Shown here in pieces: positions 1 to 64,000 of a DNA stretch of 64,000 nucleotides. The stretch's first letter is position 1. The number at the start of each line of letters is the position of its first letter. Below the pieces are notes generated by a model. That model was given only the letters and a program-made list of their open reading frames with translations, ran no database searches and had not been told where the DNA came from. A program made the position numbers and the translations under genes. Origin of the DNA: Acidiphilium rubrum (GTDB lineage: Bacteria > Pseudomonadota > Alphaproteobacteria > Acetobacterales > Acetobacteraceae); the NCBI RefSeq assembly GCF_900156265.1, contig NZ_FTNE01000018.1:1-64000 (forward strand), read 5' to 3'.

Positions 1-455
1 GGCCCGCCGCCTATTTCCCCGGCCCGCCGCCCACCCTGCCGCGCAGCTTCGGCTGGGTCCGCCGCGTCGTGCCGCATTGCAACACCAACAGCTACATCAG
101 CCAGATCGAGCACCTCCTCACCCTCGCGGAAACCACCGAACTCATCGCCACCCACCCCGCCACCGCCCGCGCCCTGCGCCCGCTCTGCCACATGCTCGGC
201 ATCCGCCTGCCCGACTATCTGAAACGCCCCCGAAAACACCCGAGCGCCACCAAGCCCCGGCCCAAGCGCCCCCGCAAACCCAAGCGCCAGCCCAGCTTCA
301 TGGACCAATACAAAATCAACCCGGACGGCAGCATCGACTTCACACCAGAACAACTCCGCGATATCCTCGGCCCACCCCCACCGCCCGTGCCACCCTGGCA
401 CCAGCCGTTCATCCCCTCCTTCAACGTCAAAAAACTCTGGCGGAAGGGGCCGTGA
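1..455 (+). CDS. C-terminal part of an unknown Pro/Arg-rich protein (5' end outside window)
   Basis: The reading frame is open from base 3 of the window to the TGA at 453-455, so about 150 residues are visible and the true start lies upstream. An internal GTG at 69 could be read as a start, but the frame continues before it. The N-terminal half has a helical, leucine-rich segment ending in a LRPLCHMLG motif. A basic Pro/Arg/Lys linker follows, and the tail is proline-rich. Similar short basic proteins with a conserved LRPLCxMLG stretch are familiar from Acetobacteraceae genomes, but I know of no function. No membrane segment is visible. Confidence 0.6.
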   Translation, partial: PAAYFPGPPPTLPRSFGWVRRVVPHCNTNSYISQIEHLLTLAETTELIATHPATARALRPLCHMLGIRLPDYLKRPRKHPSATKPRPKRPRKPKRQPSFMDQYKINPDGSIDFTPEQLRDILGPPPPPVPPWHQPFIPSFNVKKLWRKGP

Positions 456-515
456 TTTCGCACGTCCTATTCATTGCGATAGCGTAACAAAAAGCACAAA
501 AAGGGAAGGCAAGGT

Positions 516-635
516 CTTCTTTTTTGTGAACAAAAAAGAAGCAAAAAAAACTTTGTTAATTTGGGCCCGTGCCGATTCAAACGCCCGTGCCCCAGGGTCA
601 GAAAGTTTTTTGCTTCTTTTTTCCAAAAAAGAAGC
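516..635. repeat. AT-rich double-hairpin repeat element
   Basis: Two perfect hairpins sit head to head. The first has a 10-bp stem at 516-525/532-541 and the second an 11-bp stem at 612-622/625-635. Their inner flanks also pair with each other (536-554 against 602-620, GAAGCAAAAAAA...TTTTTTGCTTC), so the whole unit is a nested inverted repeat. It is strikingly AT-rich against its surroundings and contains runs of T after each stem. It lies between the convergent partial gene and the pterin dehydratase gene, where a two-way terminator would be expected. A half copy occurs at 21769-21806. Confidence 0.75.
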
Positions 636-645
636 CTTCCTTCCG

Positions 646-945
646 CTACCCAATCATATCAATCGCCTCAGCCAACTTGATATCCCGCTCCGACAACCCG
701 CCCACCTCATGCGTCGACAGCCGGATCGACACCCGGTTATACACATTCGACCAATCCGGATGATGGTCATGCGCCTCCGCCAACAGCGCCACCCGCGTCA
801 TGAACGCAAACGCCGCCGCGAAATCCTTGAACACGAATTTCCGCTCGATCGCATCCAGCCCGCCCTCGGCCTGCTGCGCAAAACTCCACGCCGGCAGCAA
901 ATCCACCAGCGCCGCCCGCGCCGCATCCGTCAGTTTTTCGACCAT
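646..945 (-). CDS. phhB: Pterin-4-alpha-carbinolamine dehydratase
   Basis: 99 residues, the normal size of the PCD/DCoH family, which dehydrates 4a-hydroxytetrahydropterin to quinonoid dihydropterin after aromatic amino acid hydroxylation. The family signature is complete: HDHHPDW at 59-65, the VYNRV strand, then [12 protein letters not shown] at 77-88. The paired histidines and the Trp/Thr-His are the known pterin-binding and catalytic residues. It is the last gene of a leftward run (esterase, GST, PCuAC-like protein, PCD) and starts 12 bases after the PCuAC stop. No phenylalanine hydroxylase gene is nearby, so it may serve pterin or molybdopterin metabolism instead. Confidence 0.93.
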
Positions 946-957
946 GCTGGCTTCCCC

Positions 958-1434
958 TCAGTTCTTCACAATCGGCCGGCGCGCCTGCTCATACCCCTTG
1001 GCACCGTCCGGCTCGACATGCAGATACAAAATCACCTTGCCCGCATCGAGAAAATCGACGCTGCACGGAATCATCGCATGGGCATAAAACCGAAACCGGT
1101 TCTGCTGCAGCATCAAATGCGTCTGATCCGGCGCCAGCGTCAGCGTCTCACCCGGCTTGATCACCAACCCCCCCACTGGCTGCCCCGACCGATCGAGCAG
1201 CAGCGTATGATGCGCAATCGGGCAACTGGTCGAAACCAAAGTATCCGGCGCCGTCCCGGCATTATGGATCGTGAAATACGCCGGCGTCGTCTTGCCCGCC
1301 TCGGTCGTCTGCCGCGTCCAGCCGTGCTTGACCGTAATGCCCAGCGGCACCGTATCGTCACCCTGCGCCAAGGCCGGCATCACCGCCGCCCCGCACAACA
1401 CCAGGCCCGCGGTCATCACACCACGAAATTTCAT
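958..1434 (-). CDS. Periplasmic PCuAC-like (DUF461) protein with degenerate copper site
   Basis: 158 residues with a clear Sec signal peptide (basic start, hydrophobic core, ALA cleavage near residue 23). The fold signature of PCu(A)C copper chaperones is recognisable: the AYFTIHNAG strand at 52-60 and the HLM pair at 106-108. The first half of the H-X10-M-X21-H-X-M copper motif is damaged, because no methionine lies 22 residues before His106. Instead there are CPIAHH at 71-76 and a second cysteine at 124, which could form a disulfide or an alternative metal site. The start overlaps the GST stop (ATGA). Compare the intact PCuAC at 27029-27475. Confidence 0.75.
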   Translation of the reverse strand: MKFRGVMTAGLVLCGAAVMPALAQGDDTVPLGITVKHGWTRQTTEAGKTTPAYFTIHNAGTAPDTLVSTSCPIAHHTLLLDRSGQPVGGLVIKPGETLTLAPDQTHLMLQQNRFRFYAHAMIPCSVDFLDAGKVILYLHVEPDGAKGYEQARRPIVKN

Positions 1435-2096
1435 GTCACCGCCTCATATTTGTCGATCATCCAGGACGCCGGCTCACCCGCCGCACCATCATACCACGCA
1501 ACCACCAGCGGATGCATCCGCACCGCCGCCATATAATCCACCGCCACCGCAGGCAGCACCGGCTCATACGTCAAAAACCGCGAAACCACCGGCGCGAACA
1601 TGATATCCGCCCCGGTCAACGCCTCGCCGAACAAATACCGCCCCGCCCCACCAAACCGCGCCCGCGCCTCAGCCCAGATCGCGACGATCCGCTCGATATC
1701 CGCCGCACTCCCCGGCGTAATACCCAGGCCAGGATAACGCCGGCAGCAATTCATCGGCATCGCCATCCGCAATTCGCGAAACCCGCTGTGCATCTCCGCA
1801 CTGATCGCCCGCGCATGGGCCCGCGCCACGCGCTCGCCCGGCCACAGCCCGGGCGCAATCTCCGCGCAATATTCCAATATCGCCAGACTGTCCCAAACCC
1901 GCGCGCCATCATGCTCCAGATACGGCACGAACCCGGACGGCGAAGCCGCCCGCACCGCCGCGGTATGCCCGCCGGACAGCGGAATCACCCGCTCCTCCAC
2001 CGCAATCCCCGCACAGCGCACCGCAAGCCACCCCCGCAGCGACCACGAGGAATACCGCCGGCTCCCGATATATAAAACAGCGTTCGACTGACCCAT
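1431..2096 (-). CDS. Glutathione S-transferase family protein
   Basis: 221 residues. The N-terminal thioredoxin-like domain opens with LYIGSRRYSSWSLRGWLA, the typical catalytic-Ser/Arg start of this GST subgroup. The FVPYLEHDGARVWDSLAI segment that follows holds the cis-Pro (VPYL) and Glu/Asp-Ser glutathione contacts. The C-terminal half is the all-helical GST domain. I chose ATG at 2096; a TTG two codons upstream (2102) is the alternative. It lies 9 bases after the esterase stop and overlaps the next gene by 4 bases, so it is co-transcribed with both. The substrate cannot be read from sequence. Confidence 0.88.
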   Translation of the reverse strand: MGQSNAVLYIGSRRYSSWSLRGWLAVRCAGIAVEERVIPLSGGHTAAVRAASPSGFVPYLEHDGARVWDSLAILEYCAEIAPGLWPGERVARAHARAISAEMHSGFRELRMAMPMNCCRRYPGLGITPGSAADIERIVAIWAEARARFGGAGRYLFGEALTGADIMFAPVVSRFLTYEPVLPAVAVDYMAAVRMHPLVVAWYDGAAGEPASWMIDKYEAVT

Positions 2097-2105
2097 GCGC
2101 AAATG

Positions 2106-2975
2106 TTAGCCCGGATTCGCCGGCCCGGCCATATCGCGCGGCCGCGCCACCGCCGCCGCGAGCCGCGCCCGCACCGTCTGCGCCACGAACGCGCGGATAT
2201 CCGCAAGCACCGGTGTCGCCAGGTTCAGCGGCGGCAAGGTCGAAAGCAGCAACCGGATATGCCCGATCCCCGGATAGATCCTGGTATCCACGCTCGCCCC
2301 CGCCGCCCGTAGCTTCGCCGCCAGCGAGGCCGTATTGGCCGGCGCCACCAGCCGGTCCTGCGCCCCGGTCACCAACAGGCACGGCGGCGCCTCGGCATCG
2401 ACATGCGCGATCGGCTGGGTATCCACCAGATCAGCCGCGTGCCCGAAAATCTTGCGATACACCGGCCCGGTGATCGGCAGAAAATCATACGGCCCCGCCA
2501 GCCCAATCGCCCCGGCCAGCAACCGCCGGTCCGATTTCGCCCCCGCCAGATACTCCGGCGCCAGTGCGAGCATCATCGCCAGATACGCCCCCGCCGAATG
2601 CCCCGCGACGAACACCGCCTCCGGATTGCCGCCATAGGCGCCAATCTCGCCAAACACCCACGCCGTCGCCTTGGCGGCATCATGAATGAAATCGGGATAC
2701 CGCACATCCGGATACAGCCGATAGTCCGGCACCACCACGATCAACCCGAGCCGCGCCAGCGCCGCACCGACAAACCGATACTCCGCCCGCGCGCCGCTCT
2801 GCCACGACCCGCCATAAAAAAACACCACCACCGGCAGCGGCGCGCGCTGCCGCGCCGGCCGATAGATATCAAGCCGGTGATACGGGTTCGGCCCATATAC
2901 CACATCGCGCGTCAGCGCCGTGCCGTAGCGCGGCGCAAGAGCGTTCAAAAGATCGATCTGACTCGGCAGTTTCAT
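2106..2975 (-). CDS. Alpha/beta-hydrolase, esterase/lipase-like
   Basis: 289 residues of the esterase_D/BD-FAE type. An oxyanion-hole loop is visible as FFYGGSWQSG at 52-61, in place of the classical HGGGW. The nucleophile elbow is GHSAG at 125-129 (Ser127). The likely acid is Asp207 in TGAQDRLV and the general base is His239 in YPGIGHI. There is no signal peptide or membrane helix, so it is probably a cytoplasmic carboxylesterase. It is the first gene of the leftward unit. Homologues include BD-FAE feruloyl esterases and kynurenine formamidase-like proteins, and nothing here separates these. Confidence 0.85.
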   Translation of the reverse strand: MKLPSQIDLLNALAPRYGTALTRDVVYGPNPYHRLDIYRPARQRAPLPVVVFFYGGSWQSGARAEYRFVGAALARLGLIVVVPDYRLYPDVRYPDFIHDAAKATAWVFGEIGAYGGNPEAVFVAGHSAGAYLAMMLALAPEYLAGAKSDRRLLAGAIGLAGPYDFLPITGPVYRKIFGHAADLVDTQPIAHVDAEAPPCLLVTGAQDRLVAPANTASLAAKLRAAGASVDTRIYPGIGHIRLLLSTLPPLNLATPVLADIRAFVAQTVRARLAAAVARPRDMAGPANPG

Positions 2976-3083
2976 CCGGCTGTTTCAATGACTAGGCAGT
3001 TGCTGCCCGGCACATCATGCCGGGTGGGTCGTTTCGGCCGGGTGGCATCCAAGGCGAACCAAGGCGCACGGCCGCACCGACGC

Positions 3084-3100
3084 TGGCACGTTATCTGCAA
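3084..3100 (+). promoter_or_regulatory. Candidate sigma-54 (-24/-12) promoter
   Basis: The bases TGGCACG-TTAT-CTGCAA match the RpoN consensus TGGCACG-N4-TTGCA at all but one position, with the invariant GG (-24) and GC (-12) exactly 10 bases apart. It would start a transcript near 3112, about 40 bases before the small gene at 3150. This window also encodes a sigma-54 activator of the FlbD type (58937-60283). Confidence 0.6.
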
Positions 3101-3149
3101 AGCCCGTCCTTGCCTACCGAATTATCATTCATCTTAAGGAGAGCCCGCC

Positions 3150-3386
3150 ATGATGCTTCCCGTCACCGCCGTCGCCGCGCAGCCGATCGCCTATGCCGGC
3201 GGCCAGGCTTCCACCGCCAAACCCGGCTTCGCCGCTGCCCTGCAGGCAACCCTCGCGCAACTCCAGGCCACCAATCACGGCCTGACCGCCAATTCATCGG
3301 CCAACCATCACCACCACGACACCTCGTTGTTCGGCACCTCCGCCAACAGCGGATCGGCCAGCAGCCTCACCATGCCGCCCCTCTGA
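3150..3386 (+). CDS. Small unknown Ala/Ser-rich protein with a His4 stretch
   Basis: 78 residues. The gene is supported by a strong ribosome-binding site (AAGGAG at 3136-3141), an ATG-ATG start at 3150/3153 and a sigma-54-like promoter upstream. The chain has low complexity: an Ala/Gln-rich amphipathic middle (AALQATLAQLQATNHG), four consecutive histidines near residue 53, and a Ser/Thr-rich tail. There is no signal peptide or membrane helix. I do not recognise the family. The promoter type suggests a place in the flagellar or another RpoN regulon, which is inference only. Confidence 0.65.
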   Translation: MMLPVTAVAAQPIAYAGGQASTAKPGFAAALQATLAQLQATNHGLTANSSANHHHHDTSLFGTSANSGSASSLTMPPL

Positions 3387-3421
3387 TTGGCGCGCCCGAA
3401 AAATCCGGTTATGCCCGCCCC

Positions 3422-4270
3422 ATGCCGGATCATCCCACCCAATCTCCAATCCCGCACTGGGCCGGACTGCCGCTGACCGCCCCGCTCGTGATGGGCATCC
3501 TCAACCTCACGCCGGACAGTTTTTCGGATGGCGGTGCCCACCCCGATCCCGCCGCCGCCATCGCCCACGGCCTCGCCATGCGCGCGTCCGGCGCCGCCAT
3601 CATCGACATCGGCGGTGAATCGACCCGCCCCGGCGCCACCCCGGTGCCGCCCGACATCGAAGCCGCGCGCATCATCCCGATCATCCGCGCGCTCGCCGAA
3701 GCCGGCGTGGTGGTCTCGGTCGATACCCGCAACGCCCCCACCATGGCCGCCGCCCTCGATGCCGGGGCCGCCATCATCAACGACGTCTCAGCCCTCCGCC
3801 ACGACGAACGTTCCGCCAAGCTGCTCGCCGAGCGCGGCGGCCCGGTCATCCTGATGCACATGCGCGGCACCCCCGCGACCATGAACTGCCAGGCCCACTA
3901 CGCCGATCTCCTGACCGAAGTGACCGACGAACTCGCCGCCCGCCGCGACGCCGCCATCGCCGCCGGCATCGCACCCGCCGCCATCGCGCTCGACCCCGGC
4001 TTCGGCTTCGCCAAAATCGCCCACCAGAACATCACCCTGCTGCGCGGGCTCGATCGGCTGTGTGCGCTCGGTCACCCCATCCTGGTCGGCGTCTCGCGTA
4101 AACGCTTCATCGGCGACATCGCCCAGGTGGCCGAACCCGCCGCGCGCGACCCTGCCTCGCTCGCGGCTGCCCTGTTCGCCGCCCGCCACGGTGCTGCCAT
4201 TCTCCGCGTGCACGACGTCGCCGGTACAGTGCAGGCGCTGCGGGTATCCCAGGCGCTCGAACCGGCTTGA
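3422..4270 (+). CDS. folP: Dihydropteroate synthase
   Basis: 282 residues. The enzyme joins 6-hydroxymethyl-dihydropterin pyrophosphate to p-aminobenzoate in folate synthesis. The sequence has the full TIM-barrel signature set: [15 protein letters not shown] at 24-38, [12 protein letters not shown] near 61-72, [31 protein letters not shown] and GVSRKRF. The only in-frame ATG before the conserved core is at 3422. It is followed after 31 bases by glmM, the same folP-glmM order seen in many proteobacteria, where the two are co-transcribed. Confidence 0.97.
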
Positions 4271-4301
4271 TTATCGAACCGAAAAGGACTTCGCTCCGGC
4301 C

Positions 4302-5684
4302 ATGAACCAGATCGCCCCCCAAACCCGCCCCCGCCGCCTGTTCGGCACCGATGGGATTCGCGGCCGCGCCAACGTCGCCCCGATGACCGCGGAAATCGCC
4401 CTCAAGCTCGGCCAGGCCGCCGGTCTGCTGTTCACCCGCGGCACCTATCGCCACCAGGTCATCATCGGCAAGGACACCCGCCTGTCCGGCTACATGCTGG
4501 AGCCGGCACTCACCGCCGGCTTCATCGGCGCGGGCATGGATGTCACGCTCGCCGGCCCGCTGCCCACCCCGGCCATCGCCATGCTCACCCGCAGCCTGCG
4601 CGCCGATCTCGGCGTGGTGATCTCCGCCTCGCACAACCCGTTCGAAGACAACGGCATCAAACTGTTCGGCCCGGACGGCGCGAAACTCTCCGATGAAACC
4701 GAGTCCGAAATCGAAGACCTGATGGCGCAGGACCTCAGCGACCGTCTGGCCCATGCCTCCTCGCTCGGCCGCGCCATCCGTCTGGTCGATGCCGGCGGCC
4801 GCTACATCGAATCCGCGAAATCCAGCCTGCCGCGCGGCCTGCGGCTCGATGGGCTGCGCGTCGTGCTCGATTGCGCCAACGGCGCCGCCTACAAGGTCGC
4901 CCCCGCCGCGCTGTGGGAACTCGGCGCCGAGGTAATCCCCCTCGGCATCAATCCGGATGGGTTCAACATCAACAAGGATTGCGGCTCGACCGTGCCGGGC
5001 TTCCTCTCGGCCGCGGTGATCGAGCACGGCGCCCATCTCGGCGTCGCCCTCGATGGCGATGCCGATCGCGTCATCCTGGTCGATGAACGCGGCACCGTCA
5101 TCGATGGCGATCAGGTCCTCGCCCTGATCGCGCGCGCCTTCCAGGCCGATGGCCGGCTCGCCGGCACCGAAGTCGTCGCCACCGTGATGTCCAACCTCGG
5201 GCTCGAACGCTACCTCGCCGGCCTCGGCCTCGGCCTGCACCGCACCGCGGTCGGCGATCGCTACGTCGCCGAAGCCATGCGCGCCCGTGGCCTCAATCTC
5301 GGCGGCGAACAATCGGGCCATGTCATCCTGTCCGATTTCGCCACCACCGGCGATGGTCTGATCGCCGCGCTGCAAGTGCTCGCGGTGCTGGTGCGCGACG
5401 GCAGGCCGGCCAGCGCGGTCTGCCGCCTGTTCGATCCACTGCCGCAACGCCTGCGCAACGTGCGCTACCAGGGGGCTTCGCCGCTGCGTAGCGCCGCCGT
5501 GCTCGCCGCCCAGGCGGAAGCGGAAAAACGCCTCGAAGGCACCGGCCGCCTGCTGATCCGCGCCTCAGGCACCGAACCGCTGATCCGCGTGATGGCCGAG
5601 GGTGAGGACGAAGCGCTGATCGTCGCCATCGTCGATGAACTCTGCGCCGTGATCGAGGCGGCTTCGGCCCCAGCCGTGGCCTGA
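4302..5684 (+). CDS. glmM: Phosphoglucosamine mutase
   Basis: 460 residues. It converts glucosamine-6-phosphate to glucosamine-1-phosphate for UDP-GlcNAc, and hence peptidoglycan and LPS. The phosphoserine loop is VISASHNP (Ser110), the FGTDGIRG motif lies at 14-21, the metal-binding loop is GDADR near residue 250, the sugar loop is GGEQSGH and the phosphate-binding loop is RASGTEP near the C-terminus. The ATG at 4302 follows the folP stop by 31 bases. The stop codon is followed immediately by thiD. Confidence 0.97.
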
Positions 5685-6494
5685 TTGAACCCGCCGCGCA
5701 TCCTCGCGATCGGCGGCTCTGACAGCGGCGGCGGCGCCGGCATCGAAGCCGACATCAAGACCATCACCGCGCTGGGCGGCTATGCCATGACCGCGATCAC
5801 CGCCGTCACCGCGCAGGATACCGTCGCGATCCACGCGATCACGCCGATCCCGCCCGCCATGGTCGGCCGCGCGATCGCCATGGTGCTGGCCGATATCGGC
5901 GTCGATGCCATCAAGATCGGCATGCTCGGCAGTGCGGCGATGGTCGAAACCATCGCCGCCGCCCTGGTGCCGTTGCCGCGATCCCTGCCGATCGTGCTCG
6001 ACACGATCCTCGCCGCCACCAGCGGCACGGACCTGCTCGACCCCGATGCGGCGGAAATCCTGCTGCGCGACCTGATGCCGCTGGCGACCCTGATCACCCC
6101 CAACCGCCACGAAGCCGCCAAACTCTCCGGCCGCACGATCGACACGCCCGCCGATGCCATCACGGCGGCGCGCCTCCTGTGCGATCGCGGGGCTCGCGCG
6201 GTCCTGTTGAAAGGCGGGCATTTCGATGCCAGCGTGCTGATCGACCGGCTGATCACGCCCGATGATGTCCAATCCTTTCCCCAACCGCGCATCGACACAA
6301 GCCACACCCATGGGACCGGCTGCACCCTGGCCAGCGCCATCGCGCTCGGCTTGGCCGAGGGGCTCGATCTGCCGGCGGCGATCATCCGCGCGCAGGCTTT
6401 CCTGCAAGCCGCCCTGCGCGCCGCGCCGGGGTTTGGTGCCGGCCACGGCCCGATGGGCCATGCCGCCGCGGCACCCGGTCGCCCCCTTGCATGA
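5685..6494 (+). CDS. thiD: Hydroxymethylpyrimidine/phosphomethylpyrimidine kinase
   Basis: 269 residues starting with TTG directly after the glmM TGA, so translation is probably coupled. It phosphorylates HMP and HMP-P in thiamine synthesis. Ribokinase-fold marks are present: ILAIGGSDSGGGAGIEAD at the N-terminus, GYAMTAITAVTAQ, TPNRHEAAKLSG, LLKGGH, and the anion-hole/catalytic motif HTHGTGCTLASAIA near residue 205. No thiamine (THI box) riboswitch is visible, as expected for a gene inside an operon. Confidence 0.95.
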   Translation: MNPPRILAIGGSDSGGGAGIEADIKTITALGGYAMTAITAVTAQDTVAIHAITPIPPAMVGRAIAMVLADIGVDAIKIGMLGSAAMVETIAAALVPLPRSLPIVLDTILAATSGTDLLDPDAAEILLRDLMPLATLITPNRHEAAKLSGRTIDTPADAITAARLLCDRGARAVLLKGGHFDASVLIDRLITPDDVQSFPQPRIDTSHTHGTGCTLASAIALGLAEGLDLPAAIIRAQAFLQAALRAAPGFGAGHGPMGHAAAAPGRPLA

Positions 6495-6546
6495 CAGGCG
6501 CATCGTCCTGATCTCTCGCGGGCCATAAACCAAGGAGGTCATCGCA

Positions 6547-6969
6547 ATGAAAACACTGTATCACGCCCACGGCCACGCCACCGGCGGGCGCACCGGCCAT
6601 GGCTCGACCGATGACGGCAAGCTCGATCTCGATCTGAGCACGCCGAAGGAACTCGGCGGCGACAACGGCCCCGGTACCAACCCCGAGCAATTATTCGCGG
6701 TCGGGTTTTCCGCCTGCTTCCTCGGCGCGCTGAAATTCGTCGCGGGCCAGGAAAAGGTGAAGGTGCCGCCCGAAACCAAGGTTACCGCGGACATCGGCAT
6801 CGGCCCGCGCGACGATGGCGCCGGCTTCGGCATCACCGCCCATCTGACCGTCTCGATCCCCGGTATGGACAAGGCGCAGGCCGAAGATCTGGTGAAAAAG
6901 GCCGAAATCGTCTGCCCCTACGCCCACGCCACGCGCGGCAATATCGACAGCCGGTTTACCGTCGCCTGA
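6547..6969 (+). CDS. ohr: Organic hydroperoxide resistance protein (Ohr/OsmC family)
   Basis: 140 residues, the normal Ohr length. Ohr is a cytoplasmic homodimeric thiol peroxidase that reduces fatty-acid and other organic hydroperoxides. Both catalytic cysteines are present: Cys57 in GFSACFLGAL and Cys123 in VCPYAHATRGNI, together with the conserved Arg16 and Glu48 contexts. It has an excellent ribosome-binding site (AAGGAGG) 8 bases before the ATG. No OhrR-type MarR regulator is adjacent. A perfect 12-bp inverted repeat lies just downstream (7000-7035). Confidence 0.96.
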   Translation: MKTLYHAHGHATGGRTGHGSTDDGKLDLDLSTPKELGGDNGPGTNPEQLFAVGFSACFLGALKFVAGQEKVKVPPETKVTADIGIGPRDDGAGFGITAHLTVSIPGMDKAQAEDLVKKAEIVCPYAHATRGNIDSRFTVA

Positions 6970-6999
6970 TCATCGTTTGTTAATGTCTATCGGTTAAAC

Positions 7000-7035
7000 C
7001 CGATGCCATGGTCATTATCCCGCCCATGGCATCGG
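7000..7035. repeat. Perfect 12-bp inverted repeat after ohr
   Basis: The arms CCGATGCCATGG (7000-7011) and CCATGGCATCGG (7024-7035) pair perfectly around a 12-base loop. No T-run follows, so it is not a classical intrinsic terminator. It could end the ohr transcript, or be an operator for the prepilin peptidase gene starting 55 bases downstream. Confidence 0.6.
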
Positions 7036-7090
7036 CCCCGTCTCCGCATCACGGCCCGATGCGCAACCACCTAATGCACGCCGTACGACC

Positions 7091-7615
7091 GTGAGCGACC
7101 TGACCCAGGCATGGACCGGGCTGATCGCCGCGTGCCTGCTCTATGCGGCGGCCTGCGACATCTCGGTCCGGCTGATCCCGAACCGCCTCAGCGCCGCCGT
7201 CATCGCGCTGGCTTTGCCGTTTCGGCTCCTCGATCACGATCTGCTGCCCGGCATCGCGGTCACGCTCCTGATGTTCACGGTGCTGACCGGTGCCTGGCTG
7301 TTGCGCCTGATCGGCGGGGGCGACGTCAAATTCTGGACCGCCTGCTCCCTGCTGATCCCGCCCAGCGCCGCGGCGCAGGGATTGTTTTCGCTCCGCGTCA
7401 TCCTGTGCGGCGGCGGTGTGGCGCTCGCCTATCTGGTGTTGCGCCTGTTGGTCCGCAGCACGCTTCCGATCGCCGCTTTGCCGCGCTCGCGCCGTTGGAT
7501 CGCGCGGGTCTGGCGCGCCGAGCAATGGCGCGCACGGCGTAACGGATCGATCCCCTATGGCGTCGCCATCGCGCTCTCAGCCTGGGTGACCTTCGTGCCA
7601 TCGGTGCCGCACTGA
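7091..7615 (+). CDS. cpaA: Prepilin peptidase (type IV leader peptidase, CpaA/TadV type)
   Basis: 174 residues, GTG start. It is a polytopic inner-membrane aspartyl protease that cleaves Flp-type prepilins. Both catalytic aspartates of the A24 family are visible: Asp23 in ACDISVRLIPN and Asp78 in GGGDVKFW. The N-terminal methyltransferase region of PilD is absent, which marks the short CpaA/TadV class. It lies 24 bases before a TadZ/CpaE-like gene. The rest of a tad locus (pilin, secretin, ATPase) is not in this window. Confidence 0.9.
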   Translation: MSDLTQAWTGLIAACLLYAAACDISVRLIPNRLSAAVIALALPFRLLDHDLLPGIAVTLLMFTVLTGAWLLRLIGGGDVKFWTACSLLIPPSAAAQGLFSLRVILCGGGVALAYLVLRLLVRSTLPIAALPRSRRWIARVWRAEQWRARRNGSIPYGVAIALSAWVTFVPSVPH

Positions 7616-7639
7616 TGAGCGGGCAGGGGAGCAAGATCC

Positions 7640-8854
7640 ATGAGTGAAGCCCTTGCCGTCCGTAGCGGACAACCTGCCAAGCCGGTCCGTCGGCGCCCGG
7701 ACCAACTCACGGTGCTCGGCTTCGTCACGGATGCGAACAGCGAAACCGTGCTGCGCGATGGGTTGAACGACCTGGCCCAGAACGGCATCGCCAACACCGC
7801 CGATATCCGGCGCGGCACCATCAAGACCGCGATCACCGCAATGATGCGCCTGGCCGCACCGCAGATCCTGGTGATCGACATCGCCGGTGACGATCAGCCG
7901 CTGCAATCGCTCGCCGCCCTCTGCGATGTCATCGAACCCTCGATCAGCGTGCTGGTGCTCGGCGAGATCGACGATGTCGAATTATACCGCTCGATCAGCC
8001 GCCAGATCGGCGCGGTCGATTACATCTTCAAGCCGATCACCCGCGAAATGGTCGCGCGCTACTTTGCCTCGCTGATCACCAATGACTCCCACATCGTCGA
8101 TGCGACGCGCGGCGGCCGCGTCGTCGCAATCACCGGCGCACGCGGCGGCGTCGGTGCCAGCACGGTCGCCTGTGCGCTGGCATGGTTCCTTGGCGTCGAG
8201 TCCAACCGCCACACGTTACTGCTCGATGCCAATCCGTTCATCGGCGTGGCGCTCGATCGGTTCGGCGTCGAACCCCACCGATCGTTCGGTGACCTCCTGA
8301 CCGAAACGGAAGGGACCCCGACCGAAGTATTCCTCGATGCCGCGGTACCCGTGCAGAATCGGCTCGCGGTGCTCGGCGCCCGGCCCCATCTGGCGTCCGA
8401 GCCCGATGCACCGGTCGGTGCCGCGCGGCGCATCATCGATGCGGTTCGATTCCGCTACAATTTCGTCGTGGTCGACCTGCCGGCCCTGCCACTCCAGTCG
8501 CAGCGGGAGTTGCTCGAACTCACCCATCACCGGGTCATCGTGCTCGATCCAAGTGTGGCCGGGCTGCGCGATACACTCCGGCTGCTGGCAATTCCGAACA
8601 ACCCCGGCCAGCCGCAACGCCCCACGATCCTCCTCAATCACGAGGGCAGGGCAGGGGGGTTGAAACGCAAACATATCGAGGAAGCACTCAAACGCCGGGT
8701 CGATGTTGCCGTCCCCACCCAGCCAAAATTATGGGGCACCACCACCCCGATCGGCAAACTGATCGCCGGCACCAAAGCGCCCCTCGCCCGCATGGTCCAC
8801 GACCTCTCGCGCGAAATCGGCTTCGAATCCGGCCGCAAGATCGATCGGGCGTAA
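7640..8854 (+). CDS. cpaE: TadZ/CpaE-like pilus-assembly ATPase (MinD/ParA superfamily)
   Basis: 404 residues. An N-terminal receiver-like domain (about 22-145, ending DYIFKPITREMVARYF) precedes a MinD-type ATPase domain. The Walker A is the atypical TGARGGVGAST (166-175 region), where the signature GKT lysine is replaced, as is usual in TadZ proteins. A second conserved block is VVDLPALPL. TadZ localises the Flp pilus machine at the pole. It is paired with the prepilin peptidase upstream, and its stop codon is followed four bases later by the large inverted repeat. Confidence 0.88.
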   Translation: MSEALAVRSGQPAKPVRRRPDQLTVLGFVTDANSETVLRDGLNDLAQNGIANTADIRRGTIKTAITAMMRLAAPQILVIDIAGDDQPLQSLAALCDVIEPSISVLVLGEIDDVELYRSISRQIGAVDYIFKPITREMVARYFASLITNDSHIVDATRGGRVVAITGARGGVGASTVACALAWFLGVESNRHTLLLDANPFIGVALDRFGVEPHRSFGDLLTETEGTPTEVFLDAAVPVQNRLAVLGARPHLASEPDAPVGAARRIIDAVRFRYNFVVVDLPALPLQSQRELLELTHHRVIVLDPSVAGLRDTLRLLAIPNNPGQPQRPTILLNHEGRAGGLKRKHIEEALKRRVDVAVPTQPKLWGTTTPIGKLIAGTKAPLARMVHDLSREIGFESGRKIDRA

Positions 8855-8857
8855 TCT

Positions 8858-9124
8858 GATGCCGGCCGGCTTGAGGGTGTGGGGCGCCGGCAAGCAAGGC
8901 CAGGGGCTCTGCCCCTGGACCCCGTTAAAGGCGGAGCCTTTAAAATCCATTAGTTTTAGGCAAGGGGAGGGCGACCCAGGCCAGATCGACTGAACCACCG
9001 AGGCAGCGCCCTCCCCTTGCCTAAAACTAGCGGGTTCTAAGGGCTAAGCCCTTAGTGGGGGTCGAGGGGGCAAAGCCCCTCGTCTTGCTTGCTGGCGCCC
9101 CACACCCTGTAGCCGGCCGGCATC
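8858..9124. repeat. 267-bp near-perfect inverted repeat built of smaller palindromes
   Basis: The left arm (8858-8973) and right arm (9007-9124) are reverse complements over nearly their whole length: GATGCCGGCCGGC, GGGTGTGGGGCGCC, AAGCAAG, and TAGTTTTAGGCAAGGGGAG at the inner ends. The spacer is 33 bases. Within each arm are short perfect palindromes such as CCAGGGGCTCTGCCCCTGG, AAAGGCGGAGCCTTT and TAAGGGCTAAGCCCTTA. The element fills the space between two convergent genes, starting four bases after the cpaE stop and reaching the GNAT stop codon. It has no coding capacity. A related short pair occurs at 16671-16711. Confidence 0.85.
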
Positions 9125-9716
9125 ACGTCGTGCCGGGGCGGAGGTGATCTGGGATGGTGAAGCCGAGTCTTTGGGGGATGTCCCAGACTTCGTTGACTTG
9201 GCGGGTGATGCGAAATCCGGCGCGGCGATAGTTTGGCAGGGCGCGTGGGTGATCGGCGGTGCATGTATTCACGGTCATGCCGCGCACTGGGCCTGCGAAC
9301 ACGCGGTCGATTGCGGCGCCGAGCAGGGAGAAGCCGAGGCCTTGGCCGATCGCCTGGGGCAGCAGGCCGAAGTAGCTCAGGTTGATGTCGGGCCAGTAGG
9401 TTGCGTCGAGCTCGAAGAAACCGGCGGGTTCGCCGTTATAGGTCAGGACGTGCACCGCGATTGCCGGGTCAGCGAGCAGGTGGGCCAGCATGTCATCGGG
9501 CATCATCCGGCGGAGCCACCACAGCCATGGCTGGCCGACGCGGTCGTACAGGGCGCGGTAGGTGCTGACATCGAGCCGTCGCGCCGGTTCGATCACGGCG
9601 CCGGCCGGCAGAGGGAGCCACACGACCGGCGGTTTGCGGTCGAGCCGCATGAACGTCACCGTGACGATCACCCGATCGATCGCTTCGCCGGGCCGGGCGC
9701 GGGCGTAATCCAGCAT
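9123..9716 (-). CDS. GNAT family N-acetyltransferase
   Basis: 197 residues with a GNAT fold: the substrate-side N-terminal part, then the central strand LSYFGLLPQAIGQGLGFSLLGAAI carrying the acetyl-CoA pyrophosphate loop (Q/R-x-x-G-x-G/A type, here QAIGQGLG). The C-terminal PNYRRAGF motif is typical of the family. It starts 7 bases after the rpoD stop and is therefore probably the last gene of the yqeY-dnaG-rpoD unit. Its stop codon lies at the outer tip of the 267-bp inverted repeat. The substrate is unknown. Confidence 0.85.
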   Translation of the reverse strand: MLDYARARPGEAIDRVIVTVTFMRLDRKPPVVWLPLPAGAVIEPARRLDVSTYRALYDRVGQPWLWWLRRMMPDDMLAHLLADPAIAVHVLTYNGEPAGFFELDATYWPDINLSYFGLLPQAIGQGLGFSLLGAAIDRVFAGPVRGMTVNTCTADHPRALPNYRRAGFRITRQVNEVWDIPQRLGFTIPDHLRPGTT

Positions 9717-9723
9717 ATTCGCC

Positions 9724-11643
<1,920 letters not shown>

Positions 11644-11689
11644 CAGTCGTTAGTCTCCAAGGCAAGAGAGAGATCGCACATCATTCCGG

Positions 11690-13501
11690 TCAAAATACGG
11701 CATCGCTGTCGGATTCGCCGCGCTCGACTCGCTTGAGGGCAATCACGCATATGCGGTGCCGCTCGAAATTTTCAGGTGTCGGATCAGATTCGAAACGGAG
11801 TCTTTGCTCTTCGCATTGCACTTGCAGATGCTTCAAATTCATGAGCCCGTAGATCCCGTACCAAGATGCCTCCAACTCAGCCATCGCGGCTGCGTCATTG
11901 TCGGGAGCGCGTTGCGGCATGAGCGCGAGCAAGGGCTCGGCCACATCCCGCAGACCCGATTGGGTCAAATGGTTGAGCAGATCGTCCGAGTCAAGGGCCT
12001 TTGCCGCATGAAACCATTTTGCCATCGAATCGCGCAGCCGGGCGCAATCATCGGGCAGGGCCAGCAGGCCGAACGCTTCCTCCAGATCGGGCAAAAGTGT
12101 CGGATGGCAAAGCAGAATTGCGGTCAGCAGCCGTGCGCGGCGCGCAGAGGTCGTTTCGGCATCGATCGCGGGGCGGGGCAGGACGATGTGCGGCGATGCG
12201 GGCCGTCCGCCGCCGTTGCGCCGGGCCTGCGTGCCGGCGGTGAAGGACTGGCGGCGTTCGGCATAGAGGCGGTCGATCAGGGATGCGCGATATTCGCCGG
12301 CCAGGGAACGATCCTCGATGCTGCGCGCCGCCGCTTCGAGGCGTTTGCGAAATGCGGCGCGGCCTTCCGGCGTGGTGCGCTGGGCACCCTCGGCCAGCAT
12401 GTCGTATAGGGTTTCGGCGAGATTAGGGGCGGCGGCGATCAGGGCTGCGAGGGCTGGTGCGCCTTCGCGGCGGACGAAACTGTCCGGATCGTCACCCTCC
12501 TTGAGCCTCAGGATGGCGAGCCCGCGATCCGGTGCGAGGGCTTTCAGGGCAAGCTCGGTCGAGCGCAGTGCGGCGCGCCGGCCAGCGGCATCGCCATCGA
12601 AGCACAGCAGCGGGCGCGGCGAGATGCGCCATAATTCAGCGAGATGCGCCTCGGTCAGAGCGGTGCCGAGCGGGGCGACCGCGCCAGTGAAGCCGGCTTC
12701 GTGCAGGGCGATGACGTCCATATAGCCTTCGACAACGATGAGTGCGGCGCCGTTGCGGACGGCGGCGCGGGCGATGTCGAGCCCGTACAGGGTCTGGCGC
12801 TTGGAGAATAAATCGGTCTCCGGGCCGTTGAGATATTTCGGCTGGCCATCGCCCAGCAGGCGGCCGCCGAAGCTGATGATGCGGCCGCGACGGTCGCGGA
12901 TGGGGAACATCACGCGGGCGAAGAAATAATCGACGGGGCCGCGCTCGCCCGCCTTCATCAACCCCGCCTCGATCAGTCTGGCGGGCGTGATGTCCTGGCG
13001 GGCGAGCGCTTCGCGCAACGTGCCGCGCCCTTCGCCGGACCAGCCGAGGCCGAACCGCTCGATGATGGAATCGCTCAGGCCGCGTCCGCGCAGATAGGCC
13101 AGGGCCGCCGCACCCTGTGGGGTGCGCAGCAGGCGGCGATATTCCGCACCGGCCGCCTCCAGCACATCGGACAGGTCGGCTTCGCGCCGCGCGGCTTCGG
13201 CGGCCTGGGGGGTGGGTTTCGGCACGGCGAGGCCGGCCTCGGCCGCGAGGCGTTCGACCGCTTCCATGAAGGTCGCCCCTTCGTTCTGCATGACGAAGCT
13301 GATGGCATCGCCATGCGCGCCGCAGCCGAAGCAATGGTAGTGATCGTCATAGACGTAGAACGACGGCGATTTTTCGTTGTGGAACGGGCAGCAGCCCTTC
13401 TGGTCGCGCCCGGCGCGCTCGAGCCGCACCTTGCGCGCGACCAGCGTTGCCAGCGGGGTGCGGGCGCGCAATTCGTCCAGAAAATTGGGCGGCAGGCTCA
13501 T
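11690..13501 (-). CDS. dnaG: DNA primase
   Basis: 603 residues. It makes RNA primers at the replication fork. The N-terminal CHCC zinc ribbon is complete (Cys38, His41, Cys57, Cys60). The TOPRIM core follows with IVVEGYMDVIALH and CFDGDAAGRRAA, whose acidic residues bind the catalytic metals. The C-terminal helicase-binding region is divergent, as usual. The start overlaps the yqeY stop by 4 bases, and rpoD follows. Confidence 0.97.
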   Translation of the reverse strand: MSLPPNFLDELRARTPLATLVARKVRLERAGRDQKGCCPFHNEKSPSFYVYDDHYHCFGCGAHGDAISFVMQNEGATFMEAVERLAAEAGLAVPKPTPQAAEAARREADLSDVLEAAGAEYRRLLRTPQGAAALAYLRGRGLSDSIIERFGLGWSGEGRGTLREALARQDITPARLIEAGLMKAGERGPVDYFFARVMFPIRDRRGRIISFGGRLLGDGQPKYLNGPETDLFSKRQTLYGLDIARAAVRNGAALIVVEGYMDVIALHEAGFTGAVAPLGTALTEAHLAELWRISPRPLLCFDGDAAGRRAALRSTELALKALAPDRGLAILRLKEGDDPDSFVRREGAPALAALIAAAPNLAETLYDMLAEGAQRTTPEGRAAFRKRLEAAARSIEDRSLAGEYRASLIDRLYAERRQSFTAGTQARRNGGGRPASPHIVLPRPAIDAETTSARRARLLTAILLCHPTLLPDLEEAFGLLALPDDCARLRDSMAKWFHAAKALDSDDLLNHLTQSGLRDVAEPLLALMPQRAPDNDAAAMAELEASWYGIYGLMNLKHLQVQCEEQRLRFESDPTPENFERHRICVIALKRVERGESDSDAVF

Positions 13502-13962
13502 GGTGCGGCGAGTTTCGCCTTCACTGCGGCCGAGGCGGCGGCCATGTCGAGCGCAGGACCATGGGCCGCCTTCAGCGCGGCAATGACCTTGCCCATGTCT
13601 TTCGGGCCGGTGGCGCCGCTGGTGGCGATGGCCTGGGCGATCGCGGCATCGAGCGCCTCGCCCTGCAGGGTACGGGGCAGGTAGGCTTCGAGGATGACGA
13701 TTTCCGCGGCCTCCTGATCGGCGAGGTCGGGGCGGTTGCCCTGGCGGTACTGCGCTTCGGACTCGCGGCGGGTTTTCACCATGCCGCGCAGCAAGGCCAC
13801 GATGTCTTCATCAGAGATCGCATCGATGCCTTTGGGGCGGGCCGCGATATCCGCATCCTTCAGTTTGGCGGCGGCCATGCGCAGGGTGGAGACGGCGAGC
13901 GGCTGGCGGGCGAGCATCGCCGCTTTCAGGTCGGCCTGGATCTGGGTTCGTAAGGCGCTCAT
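13498..13962 (-). CDS. yqeY: GatB/YqeY domain protein
   Basis: 154 residues of the YqeY family, which shares the C-terminal tRNA-interacting helical domain of GatB. Marks are the LRTQIQADLKAAMLAR start, VSTLRMAAAKLKDADIA, and the Gly-Pro-Lys-Asp-Met-Gly-Lys-Val motif near 120. I chose ATG 13962 because GGAG lies 8 bases ahead; a GTG three codons upstream (13971) is possible. It is first in the leftward yqeY-dnaG-rpoD-GNAT unit. Its precise cellular role is not established. Confidence 0.93.
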   Translation of the reverse strand: MSALRTQIQADLKAAMLARQPLAVSTLRMAAAKLKDADIAARPKGIDAISDEDIVALLRGMVKTRRESEAQYRQGNRPDLADQEAAEIVILEAYLPRTLQGEALDAAIAQAIATSGATGPKDMGKVIAALKAAHGPALDMAAASAAVKAKLAAP

Positions 13963-13989
13963 GCTATTCACTCCATTATCACCCTGGCG

Positions 13990-14010
13990 TTGCGGAAACT
14001 ATTTCCGCAA
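13990..14010. promoter_or_regulatory. Perfect palindrome between yqeY and carA (candidate operator)
   Basis: TTGCGGAAA and TTTCCGCAA form a perfect 9-bp dyad around a 3-base centre. It sits in the 109-base divergent intergenic region, 28 bases upstream of yqeY and 61 bases upstream of carA. The size and symmetry suit a dimeric helix-turn-helix regulator. A weaker dyad (CCGGA...TCCGG) lies about 30 bases further right. Confidence 0.55.
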
Positions 14011-14071
14011 TGACCTTGGGCAGTCTGTTTTTGGTTGATCCCGGATTTAATTTCCGGCATACCGCATCATC

Positions 14072-15421
14072 ATGCCAAAAACCATCGCTGAACTGATCGA
14101 TCGTCTGGGTGGTGCCGAAGCGGCCGCCCGGCTTACCATGGTTTCAACCGAAGCGGTTCGCAAATGGCGCAGTGCCGGTGCGATTCCGGCCCGGCACTGG
14201 CCGGCGGTGCTCGCCGCGACCGGGTTTTCGTTGCAGGACCTGCCGGGTGGCAGCGCGCCGGATGGGGTGACGGCGCGGCCGGATGCCGCGACGGCGGCGC
14301 TGGTGCTGGGCGATGGACAGGTGTTCTGGGGCAAGGGGTTCGGCGCGTTCAGCGCCGGGATGCCGGCCGAGCTGTGTTTTTCGACCGGGATGACCGGGTA
14401 TCAGGAAACGCTGACCGATCCTTCGTTCGCCGGGCAGATCATTACGTTCACGTTTCCGCATATCGGCAATGTCGGGGCGAACGGTGAGGATATCGAGGCG
14501 GCGACGAGTTTTGCCCGTGGCCTGGTGATCAACCGGGATATCACGGCGCCGTCGAGCTGGCGTGCGGCGGAGGGGCTGGATCGCTGGTGCCGGCGGATGG
14601 GTCTGGCGGGGATTGCCGGGGTCGATACCCGCGCGCTGACCCGCACGATCCGCGATGATGGACCGCCGAATGCGCTGATCGCGTTTCCACAGGATGGTCA
14701 GTTCGACCTCGATGCGCTGGTTGCGCGTGCGCGGGACTGGCCGGGTCTGGCCGGGATGGACCTGGCACGCGAGGTTTCGTGCACCCAGACCCATGAGTGG
14801 ACCGAGACGCTGTGGGACCGGGTGAGCGGGTTCGGCCGGCAGACGGCGCCGCGCCATACCGTGGTCGCGGTCGATTTCGGCGCCAAGCGCAATATTTTCC
14901 GCAGTCTGGCGAGTGCGGGGTGCCGGGTGATCGTGGTGCCGGCGACGGCTTCGGCGGAGGATATTCTGCGCCACCGGCCGGACGGGGTGTTTCTGTCGAA
15001 CGGGCCGGGTGATCCGGCGGCGACGGCGGTGTATGCGGTGCCGGCGATCCGCAGTGTGCTCGATGCCGGGGTGCCGCTGTTCGGAATTTGCCTCGGGCAT
15101 CAGTTGCTCGCCCATGCGCTGGGGGGGACGACGTACAAGCTGGCGCGCGGGCATCGGGGGGCCAATCAGCCGGTGCAGGAGATTGCGACCGGCAAGGTTG
15201 AGATCACCAGCCAGAACCACGGGTTTGCGGTGGACGAGGCCTCCTTGCCGGCGGATGTTGTGGTGACGCATCGCAGCCTGTTCGATGGGTCGAACGAGGG
15301 GATTGCCTGCGCCGCGAAGCGTTGTTTTTCGGTGCAATATCATCCTGAGGCGAGCCCGGGGCCATCCGATGCGCATCATTTGTTCGGGCGGTTCACGGCG
15401 ATGCTGGCGAAGGGCGTATAG
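14072..15421 (+). CDS. carA: Carbamoyl-phosphate synthase small subunit with N-terminal HTH-like extension
   Basis: 449 residues against about 380 for a typical CarA. Residues about 70-449 are a normal glutaminase subunit. The CarA N-domain has FSTGMTGYQETLTDPS, and the class-I amidotransferase domain has the nucleophile in FGICLGHQLLAHALGG and the His/Glu pair in QYHPEASPGP. It feeds ammonia to CarB for arginine and pyrimidine synthesis. The extra residues 1-60 (TIAELIDRLGG, AARLTMVSTEAVRKWRSAG, IPARHWPAVLAA) read like a Cro/YdaS-type helix-turn-helix. I recall a 'carph-isopro' domain attached to CarA in related bacteria. The ATG at 14072 is the first start, and the extension is in frame without interruption. 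Confidence 0.95.
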   Translation: MPKTIAELIDRLGGAEAAARLTMVSTEAVRKWRSAGAIPARHWPAVLAATGFSLQDLPGGSAPDGVTARPDAATAALVLGDGQVFWGKGFGAFSAGMPAELCFSTGMTGYQETLTDPSFAGQIITFTFPHIGNVGANGEDIEAATSFARGLVINRDITAPSSWRAAEGLDRWCRRMGLAGIAGVDTRALTRTIRDDGPPNALIAFPQDGQFDLDALVARARDWPGLAGMDLAREVSCTQTHEWTETLWDRVSGFGRQTAPRHTVVAVDFGAKRNIFRSLASAGCRVIVVPATASAEDILRHRPDGVFLSNGPGDPAATAVYAVPAIRSVLDAGVPLFGICLGHQLLAHALGGTTYKLARGHRGANQPVQEIATGKVEITSQNHGFAVDEASLPADVVVTHRSLFDGSNEGIACAAKRCFSVQYHPEASPGPSDAHHLFGRFTAMLAKGV

Positions 15422-15423
15422 GG

Positions 15424-15467
15424 AGTTTACGGGGTTATATGGTGTTTGGTGTATAACCGGGTAAACT
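15424..15467. promoter_or_regulatory. Long inverted repeat ahead of the AAA ATPase gene (candidate operator)
   Basis: The arms AGTTTACGGGGTTATA (15424-15439) and TATAACCGGGTAAACT (15452-15467) pair at 14 of 16 positions around 12 bases. A further TATAAC occurs at 15471-15476, and the next gene starts at 15483. The TATAAC copies resemble -10 boxes, so the dyad would overlap the promoter. Some of the gap to carA is only two bases, so it could also cap the carA transcript, but no T-run follows. Confidence 0.55.
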
Positions 15468-15482
15468 TTGTATAACTGAGCG

Positions 15483-16664
15483 ATGAACCCTGTTCGCAAC
15501 CCTTTTGCGCCCGGCGCCGGCACCAGGCCTCCCGAGTTGAGCGGGCGGGTCGGGCTGCTGGAAGAAACATCCGTTGCGATCGGGCGGGCGAAGCTGCGGC
15601 GGCCCGCTAAATCGATGATCGTGGTCGGATTGCGTGGGGTGGGCAAGACCGTGCTGCTCAACGAATTCGATCACATGGCAAGAGATGCGGGGTGTCGAAC
15701 GATTCTGATCGAGGCGCACGAGATCAAGCCGTTGCCCGATCTGCTGGTACCGCCGTTACGGCATTTGTTGCTGGAGCTCGACCGCCTGGGAACGCTCTCG
15801 GAGGCGGTGAAGCGCGGGTTGCGCGTGTTGAAGAGTTTCATGGGTTCGGTGCGGTTGAAATACGGTGAAGCTGAGATCGCGCTGGAGATCGATCCGGAGG
15901 TTGGGGCGGCGGACAGTGGCGATCTTGAGATCGATCTGCCTGCGGTGTTTCAGGCGGTCGGCCAGGCTGCGATCGACCGGGGGCAGACCGTGGTGCTGCT
16001 GATCGATGAACTGCAGTATTTGAAGCAACGCGAGATGAGCGCGCTGATCATGGCGTTGCACCGGATCAATCAGGACCGGTTGCCGATTCTGATGTTTGGC
16101 GCCGGGTTGCCGCAGGTGTTGGCTCTGGCCGGGAAATCAAAATCCTACGCGGAACGGCTGTTCGATTTTCCGCGGGTGGGGTCGCTGTCGGGTGCGGATG
16201 CGGCGGACGCAATTCGTAAACCGATCGAGGCCGAGGGTGAGCGGATCACCGCGGCGGCGCTGGCCGCGCTGATCGCGCAGACGCAGGGGTATCCGTTCTA
16301 CCTCCAGGAATGGGGCTATCAGGCCTGGCAAGTGGCGCGGCAGTCGCCGATCGATGTCGCCGATATCGAAGCGGCGACGGTGGTTTCGATCCGCCGGCTT
16401 GATGAGAGTTTTTTCCGGGTGCGGTTCGATCGTCTGACGCCGCGCGAGAAGGATTATGTGCGGGCGATGGCGAGCCTGCCGGGATCGGGGCCGTATCGGT
16501 CGGGGGATGTGGCAGACGCATTGGGGTTGCCGGTGCGGACGGTGGGACCGGTGCGGAACAATCTGATCGCCAAGGGCATGATCTATGCGCCGGCGTATGG
16601 GGATACGGCTTTTACTGTGCCGTTGTTTGAACTTTTTCTGAGACGGATCATGCCGCCTGACTAA
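15483..16664 (+). CDS. AAA ATPase with C-terminal winged-helix-like region (unknown role)
   Basis: 393 residues. Walker A is GLRGVGKT at 49-56 and Walker B is VLLIDELQ at 171-178. A sensor-like segment ILMFGAGLPQ is followed by a helical lid region (RLFDFPRVGSLSGADAADAIRKP). The last ~70 residues (LTPREKDYVRAMASL, SGDVADALGLPVRTVGPVRNNLIAKGMIY) are a clear winged-helix DNA-binding design. This is the archaeal-ATPase/Orc1-like (AAA_16) layout also used by DNA-binding signalling ATPases. The gene lies between carA and carB in the same direction, 61 bases after carA and 81 before carB. Its function is not known. Confidence 0.85.
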   Translation: MNPVRNPFAPGAGTRPPELSGRVGLLEETSVAIGRAKLRRPAKSMIVVGLRGVGKTVLLNEFDHMARDAGCRTILIEAHEIKPLPDLLVPPLRHLLLELDRLGTLSEAVKRGLRVLKSFMGSVRLKYGEAEIALEIDPEVGAADSGDLEIDLPAVFQAVGQAAIDRGQTVVLLIDELQYLKQREMSALIMALHRINQDRLPILMFGAGLPQVLALAGKSKSYAERLFDFPRVGSLSGADAADAIRKPIEAEGERITAAALAALIAQTQGYPFYLQEWGYQAWQVARQSPIDVADIEAATVVSIRRLDESFFRVRFDRLTPREKDYVRAMASLPGSGPYRSGDVADALGLPVRTVGPVRNNLIAKGMIYAPAYGDTAFTVPLFELFLRRIMPPD

Positions 16665-16670
16665 CGGGGT

Positions 16671-16711
16671 CTGGGGCCCAAGGCCCCAGCGGGTGCAGGG
16701 CGGAGCCCTGC
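16671..16711. repeat. Two adjacent hairpins upstream of carB
   Basis: CTGGGGCC-CAA-GGCCCCAG (16671-16689) is followed by GCAGGGC-GGA-GCCCTGC (16695-16711). Both stems are perfect and very short-looped. The GGCGGAGCC core and GGGGC/GCCCC stems recall the palindromes inside the 267-bp repeat at 8858-9124. They lie in the 81-base gap before carB and could attenuate or terminate transcripts from the ATPase gene. Confidence 0.65.
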
Positions 16712-16745
16712 TGCTTATCTTCATCGTCTAACTCAAGGACTGACC

Positions 16746-19700
16746 ATGCCCAAGCGGACCGACCTCAAATCAATCCTCATCATCGGTGCTGGTCCGATCG
16801 TGATCGGCCAGGCCTGCGAGTTCGATTATTCCGGGGCGCAGGCGTGCAAGGCGTTGCGCGAGGAGGGGTATCGGGTTGTGCTGGTCAACTCCAATCCGGC
16901 GACGATCATGACCGATCCTGAGCTCGCGGATGCGACGTATATCGAGCCGATCACCCCGGAGATGGTGGAGAAGATCATCATCAAGGAGCGGCCGGATGCG
17001 TTGTTGCCGACCATGGGCGGGCAGACGGCGCTGAATACCGCGATGGCGCTGGCGAAATCGGGCGTGCTGGACAAGCATGGGGTCGAGCTGATCGGGGCCA
17101 AGGCGGATGTGATCGATCGGGCGGAGGATCGGTTGAAGTTTCGCGATGCGATGGCCGAGATCGGGATTGAAAGCCCCAAGAGTGCGATTGCTCATTCGCT
17201 GGATGAGGCGCGGGCGGCGCTGGAGCTGGTGGGGTTGCCGGCGGTGATCCGGCCTTCGTTCACGCTGGGCGGCACGGGGGGCGGGATTGCGTTCAACCGC
17301 GAGGAGTTTCTGGAGATTGTCACCAGCGGGCTCGATGCGTCGCCGACCACGGAGGTGTTGATCGAGGAGAGCGTGCTCGGCTGGAAAGAGTACGAGATGG
17401 AGGTGGTGCGCGACGCGGCGGATAATTGCATCATTGTGTGTTCGATCGAGAATATCGATCCGATGGGCGTGCATACGGGTGATTCCGTGACGGTGGCGCC
17501 GGCGCTGACGCTGACGGACCGGGAATTCCAGATCATGCGGGATGCCTCGATTGCGTGTCTGCGCAAGATCGGCGTGGATACCGGCGGGTCGAACGTGCAG
17601 TTCGGCGTCAATCCGGCGGATGGGCGGATGGTGGTGATCGAGATGAATCCACGGGTGTCGCGTTCATCGGCGCTGGCTTCGAAGGCGACGGGATTTCCGA
17701 TCGCGAAGATCGCGGCGAAGCTGGCGGTGGGGTATACGCTGGATGAGTTGCGCAACGATATCACGCAGGTGACGCCGGCGAGTTTCGAGCCGACGATCGA
17801 TTACGTGGTGATCAAGATTCCGCGTTTCACCTTCGAGAAGTTTCCGGGCACGCCGGCGTTGCTGACCACGGCGATGAAGTCGGTCGGTGAGGCGATGGCG
17901 ATCGGGCGGAATTTCGCCGAGGCGTTGCAGAAGGGGTTGCGCAGTCTGGAAACCGGGCTGTCCGGGCTCGATGAGGTCGAGGCGCCGGGCGATGGCACGC
18001 ATGATGCGTTCCGCGCCGCATTGTCGACGCCGCGGCCGGATCGGTTGCTGATTGCGGCGCAGGCGTTGCGGGCCGGGCTGTCGGTTGCGGATATTCATGC
18101 GACGTCGAAATTTGATCCGTGGTTTCTCGAGCAGATGGCGGAGATTGTCGCGGTGGAGCGGCGGATTGCGCGCGAGGGGTTGCCGGAGGATGCGATCGGG
18201 CTGCGCGCGATCAAGGCGCTGGGGTTTTCCGACAAGCGCCTGGCGCAGTTGAGCGGGCGTGCCGAGGCATCGATCGCGGCGGAACGCGCGGCGCTTGGCG
18301 TGGTGCCGGTGTATCGGCGGATCGACAGTACGGCGGGCGAGTTCGCATCGGCCACATCGTATATGTATGCGACGTATGAGGGCGGATTTGGCGTGCCGCA
18401 TTGCGAGGCGGCGCCGACCGACCGGCGGAAGGTCGTTATTCTGGGCGGCGGGCCGAACCGGATCGGGCAGGGGATCGAGTTCGATTATTGCTGCGTCCAT
18501 GCCGCCTACGCGCTGCGTGAGGCGGGGTTTGAGACCATCATGGTCAATTGCAATCCCGAAACGGTTTCGACCGATTACGATACGTCGGACCGGCTGTATT
18601 TCGAGCCGCTGTTCGCCGAGGACGTGATTGCGCTGATCCGGCGCGAGCAGCAGGACGGCACGGTGCTCGGCTGCATCGTGCAATATGGCGGCCAGACGCC
18701 ATTGAAGCTGAGCCGGGCGCTGGAGGATGCGGGGATTGCGATTTTGGGCACCTCGGCCGATGCGATCGATATTGCCGAAGATCGTGAGCGGTTCCAGGTT
18801 TTGTTGAAATCGCTCGGGTTGCGCCAGCCGGAAAACGGTACTGCGCGGTCGGCGGCGCAGGCTGAGGCGATCGTCGAGAAAATCGGGTTTCCGGTGGTGA
18901 TCCGGCCGAGTTACGTGCTGGGCGGTCGGGCGATGGAGATTGTGTATGATCTGCCCAATCTGCGGCGCTACATGCGCGAGGCGGTGATCGTTTCGGGGAG
19001 CAATCCCGTGTTGATCGACCGGTATCTGAACGATGCGATCGAGGTGGATGTCGATTGCATCGCCGACGGCCAGACGGTCTATGTCGCGGGTGTGATGGAA
19101 CATATCGAAGAGGCCGGCATTCATTCGGGAGACAGTGCGTGCTCGCTGCCGCCCTATTCGCTCTCACCCGCCGTGGTGGCCGAATTGCGTTCGGAGACCG
19201 AGGCGATGGCGAAGGCGTTGAACGTGATCGGGCTGATGAACGTGCAGTTCGCCATCCAGGGTGACAATGTCTATGTGCTCGAGGTGAACCCGCGGGCGTC
19301 ACGCACGGTGCCGTTCGTCGCCAAGGCGACCGGCGTATCGGTGGCGAAAATCGGTGCGCGGGTGATGGCGGGGGAAACGCTCGCCTCGTTCGGCCTCGAT
19401 GACAGCGTGATGCGCAGCCATGTCGCGGTGAAGGAGGCGGTATTTCCGTTCGCGCGGTTTTCCGGCGTCGATGTGCTGCTCGGCCCGGAGATGAAATCGA
19501 CCGGCGAGGTGATGGGGCTGGATGCGAGTTTCGCGCGCGCCTTCGCCAAGGCGCAGCTGGGCGCGGGGGTGAAGCTGCCGCGCGGCGGCACCGTGCTGCT
19601 GTCGGTGCGCGATGGCGACAAGGCGGCGATCGTTTCGATTGCGCGGCGCTTCGTCGATCTCGGGTTCACCATCATGGCGACGCGGGGGACGGCGGCGCAT

Positions 19701-19988
19701 CTCTCCGATGCGGGGATCACCGCGCGGGCGGTGAACAAGGTGCTGGAGGGCCGGCCGCATTGCGTCGATGCGATTCGTTCGGGCGAGGTGCAATTGGTGA
19801 TCAACACCGCCTCCGGCGCGCAGACGGTGGCGGATAGTTTCGATATCCGCCGTTCCGCGCTGACGCACGGGGTGCCGCATTTCACCACCATCGCCGGGGC
19901 GCGCGCGGCCTCGCACGCCATAGCAGCCCTGGCTGCGGGCAGTCTTGAAGTTGCGCCGCTTCAGTCGTATTTTCCCCAATCGTTTTAA
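16746..19988 (+). CDS. carB: Carbamoyl-phosphate synthase large subunit
   Basis: 1080 residues, full length. Two homologous ATP-grasp synthetase halves are visible. The first starts [23 protein letters not shown] and contains [11 protein letters not shown]. The second starts [21 protein letters not shown] and contains [14 protein letters not shown]. The oligomerisation domain lies between them and a C-terminal MGS-like allosteric domain begins near residue 940. It makes carbamoyl phosphate with CarA for arginine and pyrimidines. Separation from carA by an unrelated ATPase gene is unusual. greA follows after 84 bases. Confidence 0.98.
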
Positions 19989-19994
19989 TCGGTG

Positions 19995-20020
19995 CCGTGG
20001 CCGGAAACCTCCGGTCACGG
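19995..20020 (+). terminator. Hairpin after carB
   Basis: CCGTGGCCGGA and TCCGGTCACGG pair at 10 of 11 positions around a 4-base AACC loop, just 7 bases after the carB stop. No U-run follows, so it may be a pausing or RNA-stabilising hairpin rather than a full intrinsic terminator. Confidence 0.45.
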
Positions 20021-20072
20021 TGCGCGCACTCATGCCAACCGCCTGCTGACGTCTCTGACGTAAGGAATCGCC

Positions 20073-20546
20073 GTGCAAAAATTCCCGATGACCGGGCCCG
20101 GATTGACCAGTCTCGAAACCGAATTGCGCCACCTCAAGGTGGAGGAGCGACCTGCGATCATTCGCGCGATCGCCGAGGCGCGCAGCCATGGCGATTTGTC
20201 GGAGAACGCGGAATATCATTCCGCGCGGGAGCGCCAATCGTTTATCGAGGGGCGTATTGCGGAGTTGGAGGAAATTATTTCCGCCGCCGAAGTGATCGAC
20301 CCGGCGACGTTGTCGGGCGATACGATCAAATTCGGTGCGCAGGTCGAACTGATCGACGAGGAGACCGAAAAGCAGGTGCGCTATCAGATCGTCGGTCTGC
20401 ATGAGGCGGATATCAAGCTCGGCCGGCTTTCGGTGACCTCGCCGCTCGCGAAATCACTGATCGGCAAAAAGCCGGGCGATACGGTTTCGGTGCCGGCACC
20501 CGGTGGCGATCGCAGCTACGAGATTTTGACCGTCCGGTTCGGCTGA
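20073..20546 (+). CDS. greA: Transcription elongation factor GreA
   Basis: 157 residues, GTG start. GreA enters the RNA polymerase secondary channel and stimulates cleavage of backtracked RNA. The N-terminal coiled coil carries the conserved tip [17 protein letters not shown] with the acidic Asp/Glu pair needed for cleavage. The C-terminal FKBP-like domain contains [23 protein letters not shown]. The length is standard. Located 84 bases after carB and 4 bases before ilvA, a neighbourhood seen in other alphaproteobacteria for carB-greA. Confidence 0.97.
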
Positions 20547-20550
20547 GCCG

Positions 20551-21747
20551 TTGGTCACGATCGAGGATATCGAGGCGGCGGTTCCGCGCATCGCCGGCGC
20601 GGTGCAGCGCACACCGCTGGTCTATTCGGATGCGCTGTCGCGTGCGACCGGTGCGCGCGTACTGCTGAAGCTCGAAAATCTGCAGGCGACCGGCGCGTTC
20701 AAGGAACGCGGGGCGGCCAACCGGATCGCGCTGCTGAGTGCGGCCGAGCGTGCGCGCGGCGTGATCGCGATGTCCGCCGGTAATCACGCCCAGGCGGTGG
20801 CGCGCCATGCGCAGCTGGCCGGCATTGCCGCGACCATCGTGATGCCGCGCTTCACGCCGACCACCAAGGTGATGCGCACCCGCGCCTGGGGTGCCCGCGT
20901 CTTGCTGCACGGCGAAACCCTGGCCGAAGCGGCGAGCCATGCGCATGAACTGGCGCGGGCGGAATCGCTGGTGTTCGTGCACCCGTATGACGATCCCGCG
21001 GTGATCGCGGGGCAGGGCACCATGGCGCTCGAAATCATCGAGGATGCGGCCGATCTGGATATCATGGTGGTGCCGACCGGCGGCGGCGGATTTTTGTCGG
21101 GCTGCGCCATCGCGGCGCGCGCACGGCGCCCGGCGCTGACGGTGCTGGGCGTCGAGGTGGAGTCTTATGCCGGGTTCGCCCAGGCGCTGGCCGGCAAGCC
21201 GATCGAGGTGGGGGGTGCGACCATCGCTGAAGGCATCGCGGTGCGCGATATCGGGCGCCTGCCGCTGTCGATCCTGCGCGATCTCGGCACCGAGGTGCTG
21301 GTGGTGCCGGAAGCGGCGGTGGAACAGGCGATCGCGCTGCTGATCGAAGGCAGCAAACTGGTGGCCGAAGGCGCCGGCGCGGCCGGGCTCGCGGCGGTGC
21401 TGAGCTTTCCCGATCGTTTCGCCGGCAAGACCGTGGCGCTGCCGATCTGCGGTGGCAATATCGATACCCGCACCCTCGCCAATACCCTGCTGCGCAATCT
21501 GCTGCGCGACGGCCGCATCCTGAAAATTCTGATGGAAATCCCCGATCGCCCGGGCGTGCTGGCCGATATCGCCGCGCGGATCGGCAATGGCGGCGGCAAT
21601 ATCATCGAAGTCGTGCACCAGCGGCTGTTCGCCTCGCCGACCGTGCAGGCGGCGCATCTGGAAATCATGATCGAGGCGCGGGATGCGGCGCATGGGAACG
21701 CGATCGTGGCGGCGCTCGAGGAGGTTTATACGGTTCGGCGGATGTGA
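20551..21747 (+). CDS. ilvA: Threonine dehydratase (biosynthetic-type fold, short form with ACT domain)
   Basis: 398 residues with TTG start, 4 bases after greA. A fold-type II PLP enzyme: the Schiff-base lysine is Lys51 in GAFKERGAANR, the AGNHAQ motif contacts the cofactor, and the phosphate loop is PTGGGGFLSG. One ACT domain occupies about 325-398 (ILMEIPDRPGVLADIAARI). It deaminates threonine to 2-oxobutanoate, the first step to isoleucine. The single ACT domain of this type matches the 400-residue class, which in some bacteria is catabolic or serine-active, so ilvA versus tdcB-like use is not decided by sequence. Confidence 0.92.
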   Translation: MVTIEDIEAAVPRIAGAVQRTPLVYSDALSRATGARVLLKLENLQATGAFKERGAANRIALLSAAERARGVIAMSAGNHAQAVARHAQLAGIAATIVMPRFTPTTKVMRTRAWGARVLLHGETLAEAASHAHELARAESLVFVHPYDDPAVIAGQGTMALEIIEDAADLDIMVVPTGGGGFLSGCAIAARARRPALTVLGVEVESYAGFAQALAGKPIEVGGATIAEGIAVRDIGRLPLSILRDLGTEVLVVPEAAVEQAIALLIEGSKLVAEGAGAAGLAAVLSFPDRFAGKTVALPICGGNIDTRTLANTLLRNLLRDGRILKILMEIPDRPGVLADIAARIGNGGGNIIEVVHQRLFASPTVQAAHLEIMIEARDAAHGNAIVAALEEVYTVRRM

Positions 21748-21768
21748 TTGCGGGTGTGAGGGAACCAT

Positions 21769-21806
21769 TTCTTTTTCTGCAAAAAAAGAAGCAAAAAAAC
21801 TTTGTT
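21769..21806. repeat. Second copy of the AT-rich hairpin repeat
   Basis: TTCTTTTT (21769-21776) pairs with AAAAAGAA, and is followed by GCAAAAAAACTTTGTT. This matches the left half of the element at 516-557 almost base for base (AAAAGAAGCAAAAAAACTTTGTT in both). It lies 22 bases after the ilvA stop in a 129-base gap, where it could act as an intrinsic terminator. Confidence 0.7.
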
Positions 21807-21876
21807 ATGCTGGGTTGGTGCGTGTGGAGCGGGTCACGCGCAGGGTTGGGCTCACGGTGGGTGTTGAGGTGATGTC

Positions 21877-22530
21877 GTGCTGCCGGCGATTTTGTATCAA
21901 TCCAATCATCTGCTGATCATCGATAAGCCTTCCGGTCTGGCCTGCCACGCCGGTCCGCGCGGGGGCGCGAGTGTCGAGGATTTTTTTCCGCAGTGGCGGC
22001 GCGGGCATGACGGGCCGTGGCTCGCGCATCGGCTGGATGCCGATACCGCCGGCTGTCTCGCGATCGCGCGGCGCAAGACCACGCTGGTCGCGCTGCAGGC
22101 CGCCTTCGCGGCCCATACCGTGCGGAAAACCTACTGGGCGGTGGTGCAGGGTGTGCCCCGCGAACCGCACGGCACGATTTCGGCACCGCTGCGCAAGCAG
22201 ACCACGCCATCCGGCTGGCGCATGGTGGTCGATCCCAAGGGGCAGCCCGCCATCAGCGACTGGCGCGTGCTCGCGGCATCGAACGGGCGCGCGGTGCTTG
22301 AGCTCTCACCGCGCACCGGGCGGACCCATCAGCTTCGGGTCCATTGCGCTGATATGGGGTATCCGATCGTCGGTGATCCGCTGTACGGCAAGGCGGCCAA
22401 GGGGTTGTGCCTGCTCGCGCGCCGGTTGGTTCTGCCGCTCGACCCGATGGTCAGCGCGGTCGCCGCGGTGCCGGATACGCTGCGGGCGGCGCTGTCAGGC
22501 GTCGATTTCGATCGCCTTGAGCCGGGCTAA
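21877..22530 (+). CDS. RluA-family pseudouridine synthase
   Basis: 217 residues, GTG start. The RluA catalytic motif HRLDADTAG lies at 51-59 with the catalytic Asp54. The family start motif YQSNHLLIIDKPSGLACH is present, and the C-terminal motif RTGRTHQLRVHCADMGYPIVGDPLYG is complete. No S4 domain precedes it, so it is of the short RluA/TruC-like type and modifies uridines in rRNA or tRNA; the exact target cannot be assigned. Its last 36 bases overlap the end of otsA on the opposite strand. Confidence 0.92.
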   Translation: MLPAILYQSNHLLIIDKPSGLACHAGPRGGASVEDFFPQWRRGHDGPWLAHRLDADTAGCLAIARRKTTLVALQAAFAAHTVRKTYWAVVQGVPREPHGTISAPLRKQTTPSGWRMVVDPKGQPAISDWRVLAASNGRAVLELSPRTGRTHQLRVHCADMGYPIVGDPLYGKAAKGLCLLARRLVLPLDPMVSAVAAVPDTLRAALSGVDFDRLEPG

Positions 22531-23874
22531 AAAATCCCGGCAGAACGAGGCGGCGGTGGTGCGCCGCACCTTGGCCAGCAGGGCGGCGTGGCGCGCCTTG
22601 CGTTCCTCGAGCGGCATGATCAGGGCGGCGTGCATCGCATCGGCCACCGCATCGGCGTCGTAGGGGTTGACGATCAGCGCCTCGGTCATTTCCTCCGCTG
22701 CACCGGCGAAGCGCGACAGCACCAGCACGCCGGGATCGCTGGAATCCTGCGCGGCGATGAACTCCTTGGCGACCAGGTTCATGCCATCGCGCAGCGGCGT
22801 CACCAGCGCGATGCGGGCGAGGCGATAGAACCCGGCGATGGTGTTGCGGTTGACCGTGCGGGTCATGTAACGCAGCGGCGTCCAGTCGAAATCGGAATAG
22901 GCGCCGTTGATGTCGCCGGCCTTGCGGTCGAGTTCGCGGCGCAGCGACTGATAGCGGTCGACGTCCTCGCGCGAGCGGGCGGCGATTTGCAGTAGGCTGA
23001 TGCGGCGCAGATGTTCGGGGTGGCGGTGCAGCAGCTGGCCGAACGCATCGAAGCGCTGCGGCAGCCCCTTGGTGTAGTCGAGCCGGTCGACGCCGATGGC
23101 CAGGGCGCGGCCGACCAGGCTTTCGATCAGGCGTTTGGTCTCCGCCATGCCGGCGGCGCGGCGGGCGGTGCGGGCGAAGCCATCGGCATCGATGCCGATT
23201 GGCGCGACGATGGTTTCTGTCCGATGGCCGTTATGGGTGAAGCTGTGGTTGTCATCGGGGTGGACATCCATGCAGGATGCGACCGATTCCAGGAAATTCA
23301 TCCGATCGCCATGGGTCTGAAACCCGACCAGATCGGCGGCCGCGAGCGCGCGCACCAGCACCGCGGCCGAGGGCAGCACGTGCAGCACGGCGGGCGGCAC
23401 GAAGGGGATGTGCAGGAAGAACCCAATGCGGTTTTTCACACCCCTGCGGCGCAACGCATCGGCCATGGTGAGGAGCTGGTAGTCGTGAATCCAGATCGTG
23501 TCGTCCGGCCGAAGCAGGGGGACCAGGCGATCGGCGAACAGATCGTTGACGGTGAGGTAGCCCTCGTAATCATCGCGTTTGAAATCGAGCAGGCCGGTCC
23601 GGTAATGAAGCAGCGGCCAGAGCGAGCCGTTGGAAAATCCGACATAGAAGCGCCGGTAATCGGATTCGCTCAGATCGACCGTGGCGTAGGTGAGGCCGCC
23701 GTGATCGATGACCGTCGCCTGATCGGAGGAGGTCGCGCCGCGCTTGCCGGACCAGCCGAACCAGAGCGAGCCCGGGGTCATCGCTTCGGCCAGCGCCACC
23801 GCGAGGCCGCCGGCCTTGGCGCCGCGCTCGGTCGGCATCGATACCCGGTTGGAAACGACGACGAGGCGGCTCAT
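22495..23874 (-). CDS. otsA: Trehalose-6-phosphate synthase
   Basis: 459 residues, a GT20 glycosyltransferase with GT-B fold. It couples UDP-glucose to glucose-6-phosphate. Visible marks are the VVSNRV start with the glycine pair in AGGLAVAL, the [13 protein letters not shown] segment, [15 protein letters not shown], the [17 protein letters not shown] donor-site motif, and [12 protein letters not shown] with [10 protein letters not shown]-like substrate contacts. The start overlaps the otsB stop (ATGA), forming an otsB-otsA unit that serves osmotic and desiccation protection. Confidence 0.97.
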
Positions 23875-24581
23875 GGCTGCGGCTCCGCGACGGCGCGTGC
23901 CAACCAGGCGCGGACGGCGTTGGTTGTGCCATCGAAATCGCGATGCACGTTCAGACCGATGCCGCCCTGCGCCTTGGCCGCCGCGATCGCCGCTTCATCG
24001 GTGGTGTCATCGCCGACGAACACCGGCACGCGGCCGGCAAAGGGTGTTTGTTGCATGAACCAGTCGAGCGCGCGGCCTTTGTCCGCGCCGGCCGGGCGGA
24101 TTTCCCAGGCCATGTTGGCGGGCAGAACCTCGATATCGGGCACGCCTGCGATCAACCGGTCGATCAGCGCGCGCAGCGCCGGGCCATGGTCCGGCGCACG
24201 GCGGAAATGTGCGACCAGCGTGTAGCGTTTCTGCTCGATCGCGACGCCCGGCATGGTCGCCGCCGCATCATCCAACGCCTGGCGCCAGGCGGGGCGGTTT
24301 GCGGTGGTGGTGATCGGCTGATGGATCACACCGGCGCTGTCGCGGCAGACAAAGCCGTGTTCCGCGCCGGCGGGGAAGGGCGCGCCGGTGACGCCATCGA
24401 TATCGTCCATGGTGCGGCCGGACAGGATTGCGAGGGCGCCGTTGCGCGCGGAAGCCAGGGCAGCCAGCAGCGCCGGCAGGCCATCGGGCACCACGACCTC
24501 GGCCGGGGTCGGCGCGAAATCGAGCAAGGTGCCGTCCAGGTCGAGGAACAGCGCATGGGTGGGCATGAGGTCAGGTAACAT
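23871..24581 (-). CDS. otsB: Trehalose-6-phosphate phosphatase
   Basis: 236 residues of the HAD superfamily. Motif I is LFLDLDGTLLDF with the nucleophile Asp14 and acid/base Asp16. Motif II is AILSGR, and motif IV is VFVGDDTTDEAAI. The cap domain lies between them. It releases free trehalose from the OtsA product. ATG 24581 is taken as start; ATG 24566 (MPTHALFLDLDG) is equally credible. It is the first gene of the otsBA unit, and a 16-base tandem repeat lies upstream at 24611-24642. Confidence 0.95.
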   Translation of the reverse strand: MLPDLMPTHALFLDLDGTLLDFAPTPAEVVVPDGLPALLAALASARNGALAILSGRTMDDIDGVTGAPFPAGAEHGFVCRDSAGVIHQPITTTANRPAWRQALDDAAATMPGVAIEQKRYTLVAHFRRAPDHGPALRALIDRLIAGVPDIEVLPANMAWEIRPAGADKGRALDWFMQQTPFAGRVPVFVGDDTTDEAAIAAAKAQGGIGLNVHRDFDGTTNAVRAWLARAVAEPQP

Positions 24582-24610
24582 TGTGTAATAGATGGGCAGT
24601 CACCATGCCC

Positions 24611-24642
24611 CGATCAAGCGAACGCCCGATCAAGCAAACGTT
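24611..24642. promoter_or_regulatory. 16-base tandem repeat upstream of otsB
   Basis: CGATCAAGCGAACGCC is followed at once by CGATCAAGCAAACGTT, 12 of the first 14 positions or better being identical. It lies 30-60 bases upstream of the otsB start in the 105-base gap to the GT39 gene. Two in-phase copies (about 1.5 helical turns apart) could be a regulator site. Nothing else is recognisable in the gap. Confidence 0.4.
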
Positions 24643-24686
24643 TAGCCAAGGTCAGTTCACGGATGCGCTAGCCGCGCCCGTGGCGA

Positions 24687-26207
24687 TCAGGGGCCCGGTG
24701 TCGGCCAGGATTGCAGATCATGCCCCAGCAGCATCGGTATCCGCAGCAGCACGCGGCCGTGATGGGTGATGTCGATTGGCTTTTCGATGCTGATCGAGGC
24801 GAAGCGCTGCGCATAGCGCTGCATGACCGCGGGGACGTCACCCGGCATCGCGGCGATCAGAATATCATCGCCGATCAATGATTGTGGCGGCGTGGTGATG
24901 CCGAACTCATGCGGATCGCCCTCGAATACCGCGACTTTCATGGTCGGGCCGACCGCATAGGCGATTTTTCCAGCGTCGTACCAGCGCAGCGCGGCGAGTG
25001 CCAGGTTCGGGCGGGACAGCTCGCCGCGTGCCGCCAGCGCCGCGCGAAAACTGCGCCAGTCGATCGCCTGCAATTCGGGGGATTTGCCGGGTGCGAAGCG
25101 GGCGTTGAACCCCGGCACGATGCCGAACTGCAATTGTGCGCCGATGAACAGTACGGCCAGCGTCAGCACGGCGGCGGTGCCCCAGGCGACGCCCGCGGCC
25201 CAGCGGCGCGCGGCGGTGCCGAGGCGGGCGAGCCAGTCGCCGAGCAGGGGAAACAACATCAGATAGCCGGGGGCGGCCCAGTGAAACAGGATTTTGCGCG
25301 ACGACCAGAACGATATCGCTGAAAACAGCACGATCGGGATAATGCCGAGCAGTGCGAGGAACCGCGCCCGCCGATCCGCCCCGGTGCGCAGGCCGCCGAT
25401 CAGCAGACATGCCATGGGGATGAAAATCCACGGCGCGATGAACACCGCCTCGCCGGCCCAGACGATGAACGGGCGCAGCGGATGAATGCCGAATCCGGTC
25501 GCCCGCGCGCCCTGGTAGCCGAACGAGGCCCAATGGTTCAGCGCGTTCCACAACAGCACCGGCGAGAACGCCAGCAGCGCGATCAGGCAGGCGAGCCACG
25601 GCCCGGCGCTGGCGAGCGCGCGGCGGCCGCGCGGATCGAGGATCAGGAAGGCCAGCGCGCCCAGCAAATTCAGGGCGGCATTGTATTTCGAGGTCATGGC
25701 GAGGCCGGCGCACAGCCCGGCCAGCGGCCAGAACGCCGGTTCGGGCTCCGCCGCCCGTTCAGGCTGTGCGACGCCGCCCGCCCGCGCGAGCGCCCAGGCC
25801 GCCGCGAGCAGAAAAAAGTCGAGCGGGCCATCCGGGAGCACCCAGGTGCCGAAGGCGAGCGCAAACACCGGCGATACGTTCAGCGCCACGACCGCCCAGA
25901 CCGCCGCGCGCGGCCCGAACAGGCGCCGGGTGAAGCCGAACATCAATGCCCCGGTGCCAGCGAACAGCGCAATGAACGGCAGGCGCACGATCAACGGCGT
26001 GTGCAGCCCGGTGAGGTGCTGGATGGTCAGTTCCATCCACCAGGAGATCGGCGGATGATCGAAATAGGAGAGTTGATAGGTATGCACGGCCGATACCATG
26101 TAGCTCTCGTCGATGCCGAGACCCATGCCGGCGGCGAATGCGAGGCGGATGGCGGTGGCCAGCAGAATGACCAGGGTAGCCTGGGCGGCGGGGGATCGAT
26201 GTCTCAT
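24687..26207 (-). CDS. GT39-type membrane glycosyltransferase (ArnT/PMT-like)
   Basis: 506 residues with about ten hydrophobic segments. The first external loop carries the acidic pair Asp33-Glu34 in GIDESY and the HPP motif at 51-53, which are the hallmarks of the PMT_2/ArnT superfamily. These enzymes use polyprenyl-phosphate sugars outside the membrane to glycosylate lipids or proteins. The C-terminal region is a soluble periplasmic domain. There are no adjacent arn genes, so the acceptor is unknown. It is divergent from the SCO gene at 26388 across 180 bases, in which I see no further feature. Confidence 0.87.
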   Translation of the reverse strand: MRHRSPAAQATLVILLATAIRLAFAAGMGLGIDESYMVSAVHTYQLSYFDHPPISWWMELTIQHLTGLHTPLIVRLPFIALFAGTGALMFGFTRRLFGPRAAVWAVVALNVSPVFALAFGTWVLPDGPLDFFLLAAAWALARAGGVAQPERAAEPEPAFWPLAGLCAGLAMTSKYNAALNLLGALAFLILDPRGRRALASAGPWLACLIALLAFSPVLLWNALNHWASFGYQGARATGFGIHPLRPFIVWAGEAVFIAPWIFIPMACLLIGGLRTGADRRARFLALLGIIPIVLFSAISFWSSRKILFHWAAPGYLMLFPLLGDWLARLGTAARRWAAGVAWGTAAVLTLAVLFIGAQLQFGIVPGFNARFAPGKSPELQAIDWRSFRAALAARGELSRPNLALAALRWYDAGKIAYAVGPTMKVAVFEGDPHEFGITTPPQSLIGDDILIAAMPGDVPAVMQRYAQRFASISIEKPIDITHHGRVLLRIPMLLGHDLQSWPTPGP

Positions 26208-26387
26208 CGCCGTGCGGCATGGGCGAGGCGGCGGCGGCGGTCAAGCCGCTGTGGCGTGAGGTCGCGCGATCATGATTTGCGGTGCGGGAGGTGGCGCGGT
26301 AGCAAGGCGGCGTCTGATGGTTTGGGAACGAACCAGGCGTTCTTCCTTCAACCTCCCTTCCTGCCAGCCCTAGAACGGAGCCCTCGC

Positions 26388-27032
26388 ATGACCAGTCTGA
26401 CAATCGGCCGCCGGCAATGGCTTGGCGGCGCTTCCGCGGCGATCGGCGCATCGCTGCTCGTGCGGCGGGCGGCGGCTGATCCGGCCTTGCCGGCGTTCGT
26501 GCCGGTCGGCGGGCATATGAAGTCGTTGAAGTTCCGGATGGACGATGTCGAGACCGGCAACACCATCACCGAGGCGGCGTTTCGCGGCCATCCGACCATT
26601 TTGTATTTCGGCTTCACGCGCTGCCCGGATTCCTGCCCGCTGACCATGCAAAACGCGGCGCATCTGGTGTCGCTGCTTGGCAACGACGGGCAGCGCCTGC
26701 GGATTGCGTTCGTCACGGTGGATCTCGACTACGATACGCCGGCGCGGCTGAAACAATTCATGGCGCAGTTCGGGCCGCCACCGGTATTCACCGGTCTGCG
26801 TGGCACGCCAGGCGAACTCAAGACGGCGGCCGCGCGGTTCGGCGTGTTCTACAAGGCACCGAGCGGGGCCGATTCGCCTGATCCGGTTTCCGGCATCGGC
26901 CATAGTGACGCGACCTATCTGTTCGCGCCGGATGGCCATGCCGTCGCGGTGCTACCGGCGCTGCCGACCGGCACGCCGCAATTGCCGCAGGTGGCTTCCC
27001 TGGTGCGCAAGACCCTGTCCGGCGCGGCATGA
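26388..27032 (+). CDS. SCO1/SenC-family copper protein with Tat-like signal
   Basis: 214 residues. The N-terminus has an IGRRQWLGG twin-arginine motif, a hydrophobic stretch and an Ala-rich cleavage region near residue 30, suggesting Tat export. The thioredoxin-like domain carries the CxxxC copper motif (Cys79, Cys83 in FTRCPDSCPLT) and His172 in GHSDATY. SCO proteins deliver copper to the CuA site of cytochrome oxidase. I take ATG 26388 because the signal peptide begins there, although the frame is open far upstream. The stop overlaps the PCuAC start. Confidence 0.93.
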   Translation: MTSLTIGRRQWLGGASAAIGASLLVRRAAADPALPAFVPVGGHMKSLKFRMDDVETGNTITEAAFRGHPTILYFGFTRCPDSCPLTMQNAAHLVSLLGNDGQRLRIAFVTVDLDYDTPARLKQFMAQFGPPPVFTGLRGTPGELKTAAARFGVFYKAPSGADSPDPVSGIGHSDATYLFAPDGHAVAVLPALPTGTPQLPQVASLVRKTLSGAA

Positions 27033-27475
27033 CGCGCTGGCTGCTCGCGGCCATCGCGATGCTCGCGATCGGCACGCGGGGGGCGATGGCGGGGGCACCC
27101 TCGCCGATCACGGCGCGGGATGCGTGGTTTCGCTATCTGCTGCCTGAAATCCCCGCCGGTGGTTTCGTCACGCTGCATAACGCGGGTGCGTCACCGGCCG
27201 TGCTCACGGGCGTGCGATCGGCCGCGTGCGGCATGGCGATGCTGCATCGGAGCGTCAATCGAAGCGGTGTGGACCGGATGAGCATGGTGCCGTCGGTCAC
27301 GGTGCCGGCGCATGGCGATTTCCGGTTCGCGCCCGGCGGCTATCATATCATGTGTATGCAGCCGCACATGAAACCCGGCGATGCCGCTGCCGTGACCCTG
27401 CTGTTTGCCGGCCTGCCGCCGATGGTCGTGAAATTTGCGGTCTACGGCGCGGACGGTAAGCCTGCGACGCCATGA
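27029..27475 (+). CDS. Periplasmic copper chaperone PCu(A)C
   Basis: 148 residues with a Sec signal (cleavage near AMA-G, residue 21). The copper motif H-X10-M-X21-H-X-M is exact: His73, Met84, His106, Met108, with extra methionines at 69, 71, 86 and 110. PCuAC binds Cu(I) and works with SCO in CuA assembly. It overlaps the SCO gene upstream by 4 bases and the cytochrome c gene downstream by 4 bases, which makes a tight three-gene copper/respiration unit. Confidence 0.95.
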   Translation: MTRWLLAAIAMLAIGTRGAMAGAPSPITARDAWFRYLLPEIPAGGFVTLHNAGASPAVLTGVRSAACGMAMLHRSVNRSGVDRMSMVPSVTVPAHGDFRFAPGGYHIMCMQPHMKPGDAAAVTLLFAGLPPMVVKFAVYGADGKPATP

Positions 27476-27810
27476 GGCATCCGATCCTCTTGGGCCTGCT
27501 GGCCCTCGTGCTCGGCGCGGCTGGGCAGGCGGGTGATGTGACGGCGGGTGCACGGATCGTCGTGCATGGCACAGCAACCGGCGCGCTGCCGTGCATGGCG
27601 TGTCACGGCGTCGGCTTGCGGGGCAATGCCGCCATCGGGGCATCGGCGCTTGCGGGCTTGCCGGTCGCGACCACGCTGGCAGCGTTGGACGCGATCGCGA
27701 CGGGCCGGGTCGGTCATAATTACGTGATGAAGAACAATGCGGCCGCGCTGACGCCGGCCGAGCGGCGCGCGGTCGCCGATTATTTGGCGACGCTCAAACC
27801 CGGCGGTTAA
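27472..27810 (+). CDS. Small periplasmic c-type cytochrome
   Basis: 112 residues: a signal peptide, then a single heme-binding motif CMACH at 41-45, with a likely axial methionine Met86 in NYVMKNNA. The C-terminal helix ALTPAERRAVADYLATL is typical of the class-I cytochrome c/c553 fold. It probably shuttles electrons or heme-linked copper reduction for the adjacent SCO and PCuAC proteins, which is inference. It ends in a 4-base convergent overlap with the second SCO gene. Confidence 0.92.
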   Translation: MRHPILLGLLALVLGAAGQAGDVTAGARIVVHGTATGALPCMACHGVGLRGNAAIGASALAGLPVATTLAALDAIATGRVGHNYVMKNNAAALTPAERRAVADYLATLKPGG

Positions 27811-28466
27811 CCGAGGCGGGCGAGCCAGGTCAGCAGACCGCGCGGCTGGGTTTTCGATTGCAGCGATTCGATATCGGTGATGAGTGCGGGATAGTCGGGG
27901 TGCTGGTTCGAGCCGAGGTCGGGGATGATGAACCGCGCGTTGCCGTGCGGACCGAAGCCATAGATCAGCGCCGAATGCACCACCTGATACGCCTGCGGAT
28001 TGGGCGAGGGATGCACCGAGGCGACGACGCGGTAGCGCCGCGTCAGCCGATAGATCTGATTGGCCGAGCCGCGCAGCCCGACGAAATGCGGGTCGAACAG
28101 GGCGAGGTATCGGCGCAAAACCGGGGTCGTGTCGCGTGCCGGGTCGACCGTGACGAACAAAAACACCGTGTTGGCCGCCGCGGCACCGAGCTTGAGGTAA
28201 AGCTGATGCACCTTGTAGAGCGTGTCGGGGCAGACATCCGGGCAGTTGGTGTAGCCGAAATACAGCAGGATGGTCTTGCCGCGAAACGCGGCGGCGGTGA
28301 CGCTTTTGCCGGTGCTCGCATCGGTCATGGTAAAGGCGAGCGGCGGCACCAGCCCGGTGACCGGCACGACCGGGTCGGCCCAGGCCGCGACCGGTGCGAT
28401 GACGGCGCCGAGCATCAGTGCGAGGATCGGGGCAGCCAGCCACCAACGCCCCGGCCTGCGCTTCAT
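27807..28466 (-). CDS. Second SCO1/SenC-family copper protein
   Basis: 219 residues. A Sec signal or N-terminal anchor (residues 9-30) precedes a thioredoxin-like domain with CxxxC (Cys75 and Cys79 in [10 protein letters not shown]) and the third ligand His164 in VVHSALIY. It is only distantly similar to the SCO at 26388, so it is not a recent tandem copy. It is transcribed leftward, its start overlapping the gatB stop, so it sits at the end of the gatCAB unit while facing the copper genes. Confidence 0.93.
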
Positions 28467-29926
28467 GCTGCGGGTGCGCCGATCTTTTGTTTGAGCGCCT
28501 CGTTCACGAGGGCGGGATTGCCCTTGCCGGCCATCGCCTTCATCACCTGACCCACGAAGAACCCGAACAATTTATCCTTGCCCGATTTGTACTCGGCGAG
28601 CTTGTCCGGATTGGCGGCGATCACCTGATCGATCGCGGCATCGATCGCGCCGGTGTCGGTCACCTGGCGCAGGCCGCGCGCCTCGACGATGGCACCCGGC
28701 GCCTCGCCGGTTTCGACCATCAGTTCCAGGACTTCCTTGGCGATCTTGCCGTTGATCGTGCCATCCTTGATCAGATCGAGCAGCGCGCCGAGATCGGCCG
28801 CGCTGACCGGGCTGTTCTCGATGCTGCGGCCGGTGCGGTTGAGTGCGGCAAAAAAATCGCCGAGCATCCAGTTCGCGACCTGCTTGGCGTCGCGGCCCGT
28901 GGCGACGGTTTCGAAGAAATCGGCGGTGACCTGCTCCATCACGAAAATCGCTGATTCGTAGCGCGAAATTCCGTAATCCTGCATCAACCGCGCTCGCTTG
29001 GCATCCGGCAGTTCGGGCAGTTCGGTCTTCAGCGTGGCAACCCAGGCTTCATCGAGCACCAGCGGCAGCAGGTCGGGCTCGGGGAAGTATCGATAGTCAT
29101 GGGCGTCTTCCTTGCTGCGCATCGAGCGGGTTTCGCCGCGCGCGGGGTCGAACAGGCGGGTTTCCTGTGTCACCTCGCCGCCGGATTCCCAGATCTCGAC
29201 CTGGCGTCGTGCTTCCGCCTCGATCGCCTGCATCACGAAGCGGATCGAATTGACGTTCTTGATTTCGCAACGCGTGCGAAACGCCTCGCCCGCCTTGCGG
29301 ACGGAAACATTGACGTCGGCGCGCATCGAGCCTTCGTCCATATTGCCATCGCAGGTGCCGAGATAGCGCAGGATGGTGCGCAGCTTGCGGATGTAGGCGC
29401 CGGCCTCCTCGGGCGTGCGCATGTCGGGTTCGCTCACGATTTCCATCAGCGCGACACCGGACCGGTTGAGATCGATCAGCGATTTGCTGGCGTGCTGATC
29501 GTGCATGCTCTTGCCGGCATCCTGTTCGAGGTGCAGCCGCGTGATGCCGATCGAGCGGGTTTCGCCCGATTCAAGCTCGATATCGATGGTGCCCATGCCG
29601 ACGATCGGGTGTTCGTACTGGCTGATCTGATAGCCCTGCGGCAGATCGGCGTAGAAGTAGTTTTTCCGGTCGAATCGCGAAACCAGGTTGATCTGCGCGT
29701 TCAGCCCCAGCCCGGTGCGGACCGCCTGGGCGACGCATTCGCGGTTGATCACCGGCAACATGCCGGGGAAACCAGCATCGACGAAGCTGACCTGGGTGTT
29801 CGGCTCGCTGCCGAAATCGGTCGCCGCACCGCTGAACAGCTTGGATTTTGATATCACCTGGGCGTGCACTTCCAGCCCGATCACCAATTCCCAGGGGCCG
29901 GTGGTGCCGTCGATCGTGTAGCTCAT
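28463..29926 (-). CDS. gatB: Asp-tRNA(Asn)/Glu-tRNA(Gln) amidotransferase subunit B
   Basis: 487 residues. Subunit B is the kinase and tRNA-binding part of GatCAB, which amidates misacylated Glu-tRNA(Gln) or Asp-tRNA(Asn). Signatures include [45 protein letters not shown] and [17 protein letters not shown]. The helical and YqeY-like tail domains complete it. Starts overlap the gatA stop by 4 bases. Confidence 0.97.
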
Positions 29927-31404
29927 GAGCTGGCTCCCGCGCGCACCGCCGGCATGGCGGTGAACCCAGCGGCGCGTTCGAGCGTGGCGGAGACGGCAAA
30001 CACCGTTTCCTCGTCGAAATGCCGGCCGATCACCTGCAGGCCGAGCGGCAGGCCGCGCGCATCGAGCCCCGCCGGTACCGACATCGCGGGAACGCCGGCG
30101 AGGTTGGAGGGGACGGTGAACACGTCGTTCAAATACATCGTCACCGGATCATCCATCTTTTCGCCGATCGCGAACGCCGCCGAGGGTGCCGTCGGTGTCA
30201 GGATCGCATCGACCGTGGCGAACGCCTCGTTGAAATCGCGCAGCATCAGGGCGCGCACCTTCTGGGCGCGCAGGTAATACGCATCGTAATACCCGGCCGA
30301 GAGAACATAGGTGCCGATCATGATCCGCCGTTTCACCTCCGCACCGAACCCGGCCGCGCGGGTGCGCTCGTACAGATCGATCAGATCCGCGCCGTCCACC
30401 CGCGCGCCGAACCGCACGCCATCGTAGCGCGCGAGGTTCGAGGAGGCTTCGGCCGGGGCCACGATGTAATACACCGGCAAACCGTATTTGGTGTGCGGCA
30501 GGCTGACATCGATGATCTCGGCGCCGGCCCGTTTCAGCCAGTCGATGCCCGATTGCCAGAGGGTCTCGATCTCGGGCGCCATGCCATCGACGCGGTATTC
30601 GCGCGGGATGCCGATTCGCAGCCCCTGGACGCCGCGCGCGCAGGCGGCCCGGAAATCGGGCACCGGGCGGTCGGCGGAGGTGCTGTCGCGTTCATCGAAC
30701 CCGCTCATCGCGCCGAGCAGGATCGCGCAATCCTCGACCGTGCGCGCCATCGGCCCCGCCTGATCGAGCGAGGAGGCGAACGCCACGATGCCGAAGCGCG
30801 AGCAGCGCCCGTAGGTCGGTTTGATGCCGGCGATGCCGGTGAACGATGCCGGCTGACGGATCGAGCCGCCGGTATCCGTGCCGGTCGCCCCCATCGCCAT
30901 GCGCGCGGCGACCGCTGCGGCCGAGCCACCGGAGGAGCCGCCGGGGACGAGTTTCGCCCCATCATCACGCTGCCACGGGTTTTCGACCGCGCCATAGGCC
31001 GAGGTGATGTTCGATGAGCCCATGGCGAATTCATCGAGATTGGCCTTGCCGAGCATCACCGCGCCGGCCGCCTTCAGCCGGGCGGACACCGTGCTCTCGT
31101 AGGGCGGGATGAAGGGTTCGAGAATCTTCGACCCCGCGGTGGTGCGCACCCCTTCGGTGCAGAACAGATCCTTCATGGCGATCGGAATGCCGGACAGGGC
31201 AGGGGCGTTGCCCACAGCCCGCGCCGCATCGGCCGCGCGTGCCTGCGCGCGGGCCTGATCGGCGGTGATGGTGATGAACGCATTGAGCCGCGGGTTCAGC
31301 GCCTCGACCGCGCTGATATGCGCGTCGGTCAGTTCGACCGCGGAGATTTTTTTCGCCGCCAGCGCCGCGAGCGCTTCGGCGATGCTCATGTCCAGCATGG
31401 TCAC
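29923..31404 (-). CDS. gatA: Asp-tRNA(Asn)/Glu-tRNA(Gln) amidotransferase subunit A
   Basis: 493 residues of the amidase-signature family. The Ser-cisSer-Lys triad is visible: Lys78 in PIAMKDLF, the cis-Ser in [16 protein letters not shown] (near 157) and the nucleophile Ser181 in [12 protein letters not shown]. It generates ammonia from glutamine for the GatB reaction. It overlaps gatC upstream and gatB downstream by 4 bases each. Confidence 0.97.
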
Positions 31405-31694
31405 TCCACCACCTTCGGCACGGCAAAGAAATTGCCGATCCGGTCTGGTGCGTTGGCCAGGATTTTGTCGGGATAATTGCCGTCGGTCACCGCATCCTCG
31501 CGCAGCCGCATGGCCATCTGCGCGCCGCCGGACAGGGGTTGCACGCCATCGACGTTAACTTCAGACAATTGTTCGACGTAACCGAGAATCGCATTCAGTT
31601 CGCCTTCAAGGCGCGGCACCTCGTCGTCAGCGAGGCGGATACGGGCGAGTTTCGCGATACGGCGAACCGTCGCGGGGTCGAGCGACATGGGCAT
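31401..31694 (-). CDS. gatC: Asp-tRNA(Asn)/Glu-tRNA(Gln) amidotransferase subunit C
   Basis: 97 residues, standard GatC size. The typical pattern is present: [15 protein letters not shown] at the N-terminus, an [18 protein letters not shown] centre and a LREDAV...FFAVPKVVE tail. GatC wraps around GatA and stabilises the complex. It is the first gene of the leftward gatCAB unit and is divergent from ruvX across 39 bases. A second ATG two codons in (31688) is an alternative start. Confidence 0.96.
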
Positions 31695-31733
31695 CCCTTG
31701 GGTTTCTGTGCGGTCTGGATCATAAACGCGACC

Positions 31734-32201
31734 ATGACACTGTTCAACCTGACCGATCTGGTGGCTGCAATGCCCCGCAACGCCCGCTTGATCGGGCTCG
31801 ATCCCGGATCACGCATCGTCGGCATCGCGTTGTCGGATGTCAGCCGGCGGCTCGCTTCGCCCTATGGTGCGATGAAGCGGGGCAAACTGGCCGACATGGC
31901 GCAGACGCTCCGCGACATTGCCGCCAAGGAGGGTGCGACGGCGCTGGTGATCGGGCTGCCGCTGTCGATGGATGGCACGTACGGCCCGGCGGCGCAGGCG
32001 GCGCGCGACTGGGCGCACGCGATCACCTTCGCGACCAATCTACCCGCCGCGATGATGGATGAGCGCCTGTCTTCGGCCGCGGTGAACCGGGCGATGATCG
32101 AGGCCGATGTCTCGCGCTCGAGGCGGGCCGCACGGGTCGATGCCGCGGCGGCTTCGTACATGCTGCAAGCGGCGCTCGATATCATCACCGGCGCCGGGTG
32201 A
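31734..32201 (+). CDS. ruvX: Holliday junction resolvase-like protein RuvX (YqgF)
   Basis: 155 residues with the RNase H-like YqgF fold: [17 protein letters not shown] with the catalytic Asp, [30 protein letters not shown] and [14 protein letters not shown] with the last acidic residue. The family is implicated in pre-16S rRNA 5'-end processing and in junction resolution. I chose ATG 31734; the longer frame lacks conserved sequence. The stop overlaps the next gene (GTGA). Confidence 0.94.
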
Positions 32202-32527
32202 AGGGTTTCGCCATCCTGCTGCTGCTGGGGGTTGCCGCAGCGCTGGAGGTGGGCGGCGATGCGCTGATGCGCAATGGGCTGCACGCGAGCGGGGCGGGGC
32301 GGATTTACTGGCTGATCGGCGGCGCTGCGGTGCTCGCGGCCTATGGTATTTTCGTCAATCTCGGGCCGTGGGATTTCGGCCGGGTGCTCGGCATTTATGT
32401 GGTGCTGTTTTTCATCGTGGCGCAGTTGGTCAACTGGCTCGGCTACGGAGTTCGCCCGGATGGGCCGGTGCTGGTGGGTGGCGCGCTGATCTGTGCGGGC
32501 GGGCTGGTGCTCACGCTGGCGCGGTGA
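32198..32527 (+). CDS. Small four-helix membrane protein (SMR/YnfA-like)
   Basis: 109 residues, GTG start overlapping the ruvX stop. Four hydrophobic helices are visible. Helix 1 carries a glutamate (AALEVGGDALMR), as small multidrug-resistance and UPF0060/YnfA proteins do, and a GRVLGIYVVLFF segment resembles the conserved GRxYAAYGG region of YnfA. I infer a member of the drug/metabolite transporter superfamily. The substrate is unknown and the assignment is tentative. The end overlaps the HAD gene on the other strand by 17 bases. Confidence 0.6.
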   Translation: MKGFAILLLLGVAAALEVGGDALMRNGLHASGAGRIYWLIGGAAVLAAYGIFVNLGPWDFGRVLGIYVVLFFIVAQLVNWLGYGVRPDGPVLVGGALICAGGLVLTLAR

Positions 32528-34484
32528 TGCGGCGGTGCAGGCTATTGATCGCGCGCACGGCAAAGCGTGAGCCGGGATCGAGCCGGGCGAGAAATCCGGC
32601 CGGCCAGAAGGCGGTGCGGGCGGCGCTGGCGGCGGTGAACGGCGATCGGCCGGAGGGTGGTACGATCGGCCGGTAGGACGAAGCGGCGAAGCCTTCGGCG
32701 TGGGGGATTTCCGCGAAATGCGCGGCATCGGTGCGGTCGGGTGCGGCGAGCAATGCGGTCAGGCGGGTGCACGCCAGGTCGCGCAGCATCGTGATGTGCT
32801 CGGGCCGCAGATAGGGGCGCATGGCCTGCGCCACCTCGGTCACGGCATCGTGGATCAGCGCGGCGATGGCGAGGCGCGGGGCTTCCTCGGTCTGTGCCAG
32901 GCGCACCGGATAGGGCACGCCATCACGGCAGGCGACATGGCTGATCCCGGATTCCGGTGCCGAGAACAGCAACTCCAGCACCTCGTACGATCGCCCGACG
33001 GTTGCGGCGACGACCGCTTGCGGCGCCCCATCGCTGAACAGAAATCCCTCGGCCGGAATGTCGCGCTGGCGCCTGGCGCTGGTGCCGAGATAGACGCCTG
33101 TGATGTCCGGGGCGACCCCCCGCGCAATCGTGCCCAACCGGATCAGCGAGCGTTGCAGCGAGCCATGCCAGCCCAGATCGACCACCAGCGCCTTGCCATC
33201 GAACAGCCCGATCTGGTCGAGATGCGCCAGCAGATCGCGCCGCTCGATTCTGGCGCGCGCGATGATCGGCCCCGCGAGGTCGGTGAAGATCGCCCGCAAG
33301 GACGCGCGGGATGCGGCGTCGTTCACGGCAGTTTGCCCGTTCACGCCGTGTTGATGCATCGCCGCCGCGACCGCGCCGGCCGTTGGATCGAGATCGGCGC
33401 GGTGCAGGTAATCGGCGATGGTGAGGTCGCTGACCCCTGAACACAGGAAGTCGAGGTCGGTGGCATCCAGTGTGGTGATGGCGGCGAGGTTGAGGCACCG
33501 GCGTGACGACCAGACATAATGCGATGGGGGCGTGGCCTCGGTCCGCCAGGCGGCCTCATAGGCTTTCTGAAAGATCAGCCCGTCACGGGCCAGAAAGAAC
33601 GGGTGGCGGTGTTCGGCGCGCACGCGGTTGTGGATCAATCCGGCCATGCCGATCGCCGCGGGGGCGACCACCAGATAAGCAAGGGTCAGCCAGTACGGGT
33701 CGCCGGCTTGTGCCCCGAGTGCGCGGCGCAGCAGCGCATGCGGCAGGTCGGCGAGCGCGTTGCTCGTGGGTTGATAGCGGTTCGCCGGCAACCGGCGCTC
33801 GGGCGGCGAGAGCAGGAACGGCGTGATCCCGCAGCGGCGGGCAACCGCGCAATCGGCCGCCGGGTGGTCGCCGAGATGAACGATGCGCGCATCGGCCGCC
33901 AGCCCGAAATCGGCGCGAATCACATCCCACACCGCACCGCTGGCCTTGGTGTGCCCGGTTTCGCTCGACAGATAGAGCCGCTCATGTCCCGCAAGACCGG
34001 CGCGCTCGATCATGGTTTCGATCGCGCGGCGTGGCAAATACATGTCCGACACGATGATGACCCGGCGGCCCGCTGCAACCAGAGCGTGAAACGCAGCGGC
34101 GATTTTGGGATCTGCGGCGATGGCCTCGATTTCCAGGGCGATTTCCTGATCCATGATCGGCATCAGGTCGAGCCCTGCCGGTGCGGTGCGGCGCAATTCG
34201 GCATAGATCGCGGCGAGCGTGATCTCGGTTGTGCCGGATGCGCGGCGCACCGCCGCCTCGGCGCGGCCGCGTTCGGCGGCAAACCAGGCACTGACCTGGT
34301 CGGGCAGGTTTGCGGCGAGCAGCGTGAACACATCGTCGGGCCGCCAGACCGCGCGCTGCACCAGCGTGTCGAACAGGTCGAAACTGGCGATCTCCGCCGT
34401 CATCGCCGCTGCCATGAATTCCGCCACGCGCGCGCCGTCGTCCAATATGGGTCTCTGCTCTCGATCGATGGTGAACCGGTTCAT
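32511..34484 (-). CDS. Large HAD-superfamily protein of polysaccharide-cluster type
   Basis: 657 residues. The N-terminal third is a HAD-like domain with SFDLFDTLVQR (Asp36) as motif I, VIIVSDMYLPRRAI as motif II and HLGDHPAADCAVARR as motif IV. The remaining ~400 residues form a conserved region of unknown fold, including FFLARDGLIFQKAYEAA and a VDLGWHGSLQRSL block. Such long SFDxFDTL proteins occur in glycan and capsule gene clusters, but no enzymatic role is known to me. No signal peptide. It is divergent from the lysozyme gene across 82 bases. Confidence 0.72.
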   Translation of the reverse strand: MNRFTIDREQRPILDDGARVAEFMAAAMTAEIASFDLFDTLVQRAVWRPDDVFTLLAANLPDQVSAWFAAERGRAEAAVRRASGTTEITLAAIYAELRRTAPAGLDLMPIMDQEIALEIEAIAADPKIAAAFHALVAAGRRVIIVSDMYLPRRAIETMIERAGLAGHERLYLSSETGHTKASGAVWDVIRADFGLAADARIVHLGDHPAADCAVARRCGITPFLLSPPERRLPANRYQPTSNALADLPHALLRRALGAQAGDPYWLTLAYLVVAPAAIGMAGLIHNRVRAEHRHPFFLARDGLIFQKAYEAAWRTEATPPSHYVWSSRRCLNLAAITTLDATDLDFLCSGVSDLTIADYLHRADLDPTAGAVAAAMHQHGVNGQTAVNDAASRASLRAIFTDLAGPIIARARIERRDLLAHLDQIGLFDGKALVVDLGWHGSLQRSLIRLGTIARGVAPDITGVYLGTSARRQRDIPAEGFLFSDGAPQAVVAATVGRSYEVLELLFSAPESGISHVACRDGVPYPVRLAQTEEAPRLAIAALIHDAVTEVAQAMRPYLRPEHITMLRDLACTRLTALLAAPDRTDAAHFAEIPHAEGFAASSYRPIVPPSGRSPFTAASAARTAFWPAGFLARLDPGSRFAVRAINSLHRRITAPA

Positions 34485-34566
34485 GCACTTACAGGTTGTA
34501 TTAATGGTTTCTCACCCCCCCGGCCTCATGGCAAGTCTTTGGTTCATTGTCAGGAGACGATTACCG

Positions 34567-35061
34567 ATGGATGCCGCAGTAACGCCCGACCCGCTTCAGA
34601 TCGCCGCAACCCAATTGGTGGAACCGTTCGAGGGTTTCAGCGCCGAACCCTACCGCGATCCCGGTGGCGTCTGGTCAATCGGCTATGGTTCGACGACCGA
34701 TGCCTGGGGCAATCCGGTCACCGCCGATACGCCGGCGATCAGCCAGGCCGATGCGCTGGCGCTGGTCGAACGCGATCTGGCCGCCGCACAGAACGTGGTT
34801 TCTGCGGCCGTGTTCGTGCCGCTTGATGCCAATCAACAGGCTGCATTGATCGATTTCATCTACAACGTCGGCGCGGGCAATTTCTACCGCTCGACCTTGC
34901 TCGCCCTGCTCAACCAGGGTGATTATCAGGGCGCGGCGGCGCAATTCGTGCGCTGGGATTACGCCGCCGGCGTTGTGCTGCCCGGTCTGTTGCGGCGGCG
35001 GGAGGCCGAGGCGGCGCTGTTCAGTCTAGACCAGGCGAGCCTGGCGAAGCAGGATGCATAG
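34567..35061 (+). CDS. Phage-type lysozyme (glycoside hydrolase family 24)
   Basis: 164 residues. The GH24 active-site region is complete: FEGFSAEPYRDPGGVWSIGYGST supplies Glu22, Asp31 and Thr43, the T4-lysozyme-type triad. The helical C-terminal lobe has ANQQAALIDFIYNVGAGNFYRSTLL. It cleaves peptidoglycan. There is no signal peptide or holin nearby, and no other phage gene, so this is a lone endolysin-like gene. Its last 36 bases overlap the WcbI-like gene on the opposite strand. Confidence 0.9.
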   Translation: MDAAVTPDPLQIAATQLVEPFEGFSAEPYRDPGGVWSIGYGSTTDAWGNPVTADTPAISQADALALVERDLAAAQNVVSAAVFVPLDANQQAALIDFIYNVGAGNFYRSTLLALLNQGDYQGAAAQFVRWDYAAGVVLPGLLRRREAEAALFSLDQASLAKQDA

Positions 35062-36111
35062 GAACCGCACCCATTCGGTCTGGGTCGGATCGAGCTCGAG
35101 CGCTGCCGTGGTCGCCTCGATCGCGGGGTTCAACTGTCCGAGCTTCCAAAAGCCGATCGCGAGGTTGATCAGCACGTCGCCATTATCCGGCGATCGCGCA
35201 CGGGCAGCTTCCAGTACCTTTACCGCTGCGTCGACACCGACGTGGCGGTGCACGTCGAACACCGCCTGGCGCAAAGGCGCATCATGCGCGAAGGTTATGA
35301 AACGTATTGCAAACTCAGCCGCGGTGAACCGGCCGTCCGGCATCAGCCGATAGCGATAGGCAGGACCTGCCCACTCGATGCCGAAATGGCGCACGATGCT
35401 GGGATGGAGAGGCATGTGCGAAAACCCAAGCGGCTCCTTGATCTCGCCGATCGCAACTTCGATGGTCGCCGGTGTCAGCCCCAGGTTCAACTGGTTCAGG
35501 GCGTGCCGGGCGATCGGGCGCAACAGGTCGCCGCTCGGGTGCAGATAGGTCCAGAATAGCGGGATGTCGCGAAACCGGCGCTCGACCAGCGGCCACACAT
35601 CGAGGCCGGCGGCTTCGCCAATCCGGCGCATTTTCAGCCGGTTAATCTCGAAGAGACGGTCCAGATCGAGCGTTGCGGCGTAGTCGTGCGCAAGATAGCG
35701 CTCGACGATCGCCTCGGGCGGTTCATCGGCATGGGCTTGCATCAGATCGATCAGCAGACGCTCGCTCAGTTGGCCTTCATAATACCCGCTCGGACAGAAA
35801 AAGCTGCGGCTTGCCGCAGCTTTCGGATGGGGCTTGCCGGCGCCGGGATATAGAAAACTTGCGGCGATTAGCGGAAACCGCCCGATCATGTCGGATTTTC
35901 GCGCGATCAGCGCTGATATAGCCTGATCGGGTTTGAAATCCGTGATCTGGATCAGGATTCGATCGGCCGCCTCGACAAACGCGCGATCCGTGTCGGAGAT
36001 CGTTTTATAGCTGATGATATGACGGCAATCCGCTGTCTGATCGCGTATGGCCGCCCGCACCGATTGTGCGACGATATCGGCATGGCAGTTTCCAATCACG
36101 GCGATCCGCAT
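35026..36111 (-). CDS. WcbI-like putative acetyl/acyltransferase with C-terminal TPR
   Basis: 361 residues. The start MRIAVIGNCHADIVAQSV matches the GNCQ-type opening of the WcbI polysaccharide-biosynthesis family, which has a GDSL-like catalytic fold. Further family marks are LIQITDF and FFCPSGYYEG. The last ~75 residues (DAAVKVLEAARARSPDNGDVLINLAIGFWKLGQLNPAIEAT...) are two tetratricopeptide repeats. WcbI in Burkholderia is needed for capsule acetylation. It begins 9 bases after an acyl carrier protein gene, so an ACP-carried acyl group may be the donor (inference). Confidence 0.7.
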   Translation of the reverse strand: MRIAVIGNCHADIVAQSVRAAIRDQTADCRHIISYKTISDTDRAFVEAADRILIQITDFKPDQAISALIARKSDMIGRFPLIAASFLYPGAGKPHPKAAASRSFFCPSGYYEGQLSERLLIDLMQAHADEPPEAIVERYLAHDYAATLDLDRLFEINRLKMRRIGEAAGLDVWPLVERRFRDIPLFWTYLHPSGDLLRPIARHALNQLNLGLTPATIEVAIGEIKEPLGFSHMPLHPSIVRHFGIEWAGPAYRYRLMPDGRFTAAEFAIRFITFAHDAPLRQAVFDVHRHVGVDAAVKVLEAARARSPDNGDVLINLAIGFWKLGQLNPAIEATTAALELDPTQTEWVRFLCILLRQARLV

Positions 36112-36120
36112 CGGGCCCGT

Positions 36121-36378
36121 TCAGCCCGCGGTGGAGGGCGTGGGGTGAACCGTCGCCGTTACGATATCGATCAGGCCGCCGACATCGTCTACATCAAAGA
36201 TCTGCTCAAGATTGAGCCTGATCGCGAATTCATGCTCGACCGTGACTAACAGCACGGCGTGCGAGAGCGAATCCCAGCCGGCGACATCGCTCGCGGTGGT
36301 GGCGCGGGAAATGCCGGCAGGATCGCAGCCGAAATTATGTGCAATCAGCTGAAAAATACGCGTGGCAATGGAGTCCAT
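36121..36378 (-). CDS. Stand-alone acyl carrier protein
   Basis: 85 residues. The phosphopantetheine attachment motif is GWDSLSHA (Ser37), with the following helix VEHEFAIRLNLEQIFDVDDVGGLIDIV in the normal ACP pattern. It differs from the fatty-acid AcpP, being the type found in polysaccharide and secondary-metabolite clusters. I place the start at ATG 36378; the frame is open further upstream, but that part crosses a plain AT-rich intergenic stretch. It is first in a two-gene unit with the WcbI-like gene. The 219-base divergent gap to the lipoprotein holds no recognisable site. Confidence 0.88.
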   Translation of the reverse strand: MDSIATRIFQLIAHNFGCDPAGISRATTASDVAGWDSLSHAVLLVTVEHEFAIRLNLEQIFDVDDVGGLIDIVTATVHPTPSTAG

Positions 36379-36597
36379 GATCAAGCCCGAATATCCCCTT
36401 CCAATTTCATACCCCCTATGATGAAAAAAGAGATTTGTCATCAATTCAAGATTGAGAGGATTGTGCTCCCTGACTGACGATCCGACACAATTTGAATCGA
36501 GCCTGCGTGGCCCTTTTTCACCAATCCGTGAATGACTATGTGACCGATCCGATGCGGATTGACCGTTGATCGGATAAAACTGAAAGAAATTTGCGCA

Positions 36598-36891
36598 ATG
36601 AAGAAGGTTATTCTGCCCGTCATTCTGCTTCTGACTCTGGCTGCGTGCGGCAAACATCTGAACGGCACCTATGTTGCGCAGAGCTCGAGCCCGATCGTCG
36701 GTGCCACGCTTGACTTTATCTCAGCGACTGCGGTGCAGGTACAGGTCAGCGGCAACACGACCCAGGGTACCTACAAGCTCGAAAATCAACAGGTCGTCAT
36801 CCTGAACAACAACCAGACGCAGGTGTTCTCGATCGACTCGAGCGGCTGCTTGAACGGAGGCCCGAATATCGGCACGTTCTGCAAGCGATGA
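36598..36891 (+). CDS. Small lipoprotein of unknown function
   Basis: 97 residues. A short signal peptide MKKVILPVILLLTLAAC ends in a lipobox with Cys17, so the mature protein is lipid-anchored and about 80 residues. The mature part is Ser/Thr/Asn/Gln-rich with alternating beta-like strands and two more cysteines near the end (C84, C95) that may form a disulfide. I do not recognise a family. A terminator hairpin follows 7 bases after the stop. Confidence 0.8.
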   Translation: MKKVILPVILLLTLAACGKHLNGTYVAQSSSPIVGATLDFISATAVQVQVSGNTTQGTYKLENQQVVILNNNQTQVFSIDSSGCLNGGPNIGTFCKR

Positions 36892-36898
36892 CGCCACG

Positions 36899-36921
36899 AT
36901 AGAGCCCCCAGCGGGCTCTAT
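36899..36921. terminator. Bidirectional hairpin terminator between the lipoprotein gene and topA
   Basis: ATAGAGCCC (36899-36907) and GGGCTCTAT (36913-36921) form a perfect 9-bp stem with a 5-base loop, followed by TT on the plus strand and preceded by AT-rich bases. The right arm contains the topA stop codon (36918-36920). It can serve both convergent genes. Confidence 0.7.
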
Positions 36922-39587
36922 TTCGCTTTCGGCTTCACCTTCGCTCGCGGCCTAGTGCCCGCTTGCTGCTTGGCGGCAGCCTTGGCTGGCAATTTCACTG
37001 CCGCTTTTGTAGGTGGCTTTTTGGCACCCGCCGGTCTGGGCTCTGCCGCGGGTTTTTTTGCGCTCGGTTTGCCGCCTTTTTTGCCTTTCGGCGCCAGCGT
37101 CTTGCCCTTTTCGGTCAGCAATGTCACCGCCTCATCGAGGGTGATGGTGTCGAGTTCGGTGCCGCGCGGCAGGTTGGCGACCGTCTTGCCGTGCTGCGCG
37201 TAGGGCCCGAATCGGCCCTTGCGGACCATGACCGGATCGCCGCCCTTCGGGTGCGGGCCGAGCTCGCGGATGCCCTCCTGCTTCTTCGCCAGCACCATCA
37301 CGGCGCGATTCAGCCCGACCGCCAGAACATCGTCATCGCGGTCGAGCGAGGCGAAGATCGGGCCCATTTTCACATAGGGCCCGAACCGGCCGATGCCGGC
37401 CTGAATTTCCGCCTTGGTCTCGGGGTGCACGCCGACGATGCGCGGCAGCGACAGCAGCCCGAGCGCCTGCTCCAGCGTCAGATCATCGCCGGTCACACCT
37501 TTCGGCAGCGCGGCGCGGCGCGGCTTGGCCTTTTTGTCTTCCGGATCGGGTTCGCCCAGCTGAATATACAGGCCATAGGGTCCGCGCCGCAGCGTGACGG
37601 GAATCCCATCGGGGTTGGCACCCAGCACCTTCATGCCATCGCGCAGCGTATCGCCGCCATCTTCCGCGCCATCGATCGCGAGTTTGCGGGTGTACTGGCA
37701 CTCGGGATAGTTGGAGCAGCCGATGAACGAACCGTAACGGCCGAGTTTCAGGCCGAGACGCCCGGTGCCGCAAGCCTGGCAGACGCGCGGATCGGAACCG
37801 TCCTCCCGCGCGGGGAAGAAATGCGGGCCGAGTTCCTCATCGAGCGCGTCGATCACGTCCGATATCTTGAGGTCCTTGGTCTGGTCGATCGCGTTGGAAA
37901 AATCGGTCCAGAAATCGCGCATCACCTTGCGCCAGTCGAGCTTGCCGTCTGACACTTCGTCGAGTTTTTCCTCGAGTGCGGCGGTAAACCCGGTCTCGAC
38001 GTAGCGGGCGAAAAAACTGACCAGAAACGCGGTCACCAACCGGCCGCGATCCTCGGGAATGAACCGCCGCGCGTCCATCCGCACATAATTGCGCTCGCGC
38101 AGCACGGTCAGGATCGAGGCATAGGTGGACGGCCGGCCGATGCCGAGCTCCTCCATTTTCTTGACCAGCGTCGCTTCGGAAAAGCGCGGCGGCGGCTGGG
38201 TGAAATGCTGATCGGCGGTGACCTTGCCGCGATTGAGCGGGTCGGCCTTGGCCATGGGCGGCAGCAGGCGGGAGTCTTCGTCCTCGGCGTGGTCGTCGAG
38301 TTCTTCGCGATACAGTTTCAAAAACCCGTCGAACGCCAGGATCGAGCCGGTCGCGCGCAGCGTGGTGCCGGCCTTGTCCGCGATGTCGACGCTGGTCTGA
38401 TCAAGCTCGGCCGATTGCATCTGCGAGGCGAGGGCGCGCTTGTAGATCAGCTCATAAAGCCGTGCCTGCTCCTGGCTCAGGTGGCGGGACGCGCGCTCAG
38501 GCGTGAGCGTGAAATCGGTCGGCCGGATCGCCTCATGCGCTTCCTGGGCGTTCTTGGCCTTGGTCTGATATTCGCGCGGCGCTGCGGGCAGGTAGTCGGG
38601 GCCGAAGGCCGAGCCGATCTGGCTGCGCACGGCGCCGATCGCCTCGCGCGCCATCTGCACGCCATCGGTTCGCATATAGGTGATCAGCCCGACGGTTTCG
38701 CCGCCGATTTCGACACCTTCATACAGTTGCTGGGCGGTGCGCATGATCTGCTGCGCCGTCATGCTCAGCTTGCGCGAGGCGTCCTGTTGCAGGGTCGATG
38801 TCGTGAACGGTGGCGGCGGGTTGCGCCGCGTGCGCTTTTTCTCGACCGAGACGACCGAAAATTCGCCGCGCTCGACCGCGGCTTTCGCGCGCTCGGCGGC
38901 TTCGGCGTTGGGGAGGTCGAACTGGTCGAGTTTCTTGCCGTCCAGATGGGTCAACCTGGCATGGAACGGCGCGCCCGCCGGCGTCGTGAAGATCGCCTCG
39001 ATCGTCCAGTATTCCCGGTTGCGGAAGACTTCGATCTCGGCTTCGCGTTCGCAGATCAGCCGCAGCGCGACCGATTGCACGCGCCCGGCCGATTTGCTGC
39101 CCGGCAGTTTGCGCCAGAGCACCGGCGAGAGCGTGAAGCCGACCAGGTAATCGAGCGCGCGGCGCGCCAGATACGCCTCGATCAACGGCGTATCGAGCTC
39201 GCGGGGCGCGCGCATTGCCGCCTGGACGGCGGATTTGGTGATTTCGTTGAAGGTGATGCGCCGGACGATCTTGCCCTTCAGCATGTTGCGGGATTCGAGC
39301 ATCGCGCGGACGTGCCAGGAAATCGCCTCGCCCTCGCGATCCGGATCGGTCGCCAGGTATAAGGTGTCGGCTCCTTTGAGCGCCTTGGCGATGGCCGCCA
39401 CCTGCTTGTCGCCCCGCGCGTCCTCTTCCCAGGACATCGCGAAATCCTCGTCGGGGCGCACGCTGCCGTCACGTGCCGGCAGATCGCGCACATGGCCGAA
39501 CGACGCCAGCACGGTGAACCCGTCACCGAGGTATTTGTTGATCGTCTTGGCTTTGGCCGGTGATTCGACGACGACGATAGCGTTCAT
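36918..39587 (-). CDS. topA: DNA topoisomerase I
   Basis: 889 residues, type IA topoisomerase. The TOPRIM domain has VVVESPAKAKTI at 5-16 and DPDREGE at 81-87. The catalytic tyrosine is Tyr304 in LITYMRTDG. A tetracysteine zinc finger is seen as CQACGTG...GCSNYPECQYTR, followed by several repeats of a topo C-terminal domain (GRFGPYVKMG, KGRFGPYAQHG). The last ~60 residues are a Lys/Ala/Pro-rich basic tail, as in many alphaproteobacterial TopA proteins. dprA lies 39 bases upstream, a common pairing. Confidence 0.98.
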   Translation of the reverse strand: MNAIVVVESPAKAKTINKYLGDGFTVLASFGHVRDLPARDGSVRPDEDFAMSWEEDARGDKQVAAIAKALKGADTLYLATDPDREGEAISWHVRAMLESRNMLKGKIVRRITFNEITKSAVQAAMRAPRELDTPLIEAYLARRALDYLVGFTLSPVLWRKLPGSKSAGRVQSVALRLICEREAEIEVFRNREYWTIEAIFTTPAGAPFHARLTHLDGKKLDQFDLPNAEAAERAKAAVERGEFSVVSVEKKRTRRNPPPPFTTSTLQQDASRKLSMTAQQIMRTAQQLYEGVEIGGETVGLITYMRTDGVQMAREAIGAVRSQIGSAFGPDYLPAAPREYQTKAKNAQEAHEAIRPTDFTLTPERASRHLSQEQARLYELIYKRALASQMQSAELDQTSVDIADKAGTTLRATGSILAFDGFLKLYREELDDHAEDEDSRLLPPMAKADPLNRGKVTADQHFTQPPPRFSEATLVKKMEELGIGRPSTYASILTVLRERNYVRMDARRFIPEDRGRLVTAFLVSFFARYVETGFTAALEEKLDEVSDGKLDWRKVMRDFWTDFSNAIDQTKDLKISDVIDALDEELGPHFFPAREDGSDPRVCQACGTGRLGLKLGRYGSFIGCSNYPECQYTRKLAIDGAEDGGDTLRDGMKVLGANPDGIPVTLRRGPYGLYIQLGEPDPEDKKAKPRRAALPKGVTGDDLTLEQALGLLSLPRIVGVHPETKAEIQAGIGRFGPYVKMGPIFASLDRDDDVLAVGLNRAVMVLAKKQEGIRELGPHPKGGDPVMVRKGRFGPYAQHGKTVANLPRGTELDTITLDEAVTLLTEKGKTLAPKGKKGGKPSAKKPAAEPRPAGAKKPPTKAAVKLPAKAAAKQQAGTRPRAKVKPKAK

Positions 39588-39626
39588 CTGGGCGATTTTT
39601 CCAGTTCGGGGCGCATTCAGAGCAAG

Positions 39627-40748
39627 TCACGGGTCCAGCAGCAACCCGATTCTGTTGCCAGGCAAAGTCTCGATCCGCCCGGCTAATTCCAGTTCCATGA
39701 GCACGGCAATTATGACGGAGGCGGAGAACTGGCAGTGCAGCGCCAGTTCGTCAACCGCAATCGGGCTGGCGGACAGCAACCTGGGGATGTCGCGCCGCGC
39801 CATATCGATGTCCGAACCGCCCGAGTCAAGGGCTGCGACCGGTTCGGCCAAGCCGGGCTGAACCGGGGTGATCCGCGCATCGGCGAACAAGGCGCCCGGC
39901 TGATCGGGCAGGTTCATCAACACATCGCCGGCCGATTCAGTCAGATGCGCGCCCTGGCGGATCAGGTCGTTGGTGCCGCGCGCCCGTGCATCGAGCGGCG
40001 AACCGGGCACCGCGAACACCTCCCGCCCGTAGTCGAGCGCGTAGCGCGCGGTGATCAGGCTACCCGAGCGCAAGGCCGCCTCGATGACGACGACGCCGAG
40101 CGACAGGCCGGCGATGATGCGATTGCGCTTGGGAAAATGCCGCGCGAGCGGCGCGGTGCCGGGCGGTGCTTCGGCGATCAGGACGCCGCGCGCGGCAATC
40201 TCGGCCTGGAGCGCCTTGTGTTCAGGCGGATAGACCACATCGAGCCCGCCGGGGATCGCGGCAATCGTGGTGCCGGTGCGCAAGGCGGCGGTATGCGCCG
40301 CGGCATCGATGCCGCGCGCCAACCCCGAGGCGATCGGCCGGCCGGATGCCGCGAGTTCGGCCGCGATATCCGCGGCGATCCGCGCCCCGTTGACCGAGGC
40401 GTTGCGCGCGCCGACCACCGCCACGATCGGCCGGTGCAGGATCGAGACATCGCCCAGCACCGCGATCACCGGCGGCGCATCCGGCAGCAAGGCGAGCAAT
40501 TTGGGATAGTCGGGTTCACCCATGAACAGCAGCGTCGCGCCGAGTTTATCGTGCCGGTCAAGCTCACGCCGCACATCGCCCGGGCTGGGTACGAAGGGCG
40601 GCTTGGCGCGGCCGCCGGCGCGGGCGAGGGCGGGGATCGCGGCCAGGGCTTCTTCCGGCGTGTCGAACCGGGCGCGCAGCCGCCGATAGGTCTGCGGCCC
40701 GACACCTTCGGTGCGGATCAACCGCAGCAGGGCCACCCGGTCGATCAC
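39627..40748 (-). CDS. dprA: DNA-processing protein DprA
   Basis: 373 residues from a GTG at 40748 that overlaps the plsY stop (GTGA). The frame is open for 99 codons further upstream, but that part is antisense-like and inside plsY. The Rossmann domain is complete: [68 protein letters not shown], and [27 protein letters not shown]. DprA loads RecA onto incoming single-stranded DNA in natural transformation. The C-terminal winged-helix domain is also present. Confidence 0.95.
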
Positions 40749-41323
40749 GCGCCGAGCTTGATCCGCGGTTCGGTGCCGGCGCGCAGCCGCTCGATGTTGG
40801 CGCGATGCTTGTGAAACACCAGGGCCGCGATCACCACGGCCCCGATCGCGACCCGCCAGTCCCCCAGCAGCAGCGCAACCAGCGGGGCGGTCGCAAACGC
40901 CGTCAGCGCGGCGAGCGAGGAATATTTCCGCCAGAACGCCATCCCCAGCCACACCAGGCACGCGATCAGCCCGACCGGGAACGCCTGCGCCAGCAAAACG
41001 CCCAGACCGACCGCGACACCCTTGCCACCCTTGAAGCGCAGCCACACCGGATAGAGATGCCCGATGACGGCGAACAAACCGGCGATGACGACGATCCAGC
41101 GCCCTTCATTGTGCATCAGCAGCACCGCAATCACGCCCTTCACCGCGTCGAGCAGCAGAGTGAGCGCGGCCAGCCCCTTGCGCCCGGTGCGCAACACATT
41201 GGTGGCACCGATGTTGCCAGAGCCGATCTTGCGCACATCGCCCAGCCCGGCCGCGCGCGTCAGGATCAGACCGAACGGCACCGAGCCGAGCAGATAGCCG
41301 ATCAATGCCGCGAGACCGATCAT
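40745..41323 (-). CDS. plsY: Glycerol-3-phosphate acyltransferase PlsY
   Basis: 192 residues, polytopic membrane protein. It transfers acyl from acyl-phosphate to glycerol-3-phosphate. The three conserved motifs are seen: [27 protein letters not shown] and [24 protein letters not shown]. It overlaps the pseudo-dihydroorotase gene upstream and dprA downstream by 4 bases each. This pyrC-plsY-dprA-topA order is familiar in alphaproteobacteria. Confidence 0.96.
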
Positions 41324-42594
41324 CCGAATACCCTCACGCCGGCCTTCCAGGTGCCGATCACCACGCCTTCAACCGCGCGGCCGTCGAACGGCGTGTTCTG
41401 CGCCTTGCCGGGCAGCTTGCCGGCCTCGATCCGCCAGGATCGTTCGGGCGCGAACAGGCATAGATCGGCGGTCCCGCCCTTGACGATCCGCCCGGCATCG
41501 AGCCCGAACCGGCGCGCCGGCCGATCGGTCAGCAGCGAGAGTGCGGTGTGCAGGGTCAGCGTGCCGGATTGCACCTGCGCGAGCGTGATGGCCAGCAATG
41601 TCGCCAACCCGGCGCCGCCGGGGGCGGCCTCGGCGAAGGGGAGGCGCTTGTCATCGGCATCGCGCGGCTGATGGTCCGATACGATCGCATCGATCGTACC
41701 GTCCGCCAGGGCTGCGACCACCGCGAGGCGATCATTCTCGCTGCGCAGCGGCGGCGAGAGTTTGGCATAGGTGCGGAAATCGCCGATCGCGGTCTCGTTC
41801 AGGTCGAAATAGGGCGGCGCGGTGTCGCAACTCACGGCCAGGCCGCGCGCCTTGGCCGCCCGGATCAGGTCGAGCGCCGCACCGGTCGAGACATGCGCGA
41901 AATGCACAGCACCACCGGTCAGTTCGACCAAAGTGATATCACGCGCCACCATCATCGCCTCCGCGCAAACCGGAATGCCGGGCAGGCCCATCAGAGTGGC
42001 CCGCGCACCCGAGGTCGCAGCGCCGCCCGCCGCGAGGCTCGGTTCCTCGGGATGCTGCACGATCATCGCACCGAACCCGCGCGCATAGGATAGCGCGCGG
42101 CGCATCAGCCCCGCCGGGCCGATCGCGCGCGCGCCATCCGAAAACGCGATCGCGCCCGCCGCACGCAGCAACCCGTATTCCGCGATGCTCTCGCCCCTGC
42201 AACCGCGCGTCGCGGCACCGTAGGGCGCGATGGTGATGCGCCCGCTCGCCTCGCCGGCGCTCGCCAGGGCGCGCACCAGGGCGGGGTCATCGGTCGGGGG
42301 CGCATTGTCGGGCAGCACCGCGATCGTCGTGATACCGCCCGCGCTCGCGGCCAGCGCGGCCGAGGCGATGGTTTCACGATATTCGAAACCGGGCTCCCCG
42401 AGCGATGCCCGGCCATCGACCAGGCCGGGGCAGAGGATGCACTCGGTGCCATCAACCACCATTGCATCTGCCGGTCGGCCCAGTGCGCCGGCGAAATCGG
42501 CGATCATGCCGCCCCGGATCAGGCAATCGCCGATCGCGTCATGCCCCGAGGCAGGGTCGATGATCCGGGCGCCGGTGATCAGCGTGTCACGCAT
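41320..42594 (-). CDS. Dihydroorotase-like protein lacking the metal-binding HxH (PyrC'/PyrX type)
   Basis: 424 residues with the amidohydrolase fold of class-I dihydroorotase. Where active enzymes have D-x-H-x-H-L-R-E-P-G, this one reads [10 protein letters not shown] (60-69), so both zinc histidines are Arg and Ser and the substrate arginine is Gly. The carbamylated-lysine region is VQHPEEP. HVSTG and a SDHQP block remain. It resembles the non-catalytic PyrC' partners of aspartate transcarbamoylase in Pseudomonas. Its ATG overlaps the pyrB stop by 8 bases. Genes labelled pyrC with this sequence probably serve a structural role, and an active dihydroorotase must be elsewhere. Confidence 0.88.
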
Positions 42595-43534
42595 TGCGCA
42601 GCGCCGTCCGGGCCAGCACGTCCAGCACCGCCATACGCACCGCAACGCCCATCTCGACCTGTTCGCGGATGACCGAGCGTGTCATGTCATCGGCCACCTG
42701 GCTATCGATTTCGACGCCGCGGTTCATCGGGCCGGGGTGCATCACCAGCGCATCCGGCTTGGCGACGGCCAGTTTCGCCGCGTCCAGCCCGTAAAAGGTG
42801 AAGAACTCGCGCGCGCTCGGGATCATGCCGCCGCTCATCCGTTCGGTCTGCAGGCGCAGGGCCATCACGATGTCCGCATCGCGCAAACCCTCCCGCATGT
42901 CGTGGAACACGCTCACCCCGAATTGTTCGATGCCGGAGGGGATCAGTGTCGGCGGTCCGACCACGCGCACCTGGCTGCCCATGGCGATCAGCAGCAAAAT
43001 ATTCGACCGGGCGACCCTGGAATGCGCGATATCGCCGCAGATCGCGATGGTCAGCCCTTCGAGCGTGCCCTTGTGCCGGCGGATCGTCAGCGCATCGAGC
43101 AGCGCCTGGGTCGGATGTTCGTGCATGCCATCGCCGGCATTGATCACCGCGGCATCGACCTTCTGCGCCAGCAGGGCCGGCGCGCCGGATGCCTTATGGC
43201 GCACCACCAGCAGATCGCAGTTCATCGCGTTCAGCGTGGCGGCGGTATCCAGCAGCGTCTCGCCCTTCGAGACCGAGGAGGTCGAGACCGACATGTTGAT
43301 GACATCCGCCCCAAGACGCTTGCCGGCCAGTTCGAAGCTGGTGCGGGTGCGGGTGCTGTCCTCGAAAAACAGGTTGATCAGCGTCCGCCCGCGCAGCACG
43401 TCGCGCCGGGTCTTGCCGGAGCGGTTGAGCAGCGCGTAGCTCTCCGCGAGGTCCAACAGCGCCGAAATATCGCGGGGATGGAGGTTTTCGATTCCCAGAA
43501 GGTGGCGTGTCGGCAATCGCATGGGTGACTGCAT
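42587..43534 (-). CDS. pyrB: Aspartate carbamoyltransferase catalytic subunit
   Basis: 315 residues. It makes N-carbamoylaspartate in pyrimidine synthesis. The carbamoyl-phosphate site [12 protein letters not shown] (57-68) is intact, with the second-site lysine in SVSKGET and the later motifs [26 protein letters not shown] and [12 protein letters not shown]. It starts at ATG 43534 or the second Met (43522). It is followed with an 8-base overlap by the pseudo-dihydroorotase, matching the class-A ATCase pairing of PyrB with PyrC'. Confidence 0.97.
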
Positions 43535-43587
43535 ACAGAAACGCGGTGCCAGCGCAAAGTGCCGGCTTGCCGGGTCGTGACGTCGCG

Positions 43588-44244
43588 CTACTGGGTGGCC
43601 CAGACGATGCGGTGGATCGCCGCGATCTGGTCGGCCGGAAAAACCAGCAATTTGTGATCGGGGTTGAAACTCGCCAGTTCCACCCGCTGCGCGTTGCGCC
43701 GCTGCAGCAGTTTTGCCATGACCTCGCCCGCGCCGGTGCGCACCACCACCCGGTCGCCGGCCCGGACCGGTGCGGCGGGCGACACCACAATGATGTCACC
43801 CTCGCGGTAGACCGGTTCCATCGAATTCCCGTGAATCGTCAGGCCGAACGCGTGCGGATCATCGGCAAGCGCCGCCTCCGTGCGCGGCAGCGCCACATGA
43901 TCCCAACCGCCGCCGGCCGGGTAGCCGGCATCGTCGAAAAAACCGTCCTGGCCGGCTTGCGCCAGGCCGATCACCGGTACGCGGCGCGCGGCGGCACGCG
44001 CCGGCGGCAAGGTGCGCGCGCCCAGCACCAGACCGGCAAAGGCATCGAGTCCCGAGCCGGTCGCCATCAGGATTTTGGCGATGCTTTCGGTGGATGGCCA
44101 GCGCAGTTTGCCATCGGAACCGCGCCGTTTCGAGGGGTTGAAGCTGGTCGGGTCGAGCCCTGCGCTGCGCGCCAGACCCGAGGTCGACAGTCCGCGCTCG
44201 GCTGCCAGCGTATCGATCGCGCGCCAGATATCTTCGTGTCGCAT
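43588..44244 (-). CDS. HTH-S24 peptidase transcriptional repressor (LexA/CI-like)
   Basis: 218 residues from ATG 44244 (44247 is an alternative). The N-terminal ~70 residues have a helix-turn-helix ([21 protein letters not shown]). The C-terminal half is a complete S24 autoprotease: Ala97-Gly98 in [10 protein letters not shown] as cleavage site, Ser141 in HGNSMEP, and Lys178 in EVMAKLL as the base. This is CI/LexA-like logic, where RecA-stimulated self-cleavage relieves repression. The HTH is not LexA-type, so its own operator must differ. It is divergent from two unknown genes across about 125 bases. Confidence 0.9.
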
Positions 44245-44339
44245 CATCTTGTTCTTAACGGATTTTAGCGGGTTGGAAAGAGATAAATAGGAAAAAACTC
44301 CGTTTTTCTCTTGCGGGCAATACAACCTCCGGTTAGTAT

Positions 44340-44354
44340 GTTCTTGTTATGTTC
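44340..44354. promoter_or_regulatory. GTTC-N7-GTTC box (alphaproteobacterial LexA-type site)
   Basis: GTTC (44340-44343), seven bases TTGTTAT, then GTTC (44351-44354) match the direct-repeat SOS box of alphaproteobacteria exactly. It lies 16 bases upstream of the unknown gene at 44370 and about 95 bases upstream of the divergent S24 repressor. Eight fixed bases occur by chance about once or twice in a window of this size, so position is the main argument. Confidence 0.45.
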
Positions 44355-44369
44355 ACACCGGAGGCCACG

Positions 44370-44837
44370 ATGACGACCACAGAAGCAGACCCAGGCCTTG
44401 CCAGACCGATCCACCAGATCAAGCCCTTCGCCTCCGCCGAGCGCGCCTGGCTCTGGACCGCCGGATGTCTCGCGGCACGTCGCGCCGGCACGCCGCTGCC
44501 GCATGACCGCTCGCGGCCCTGCACGCCGGAGACGATCCTGACCTGTCTCGATCGTCTGTATCGCGCCCGCCGGATCGACCTGGTGCACGCCCGTGTGCTG
44601 CGCGTGTGGGGCGACCGTGGCCGCGCGCCGGACCGGCGCAGCGGGTCGGATCGCAGCGACTGGCGACAATGGCGCTACGCCCTCGCCGAACTGGAACAGG
44701 CGCTGCGCGCGCGCGGCATCGTTGCCGGGTTCGATCTTGGTATGCCGATCGTTCCCGAAAAAAATTTTCCGAACGATAGGATTACTTTCTTATTTTCGAC
44801 CCAACCATCATCAATCGTCGACCCAAAGGAGATCTGA
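44370..44837 (+). CDS. Unknown protein, divergent from S24 repressor
   Basis: 155 residues from ATG 44370, preceded by GGAGG at the correct distance; a GTG/ATG codon at 44349 is less likely. The middle is rich in Arg and Trp (ERAWLWTAGCLAARRAG, LDRLYRARRIDLVHARVLRVWGDRGRAPDRR), which suggests a nucleic-acid-binding helical domain. The C-terminal ~45 residues are plain. No catalytic motif, signal peptide or membrane segment is visible. It is the first gene of a unit with the 76-residue gene downstream (2-base gap), behind a GTTC-N7-GTTC box. Family not recognised. Confidence 0.8.
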   Translation: MTTTEADPGLARPIHQIKPFASAERAWLWTAGCLAARRAGTPLPHDRSRPCTPETILTCLDRLYRARRIDLVHARVLRVWGDRGRAPDRRSGSDRSDWRQWRYALAELEQALRARGIVAGFDLGMPIVPEKNFPNDRITFLFSTQPSSIVDPKEI

Positions 44838-44839
44838 CC

Positions 44840-45070
44840 ATGGCCTTCACCCTGCGCAACCTGTCCGTCCTCGCTTATGCAAATGGCTTCACCCTGTGGC
44901 ACTATCGCACCGGCGACGATGCGCTGTCCGCGCTCGATCGCGATGATTTCTTTCATGAAGCCGGCGACCTGATTGCGCCGGGCGACATCGTCATGGCCTC
45001 CGGCAGCCAGGGTGCCCGGATGGGTGCGATCGCCCAGAAAGGCGCGCATCTGGTGCTCAACGCGTTGTAA
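44840..45070 (+). CDS. Small unknown protein
   Basis: 76 residues, with AAAGGAG 8-14 bases before the ATG and only 2 bases after the previous stop, so co-translation is likely. It has no signal peptide. The sequence is mixed, with FHEAGDLIAPGDIVMASGSQGARMGAIAQKG in the middle, resembling a small beta-barrel with a glycine turn. I do not recognise a family. It shares the upstream gene's putative control by the S24 repressor or a LexA-type site. Confidence 0.7.
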   Translation: MAFTLRNLSVLAYANGFTLWHYRTGDDALSALDRDDFFHEAGDLIAPGDIVMASGSQGARMGAIAQKGAHLVLNAL

Positions 45071-45139
45071 CGGCCGCGATCCGATCACGTCTCCGGCGTG
45101 GGCGTTGCCTCCGCCGGAGACGCCGCCTATTCCCAAGCC

Positions 45140-45940
45140 ATGACCCTGACCATCGCGATCTGCCAGACCGAGGGATGTTTCGCCGACCCGGATGCGGCGA
45201 TTGCCCTGCTCGATGCCACCGCGCGCGCGGCCCGCCAACGCCACGCGGACCTTCTGGTGCTGCCGGAATTATTCTGCACCGGCTATAATCTCGGCCCGGA
45301 TCGGGCGCGCACCCTCGCCATGAGCCTCAAGGACCCACGCTTGGCCAAAATCCGTGCGATCGCCCGCGCGCACGGCATCGCGCTCTGCCTCGGTTTTCCG
45401 GAGATCGTCGATAGTGGCGTGGCCAACAGCGCCGCGCTGATCGATGCGGCGGGTGAAATCCTGCTGACCTATCGGAAAATCCATCTGTTCGGCGAGCTCG
45501 ACCGGGCGATGTTCGCGGTTCGGGGTGCCGGGTTTCCCGTGGTCGCCTGGCGCGGCCTCACGCTGGGGCTCGCCATTTGCTACGACATCGAATTCCCCGA
45601 AACCGCCCGTGCCCTCGCGCTCGCTGGGGCCGATCTGATCCTGGTGCCAACCGCGCTGATGCCGCCCTACGACGTCGTGGCGGATCATGTCATCCCGACC
45701 CGCGCCTATGAAAATCAGGTCTTCATCGCCTACGCCAATCATTGCGGCAGCGAGGACGGCCTCGCCTATCTCGGTAAATCCTCGATCTGCGGGCCGGATG
45801 GCCGGGTCCTCGCCAAAGCGGCGGCCGGGCCGGCATTGATCATGGCGACGCTCGATCCCGCGCATCAGGCGCTGGTCCGTGCCCGCGACCCGCTGCTGGC
45901 CGACCGCCGCCCCCAGCTTTATCGGAGCCTGACCGCATGA
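45140..45940 (+). CDS. Carbon-nitrogen hydrolase (nitrilase superfamily, amidase type)
   Basis: 266 residues with the complete Glu-Lys-Cys triad: Glu43 in VLPELFCTG, Lys113 in YRKIHLFGE and Cys147 in AICYDIEFPE. The overall pattern is that of aliphatic or R-stereoselective amidases and Nit-type deaminated-amide hydrolases, not nitrilases proper. The ATG at 45140 is supported by the conserved TIAICQTEG start. The last 4 bases overlap the start of the amino-acid oxidase gene, so the two enzymes likely act in sequence on an amide product, such as indole-3-acetamide (inference). Confidence 0.88.
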   Translation: MTLTIAICQTEGCFADPDAAIALLDATARAARQRHADLLVLPELFCTGYNLGPDRARTLAMSLKDPRLAKIRAIARAHGIALCLGFPEIVDSGVANSAALIDAAGEILLTYRKIHLFGELDRAMFAVRGAGFPVVAWRGLTLGLAICYDIEFPETARALALAGADLILVPTALMPPYDVVADHVIPTRAYENQVFIAYANHCGSEDGLAYLGKSSICGPDGRVLAKAAAGPALIMATLDPAHQALVRARDPLLADRRPQLYRSLTA

Positions 45941-47589
45941 CCGCCCCGATTACTATGTTCGGCCCTGATTTCCCGTTCGCCTATGATGATTTCCTTTCCC
46001 ATCGGGCGGGGCTTGGCGCGGTGCCTGCCGCCGCGCATGGCACTGAAATCGCGATCATCGGTGCTGGTATCGCCGGCATCGTCGCCGGCCATGAACTCAT
46101 GAAACTCGGGCTCAAACCGGTCCTGTTCGAAAGCGACCGGATCGGCGGGCGGCTGCGCTCCGAGCCGTTCAAGGACGGGGCAGGGGCCTATGCCGAACTC
46201 GGCGCGATGCGGTTTCCGCCCTCCTCGCGCGCGCTGTTTCATTATTTCGACAAGGTCGGCATCGAGACGATCGGTTTCCCAAATCCGCTGGCGCCTGATA
46301 CGCCCTCCACGGTGATCGAACTGGGCGGCGTGAAACATTATGCCCGCACCAAGGATGATCTGCCGAAACGGTTTGCCGAGGTCGAACGCGCCTGGGCCGA
46401 GGCGCTGGAAGAAGGCGCGCATTACGGCGAGCTCACCGCTGCGATCCGGGCGCGCGATGTGGCGACCATCAAACGGCTCTGGCATCATCTGGTCGAAAGC
46501 CTCGATGAGGAGAGTTTTTCAGGCTTCATCGCGAATTCCAAGGCGTTCCGCGAACTCGGCTTTCGGGCACGCGAGATGTTCGGCCAGGTCGGCTTCGGCA
46601 CCGGCGGCTGGGATACCGATTTTCCGAATTCGATCCTCGAAATTCTCCGCGTCGTCGCGACCGGCGCGGATGACGAGCATCGCCTCGTGGTCGGCGGGGT
46701 CGAACAATTGCCGCGCCGCCTCTGGGCGCTGGTGCCGGAGGTGATGGCGCATTGGCCTTCCGGCACGTCGCTGGCGTCGCTGCACAATCATGTGCCGAAA
46801 CCCGGTGTCGCGAAAATCGCGCCCGGCACCACGAAAAAATTCGCGATCACCGATCGCTACGGCACCACCACCGAATACGATGCCGTCATCGTCACCTGCC
46901 AGGTCTGGCTGCTCTCGGCGCGGATCGATTGCAGCGAATCCCTGTTCCATCACGATCTCTGGATGGCGATGGAACGCACCCATTACATGCAATCCTCCAA
47001 AACCTTCGTGATGGTCGACCGCCCGTTCTGGCGCGATGTCGATCCCGCCACTGGCGAACACGCGCTGAGCATGACCTTGTCCGACCGGCTGACCCGCGGC
47101 ACCTACCTGCTCGACAATGGCGAGGACAAGCCCGGTGTGATCTGCCTGTCCTACACCTGGAGCGACGATGCGCTGAAATGGCTCGCCCTGCCGCTCGACG
47201 ACCGGGTCCGCCTGATGCTGCACAGCCTGCGCCAGATCTATCCCACGCTCGATATCGCGCAACACATCATCGGCGCGCCGATCACGGTGTCCTGGGAGTC
47301 CGACCCCAATTTCATGGGCGCGTTCAAGGCCAATCTGCCCGGGCATTACCGCTACCAGCGCCGTCTGTTCAGCCATTTCGTCCAGGACGACCTGCCCGAA
47401 CCCCATCGCGGCATCTTCCTCGCCGGTGATGATATTTCCTGGACCGCCGGGTGGGCCGAAGGTGCCGTCACCACCGCGCTCAATGCCGTGGCCGGCATCA
47501 TCCGCCATCTCGGCGGCACCGCCCATCCCGAAAACCCCGACCCGATCGATCGCTGGTCCGACCTCGCGCCGGTCAGGCTGGTGGAATAG
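45937..47589 (+). CDS. Flavin-dependent amino-acid oxidase/tryptophan 2-monooxygenase-like protein
   Basis: 550 residues. The FAD-binding signature is IAIIGAGIAGIVAG (38-51) and the GR region DRIGGR at 67-72. ELGAMRFPPSS (87-97) is the substrate-site motif shared by tryptophan 2-monooxygenase (IaaM) and related L-amino-acid oxidases. The C-terminus closes the FAD site with GDDISWTAGWAEGAV. IaaM-type enzymes decarboxylate tryptophan to indole-3-acetamide. The amidase immediately upstream could then give indole-3-acetate. Other amino acids such as phenylalanine are possible substrates. No signal peptide. Confidence 0.85.
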   Translation: MTAPITMFGPDFPFAYDDFLSHRAGLGAVPAAAHGTEIAIIGAGIAGIVAGHELMKLGLKPVLFESDRIGGRLRSEPFKDGAGAYAELGAMRFPPSSRALFHYFDKVGIETIGFPNPLAPDTPSTVIELGGVKHYARTKDDLPKRFAEVERAWAEALEEGAHYGELTAAIRARDVATIKRLWHHLVESLDEESFSGFIANSKAFRELGFRAREMFGQVGFGTGGWDTDFPNSILEILRVVATGADDEHRLVVGGVEQLPRRLWALVPEVMAHWPSGTSLASLHNHVPKPGVAKIAPGTTKKFAITDRYGTTTEYDAVIVTCQVWLLSARIDCSESLFHHDLWMAMERTHYMQSSKTFVMVDRPFWRDVDPATGEHALSMTLSDRLTRGTYLLDNGEDKPGVICLSYTWSDDALKWLALPLDDRVRLMLHSLRQIYPTLDIAQHIIGAPITVSWESDPNFMGAFKANLPGHYRYQRRLFSHFVQDDLPEPHRGIFLAGDDISWTAGWAEGAVTTALNAVAGIIRHLGGTAHPENPDPIDRWSDLAPVRLVE

Positions 47590-47604
47590 ACTTTGCATTT
47601 GGTC

Positions 47605-47633
47605 TTGCGTTTGTATATACAAACCTCTATACT
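47605..47633 (+). promoter_or_regulatory. Promoter of brnTA
   Basis: A -35 box TTGCGT (47605-47610) and -10 box TATACT (47628-47633) are separated by exactly 17 bases, a good sigma-70 promoter. Transcription would start near 47640 and translation of brnT at 47652. Confidence 0.6.
47609..47624. promoter_or_regulatory. Perfect palindromic operator for BrnA
   Basis: GTTTGTATATACAAAC is a perfect 16-bp palindrome lying inside the promoter spacer of brnTA. BrnA is a ribbon-helix-helix DNA-binding antitoxin, and BrnT-BrnA complexes repress their own promoter, so this is the expected operator. Confidence 0.7.
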
Positions 47634-47651
47634 TTGTAGCGTCAACAATCG

Positions 47652-47942
47652 ATGATAACGCGGTTCGACTGGGACGCAGGCAACCACGAAAAATGTCAGA
47701 AACACGGTGTATCGATCGCCGAAATCGAAGCCGCTTTCGCCGCAACGCCTCGGATCGCGCCCGCGATCGATCCTGCCGCCGCCGAACAGCGCTTCATCGC
47801 CATCGGGTATGGTGCCGACAACCGGCCCTTGTTCATCGTCTTCACACTGCGCCGGTCGGGCGATCATCAAACGATCCGCCCGATCAGCGCCCGATACATG
47901 CACGCCAAGGAAATTGCCCGCTATGAGCAGACCAATCCCTGA
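47652..47942 (+). CDS. brnT: BrnT family toxin (RNase)
   Basis: 96 residues. The BrnT fold marks are FDWDAGNHEKCQKHGVSIAEIEAAF at the N-terminus and FTLRRSGDHQTIRPISARYMHAKEIARYE at the C-terminus, with the basic residues of the RelE-like RNase site. BrnT cleaves mRNA and is inhibited by BrnA. A tightly repressed promoter and palindromic operator lie just upstream. Its last 20 bases overlap the antitoxin gene, so the antitoxin is probably translated by coupling. Confidence 0.93.
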   Translation: MITRFDWDAGNHEKCQKHGVSIAEIEAAFAATPRIAPAIDPAAAEQRFIAIGYGADNRPLFIVFTLRRSGDHQTIRPISARYMHAKEIARYEQTNP

Positions 47943-48177
47943 CCTCCGTACCGATCAGGCGGCCGAAACATTCCTCGACCAGGATTTGTCGGACCTCGAT
48001 TTCAGCCAGTTCAAACCGGCCCATTTCGAATTCGAGCCCAAAGCCGCGCAGATCAACATGCGCCTGCCGCAAGCCCTGCTTGACGCGGTCAAGGCGCGCT
48101 CCTCGGCGCGCGGCATCCCCTACACGCGGTTCATCCGCGAGGTGCTGGAACGGGCGGTTGCGGAGACCCCCCGCTGA
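47923..48177 (+). CDS. brnA: BrnA family antitoxin (ribbon-helix-helix)
   Basis: 84 residues. The N-terminal half is acidic and extended, as needed to wrap the toxin. The C-terminal part is a CopG/Arc-type ribbon-helix-helix DNA-binding domain: QINMRLPQALLDAVKARSSARGIPYTRFIREVLERAV. Starts inside brnT in another frame, a common BrnTA arrangement. A GC-rich hairpin follows the stop codon. Confidence 0.92.
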   Translation: MSRPIPDLRTDQAAETFLDQDLSDLDFSQFKPAHFEFEPKAAQINMRLPQALLDAVKARSSARGIPYTRFIREVLERAVAETPR

Positions 48178-48199
48178 GCGGCGGCTTGCCCTCCGCCGC
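48178..48199 (+). terminator. GC hairpin after brnA
   Basis: GCGGCGG (48178-48184) pairs with CCGCCGC (48193-48199) directly after the brnA stop. It probably ends or stabilises the brnTA transcript, although no T-run follows. The next gene starts at 48244. Confidence 0.45.
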
Positions 48200-48243
48200 C
48201 GGTCTGACCATGTTGCGTGCAACCACAACCATGGAATCGCAGC

Positions 48244-49191
48244 ATGAACCACAAACAACTCGGCCGTTCCGGCCTCTCCCTGCCGCCCATCATGTTCGGC
48301 GGCAACGTGTTCGGCTGGACCGCCGATGAAGCCACCTCGTTCGCCCTGCTCGACCGGTTGCGTGACGCCGGCCTGACCGCGATCGACACGGCCGATATGT
48401 ATTCGGTTTGGGCACCGGGCCATAAAGGTGGTGAGTCTGAAACCGTGATCGGCAACTGGCTGGCCCGGACCGGTGCCCGCAGCGAGATGCTGATCGCCAC
48501 CAAGGTCGGCATGATGACCGGCGCGGATGGCAGGAAACTCTCCAAACCCACCATTCTCGCCGCCGCCGATGCCTCGTTGCAACGCCTGAAGACCGATGTG
48601 ATCGATCTCTATCAGGCGCACGCCGACGAGACCGATACCCCCCTGCAGGAGACGCTGGAGGCCTTCGCCATGTTGATCGAGCAAGGCAAGGTGCGCGCGA
48701 TCGGCGCTTCGAATTATACCGCGCCGCGTCTGAAGGAGGCTTTGGAGACGAGCGAGCGCCTCGGGCTGCCGCGCTACCAATCGCTCCAGCCGCATTACAA
48801 TCTGGTCGAGCGCCCGGGCTACGAGGCCGAGCTCGAACCGCTGTGCGTCGCCGAGCACCTCGGCGTGATCAATTACTTCGCGCTCGCGGCCGGCTTCCTC
48901 ACCGGCAAATATCGCAACGAGGGCGATTTTGCCACGAGCCCGCGCGGCGCGGGCGTCAAGAAATATCTCAACCCGCAGGGCAAGCAGATTCTCGCAGCCC
49001 TCGATGATATCGCGGCGCGCCATCACGCCACCCCGGGTCAGGTCGCGATCGCCTGGTTGATCGCTCGCCCCAGCATCACCGCGCCGATCGCGAGTGCGAC
49101 CAGCACGGCGCAGCTTGACGATCTGATCAAGGCCGCGTCACTGACCCTGTCGCCAGCCGATATCGACTCCCTCAACCACGCCAGCGCCTAA
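48244..49191 (+). CDS. Aldo/keto reductase
   Basis: 315 residues of the AKR superfamily TIM barrel. Signatures are YRQLGRSGL-like MNHKQLGRSGLSLPPIMFGG at the N-terminus, the catalytic Asp-Tyr context DTADMYSVW, the lysine in IATKVG, and IGASNYTAPRL with SLQPHYNLVERPGYEAEL. The family reduces carbonyls with NADPH; the substrate is not defined by sequence. I chose ATG 48244 because it precedes the conserved start; the frame opens at 48217. Related to YajO/TasA-type oxidoreductases. The ABM gene follows 13 bases later. Confidence 0.92.
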   Translation: MNHKQLGRSGLSLPPIMFGGNVFGWTADEATSFALLDRLRDAGLTAIDTADMYSVWAPGHKGGESETVIGNWLARTGARSEMLIATKVGMMTGADGRKLSKPTILAAADASLQRLKTDVIDLYQAHADETDTPLQETLEAFAMLIEQGKVRAIGASNYTAPRLKEALETSERLGLPRYQSLQPHYNLVERPGYEAELEPLCVAEHLGVINYFALAAGFLTGKYRNEGDFATSPRGAGVKKYLNPQGKQILAALDDIAARHHATPGQVAIAWLIARPSITAPIASATSTAQLDDLIKAASLTLSPADIDSLNHASA

Positions 49192-49204
49192 ACCGGAGAG
49201 TTTC

Positions 49205-49510
49205 ATGATCCATGTCCTTGCCATTCTCACCGCCAAGCCCGGCAAGCGCGCCGAACTGCTCGAAGCGTTCCACGCGGTGATGCCAATGGTCCATGCCGAA
49301 GACGGCTGCATCGAATACGCGCCGGCGATCGATACCGATCACGCCATCGCCTCGGCCGATTTCGGGCCGGACAGCTATGTCGTGATCGAAAAATGGGCCA
49401 CCAAGGAGGCGCTGTCCGCCCATGTCAAAACGCCGCACATGGCGGCGTATGCCGCCAAATCGAAGGATCTGATCGCCAACCGCATCCTGCACGTGCTCGA
49501 ATCCGCCTGA
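49205..49510 (+). CDS. ABM-domain monooxygenase (YgiN-like)
   Basis: 101 residues, a single dimeric alpha/beta ABM (antibiotic biosynthesis monooxygenase) domain. The pattern is typical: IHVLAILTAKPGKRAELLEAF, DGCIEYAPAID, YVVIEKWATKEALSAHVKTPHM and KSKDLI. Members include YgiN quinol monooxygenase and other small cofactor-independent oxygenases. It lies 13 bases after the aldo/keto reductase gene and may act in the same pathway. Confidence 0.88.
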   Translation: MIHVLAILTAKPGKRAELLEAFHAVMPMVHAEDGCIEYAPAIDTDHAIASADFGPDSYVVIEKWATKEALSAHVKTPHMAAYAAKSKDLIANRILHVLESA

Positions 49511-49567
49511 TCCGCGCTTGCCCAAACCGGTCGCACGCCTTACCGCCATTGCGGATAAGGAGTGACG

Positions 49568-50380
49568 ATGAGAATTCTGTTTCTGGGCGATGTGATGGGC
49601 CGCACCGGCCGCGATGCGGTGGTTGCGGCCCTGCCGGGGCTGCGGCGCGATTTGAAAATCGACGTCGCGGTGGTCAATGCCGAAAACGCCTCGCACGGGT
49701 TCGGCCTGGCACCCGATATGGCGGAGGCGATTTTCGCCGCAGGCGCCGATGCCATCACCCTCGGCAACCATTCGTGGGACCGCAAGGAAATCATTCCCTA
49801 CATCGCCCAGCAGAAACGCCTGATCCGCCCGATGAACTACCCGCCCGGCACGCCCGGTGAGGGTGCGGTCGATATCACGCTGGCGGATGGCCGGCGCGTG
49901 CTGATCCTGCAGGCGATGGGCCGATTGTTCATGGACGCGATGGATTGCCCGTTTCGCGCGACCGAAACGATCCTCGCGCGCGCCCGCCTCGGCGTGACCC
50001 ATGCCGCCATACTGGTCGATTTCCACGGCGAGGCGACCAGCGAAAAAATGGCCTTCGCCCATGCGTTCGATGGTGCGGTCAGTGCCGTGCTCGGCACCCA
50101 TACCCATTGCCCGACCGCCGACCACCAGGTGCTGCCCGGCGGCACCGCGTTTATGGCGGACGTCGGCATGTGCGGCGATTACGACAGCGTGATCGGCATG
50201 GGCAAAGCCCCGGCGATCGCCCGCTTCACCCGCAAAATGCCGGGCGAACGCCTGCACCCGGCAGATGGCGAGGCGACCATCTGCGGTGCGGTGATCGAAA
50301 CCGGCGCCGATGGCAAGGCGCTGCGGATCGATCCGTTGCGCCTCGGCGGCCGGCTATCACCGATGATGCCGTCAGTGTGA
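49568..50380 (+). CDS. TIGR00282/YmdB-family metallophosphoesterase
   Basis: 270 residues. The calcineurin-like metal-site motifs are visible: LGDVMGRTGRDAV, VVNAENASHGFGL, TLGNHSWDRKEI, and THTHCPTADHQVL with GDYDSVIGM. YmdB in Bacillus is a 2',3'-cyclic-nucleotide phosphodiesterase. I place the start at ATG 49568, which has AAGGAG five bases ahead; a GTG at 49562 is in frame. The C-terminal 9 bases overlap the cytochrome b561 gene on the opposite strand. Confidence 0.93.
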   Translation: MRILFLGDVMGRTGRDAVVAALPGLRRDLKIDVAVVNAENASHGFGLAPDMAEAIFAAGADAITLGNHSWDRKEIIPYIAQQKRLIRPMNYPPGTPGEGAVDITLADGRRVLILQAMGRLFMDAMDCPFRATETILARARLGVTHAAILVDFHGEATSEKMAFAHAFDGAVSAVLGTHTHCPTADHQVLPGGTAFMADVGMCGDYDSVIGMGKAPAIARFTRKMPGERLHPADGEATICGAVIETGADGKALRIDPLRLGGRLSPMMPSV

Positions 50381-50908
50381 CCGGCGCGGCATCATCCGGA
50401 TCAAAATCCGCTGGCCGCGCCGTTCATGCGCGATCACCGCGCCAACATGCACGACCAGCAGCACGATCAGCGCGATGCCGCCCCAGAAGTGCAGAAACGC
50501 GAAATCATGGTGGATCGCGCGGCTTTTGCCGACGAATTGCGGCAGGCTGAACAGACCGAACCATTTGACCGGCCGGCCCGCGCCCTCGACGAACAGCACC
50601 CCGAAAATCGGCATGGCCACGATGAGCGCGTAGAAACTCCAATGTCCGGCGGCGGCCAGCGCCCGCTCATGCGGCGCAATGGTTTCCGGCAACTGCGGCG
50701 GCGTCCGACCCAACCGATAGGCGAGGCGTACGAGCATCAGCACCAGGATCGTGAGCCCGACGCTGATGTGCAGCAGCGCCAGCGTGAGCCGCCCCGGTTT
50801 TGGAATCCAGTTATAATGCACGATCAATCCGGCAATGATCAGCCCGATCACTGAAATCGCGATCAGCCAGTGCAACGCCTGGGCGATCGGTCGGTAGCGT
50901 GGTTCCAT
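50372..50908 (-). CDS. Cytochrome b561
   Basis: 178 residues with four hydrophobic helices. Heme-b ligand histidines are expected at His13 in IAQALHWLIAI, His47 in LLHISVG, and the pair in IHHDFAFLHFWGG; GVLFVEGAGRPVKWFGLFSLP is the typical loop. It is a diheme inner-membrane protein that passes electrons from quinol, probably to superoxide or another periplasmic partner (CybB-like). It lies divergent from the DUF429-like gene with a 7-bp dyad between them. Confidence 0.93.
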   Translation of the reverse strand: MEPRYRPIAQALHWLIAISVIGLIIAGLIVHYNWIPKPGRLTLALLHISVGLTILVLMLVRLAYRLGRTPPQLPETIAPHERALAAAGHWSFYALIVAMPIFGVLFVEGAGRPVKWFGLFSLPQFVGKSRAIHHDFAFLHFWGGIALIVLLVVHVGAVIAHERRGQRILIRMMPRRSH

Positions 50909-50923
50909 TCTGCAATCCTATCC

Positions 50924-50943
50924 TTATGTCCGCCGCGACATAA
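50924..50943. promoter_or_regulatory. Perfect 7-bp dyad between cytochrome b561 and the DUF429-like gene
   Basis: TTATGTC (50924-50930) and GACATAA (50937-50943) flank a CGCCGC core. It lies 16 bases upstream of the cytochrome gene and 22 bases upstream of the divergent gene, a suitable place for a shared operator. Confidence 0.45.
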
Positions 50944-50964
50944 CAACCGATAAATGGCAGGTCG

Positions 50965-52011
50965 ATGGCAGCTTTGTTACAATTTCCGGTCATGCTGGCC
51001 GCCCACGCCGATTGGAGTGTCGATCCCCGTAAGCGCTGGATCTGCAAGGCGCGCTACGACGGTGACTGGCGTATCGCCGCGCCGGAACCGGTTGCGGACT
51101 CCGCAACCCTGCTCGCGCGACTGGCGGGCGAAGCGAAACACGCGCCGATCGCTCTGGGGGTGGATTTTCCGCTGGGGCTGCCGCGGGCCTATGCCGCACG
51201 CGCGGGTATCCCGAACTTCGCTGCCTGGCTGCGTCGGCTCAGCCCGGATGCGGCGCTGTTCCAACCCTGCGCCTCACTCGATGAGGTCAGCCTTGCGCGG
51301 CCGTTCTATCCCAAATCGAGCGTTGCCGGTGCCGGGCAGATGGCGCGGCTCGCGGCCGCGCTCGGGCTGAGCGATGCCAGCGCGTTGCGCCGCGCGGCGG
51401 ACCGCCAGACCCGACACCGTCCGGCGGGTGCCGCGATGTTCTGGACCATGGGTGCCAATCAATGCGGCAAGGCGGCCCTGGCGGCTTGGCGGGATTGCCT
51501 GATCCCGGGCTTCGCACAGGCGGTCCCGATCGCCATCTGGCCCTATGAGGGCAGGTTCACCGATCTGCTCCGCCCCGGCGGCATCGCGCTGGCCGAAACC
51601 TACCCGGCGGAGGCCTTGGTCCAACTCGGTTTGAAACTGCCCGGCAGCAAGCGCCGCCAGTCCGACCGCGCCGCGCTCGCCGCGCCGATCGGCGCCGTGA
51701 TGACCCGGCTGGGTGCGACCCCGACCGGTGAACTGGCCGCCATGATGGACGATGGGTTCGGTGCCAAGCCCGACGGCGAAGATCGGTTCGATTGCCTGCT
51801 CGGCGTGCTCGCGATCATCCGCGTGATCGGCGGTGCATCGGATGGTATTCCGGACGATCCGGTTATCCGCGCGGTGGAGGGTTGGGTCCTGGGCCAGGTC
51901 GATCCGCCGCTGGTTCCACCGAACGCAGCAACGCCGCCGAGGGCGCATCGCCCGCCGCGTCGAGCCCGGCGATCACGCCCAACCGATCCGCCACCGGGCG
52001 ATTCTGGCTGA
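50965..52011 (+). CDS. DUF429-like protein (predicted RNase H-like nuclease fold)
   Basis: 348 residues. The region MLAAHADWSVDPRKRW, IALGVDFPLGLPRAYA and ETYPAEALVQLGLK, plus EDRFDCLLGVLAI, resembles DUF429 proteins, which are predicted to have an RNase H-like fold with conserved acidic residues (D17, D60-like, E, D). Function unknown. A second Met (50992) is an alternative start. The C-terminal ~40 residues are low-complexity Pro/Arg and overlap the paiB gene on the other strand by about 149 bases, so the natural end may be a recent extension. Confidence 0.65.
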   Translation: MAALLQFPVMLAAHADWSVDPRKRWICKARYDGDWRIAAPEPVADSATLLARLAGEAKHAPIALGVDFPLGLPRAYAARAGIPNFAAWLRRLSPDAALFQPCASLDEVSLARPFYPKSSVAGAGQMARLAAALGLSDASALRRAADRQTRHRPAGAAMFWTMGANQCGKAALAAWRDCLIPGFAQAVPIAIWPYEGRFTDLLRPGGIALAETYPAEALVQLGLKLPGSKRRQSDRAALAAPIGAVMTRLGATPTGELAAMMDDGFGAKPDGEDRFDCLLGVLAIIRVIGGASDGIPDDPVIRAVEGWVLGQVDPPLVPPNAATPPRAHRPPRRARRSRPTDPPPGDSG

Positions 52012-52534
52012 GCTTGCGCTTGCCGATCAGCCGGTCGATCACCATCACGATCCCGACGATGCCCTTGAGTTGCGATGCCACGTAATCATCCGGCGCATCA
52101 TCCACCCGCCATGGTTTCGGCTGACGCGCCTCATGCAGATCGGTCAGGGCCGTGACGATGTCGTGCAGACCCTGCGCATTCTCGATGATCTCGACCGCGC
52201 CATAGGCGTGCACCGCCTCGTAATTCCAGGTCGGCACCACCTTGCCGGTCTCGCGCTTGGTTTCGTACCAATTGGGCGAGACATAGAAATCATGCGCCTG
52301 AAACAGCGCCATCGCCTGGGCACCCTGGCGGAGGGATTTCCATTGCGGATTGCCCCGGGCCAGATGGCCGATCAGCCGGCCGTGCGGCGCCGGTAACTCC
52401 TGCCAGGTCAGCGGCAGATGCGTCGCCTCGATCCCGTCAGCCCCGGCCGAGACCAGAATTGGCAGGCGCGCCGCCCGCATGATGCCGGCGATGATCGCGG
52501 GATCGTCTTCGCGAAACGCCGGCGGGGTGTACAT
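51863..52534 (-). CDS. paiB: FMN-binding negative transcriptional regulator (PaiB family)
   Basis: 223 residues. PaiB fold marks are MYTPPAFREDD, FYVSPNWYETKRETGKVVPTWNYEAVHAYG and the NRPVADRLGVIAGL C-terminal segment, which are diagnostic for this FMN-binding split-barrel family. PaiB represses sporulation and protease genes in Bacillus; in Gram-negatives the role is unknown. It starts 4 bases after the aroKB stop and probably shares its mRNA. The C-terminal ~30 residues (VEPAADRPGPGPNPPPRG) look non-conserved. Confidence 0.85.
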   Translation of the reverse strand: MYTPPAFREDDPAIIAGIMRAARLPILVSAGADGIEATHLPLTWQELPAPHGRLIGHLARGNPQWKSLRQGAQAMALFQAHDFYVSPNWYETKRETGKVVPTWNYEAVHAYGAVEIIENAQGLHDIVTALTDLHEARQPKPWRVDDAPDDYVASQLKGIVGIVMVIDRLIGKRKLSQNRPVADRLGVIAGLDAAGDAPSAALLRSVEPAADRPGPGPNPPPRG

Positions 52535-52538
52535 GTTT

Positions 52539-54209
52539 CTACACCGCCCCGCAGGCCAGCAGGGTTTCGCGCACCGCATCCGCCGGCACCGCGCGGCTGG
52601 TGAACGCCGCCCCGATGCCGCGCGCCAGCACGAACGAGAGCCGGCCGTCCCGCATTTTCTTGTCGCGCTGCATGTGCTCGATCAGCGCGGCGGCGGCCCA
52701 GCCATCGATCCGGTGCGGCAAGCCGACCCTTGCGAGATGCGCGGATACCCGCCGCGCAATTTCCGGATGGCAATGCCCCAGCCGTGCCGACAGATCGAAC
52801 GCGCAGACCAGCCCGATCGCCACCGCCTCGCCATGCAGCAGGGCAGAGCCGTAGCCGGTTTCCGCCTCGAACGTGTGAGCGAAACTATGCCCCAGGTTCA
52901 GCAGCGCGCGGCCATCGTTCGGCGCCGTCTCATGCGGGTCGGCAACCACGACCGCCGCCTTGAAGGCGACGGCGCGGCCGATCGCCTGTTCCTGCAAGGC
53001 CTGATCGCCATCGAGCAGCGCCGCACCGTTCGCCTCGCACCATTCGTAAAGATCGGCATCCGCGATCAGCCCGGCCTTGACGATCTCGGCATAGCCCGCC
53101 GCGGCCTCGCGGCGCGGCAGTGTCGCCAGCGTATCGCTGTCGATAATCACCAGCCGCGGCTGATGGAACGCGCCAATCAGGTTCTTGCCATGGCGCGAAT
53201 TCACCCCGGTCTTGCCGCCCACGCTGGAATCCACCTGCGCCAGCAGCGAGGTCGGGATCTGCGCGAACGGCAGGCCGCGCAGCGTCGCCGCGGCGGCAAA
53301 CCCCGCCAGATCCCCGATGACGCCACCGCCGAGGGCAACGATCGCGGTCTGCCGCTCGGGTTTCAACGCCAGAATATCCTCGATCAGTGCGGCAAATCGC
53401 GCGAGGCTCTTGGAGCTTTCGCCGGGCGGCACCACCAGCGTGTCATGCGTGAACCCGGCATCATCGAGCGATGCCGCGAGTATGGGCAGATGTGCGGCCG
53501 CGACATGCTCATCGGTCACCACGATCACCCGAAGCTGCGGCAGGGCGGACGCCAGCCGCGCGCCGGCGCCTTTGAGAAGCCCGCGCCCGATCACCACCTC
53601 ATACGGCGCATCCGGCAACGCGACCGGAATCGATCGGGGGGGCGCGAAACGATCAAGCGCGGCCAGGACGGTATCGGTGGTCATATCGGGCGGGTCCTCG
53701 GAACTGTCGATGATGATGTGGGCTTGGGCATAAACCGGGGCGCGGAGCCCGGAAAGCCGGGTGAGGATCTCGGCCGGATCGCCGGCGTTCAACAGCGGCC
53801 GATGCGTGCGGCCCGCCACGCGGCGCAGCAGCACCGGCACCGGTGCCCGCAACCACACTGAAATGCCGCAGGATGCGATCAAGGCGCGGGTCGCCTCATC
53901 CATGAAGGCGCCGCCGCCGGTCGCCAGCACGATCGGGCCATCGGCCAGCAGCCGCGCAATCACGCGCCGTTCACCGGTCCGGAAATGCGCCTCGCCATGC
54001 TGGGCGAAAATATCGGCAATGCTGAGGCCCGCAGCTGCCTCGATTTCGATGTCGGAATCGTGGAATGTCAGGCCAAGTCGCGCCGCCAGCCGCCGGCCGA
54101 TCGCCGATTTGCCCGCCCCCATGAGCCCGACCAGCACGATACTGCGCGGCTCCCGCGCAATCGGGCCGGATTGATTGTCGGATGTCTGGGTATTGGACTT
54201 GTCGAGCAT
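52539..54209 (-). CDS. aroKB: Fused shikimate kinase / 3-dehydroquinate synthase
   Basis: 556 residues. Residues ~20-185 are a shikimate kinase (P-loop GLMGAGKS at 28-35, DSDIEIE, GGGAF, RTHRPLL lid). From ~190 it is a 3-dehydroquinate synthase: [50 protein letters not shown] and the zinc ligands around LLHGEAVAIG and GHSFAHTFEAE. The two chorismate-pathway steps are thus on one chain, as in some other Acetobacteraceae. I see no stop codon or start codon between the domains. paiB follows 4 bases later; xerD lies divergent across 28 bases. Confidence 0.95.
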   Translation of the reverse strand: MLDKSNTQTSDNQSGPIAREPRSIVLVGLMGAGKSAIGRRLAARLGLTFHDSDIEIEAAAGLSIADIFAQHGEAHFRTGERRVIARLLADGPIVLATGGGAFMDEATRALIASCGISVWLRAPVPVLLRRVAGRTHRPLLNAGDPAEILTRLSGLRAPVYAQAHIIIDSSEDPPDMTTDTVLAALDRFAPPRSIPVALPDAPYEVVIGRGLLKGAGARLASALPQLRVIVVTDEHVAAAHLPILAASLDDAGFTHDTLVVPPGESSKSLARFAALIEDILALKPERQTAIVALGGGVIGDLAGFAAAATLRGLPFAQIPTSLLAQVDSSVGGKTGVNSRHGKNLIGAFHQPRLVIIDSDTLATLPRREAAAGYAEIVKAGLIADADLYEWCEANGAALLDGDQALQEQAIGRAVAFKAAVVVADPHETAPNDGRALLNLGHSFAHTFEAETGYGSALLHGEAVAIGLVCAFDLSARLGHCHPEIARRVSAHLARVGLPHRIDGWAAAALIEHMQRDKKMRDGRLSFVLARGIGAAFTSRAVPADAVRETLLACGAV

Positions 54210-54237
54210 GGTCCGCGCGGCTTACCACACTCGGCGT

Positions 54238-55134
54238 ATGACGGTAGAGCGACATATCGAGGCGTTTCTGGAATCGATGGCGGCCGAGCGTGGCGCCGCA
54301 AGCAACACCATCATGGCCTATCAGGCCGATCTGGCTGGCTTCGCCGCATTCTGTGCCGCACGCGGCATTGGTCCGGCGGCGGCCGATACGGCAATCGTCA
54401 CCGCCTACCTCGCCGAACTCGCAGGGCTTGGCCTGTCCGCCCGGACGCAGGCGCGGCGCCTGTCGTCGCTGCGGCAATTCCAGCGCTTTCTGCTGCGCGA
54501 TGGTCAACGCGCCGATGACCCGACCGCCCTGTCACCCGCACCACGGCTGCCCGCAACCATCCCCCGCTTTTTGAGCGAGGCGGAGGTCGATGCGCTGCTG
54601 GCCGCTGCCGCCAGCCTGCCGGCAGCCCAGGCCCGCGTCGCACGGGCCGGTCTTGAAATGCTCTACGCGTCGGGCATGCGCATCTCCGAATTATTGGCCC
54701 TGCCGGCGACCGCCCTGTCGACCGATGCGGTGTTGCTGCTGATCAAGGGCAAAGGCGGCCGCGAGCGGATCGTGCCGCTCTCAGCCGCCGCGCGCACCGC
54801 CGCCGCCGAGCTGCGCGCCGCCCATCCGAAAGGCGCGCGTTTCCTGTTTCCGGGTCGCACCGCCGGCACCGCGATGACCCGCCAGGGCTTCGCCCTGCTG
54901 CTCAAACGCATCGCCCTGCAGGCGCGTATCGACCCTGCGCGCCTCTCACCGCATGTGCTACGCCATTCCTTCGCCTCGCATTTGTTGGCGCGCGGGGCGG
55001 ATTTGCGCAGTCTGCAAACCCTGCTGGGCCATGCCGATATCTCGACCACGCAAATCTACACCCATGTTCTTGCCGAACGCCTGCAACGGCTGATCGATGC
55101 GCACCACCCGCTGGCCCGCCACCCCGACGACTGA
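54238..55134 (+). CDS. xerD: Tyrosine recombinase XerD
   Basis: 298 residues, exactly XerC/XerD size. The catalytic set is complete: Arg148 in SGMRISELL, Lys172 in KGKGGRER, His239 and Arg242 in HVLRHSFASHLL, His265 in LGHADISTTQIYTH and the nucleophile Tyr274. It resolves chromosome dimers at dif with XerC. I use ATG 54238; 21 further in-frame codons upstream lack conserved sequence. XerD over XerC is inferred from the ERGASxNTxxAYxxDL start, and the two are hard to tell apart. Confidence 0.9.
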   Translation: MTVERHIEAFLESMAAERGAASNTIMAYQADLAGFAAFCAARGIGPAAADTAIVTAYLAELAGLGLSARTQARRLSSLRQFQRFLLRDGQRADDPTALSPAPRLPATIPRFLSEAEVDALLAAAASLPAAQARVARAGLEMLYASGMRISELLALPATALSTDAVLLLIKGKGGRERIVPLSAAARTAAAELRAAHPKGARFLFPGRTAGTAMTRQGFALLLKRIALQARIDPARLSPHVLRHSFASHLLARGADLRSLQTLLGHADISTTQIYTHVLAERLQRLIDAHHPLARHPDD

Positions 55135-55156
55135 CTCGGTTCAGCCGACACACCCC

Positions 55157-55999
55157 TCATCGTGCCAGCAACCGCCGGGCAATCGCCATCACGCTGCCCG
55201 CCGCGGCGGATTGGGGAAATTGCGACAACAGCAGGCGCTGCGAGCGGATCGCTTCGGCCACCCGCTCATCACGCCCGATCGTGCCCAACAAGGGCGGATC
55301 GAGCCGCAGAAACCCACGTGCGGCGCGCGCCAGGGCGGCATGCGCCCGCTTGCCCGCCGGTTCTGATTGGGTCTGATTGACCACGATCCGCGCATCGACA
55401 GGCCGTCCCATCGCCAGACGATCGCGCTTGAGCAGTTTCAGCACGGCATAGGCATCCGTGAGGCTGGAAGGGTCTTCGGTCGTGACAAGGATCACCGTAT
55501 CGGCATAAGCCGCGACGTGCCGGGTCACCGGCTCGACGCCGGTGCCAAGGTCGAACAGGATCACATCGTAGTCGCTCGCCAGTGCCGTAAGCCTATCGAG
55601 CAGTGCCGCGATCTGCTCGATCGAAACCCCAGCCAGCGCGCCCGACCCCGCTTGCCCGGCAATCAGATCGAAGCCGCCCTGTGCGACCTTGGTGATACCT
55701 TCGCGTAAATCGGTGCCGTCGCGCATGATGGCTGCCAGATCGAGCCCCGCCAGATGCCCGAGTTGAATGTCGGCATTGGCCAGCCCGAAATCGGCATCGA
55801 ACACCAACACCCGCCGACGCCGCCCGCTGAGCGCTTGAGCGAGGGTCAGGCTCAACCAGGTCTTGCCAACGCCCCCCTTGCCGGACGCCAGCGCGATCAG
55901 CCGAGGCGTTGTGCCACGCACAGGGGACGGGCCGAACAGTGCCGCAGCGCTCGGCATTACCATGCAATCGCCGATCGCATCGTCCAGTTCATGCGGCAT
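55157..55999 (-). CDS. flhG: Flagellar number regulator FlhG (MinD-like ATPase)
   Basis: 280 residues. The deviant Walker A is ALASGKGGVGKT (residues 37-47), followed by VLVFDADFGLANADIQLG and VLFDLGTGVEP, typical of FlhG/FleN. It limits flagellum number by acting on FlhF and the sigma-54 activator. Its first 11 bases overlap the end of flhF. It is the last gene of the leftward flagellar unit. The N-terminal ~30 residues are long and lack the FleQ-binding motif common in gammaproteobacteria. Confidence 0.92.
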   Translation of the reverse strand: MPHELDDAIGDCMVMPSAAALFGPSPVRGTTPRLIALASGKGGVGKTWLSLTLAQALSGRRRRVLVFDADFGLANADIQLGHLAGLDLAAIMRDGTDLREGITKVAQGGFDLIAGQAGSGALAGVSIEQIAALLDRLTALASDYDVILFDLGTGVEPVTRHVAAYADTVILVTTEDPSSLTDAYAVLKLLKRDRLAMGRPVDARIVVNQTQSEPAGKRAHAALARAARGFLRLDPPLLGTIGRDERVAEAIRSQRLLLSQFPQSAAAGSVMAIARRLLAR

Positions 56000-56864
56000 G
56001 CGCGATCGCTTCCTTACTGTTCTGGTTGAGCAATCGCCGGGTCAGGAATGCCGGTGTCATCGGCTCCAGTCCGTCCGTAACCGAGCCGGACGTACCGGCG
56101 TGGCTGAGGATCAACGGTGCCGCCTCGGCGGCGGCAAGGACGCCGCCAAGCCGGCGCGTCAGATCAAGCCGGGTGGGAATCAGCATGGTCGCGCCGGCGG
56201 CATGGAAACGCGCTGCCATATCCGCGCTGTCCTGCACATCGAGCCCTGCCGGCAGCACGAGCGCTGCGACGCCAGATACCTGCTCGATCATTTGTGACAA
56301 CGTTGCCATATCGGTATCGTTGAACGGGTCCATCCCTGGCAGATCGATCAGGGTCGGGCCGGATTTGCTGCGTCGTCGGCGCGCTTGGTCGGACGCCTCC
56401 GTATCGATGAACTCCGCCTTCAGAATTCGACACAAGGCGGCCAATTGTGCTGCCGCGCCGGCCCGGTTCTGATCGGCGTTGATCACGGTCGGACGGATGC
56501 CGTCGAGTACGAGGCGCGTTGCCAGTTTCACCGTCGTCATCGTCTTGCCGGCACCGGGCGGTCCGACCAGCAACAAGGGCCGTTCGTAGCCGACCCCGCC
56601 AAACCGGAACGTGCTGGCCACCGCGGTATCCGGCGCTTGGTTGCGCCACCGTTCGGCCAGCTGAGTTGGAACCTGATGGAACGCCAGCGCATCGCCCCAC
56701 TGTTCGCGGTGATCGAGCGTTTCCTCAGAATCGGTCGCGACCGAAATCTCAACATCGTTGTCTACACTGCGGCTTTGCAGAATCAATGCTTCAGGTCCCA
56801 TCAATCGATGGGCTTCCGCCAATGCCAGCCGCATTGAACCGGCTCTGATCAGTTTTACACGCAT
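55989..56864 (-). CDS. flhF: Flagellar biosynthesis SRP-type GTPase FlhF
   Basis: 291 residues, shorter than the ~380-430 of typical FlhF. The N-terminal MRVKLIRAGSMRLALAEAHRLMGPEALILQSR is the conserved FlhF start. The GTPase P-loop is GPPGAGKTMTTVKLATRL, then NADQNRAGAAAQLAAL and LIDLPGMDP. FlhF marks the pole or site of the new flagellum with FlhG. The C-terminal part is reduced relative to the family. No gap to flhA. Confidence 0.9.
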   Translation of the reverse strand: MRVKLIRAGSMRLALAEAHRLMGPEALILQSRSVDNDVEISVATDSEETLDHREQWGDALAFHQVPTQLAERWRNQAPDTAVASTFRFGGVGYERPLLLVGPPGAGKTMTTVKLATRLVLDGIRPTVINADQNRAGAAAQLAALCRILKAEFIDTEASDQARRRRSKSGPTLIDLPGMDPFNDTDMATLSQMIEQVSGVAALVLPAGLDVQDSADMAARFHAAGATMLIPTRLDLTRRLGGVLAAAEAAPLILSHAGTSGSVTDGLEPMTPAFLTRRLLNQNSKEAIAHAA

Positions 56865-58940
56865 TTATAGGGCTCCCAGGGTTCTGATCCGCGCACGCGG
56901 AAATATTTCGGTCTGCGCTAAGACCGGCGTTGATGGTTGCATCCGCTCGATGATTGCGCGGATGTGCGCGCGCAGCGGCGCGCTGGTCAGCAGCACGGGC
57001 GTTTCACCTTCGGCGGCAATCGATTCAAACACCTGGGTGACACGGCGCATGAAATCGGCGAGGCGGCCCGGCGGCAGAGCAAGCTGGCGAGCCTCCGGCG
57101 GCCCGACCAGCGCTTCGTTCAGCTCGGTCTCCCATTCAGGGCCGATCACCACGAGCGGCAGATAGCCGCGCGGACTTAAATTCGCATCGGTCAATTGCCG
57201 CGCCATCCGCATCCGCACATGCGCGGCAACGGCGGCCACGCCCTTGATCTGCGTCGCGCATGCTTCATGAATGCCTTCGAGAATCGTCGGCAGATCCCGG
57301 ATTGATACCCGCTCGGCCAGCAGCGCCTGCAAAACTCGTTGCACCCCACCCACGGTCAACTGACTCGGAATGAGCTCGGTGACGAGCCGTTGCTGCTCGC
57401 GCGGCAAATCGTCAAGCAGCTTCTGCGTCTCGGCAAACGACAGCATCTCCGCCATGTTTTCCTTGACGACTTCGGTCAGATGCGTGGTCAGAACACTCGC
57501 CGGATCGACCACCGTGCAGCCCTTGGTGCGTGCCAGTTCACGGTCGGACGGATCAATCCAGATTGCCGGCAGGTTGAAGGCGGGCTCGGTCGTGCGCTCG
57601 CCCGGAACGTCCGGCAACGTGCCGTTGGCGGTCATGGCGAGCAGCCTGGTCGCCTGCAACTTGCCGGAGCCCGCCTCGATTTCCTTGATTTTTATCGAAT
57701 AAGTGTCTGCCGGCAGCTGCATGTTGTCCTGAATGCGGACCGCGGGAAGTATGAAGCCCATTTCGGTCGCGATCGACCGGCGCAGTGATTTGATCTGCTC
57801 GGTAAGCTTGGGTGTGTCGCCACCCGCCAGGATCAGCAGACCATACCCCAGCTCCAGCCTGATCTGATCGATCTTGAGCGCATCTGTGATCGGCGCTTCC
57901 CCCGGCTCCACCGGCAACGGCTCGGCCACGCTTTCCACCACGATCGGGTGCTGCCAGCGATGCCATGAAGCCCAGCCGGCCAGCCCGGAGAGTAGCGCAA
58001 AGGGCACGAACGGCAGGCCGGGCACCACCGCCAGCGCCAGCGCTGCCGCGGCCACGATCCCGAGCGGCTTCGGCGAGCGGCCGAGCTGTGCGACCAGCGC
58101 GGTATCAGCGCTGCCCTCGGCCGACCCTTTGGTCACCACGATTCCCGCAGCAACCGAGACCAGCAAGGACGGAATTTGCGAGACCAGGCCTTCACCGATC
58201 GACAATGTGGTGAACGCCGATGCGGCGTCGTGGACGCTCATGCCCTTCTGGGCGACGCCGATGACAAACCCGCCGACGATATTGATCGAGGTGATGATCA
58301 ACGCCGCAATCGCATCACCGCGGACGAATTTCGCCGCACCATCCATCGCGCCGTAGAAGCCGCTTTCCTGCTCGAGCTCGGCGCGTTTGCGCCGTGCCGT
58401 GGCTTCGTTGATCGCACCGGAGTTCATTTCCGCATCGATCGCCATCTGTTTGCCCGGGATCGCGTCGAGCGTGAAGCGTGCGGCAACTTCGGCGATGCGG
58501 GTCGAGCCCTTGGTGATAACGATGAAGTTTACGACAAGCAGAATCGCGAATACGATCAGCCCGATCAGCAGATCGCCACCCATCAGAAAGCCACCGAACG
58601 CCGCAATCACATGTCCGGCGGCGTCGACGCCTTCACTGCCATGCGATAAAATCTGTCGGGTCGAGGCAACGTCAAGAGACAGTCGCAACAACGTCGTTAG
58701 CAGTAAAACCGTCGGAAAACTGGTGAATTCGACGGGCTTTCTAATAAACAGTGCAACCATCAACACCAGAATACCCGAAGTGAACGACAGCGACAGACCA
58801 GCATCCAGCAGAAACGGCGGCAACGGCAGGATGAGCATGGTGATGATGCACACCACCGCCACCGCCAACCCGATGTCGCTACCGGGCCGAAACCGCTTGA
58901 ACGCAGCGTTGATCGCTGCGGGATGGAGCAGATTTTTCAT
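56865..58940 (-). CDS. flhA: Flagellar export gate protein FlhA
   Basis: 691 residues, full length. Eight or so N-terminal helices are visible, with the FHIPEP signature region represented by LPLPPFLLDAGLSLSFTSGILVLMVALF and VEFTSFPTVLLLTTLLRLSLDVASTR (described by these key blocks). The cytoplasmic domain follows with GYGLLILAGGD and IKEIEAGSGKLQATRLLAM. FlhA is the ion-driven export gate and docking platform. It overlaps the flbD stop by 4 bases. Confidence 0.97.
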   Translation of the reverse strand: MKNLLHPAAINAAFKRFRPGSDIGLAVAVVCIITMLILPLPPFLLDAGLSLSFTSGILVLMVALFIRKPVEFTSFPTVLLLTTLLRLSLDVASTRQILSHGSEGVDAAGHVIAAFGGFLMGGDLLIGLIVFAILLVVNFIVITKGSTRIAEVAARFTLDAIPGKQMAIDAEMNSGAINEATARRKRAELEQESGFYGAMDGAAKFVRGDAIAALIITSINIVGGFVIGVAQKGMSVHDAASAFTTLSIGEGLVSQIPSLLVSVAAGIVVTKGSAEGSADTALVAQLGRSPKPLGIVAAAALALAVVPGLPFVPFALLSGLAGWASWHRWQHPIVVESVAEPLPVEPGEAPITDALKIDQIRLELGYGLLILAGGDTPKLTEQIKSLRRSIATEMGFILPAVRIQDNMQLPADTYSIKIKEIEAGSGKLQATRLLAMTANGTLPDVPGERTTEPAFNLPAIWIDPSDRELARTKGCTVVDPASVLTTHLTEVVKENMAEMLSFAETQKLLDDLPREQQRLVTELIPSQLTVGGVQRVLQALLAERVSIRDLPTILEGIHEACATQIKGVAAVAAHVRMRMARQLTDANLSPRGYLPLVVIGPEWETELNEALVGPPEARQLALPPGRLADFMRRVTQVFESIAAEGETPVLLTSAPLRAHIRAIIERMQPSTPVLAQTEIFPRARIRTLGAL

Positions 58941-60283
58941 GCAGCGACCCCGTTATGGGCCGCTGGAATCACGGCGCCCTGTGCTGCGTAGTCGCGCAAT
59001 TTATTGCGCAGCGCACGGATCGAGATGCCGAGAATCGTAGCGGCGTGGGTCCGATTACCCAGGCAGTGCTGCAATGTTTCCAAAATCAGCGCCTGCTCGA
59101 CGTCCCCGACCCGCCGGCCCACCAGAGAAGCCATTCCCGGCTCGCCGCGTGCGCTGACCGCGTTGGCCACAGGTGCGACGTGACGGGTTTCGATGCTGAC
59201 GTCATCGGCATCGATCAGAGCGCCGGGCGTCAGCAACACAGCGCGATGCATGGCGTTTTCCAACTCGCGAACATTGCCGCGCCAGGCATGGTCCATCAGC
59301 CGCGCCATCGCACTCTCGCTCAACCGCTTGTCGCCGGATTCGTTGAGCGCCGCATAATGGTCGACGAAATGCTGCGCGAGCGTCGGGATGTCGGATGGCC
59401 GTTCCCGCAAAGGCGGAATATGCAGCGCGACCACGTTCAGCCGGAAAAACAGATCCTCGCGAAACCGGCCGGCATCGATCGCCGCGAGCAGGTCACGATT
59501 GGTCGCTGCCAGAATCCGCACATCGACCGGGATCGGCCGGTCACCACCAACCCGATCGACGCAGCGCTCCTGCAGCGCGCGCAACAGCTTTACCTGCAAA
59601 CGAATATCCATTTCGGCCAACTCGTCGAGCAGCAACGTGCCCTGGTGCGCGGCTTCGAATTTGCCGACGCGCCGCGCGATCGCACCCGAAAACGCCCCTT
59701 TTTCGTGGCCGAACAGTTCGGACTCAAGCAAAGCCTCAGGGATCGCCGCACAATTGAGCGCAATGAACGGTGCCCGCGCCCGGCGTGACTGCGCGTGAAT
59801 GAACCGTGCCAGAACTTCCTTGCCGGTGCCGCTTTCCCCGGTGATCAGGATCGATGCCGTCGACTGTGCGACCTGTTCGGCCTTCGCGAGCAATGCAAGC
59901 ATCGCCGGGTCGCGCACCACCAGCGCCGAGGGCAGGTCGGTCGAAACGGCGGCGAGAATCGCGGCGATCAATTCGGCGTCGGGCGGCAGCGGCAGATATT
60001 CCCGCGCTCCCGCACGGATGGCGGCGACCGCTGCAGCCTCATCATCCTGGGCGCCGGCAGCGACTACCGCCGTTGTGAATCGTTCGTTGGCGAGCTGCGC
60101 CATCAGGCGTGGGAGATCGCGCGACACGTCGCAAATGATCAGATCGATCCGCGCCTCCAACCGCAGTAGGCGCATGCCAGACTCGATCGTTTCCGCCTGG
60201 TCGAGCATCGCCCCGCGTGAAGCGGCAATCCGTGCCGCCACGCCGAGTTCGCCCTGCAACGATCCGATGATCAGAATGCGCAT
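58937..60283 (-). CDS. flbD: Sigma-54-dependent flagellar activator FlbD-like
   Basis: 448 residues. An N-terminal receiver-like domain (1-125, with a candidate Asp in LIICDVSRDL) precedes a complete AAA+ sigma-54 interaction domain: GESGTGKE, the loop ELFGHEKGAFSGA, ATNRDLLAAI, PPLRERPSDIP, and a C-terminal Fis-type helix-turn-helix (HAATILGISIRALRNKLRDY). The sigma-54-contact loop reads GAFSGA in place of GAFTGA. The place inside the flagellar operon matches Caulobacter FlbD, which activates late flagellar genes. Confidence 0.9.
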   Translation of the reverse strand: MRILIIGSLQGELGVAARIAASRGAMLDQAETIESGMRLLRLEARIDLIICDVSRDLPRLMAQLANERFTTAVVAAGAQDDEAAAVAAIRAGAREYLPLPPDAELIAAILAAVSTDLPSALVVRDPAMLALLAKAEQVAQSTASILITGESGTGKEVLARFIHAQSRRARAPFIALNCAAIPEALLESELFGHEKGAFSGAIARRVGKFEAAHQGTLLLDELAEMDIRLQVKLLRALQERCVDRVGGDRPIPVDVRILAATNRDLLAAIDAGRFREDLFFRLNVVALHIPPLRERPSDIPTLAQHFVDHYAALNESGDKRLSESAMARLMDHAWRGNVRELENAMHRAVLLTPGALIDADDVSIETRHVAPVANAVSARGEPGMASLVGRRVGDVEQALILETLQHCLGNRTHAATILGISIRALRNKLRDYAAQGAVIPAAHNGVAA

Positions 60284-60292
60284 CGCCGGGCC

Positions 60293-60664
60293 TCAACCGC
60301 CTCGATCGGATTTGACGATTTCGGTCATGGTGATGCCGAGTTTCGTCTCGTCGATCATGACTACCTCGCCCCGCGCGATCAGCCGGTTATTGACGAAAAT
60401 ATCGATCGGATCACCAACCTTGCGATCAAGCTCCACCACGGCACCCCGCCCGAGCTTGAGCAATTGACTGACCTGCATGGTCGATCGGCCGAGCACCGCA
60501 CTGACCAGCACGGGAATGTCGTAAACCGCCTCGAGGTCACGCGGTGCGCGCGATGACGGATGATCCTCGGTTGCGGCGCGCGGTGCCGGTGTTGCCAGCG
60601 GCAGTTCCGCAAGAGCGCGCGGTGGCGTGGTTGTTTCCGGTGAATTGCTGTTGTCAGATGACAA
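60293..60664 (-). CDS. fliN: Flagellar motor switch protein FliN
   Basis: 123 residues from a TTG at 60664 with GGAAG six bases ahead, overlapping the fliG stop by 11 bases. A longer TTG start at 60712 exists but has no ribosome-binding site. The C-terminal SpoA domain is complete: DIPVLVSAVLGRSTMQVSQLL, LGRGAVVELDRKVGDPIDIFVNNRLIARGEVV and IGITMTEIV-like ending. The N-terminal tail is long and Ser/Pro-rich. FliN forms the C-ring with FliM and FliG. Confidence 0.92.
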   Translation of the reverse strand: MSSDNSNSPETTTPPRALAELPLATPAPRAATEDHPSSRAPRDLEAVYDIPVLVSAVLGRSTMQVSQLLKLGRGAVVELDRKVGDPIDIFVNNRLIARGEVVMIDETKLGITMTEIVKSDRGG

Positions 60665-61661
60665 GGTCGTCTTCCTTTCCTGTGCCGATTTCGATTTCGC
60701 CCTGTGCCGCAAGCTCTTTCGCGGTCATGACAATCGCGAGTTGCGCGGCATCGACATCGCGCAGCCGCACCGGGCCTAGCGCTTCGATGTCGTCACGCAG
60801 CATTTTGCCCGCGCGTTCGGACAGATTGCGGAGGAACAATTCGCGGATCCGATCAGACCCGCCTTTGAGGGCGATCGGCAGTTTTTCTTTCTCGACGCTG
60901 CGCAGCAGGGTCTGAATATCCTGCGGTGCGAGGCGCACCAGATCATCGAAGGTGAACATCAGCGCCTTGATCCGCTGCGCCGCGTCCTGGTTCTTGACTT
61001 CCAATGCGCCGATCAGCCGCGACTCCACGGCCCGGTCGAACGAATTGAAGATCTCGGCCATTTTCGCATGTGGATCGCGTTGCGCACTCGATGCGAGATT
61101 GGCCATGAAATCGACCTTCAATGTGCGTTCGACATCATCGATCGCCTCGCGTTGAACGCCGCCGAGTGCCAGCATGCGTTCGACCACATCGATCGCCAGC
61201 GCTTCGGGCAACAACGGAATGACCCGTGCCGCGTGGTCCGCGGGCACGCGGGACAAGACCATTGATGCTGTCTGCGGATGTTCGTGGCATAAATAATCGG
61301 CCAGTACCGATTCGTTTACCTTGCCGAGCTTGTCCCAGATGTTGCGCCCCGCCGGACCATAGAGATCCTCCAAAATCTGGTTGACCATTTCCGCCGGTAG
61401 CATCGCGCGCAGCATCCGTTCGGTCGCTTCCGCCGAACCTGAGACGGAGCTGGTACGGCCGAGGCTTGCGGCAAACTCCTGACACAGCTGCTCGACCACT
61501 TCCGGCCCGACCTTGCCGAGACCTACCATGGCGCGCGAGACATCGCGGATCTCATCGTCCTTGAGCATCGCCATCAGCTTGCCGCCGTACTCATCGCCGA
61601 GTGCGAGCATCAGGATGGCGGTGCGTGCAGCACCGCTCAGCGCCAGGGTCGAACCGCTCAC
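60654..61661 (-). CDS. fliG: Flagellar motor switch protein FliG
   Basis: 335 residues, standard size. Three FliG domains can be followed: the N-terminal FliF-binding helices (AILMLALGDEYGGKLMAML), the middle domain with EMVNQILEDLYGP and LVLSRVPADHAARVI, and the C-terminal torque domain with MFTFDDLVRLAPQDIQTLLRSVEKEKLPIALKGG and LFLRNLSERAGKMLRDD containing the charged torque helix. It overlaps fliF upstream by 4 bases. Confidence 0.96.
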   Translation of the reverse strand: MSGSTLALSGAARTAILMLALGDEYGGKLMAMLKDDEIRDVSRAMVGLGKVGPEVVEQLCQEFAASLGRTSSVSGSAEATERMLRAMLPAEMVNQILEDLYGPAGRNIWDKLGKVNESVLADYLCHEHPQTASMVLSRVPADHAARVIPLLPEALAIDVVERMLALGGVQREAIDDVERTLKVDFMANLASSAQRDPHAKMAEIFNSFDRAVESRLIGALEVKNQDAAQRIKALMFTFDDLVRLAPQDIQTLLRSVEKEKLPIALKGGSDRIRELFLRNLSERAGKMLRDDIEALGPVRLRDVDAAQLAIVMTAKELAAQGEIEIGTGKEDDLVI

Positions 61662-63223
61662 GATGTCCCTTCCTGGCTGAGCCAGCCACGGATTACGGCG
61701 ACACTTTCTTCAGGATTGCGATCGATCAACTCGACGATCGCCCGGATCGGGTTGTCCACCCCCTCCTGGTCCGGCCCGGCGATCGCCGCCTGGGTGGAAC
61801 CCGCGATCGCTGCATCGGCACTGGCAGGGACCGGCGGTGCCGTCAGGCGGCGAACCATCGGCCGGAAGACCACCAGCAGGGCGGCAAGCGCGATCAGCCC
61901 GCTCACCACGATCCGCAGGAGCGGCATCAGCATGCCGCTGCTCATGAAGCGCGCTATGAGCGACTGTTTCGGTGCGGCGATCATCGTGTCGGTATTGGCG
62001 AACGCCATCGACTGCACATCGACCACATCGCCGCGCGCCTTGTCGTACCCGATCGCGGTTTGCACCAAATTCTGGATCCGCGCGATCGTCGCCGCCGAGC
62101 GGGGGCGGGTGATCATCTGTCCCTTCGGCCCTTTGACCTGGACATCATCGAGCATTACGGCGACGCTGATCCGGGTGATTTCGGGTGTCGCGTGGATCGT
62201 GTGTTTCACCGTCTGACTGATCTCGTAATTCGTTGTCTGGTCGGTGCGCGATGTTGCATCGACCGATTTCGGCGTCGCCGGAGCGGTCGAAGCGCCCGGC
62301 AGATTGTTTGCAACCGAGACTGTCTTGTTATCGTTCTCGGTCCGGTTGGATTTGGTCCGGCTTTGCTGCTGGCTGCGCACCACCTGGCCGTTCGGGTCGT
62401 AGCTTGTCGCGGTCTGCGCGGTCCGGTCAAAATTCATCGAGACCGCCGTGACGACCCGCACCTGATTCGGTCCCAGCGCGGCGTCCAGCATCGAGCGTAC
62501 AGCATCGGTCAAATGCTGCTCGGTTGCCTGCTTCAGGCTGGCATCCCGCGCATCGAGCATGGCGTTGTCGCTGCGGCCCGCCTGTGCCAGCAAATCGCCT
62601 CGATCGTCGGCGATTGAGATATTTGAAGGTTTCAATCCGGGCACGGCGGAGGCCACCAAATTCAGGATCGCATCGATGCTCTGCCGGTCGAGCGGCGCAG
62701 CACCCGCGAGCGACAGCATGACGCTCGCTTGTGCCGGGGCGGTATGCAGGCTGAAATCGTCGGCCTGGGGCAAGACTACCTGAACCCGTGAAGACCGAAT
62801 GCCCTGGATCAGATCGATCGTGCGCTCCAATTCACCATCGATCGCACGGGTCTCATCGATCCGGTCGAGAAAATCCGAACCGGTCAGCGGATTCTGATGA
62901 TCGAAAATCGCAAAACCGCTCGAGCTGCCCGCCGGCAGATCATGCTGGGCCAAGAGCAGCCGCGCCTGATCCAACTGCGTCGGCTCCACCATGATACGGT
63001 GGCCGTTGTCGCCGATTTCGTATTTGATGTGCGCCGCCGCCAGAGCGGTGGTGATGTTGCTCGCGTCCTTTAAGCCGAGCCCGTCGTATAAGGTGGCGTT
63101 GGGGCTGGGCCCACCGGTCATTGCCAGCGTTGCCATCAACGCCAGCACGCCAACTGCCACGGCGGCCATGGCGCCGAGTTTCACCGGGCCGAGTGCACGC
63201 AAATTCTCGATCAGTTTGTTCAT
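61658..63223 (-). CDS. fliF: Flagellar MS-ring protein FliF
   Basis: 521 residues. One N-terminal membrane segment (about 17-36) and one near the C-terminus (about 425-445) frame the periplasmic ring-building domains: YDGLGLKDASNITTALAAAHIKYEIGDNG, VQVVLPQADDFSLHTAPAQASVML and VTAVSMNFDRT. The cytoplasmic tail ends with GWLSQEGTS and binds FliG. It is the first gene of the flagellar unit that runs leftward for 8 kb. The 120-base gap upstream to tadA holds a short GCGAC/GTCGC dyad; I found no sigma-54 site there. Confidence 0.96.
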   Translation of the reverse strand: MNKLIENLRALGPVKLGAMAAVAVGVLALMATLAMTGGPSPNATLYDGLGLKDASNITTALAAAHIKYEIGDNGHRIMVEPTQLDQARLLLAQHDLPAGSSSGFAIFDHQNPLTGSDFLDRIDETRAIDGELERTIDLIQGIRSSRVQVVLPQADDFSLHTAPAQASVMLSLAGAAPLDRQSIDAILNLVASAVPGLKPSNISIADDRGDLLAQAGRSDNAMLDARDASLKQATEQHLTDAVRSMLDAALGPNQVRVVTAVSMNFDRTAQTATSYDPNGQVVRSQQQSRTKSNRTENDNKTVSVANNLPGASTAPATPKSVDATSRTDQTTNYEISQTVKHTIHATPEITRISVAVMLDDVQVKGPKGQMITRPRSAATIARIQNLVQTAIGYDKARGDVVDVQSMAFANTDTMIAAPKQSLIARFMSSGMLMPLLRIVVSGLIALAALLVVFRPMVRRLTAPPVPASADAAIAGSTQAAIAGPDQEGVDNPIRAIVELIDRNPEESVAVIRGWLSQEGTS

Positions 63224-63343
63224 CGGGCGCCGAACCCCTCGGTCAGGGTTCTACGTGGCGGGACACGGAGCGGCATCGGTTCATCCTGCTGTCGCGACGA
63301 TTTTGTCGCAGCGCAAGAATGTCAGATGAAGGTAAGCGTTCGG

Positions 63344-63808
63344 TTAACGCCCGGCAGAATTTGCCGGGTCGCGCCGCGTTTTGAAAAAGTTCGTCAGCAG
63401 TTCGGCGCTCTCCCGCTCGGCCACGCCGCCCACCACGTCAGGCCGATGATGGCAGGTGGTTTGCTCGAAAACGCGAGGCCCGTGCTCGACCCCGCCTGAT
63501 TTCGGGTCGTACGCGCCAAACACCAGCCGCTCGATCCTGAACAGCGAGGCGGCAGCCGCGCAGAGCGGGCAGGGCTCCAATGTCACGGTCAGGGTGCAGC
63601 CCGGCAGAAATTTCCCACCGAGTCGCAAAGCCGCCGCGCGCAGCGCGAGCATCTCGGCATGGGCGGTTGCGTCCTTGCGCGCCTCCACCTCGTTGCCGAA
63701 GGCGGCGAGTACGGCACCTGCCGCGTCGGTCACCACCGCGCCGACCGGCACCTCGCCGCGCGCGGCGGCCTTGCCGGCTTCGATCAGGGCCTGCGCCATC
63801 GGGGTCAT
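63344..63808 (-). CDS. tadA: tRNA-specific adenosine deaminase TadA
   Basis: 154 residues from ATG 63808; the frame extends 30 codons upstream without conserved sequence. The zinc site is complete: His50-Ala-Glu52 (TAHAEMLAL) with the proton-shuttling Glu52, and Cys80/Cys83 in LEPCPLCAA. TadA makes inosine 34 in tRNA-Arg(ACG). The C-terminal tail (GGVAERESAELLTNFFKTRR) is the tRNA-contacting helix of the family. It is divergent from the partial amidotransferase gene across 44 bases. Confidence 0.95.
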   Translation of the reverse strand: MTPMAQALIEAGKAAARGEVPVGAVVTDAAGAVLAAFGNEVEARKDATAHAEMLALRAAALRLGGKFLPGCTLTVTLEPCPLCAAAASLFRIERLVFGAYDPKSGGVEHGPRVFEQTTCHHRPDVVGGVAERESAELLTNFFKTRRDPANSAGR

Positions 63809-63852
63809 GCCGCTCTCTTGCCTTGGCGCACCCAACAGGTCTAGCTCCGCAT

Positions 63853-64000
63853 ATGACAAAGCGCCCGACCATCGGCCTGACCCTCGATGCCGAGGCACCG
63901 GGCGGCTACTCGAAATTTCCTTGGTACGCGATCCGCCAGAATTATATGGATGCGATCGCCGATGCCGGCGGTATTCCGGTGGCCGTGCCGCATCGCGCCG
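63853..64000 (+). CDS. Class-I glutamine amidotransferase-like hydrolase (peptidase C26, PuuD-like), N-terminal part
   Basis: Only the first 49 residues are inside the window. The start reads PTIGLTLDAEAPGGYSKFPWYAIRQNYMDAIADAGGIPV, which is the standard opening of gamma-glutamyl-gamma-aminobutyrate hydrolase (PuuD) type proteins, with the YSKxPWYAIRxNY motif. The catalytic cysteine lies beyond the window end. These enzymes hydrolyse gamma-glutamyl compounds in putrescine degradation or related pathways. Confidence 0.85.
   Translation, partial: MTKRPTIGLTLDAEAPGGYSKFPWYAIRQNYMDAIADAGGIPVAVPHRA

What the first reader, a model, noticed from the sequence alone, without database searches (positions are those of the whole stretch)
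13990..14200. CarA carries an N-terminal helix-turn-helix domain and a palindrome lies upstream of its gene
The carA frame opens with about 60 residues reading like a Cro/YdaS HTH (LIDRLGG, TEAVRKWRSAG, IPARHW) and then runs straight into a complete glutaminase subunit. A perfect 9-bp dyad (TTGCGGAAA/TTTCCGCAA) lies 61 bases before the start. If the enzyme subunit binds DNA, CarA could regulate carA/yqeY directly, a metabolic enzyme acting as its own repressor. I recall related fusions labelled carph-isopro, but no tested function.
Basis: partly seen in the sequence, partly recalled or inferred. Interest (0 to 1): 0.75.

Follow-up and report, generated by a model that had tools for sequence, protein, structure and literature searches.

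The report
CarA enzyme fused to its repressor
In one bacterial family, the glutaminase subunit of carbamoyl-phosphate synthase carries a phage-Cro-like DNA-binding head, and the head's likely binding sites sit inside the enzyme gene's own promoter, so the enzyme very probably switches itself off.

Summary
CarA residues 5-57 are a Cro-type helix-turn-helix (NCBIfam NF046037) before a complete small subunit. In the family, the head lies beside carA in 140 of 146 genomes with a located carA.

Fused genes carry two TGGGAA-N5-TTCCCA-like palindromes, mostly 38-40 bp apart; the best scores at least 11/12 in 92 of 105 genes and 0 of 2100 shuffles. In 74 of 105 the proximal one sits between likely -35 and -10 elements, a repressor position. 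The window's pair (13992-14008, 14041-14057) is a divergent CGGA version that the consensus alone would not find. Headless carA genes, including those in two genera of the family, lack the sites.

Many fused genes also keep an ATG with Shine-Dalgarno in the linker; the window's does not. The same head prefixes LeuA, SerA, NnrE and a Ccr-like enzyme; NnrE genes have another palindrome at the same distance from the start.

Best reading: CarA represses carA. No binding was measured; control of yqeY is unsupported.

The parts
14072..15421 (+). carA: HTH-CarA fusion, 449 aa
   Evidence: ORF; TIGR01368 E 1e-126 at aa 75-445 and NF046037 at aa 5-57
14084..14242 (+). carph-isopro / Cro-type HTH domain, aa 5-57
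   Evidence: NF046037 69.2 bits at this place; AlphaFold2 HTH; N15 Cro match; helix 26-35 as recognition helix is inference
   Evidence: genus-mate L156 has CCGGAAATAAATTCCGG at the corresponding place, with the outer base changed on both arms
14041..14057 (.). proximal operator (predicted) CCGGATTTAATTTCCGG, between the likely -35 and -10
   Evidence: identical in genus-mate L156; position as in 74 of 105 relatives
14035..14040 (+). likely -35 TTGATC of carA
   Evidence: TTG at 6 or 7 bases before the proximal site in 66 of 74 relatives with this layout; sequence
14058..14063 (+). likely -10 CATACC of carA (3 of 6 to TATAAT); start codon 8 nt further on, so a nearly leaderless mRNA is predicted
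   Evidence: profile directly after the proximal site; sequence
14243..14293 (+). linker, aa 58-74; no ATG in the window's gene (one GTG at 14267)
   Evidence: pLDDT under 50 at aa 58-65; linker comparison; GTG at codon 66 (index 65)
13498..13962 (-). yqeY, divergent neighbour (start taken at the ATG of MSALRTQ; the ORF list begins at a GTG, 13971)

Best explanation
CarA of this family is its own gene's repressor. The N-terminal Cro-type HTH of full-length CarA binds two palindromes upstream of carA. The proximal one occupies the spacer between the likely -35 and -10, so binding would block RNA polymerase; the distal one, mostly 38-40 bp (49 in the window) upstream, would add cooperativity. 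Because the head is tied to the enzyme, the signal is how much free or correctly assembled CarA is present. I think most likely that CarA not engaged with CarB, or held in an end-product-inhibited CarAB assembly, is the form that represses. In many relatives a second start codon in the linker would also make CarA without the head, uncoupling enzyme output from repressor output; the window's genus lacks that ATG. Shown by comparison: domain, sites, placement, absence of sites where the head is absent, linker start signal. Inferred: binding, repression, cooperativity, signal, the second product.
For: Domain and fold. Head beside carA in 140 of 146 family genomes with a located carA; of the other six, four are contig breaks or partial genes and two (genus g30) are intact and headless. 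Two palindromes: best at least 11/12 in 92 of 105, second at least 10/12 in 75 of 105; of 2100 shuffles 0 reach 11 for the best and 0 reach 10 for the second. 28 readable unfused class carA (30 given): best 7-9. Specificity: 133 perfect sites in 150 genomes against 12 for the reversed pattern; of the 75 places listed there, 67 lie within 270 bp of the head's coordinate. TTG before the proximal site in 66 of 74 genes and A at the second base after it in 91%. Headless carA of G155 (genus g31) and of genus g30 (2 genomes) have best sites of 7-9 and no pair. HTH-NnrE genes: another palindrome at 26-30 bases before the ATG in 9 of 9 readable loci, 10-14 of 14 bases; of 1800 shuffles 69 reach 10 and none 13. 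Linker start: Shine-Dalgarno energy -5.1 against -2.3 for other in-frame ATGs, stronger than synonymous resampling predicts (p 2e-8, not corrected for kinship).
Against: Nothing was measured. Under the family consensus the window's own gene scores 8 and 7 of 12, which shuffles commonly reach; four other genes also stay at 8. The window's sites are accepted because of position, symmetry and the genus-mate. CGGAA-N5-TTCCG occurs 7 times in the window's genome and its reversed control also 7. In 31 of 105 genes the proximal site is not at -28 to -32, and their promoters were not worked out. Recognition-helix residue and operator base go together in counts (82 Q-G, 5 nonQ-C, 2+2 mismatched, 6 undecided of 97) but with only 2 independent supported contrasts, not significant. 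24 of 101 genes have no linker ATG. The NnrE consensus was drawn from the same loci it was scored on. No sensor ligand is identified.
Confidence: 0.75

Rival explanations
1. The palindromes are operators of a separate regulator, and the head of CarA does something else, such as a protein contact.
For: No binding was measured here, and E. coli carAB is controlled by several separate proteins, among them the trigger enzyme PepA (PMC6245113, passages).
Against: Of 75 listed perfect sites 67 lie at HTH-carA; sites are absent at headless carA of two genera of the family and before 28 unfused carA of the class. HTH-NnrE genes have their own palindrome at the same distance from the start.
Confidence: 0.12
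2. HTH-CarA binds the sites but activates, or only holds CarAB near its gene.
For: The distal site lies upstream of the likely -35, a position used by activators (general knowledge; for the layout); the direction of regulation was not tested.
Against: The proximal site lies between the likely -35 and -10 in 74 of 105 genes, where a bound protein normally excludes polymerase (general knowledge).
Confidence: 0.08
3. The head is a relic of a small Cro-like gene that fused by chance, with no present role.
For: It is absent in members of two genera with small genomes (G155, 1.7 Mb; G029 and G116, 1.9 and 2.1 Mb), so it is dispensable there.
Against: G13, G14, R30, K31, W32, R33, P39, H42 and W43 are invariant in 22 aligned sequences, and the head is kept together with the sites.
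Confidence: 0.05

Closest known systems
NCBIfam NF046037 carph-isopro domain
   Same: The head is a member (64.8 bits, cut-off 38).
   Different: A sequence model with no described function that I found; no paper in the held library has the name. Operators, promoter placement and linker start are described here.
Phage Cro proteins (N15, Xfaso 1, P22)
   Same: Predicted fold and HTH.
   Different: Phage Cro is a free protein (recalled); here it is the head of an enzyme with its own operator.
E. coli PepA at carAB (trigger enzyme)
   Same: A metabolic enzyme represses the carbamoyl-phosphate synthase promoter (PMC6245113, passages).
   Different: PepA is another enzyme acting on carAB; here the enzyme would repress its own gene, through a separate HTH head.
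PutA, BirA, NadR (self-regulating enzymes with a DNA-binding domain; recalled, no call)
   Same: DNA-binding domain fused to an enzyme that regulates its own pathway.
   Different: Other DNA-binding domains and pathways; I recall no conserved internal start that also makes the bare enzyme.

Membership tests
NF046037 carph-isopro domain | Score above the curated cut-off of 38 bits | tested here: met
   64.8 bits, aa 5-57
Cro-type (P22/N15) HTH | Helix-turn-helix of the Cro fold | tested here: met
   Predicted model matches N15 Cro with probability 1.00, TM 0.63, but at E 0.03 with no hit at 0.001; profile against PDB chains: E 0.0003-0.0017 for three Cro-type chains, 0.14 for P22 Cro; Pfam P22_Cro and YdaS below their cut-offs
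Cro-type (P22/N15) HTH | Binds DNA as a dimer | not testable with these tools
   The candidate operators are palindromes, which fits a dimer
Glutamine-hydrolysing CPSase small subunit | Complete small-chain and class I glutaminase domains with the Cys-His-Glu site | tested here: met
   TIGR01368 E 1e-126; PF00988 and PF00117; C340, H424, E426 invariant in 22 sequences; that these are the catalytic residues is recalled
Autogenous repressor | Conserved candidate operator within its own promoter | tested here: met
   in the window itself the sites are divergent
Autogenous repressor | Direct binding and lowered transcription | not testable with these tools
   Needs gel shift and reporter assay

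The most novel reading that the evidence does not exclude
A general gene design: a Cro-type head placed in frame before pathway enzymes (CarA, LeuA, SerA, NnrE, Ccr-like), with a promoter operator of its own where this could be seen (CarA, NnrE), turning the enzyme into the sensor of its own supply. In CarA and LeuA the enzyme's old Shine-Dalgarno and start codon are kept inside the gene, so one gene makes both a repressor-enzyme and a bare enzyme.
Probability: 0.45. Interest if true: 0.85.

Novelty: new variant of a known kind. Interest (0 to 1): 0.75.

Why it matters
How these bacteria match carbamoyl-phosphate supply to arginine and pyrimidine demand is not described in any paper I found, and this gives a one-gene answer that a gel shift can test. 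It would assign a function to a named but untested domain, predict its operators before other enzyme genes, and show a gene that encodes enzyme and self-repressor from two starts.

Tried and rejected
Rejected or unsupported. (1) The dyad as a rarity in itself: the window has 20 overlapping 9-bp dyads against 2-11 in five shuffles. (2) Control of yqeY: no conserved promoter-like flank beside the distal site on that strand in 67 genes. (3) A site before carB: none at my thresholds in 16561-16760 of the window. (4) Recognition-helix and operator covariation: 82 Q-G and 5 nonQ-C against 2+2 mismatches and 6 undecided of 97, but only 2 independent supported contrasts. (5) A linker ATG in the window: none in it or its genus-mate L156. 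(6) The site being unique in the window's genome: 7 sites, 7 control sites. (7) An operator for LeuA: repeated TTGTCTAAA / TTTAGACAA pieces were read by eye, without a chance test. (8) A retained linker start in all HTH-NnrE: of the loci read in the right frame, only L286 shows an ATG with a clear Shine-Dalgarno near the junction. (9) For the Ccr-like and SerA fusions no upstream palindrome like carA's was found, in one locus each.

Failed or replaced steps. One search's motif filter and one search's strands missed many class loci; one search repaired some. One search used a wrong end for the linker and is replaced; I keep only the window's GTG. One search read L288, L289 and L294 in wrong frames; one search replaces it for NnrE operators. 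Papers: carph-isopro, no paper; three searches on carA with head, extension or autoregulation, no paper; LeuA with HTH in Neisseria, one unrelated listing; trigger enzymes, a listing only. For PMC5756330 and PMC6245113 I saw passages only; 'carA' and 'carbamoyl' do not occur in the main text of PMC5756330. I did not run the promoter scan tool; the -35 and -10 come from the alignment profile.

Rows dropped before counts; 113 sequences given, 109 with the head (L020, L107, L141 and L142 without); 4 duplicates dropped, 105 kept; 30 class controls, 28 readable (L201 and L225 had no motif match); 4 dropped (L102, L144, L174, L190), 101 kept; 97 kept; 10 loci, 9 readable; best head and best carA place per genome, from lists that end with 'more matches are not listed'. 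Beside-carA comparison outside the family: 54 class genomes had a head match; carA was searched in 33 of them, the other 21 were not compared.

Full report
1. Observation. The 449-aa CarA ORF at 14072-15421 has an NF046037 'carphisopro' head at aa 5-57 and a CPSase small subunit from aa 75. AlphaFold2 predicts a four-helix HTH for the head (pLDDT 84). The full-length model keeps it, followed by a low-confidence stretch at 58-65; parts of the enzyme model (105-121, 129-136, 157-164, 428-431) are also below 50. Foldseek ranks N15 Cro first (probability 1.00, TM 0.63, E 0.03), then XPH1, Xfaso 1 and P22 Cro among others; no hit reaches E 0.001. A profile of 22 relatives hits three Cro-type chains at E 0.0003-0.0017. 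Solved CPSase small subunits align only from the window's aa 74 on. The dyad at 13990-14010 is real. As a bare 9-bp dyad it is not rare.

2. Spread. Among 150 genomes of the window's family, 144 have a head match and 142 pass the cut-off; 149 have a CPSase small-subunit match and 143 pass that cut-off. Holding the best places of both against each other, 140 of 146 genomes with a carA place have the head beside it. The other six are G029 and G116 (genus g30, intact and headless), G035 (gene split over two contigs) and G026, G069 and G146 (partial carA). Two of the 140 are broken: G033 (a stop in the enzyme part) and G088 (frameshift). A further draw of 120 genomes, asked for by order but all of the same family, gave the head peptide in 119; the one without it, G155, belongs to genus g31, whose other members in that draw have it. 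In the class draw (190 genomes), 54 genomes outside the family have the domain at E 0.001; carA was sought in 33 of these, and in none of the 33 do the listed places lie beside each other.

3. Operators. Of 113 carA regions, 109 carry the head and 105 are distinct. Scored against TGGGAA-N5-TTCCCA (12 fixed bases, consensus drawn from these genes), the best site reaches 12 in 64, 11 or more in 92 and 10 or more in 98; the second site reaches 10 or more in 75. In 2100 dinucleotide shuffles the best was 10 (1.5%) and the second best 9 (0.4%). Spacing is 38-40 bp in 68 of 99 genes with two sites of at least 8. In 28 unfused class carA the best is 7-9. Perfect sites occur 133 times in 150 genomes (94 genomes) against 12 for the reversed pattern (table, summed); 11 of the 133 are in one genome, G072. 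Of the 75 places that one search lists, 67 lie within 270 bp of the head's coordinate and 8 elsewhere; the unlisted places were not checked.

4. Promoter. In 74 of 105 genes the proximal site starts 28-32 bases before the ATG. There, TTG stands 6 or 7 bases before it in 66 of 74, and after it the second base is A in 91%, with weaker T and A following. I read this as a -35 and -10 with the operator as spacer; the mRNA would then begin at or near the ATG. In G. oxydans 62 mRNAs (5%) are leaderless (PMC5756330, passages), so such mRNAs occur in the family; but in Gluconobacter and several other acetic acid bacteria the proximal site lies roughly 65-95 bases upstream and this layout does not apply. 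The window has the spacer layout: TTGATC 14035-14040, site 14041-14057, CATACC 14058-14063, ATG 14072.

5. The window's own version. Its sites read CGGA rather than GGGA; the consensus scan gives its gene 8 and 7, as shuffles do. I accept the two sites because they sit at the same places, are symmetric, and are kept in the genus-mate L156, where the proximal site is identical and the distal site has its outer base changed on both arms. Genes with Q after KWR have mostly G at that operator base, those with S or A have C. The trend fits direct reading by the recognition helix, but the tree gives only two independent supported contrasts, so it proves nothing.

6. Headless carA in the family. Genus g30 and G155 of genus g31 lack the head; as they are different genera I take these as separate losses, which no tree was used to test. 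Their carA upstreams have best sites of 7-9 and no pair, whereas G155's genus-mates L296 and L298 score 12 and 11. In G155 the likely start is the ATG that corresponds to the relatives' linker ATG, preceded by the same AAGACAGGAT as in L296; an earlier in-frame ATG exists there, without similarity to the head.

7. Linker start. 77 of 101 genes have an in-frame ATG in the linker. Its Shine-Dalgarno energy averages -5.1 kcal/mol over 94 ATGs, against -2.3 for 193 other in-frame ATGs, -1.6 for 50 out-of-frame linker ATGs, and -3.7 expected from synonymous resampling (p 2e-8, genes taken as independent; the control ATGs show no such excess). Some of the 94 are the DMPG methionine at the end of the head and not start candidates. 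Counting only ATGs further on with at most -4, 62 of 97 genes qualify. GGAG stands 6 or 7 bases before the ATG also where it is read in another frame (L006 against L035 and L169). The trait changes at least 20 times on a tree most of whose inner branches are weak. The window's genus lacks the ATG.

8. The same head elsewhere. Pfam confirms the enzymes: NnrE/YjeF (L126), a zinc-type dehydrogenase (L130; the name Ccr is from memory), SerA (L136), LeuA with its allosteric domain (L231). The head peptide of HTH-LeuA is in 75 of 80 genomes of its family; 27 distinct loci, all of one genus, keep GGAG and an ATG at the junction (one of 30, L280, not readable, two were repeats). The head peptide of HTH-NnrE is in 9 of 11 genomes of its family, and 9 of 9 readable loci have a TGTACGT-N5-ACGTACA-like palindrome (10-14 of 14 bases) 26-30 bases before the ATG. 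In 1800 shuffles 69 reach 10, 11 reach 11 and none 13; five of the nine reach 13 or 14. The distance is that of carA's proximal site, the letters are different. This is one of the strongest signs that head and operator belong together.

9. Reading. The simplest account is self-repression by HTH-CarA. Which form represses is inference: free CarA or inhibited CarAB are my candidates, because carA and carB are often not adjacent here and need balancing. Interest 0.75: a named, untested domain gains a concrete, easily tested role.

Noticed in passing
window 15483-16664: An ATPase-like ORF (GLRGVGKT motif) lies between carA and carB; in relatives the carA-carB gap ranges from about 40 bp to 2.7 kb, and in some carB was not found in the 3 kb held.
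   Followed up: partly
L231, L256-L285: HTH-LeuA fusion: head peptide in 75 of 80 genomes of one family; GGAG and ATG kept at the junction in 27 distinct loci of one genus, and repeated TTGTCTAAA / TTTAGACAA pieces upstream.
   Followed up: partly
L126, L286-L294: HTH-NnrE (NAD(P)HX epimerase/dehydratase) with its own TGTACGT-N5-ACGTACA-like palindrome just before the start.
   Followed up: yes
L136 1489-3156; L130 1486-3069: The same head before SerA and before a Ccr-like dehydrogenase, each with an internal ATG and a purine-rich stretch before the enzyme part.
   Followed up: partly
L117, L119, L132, L133, L135, L137, L140: Other class members of the domain (FGGIRPMAAKLG type) head proteins that look membrane-anchored and mitofilin-like (name recalled; Pfam gave no hit for L117 and L137).
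   Followed up: no
genome G072: Eleven perfect TGGGAA-N5-TTCCCA sites in one genome, against 0-3 in the others; perhaps a repeat element.
   Followed up: no
L144 and L107 (genome G035): The linker of HTH-CarA is expanded by a SSRAPEGGT repeat, at which the gene is split between two contigs.
   Followed up: partly
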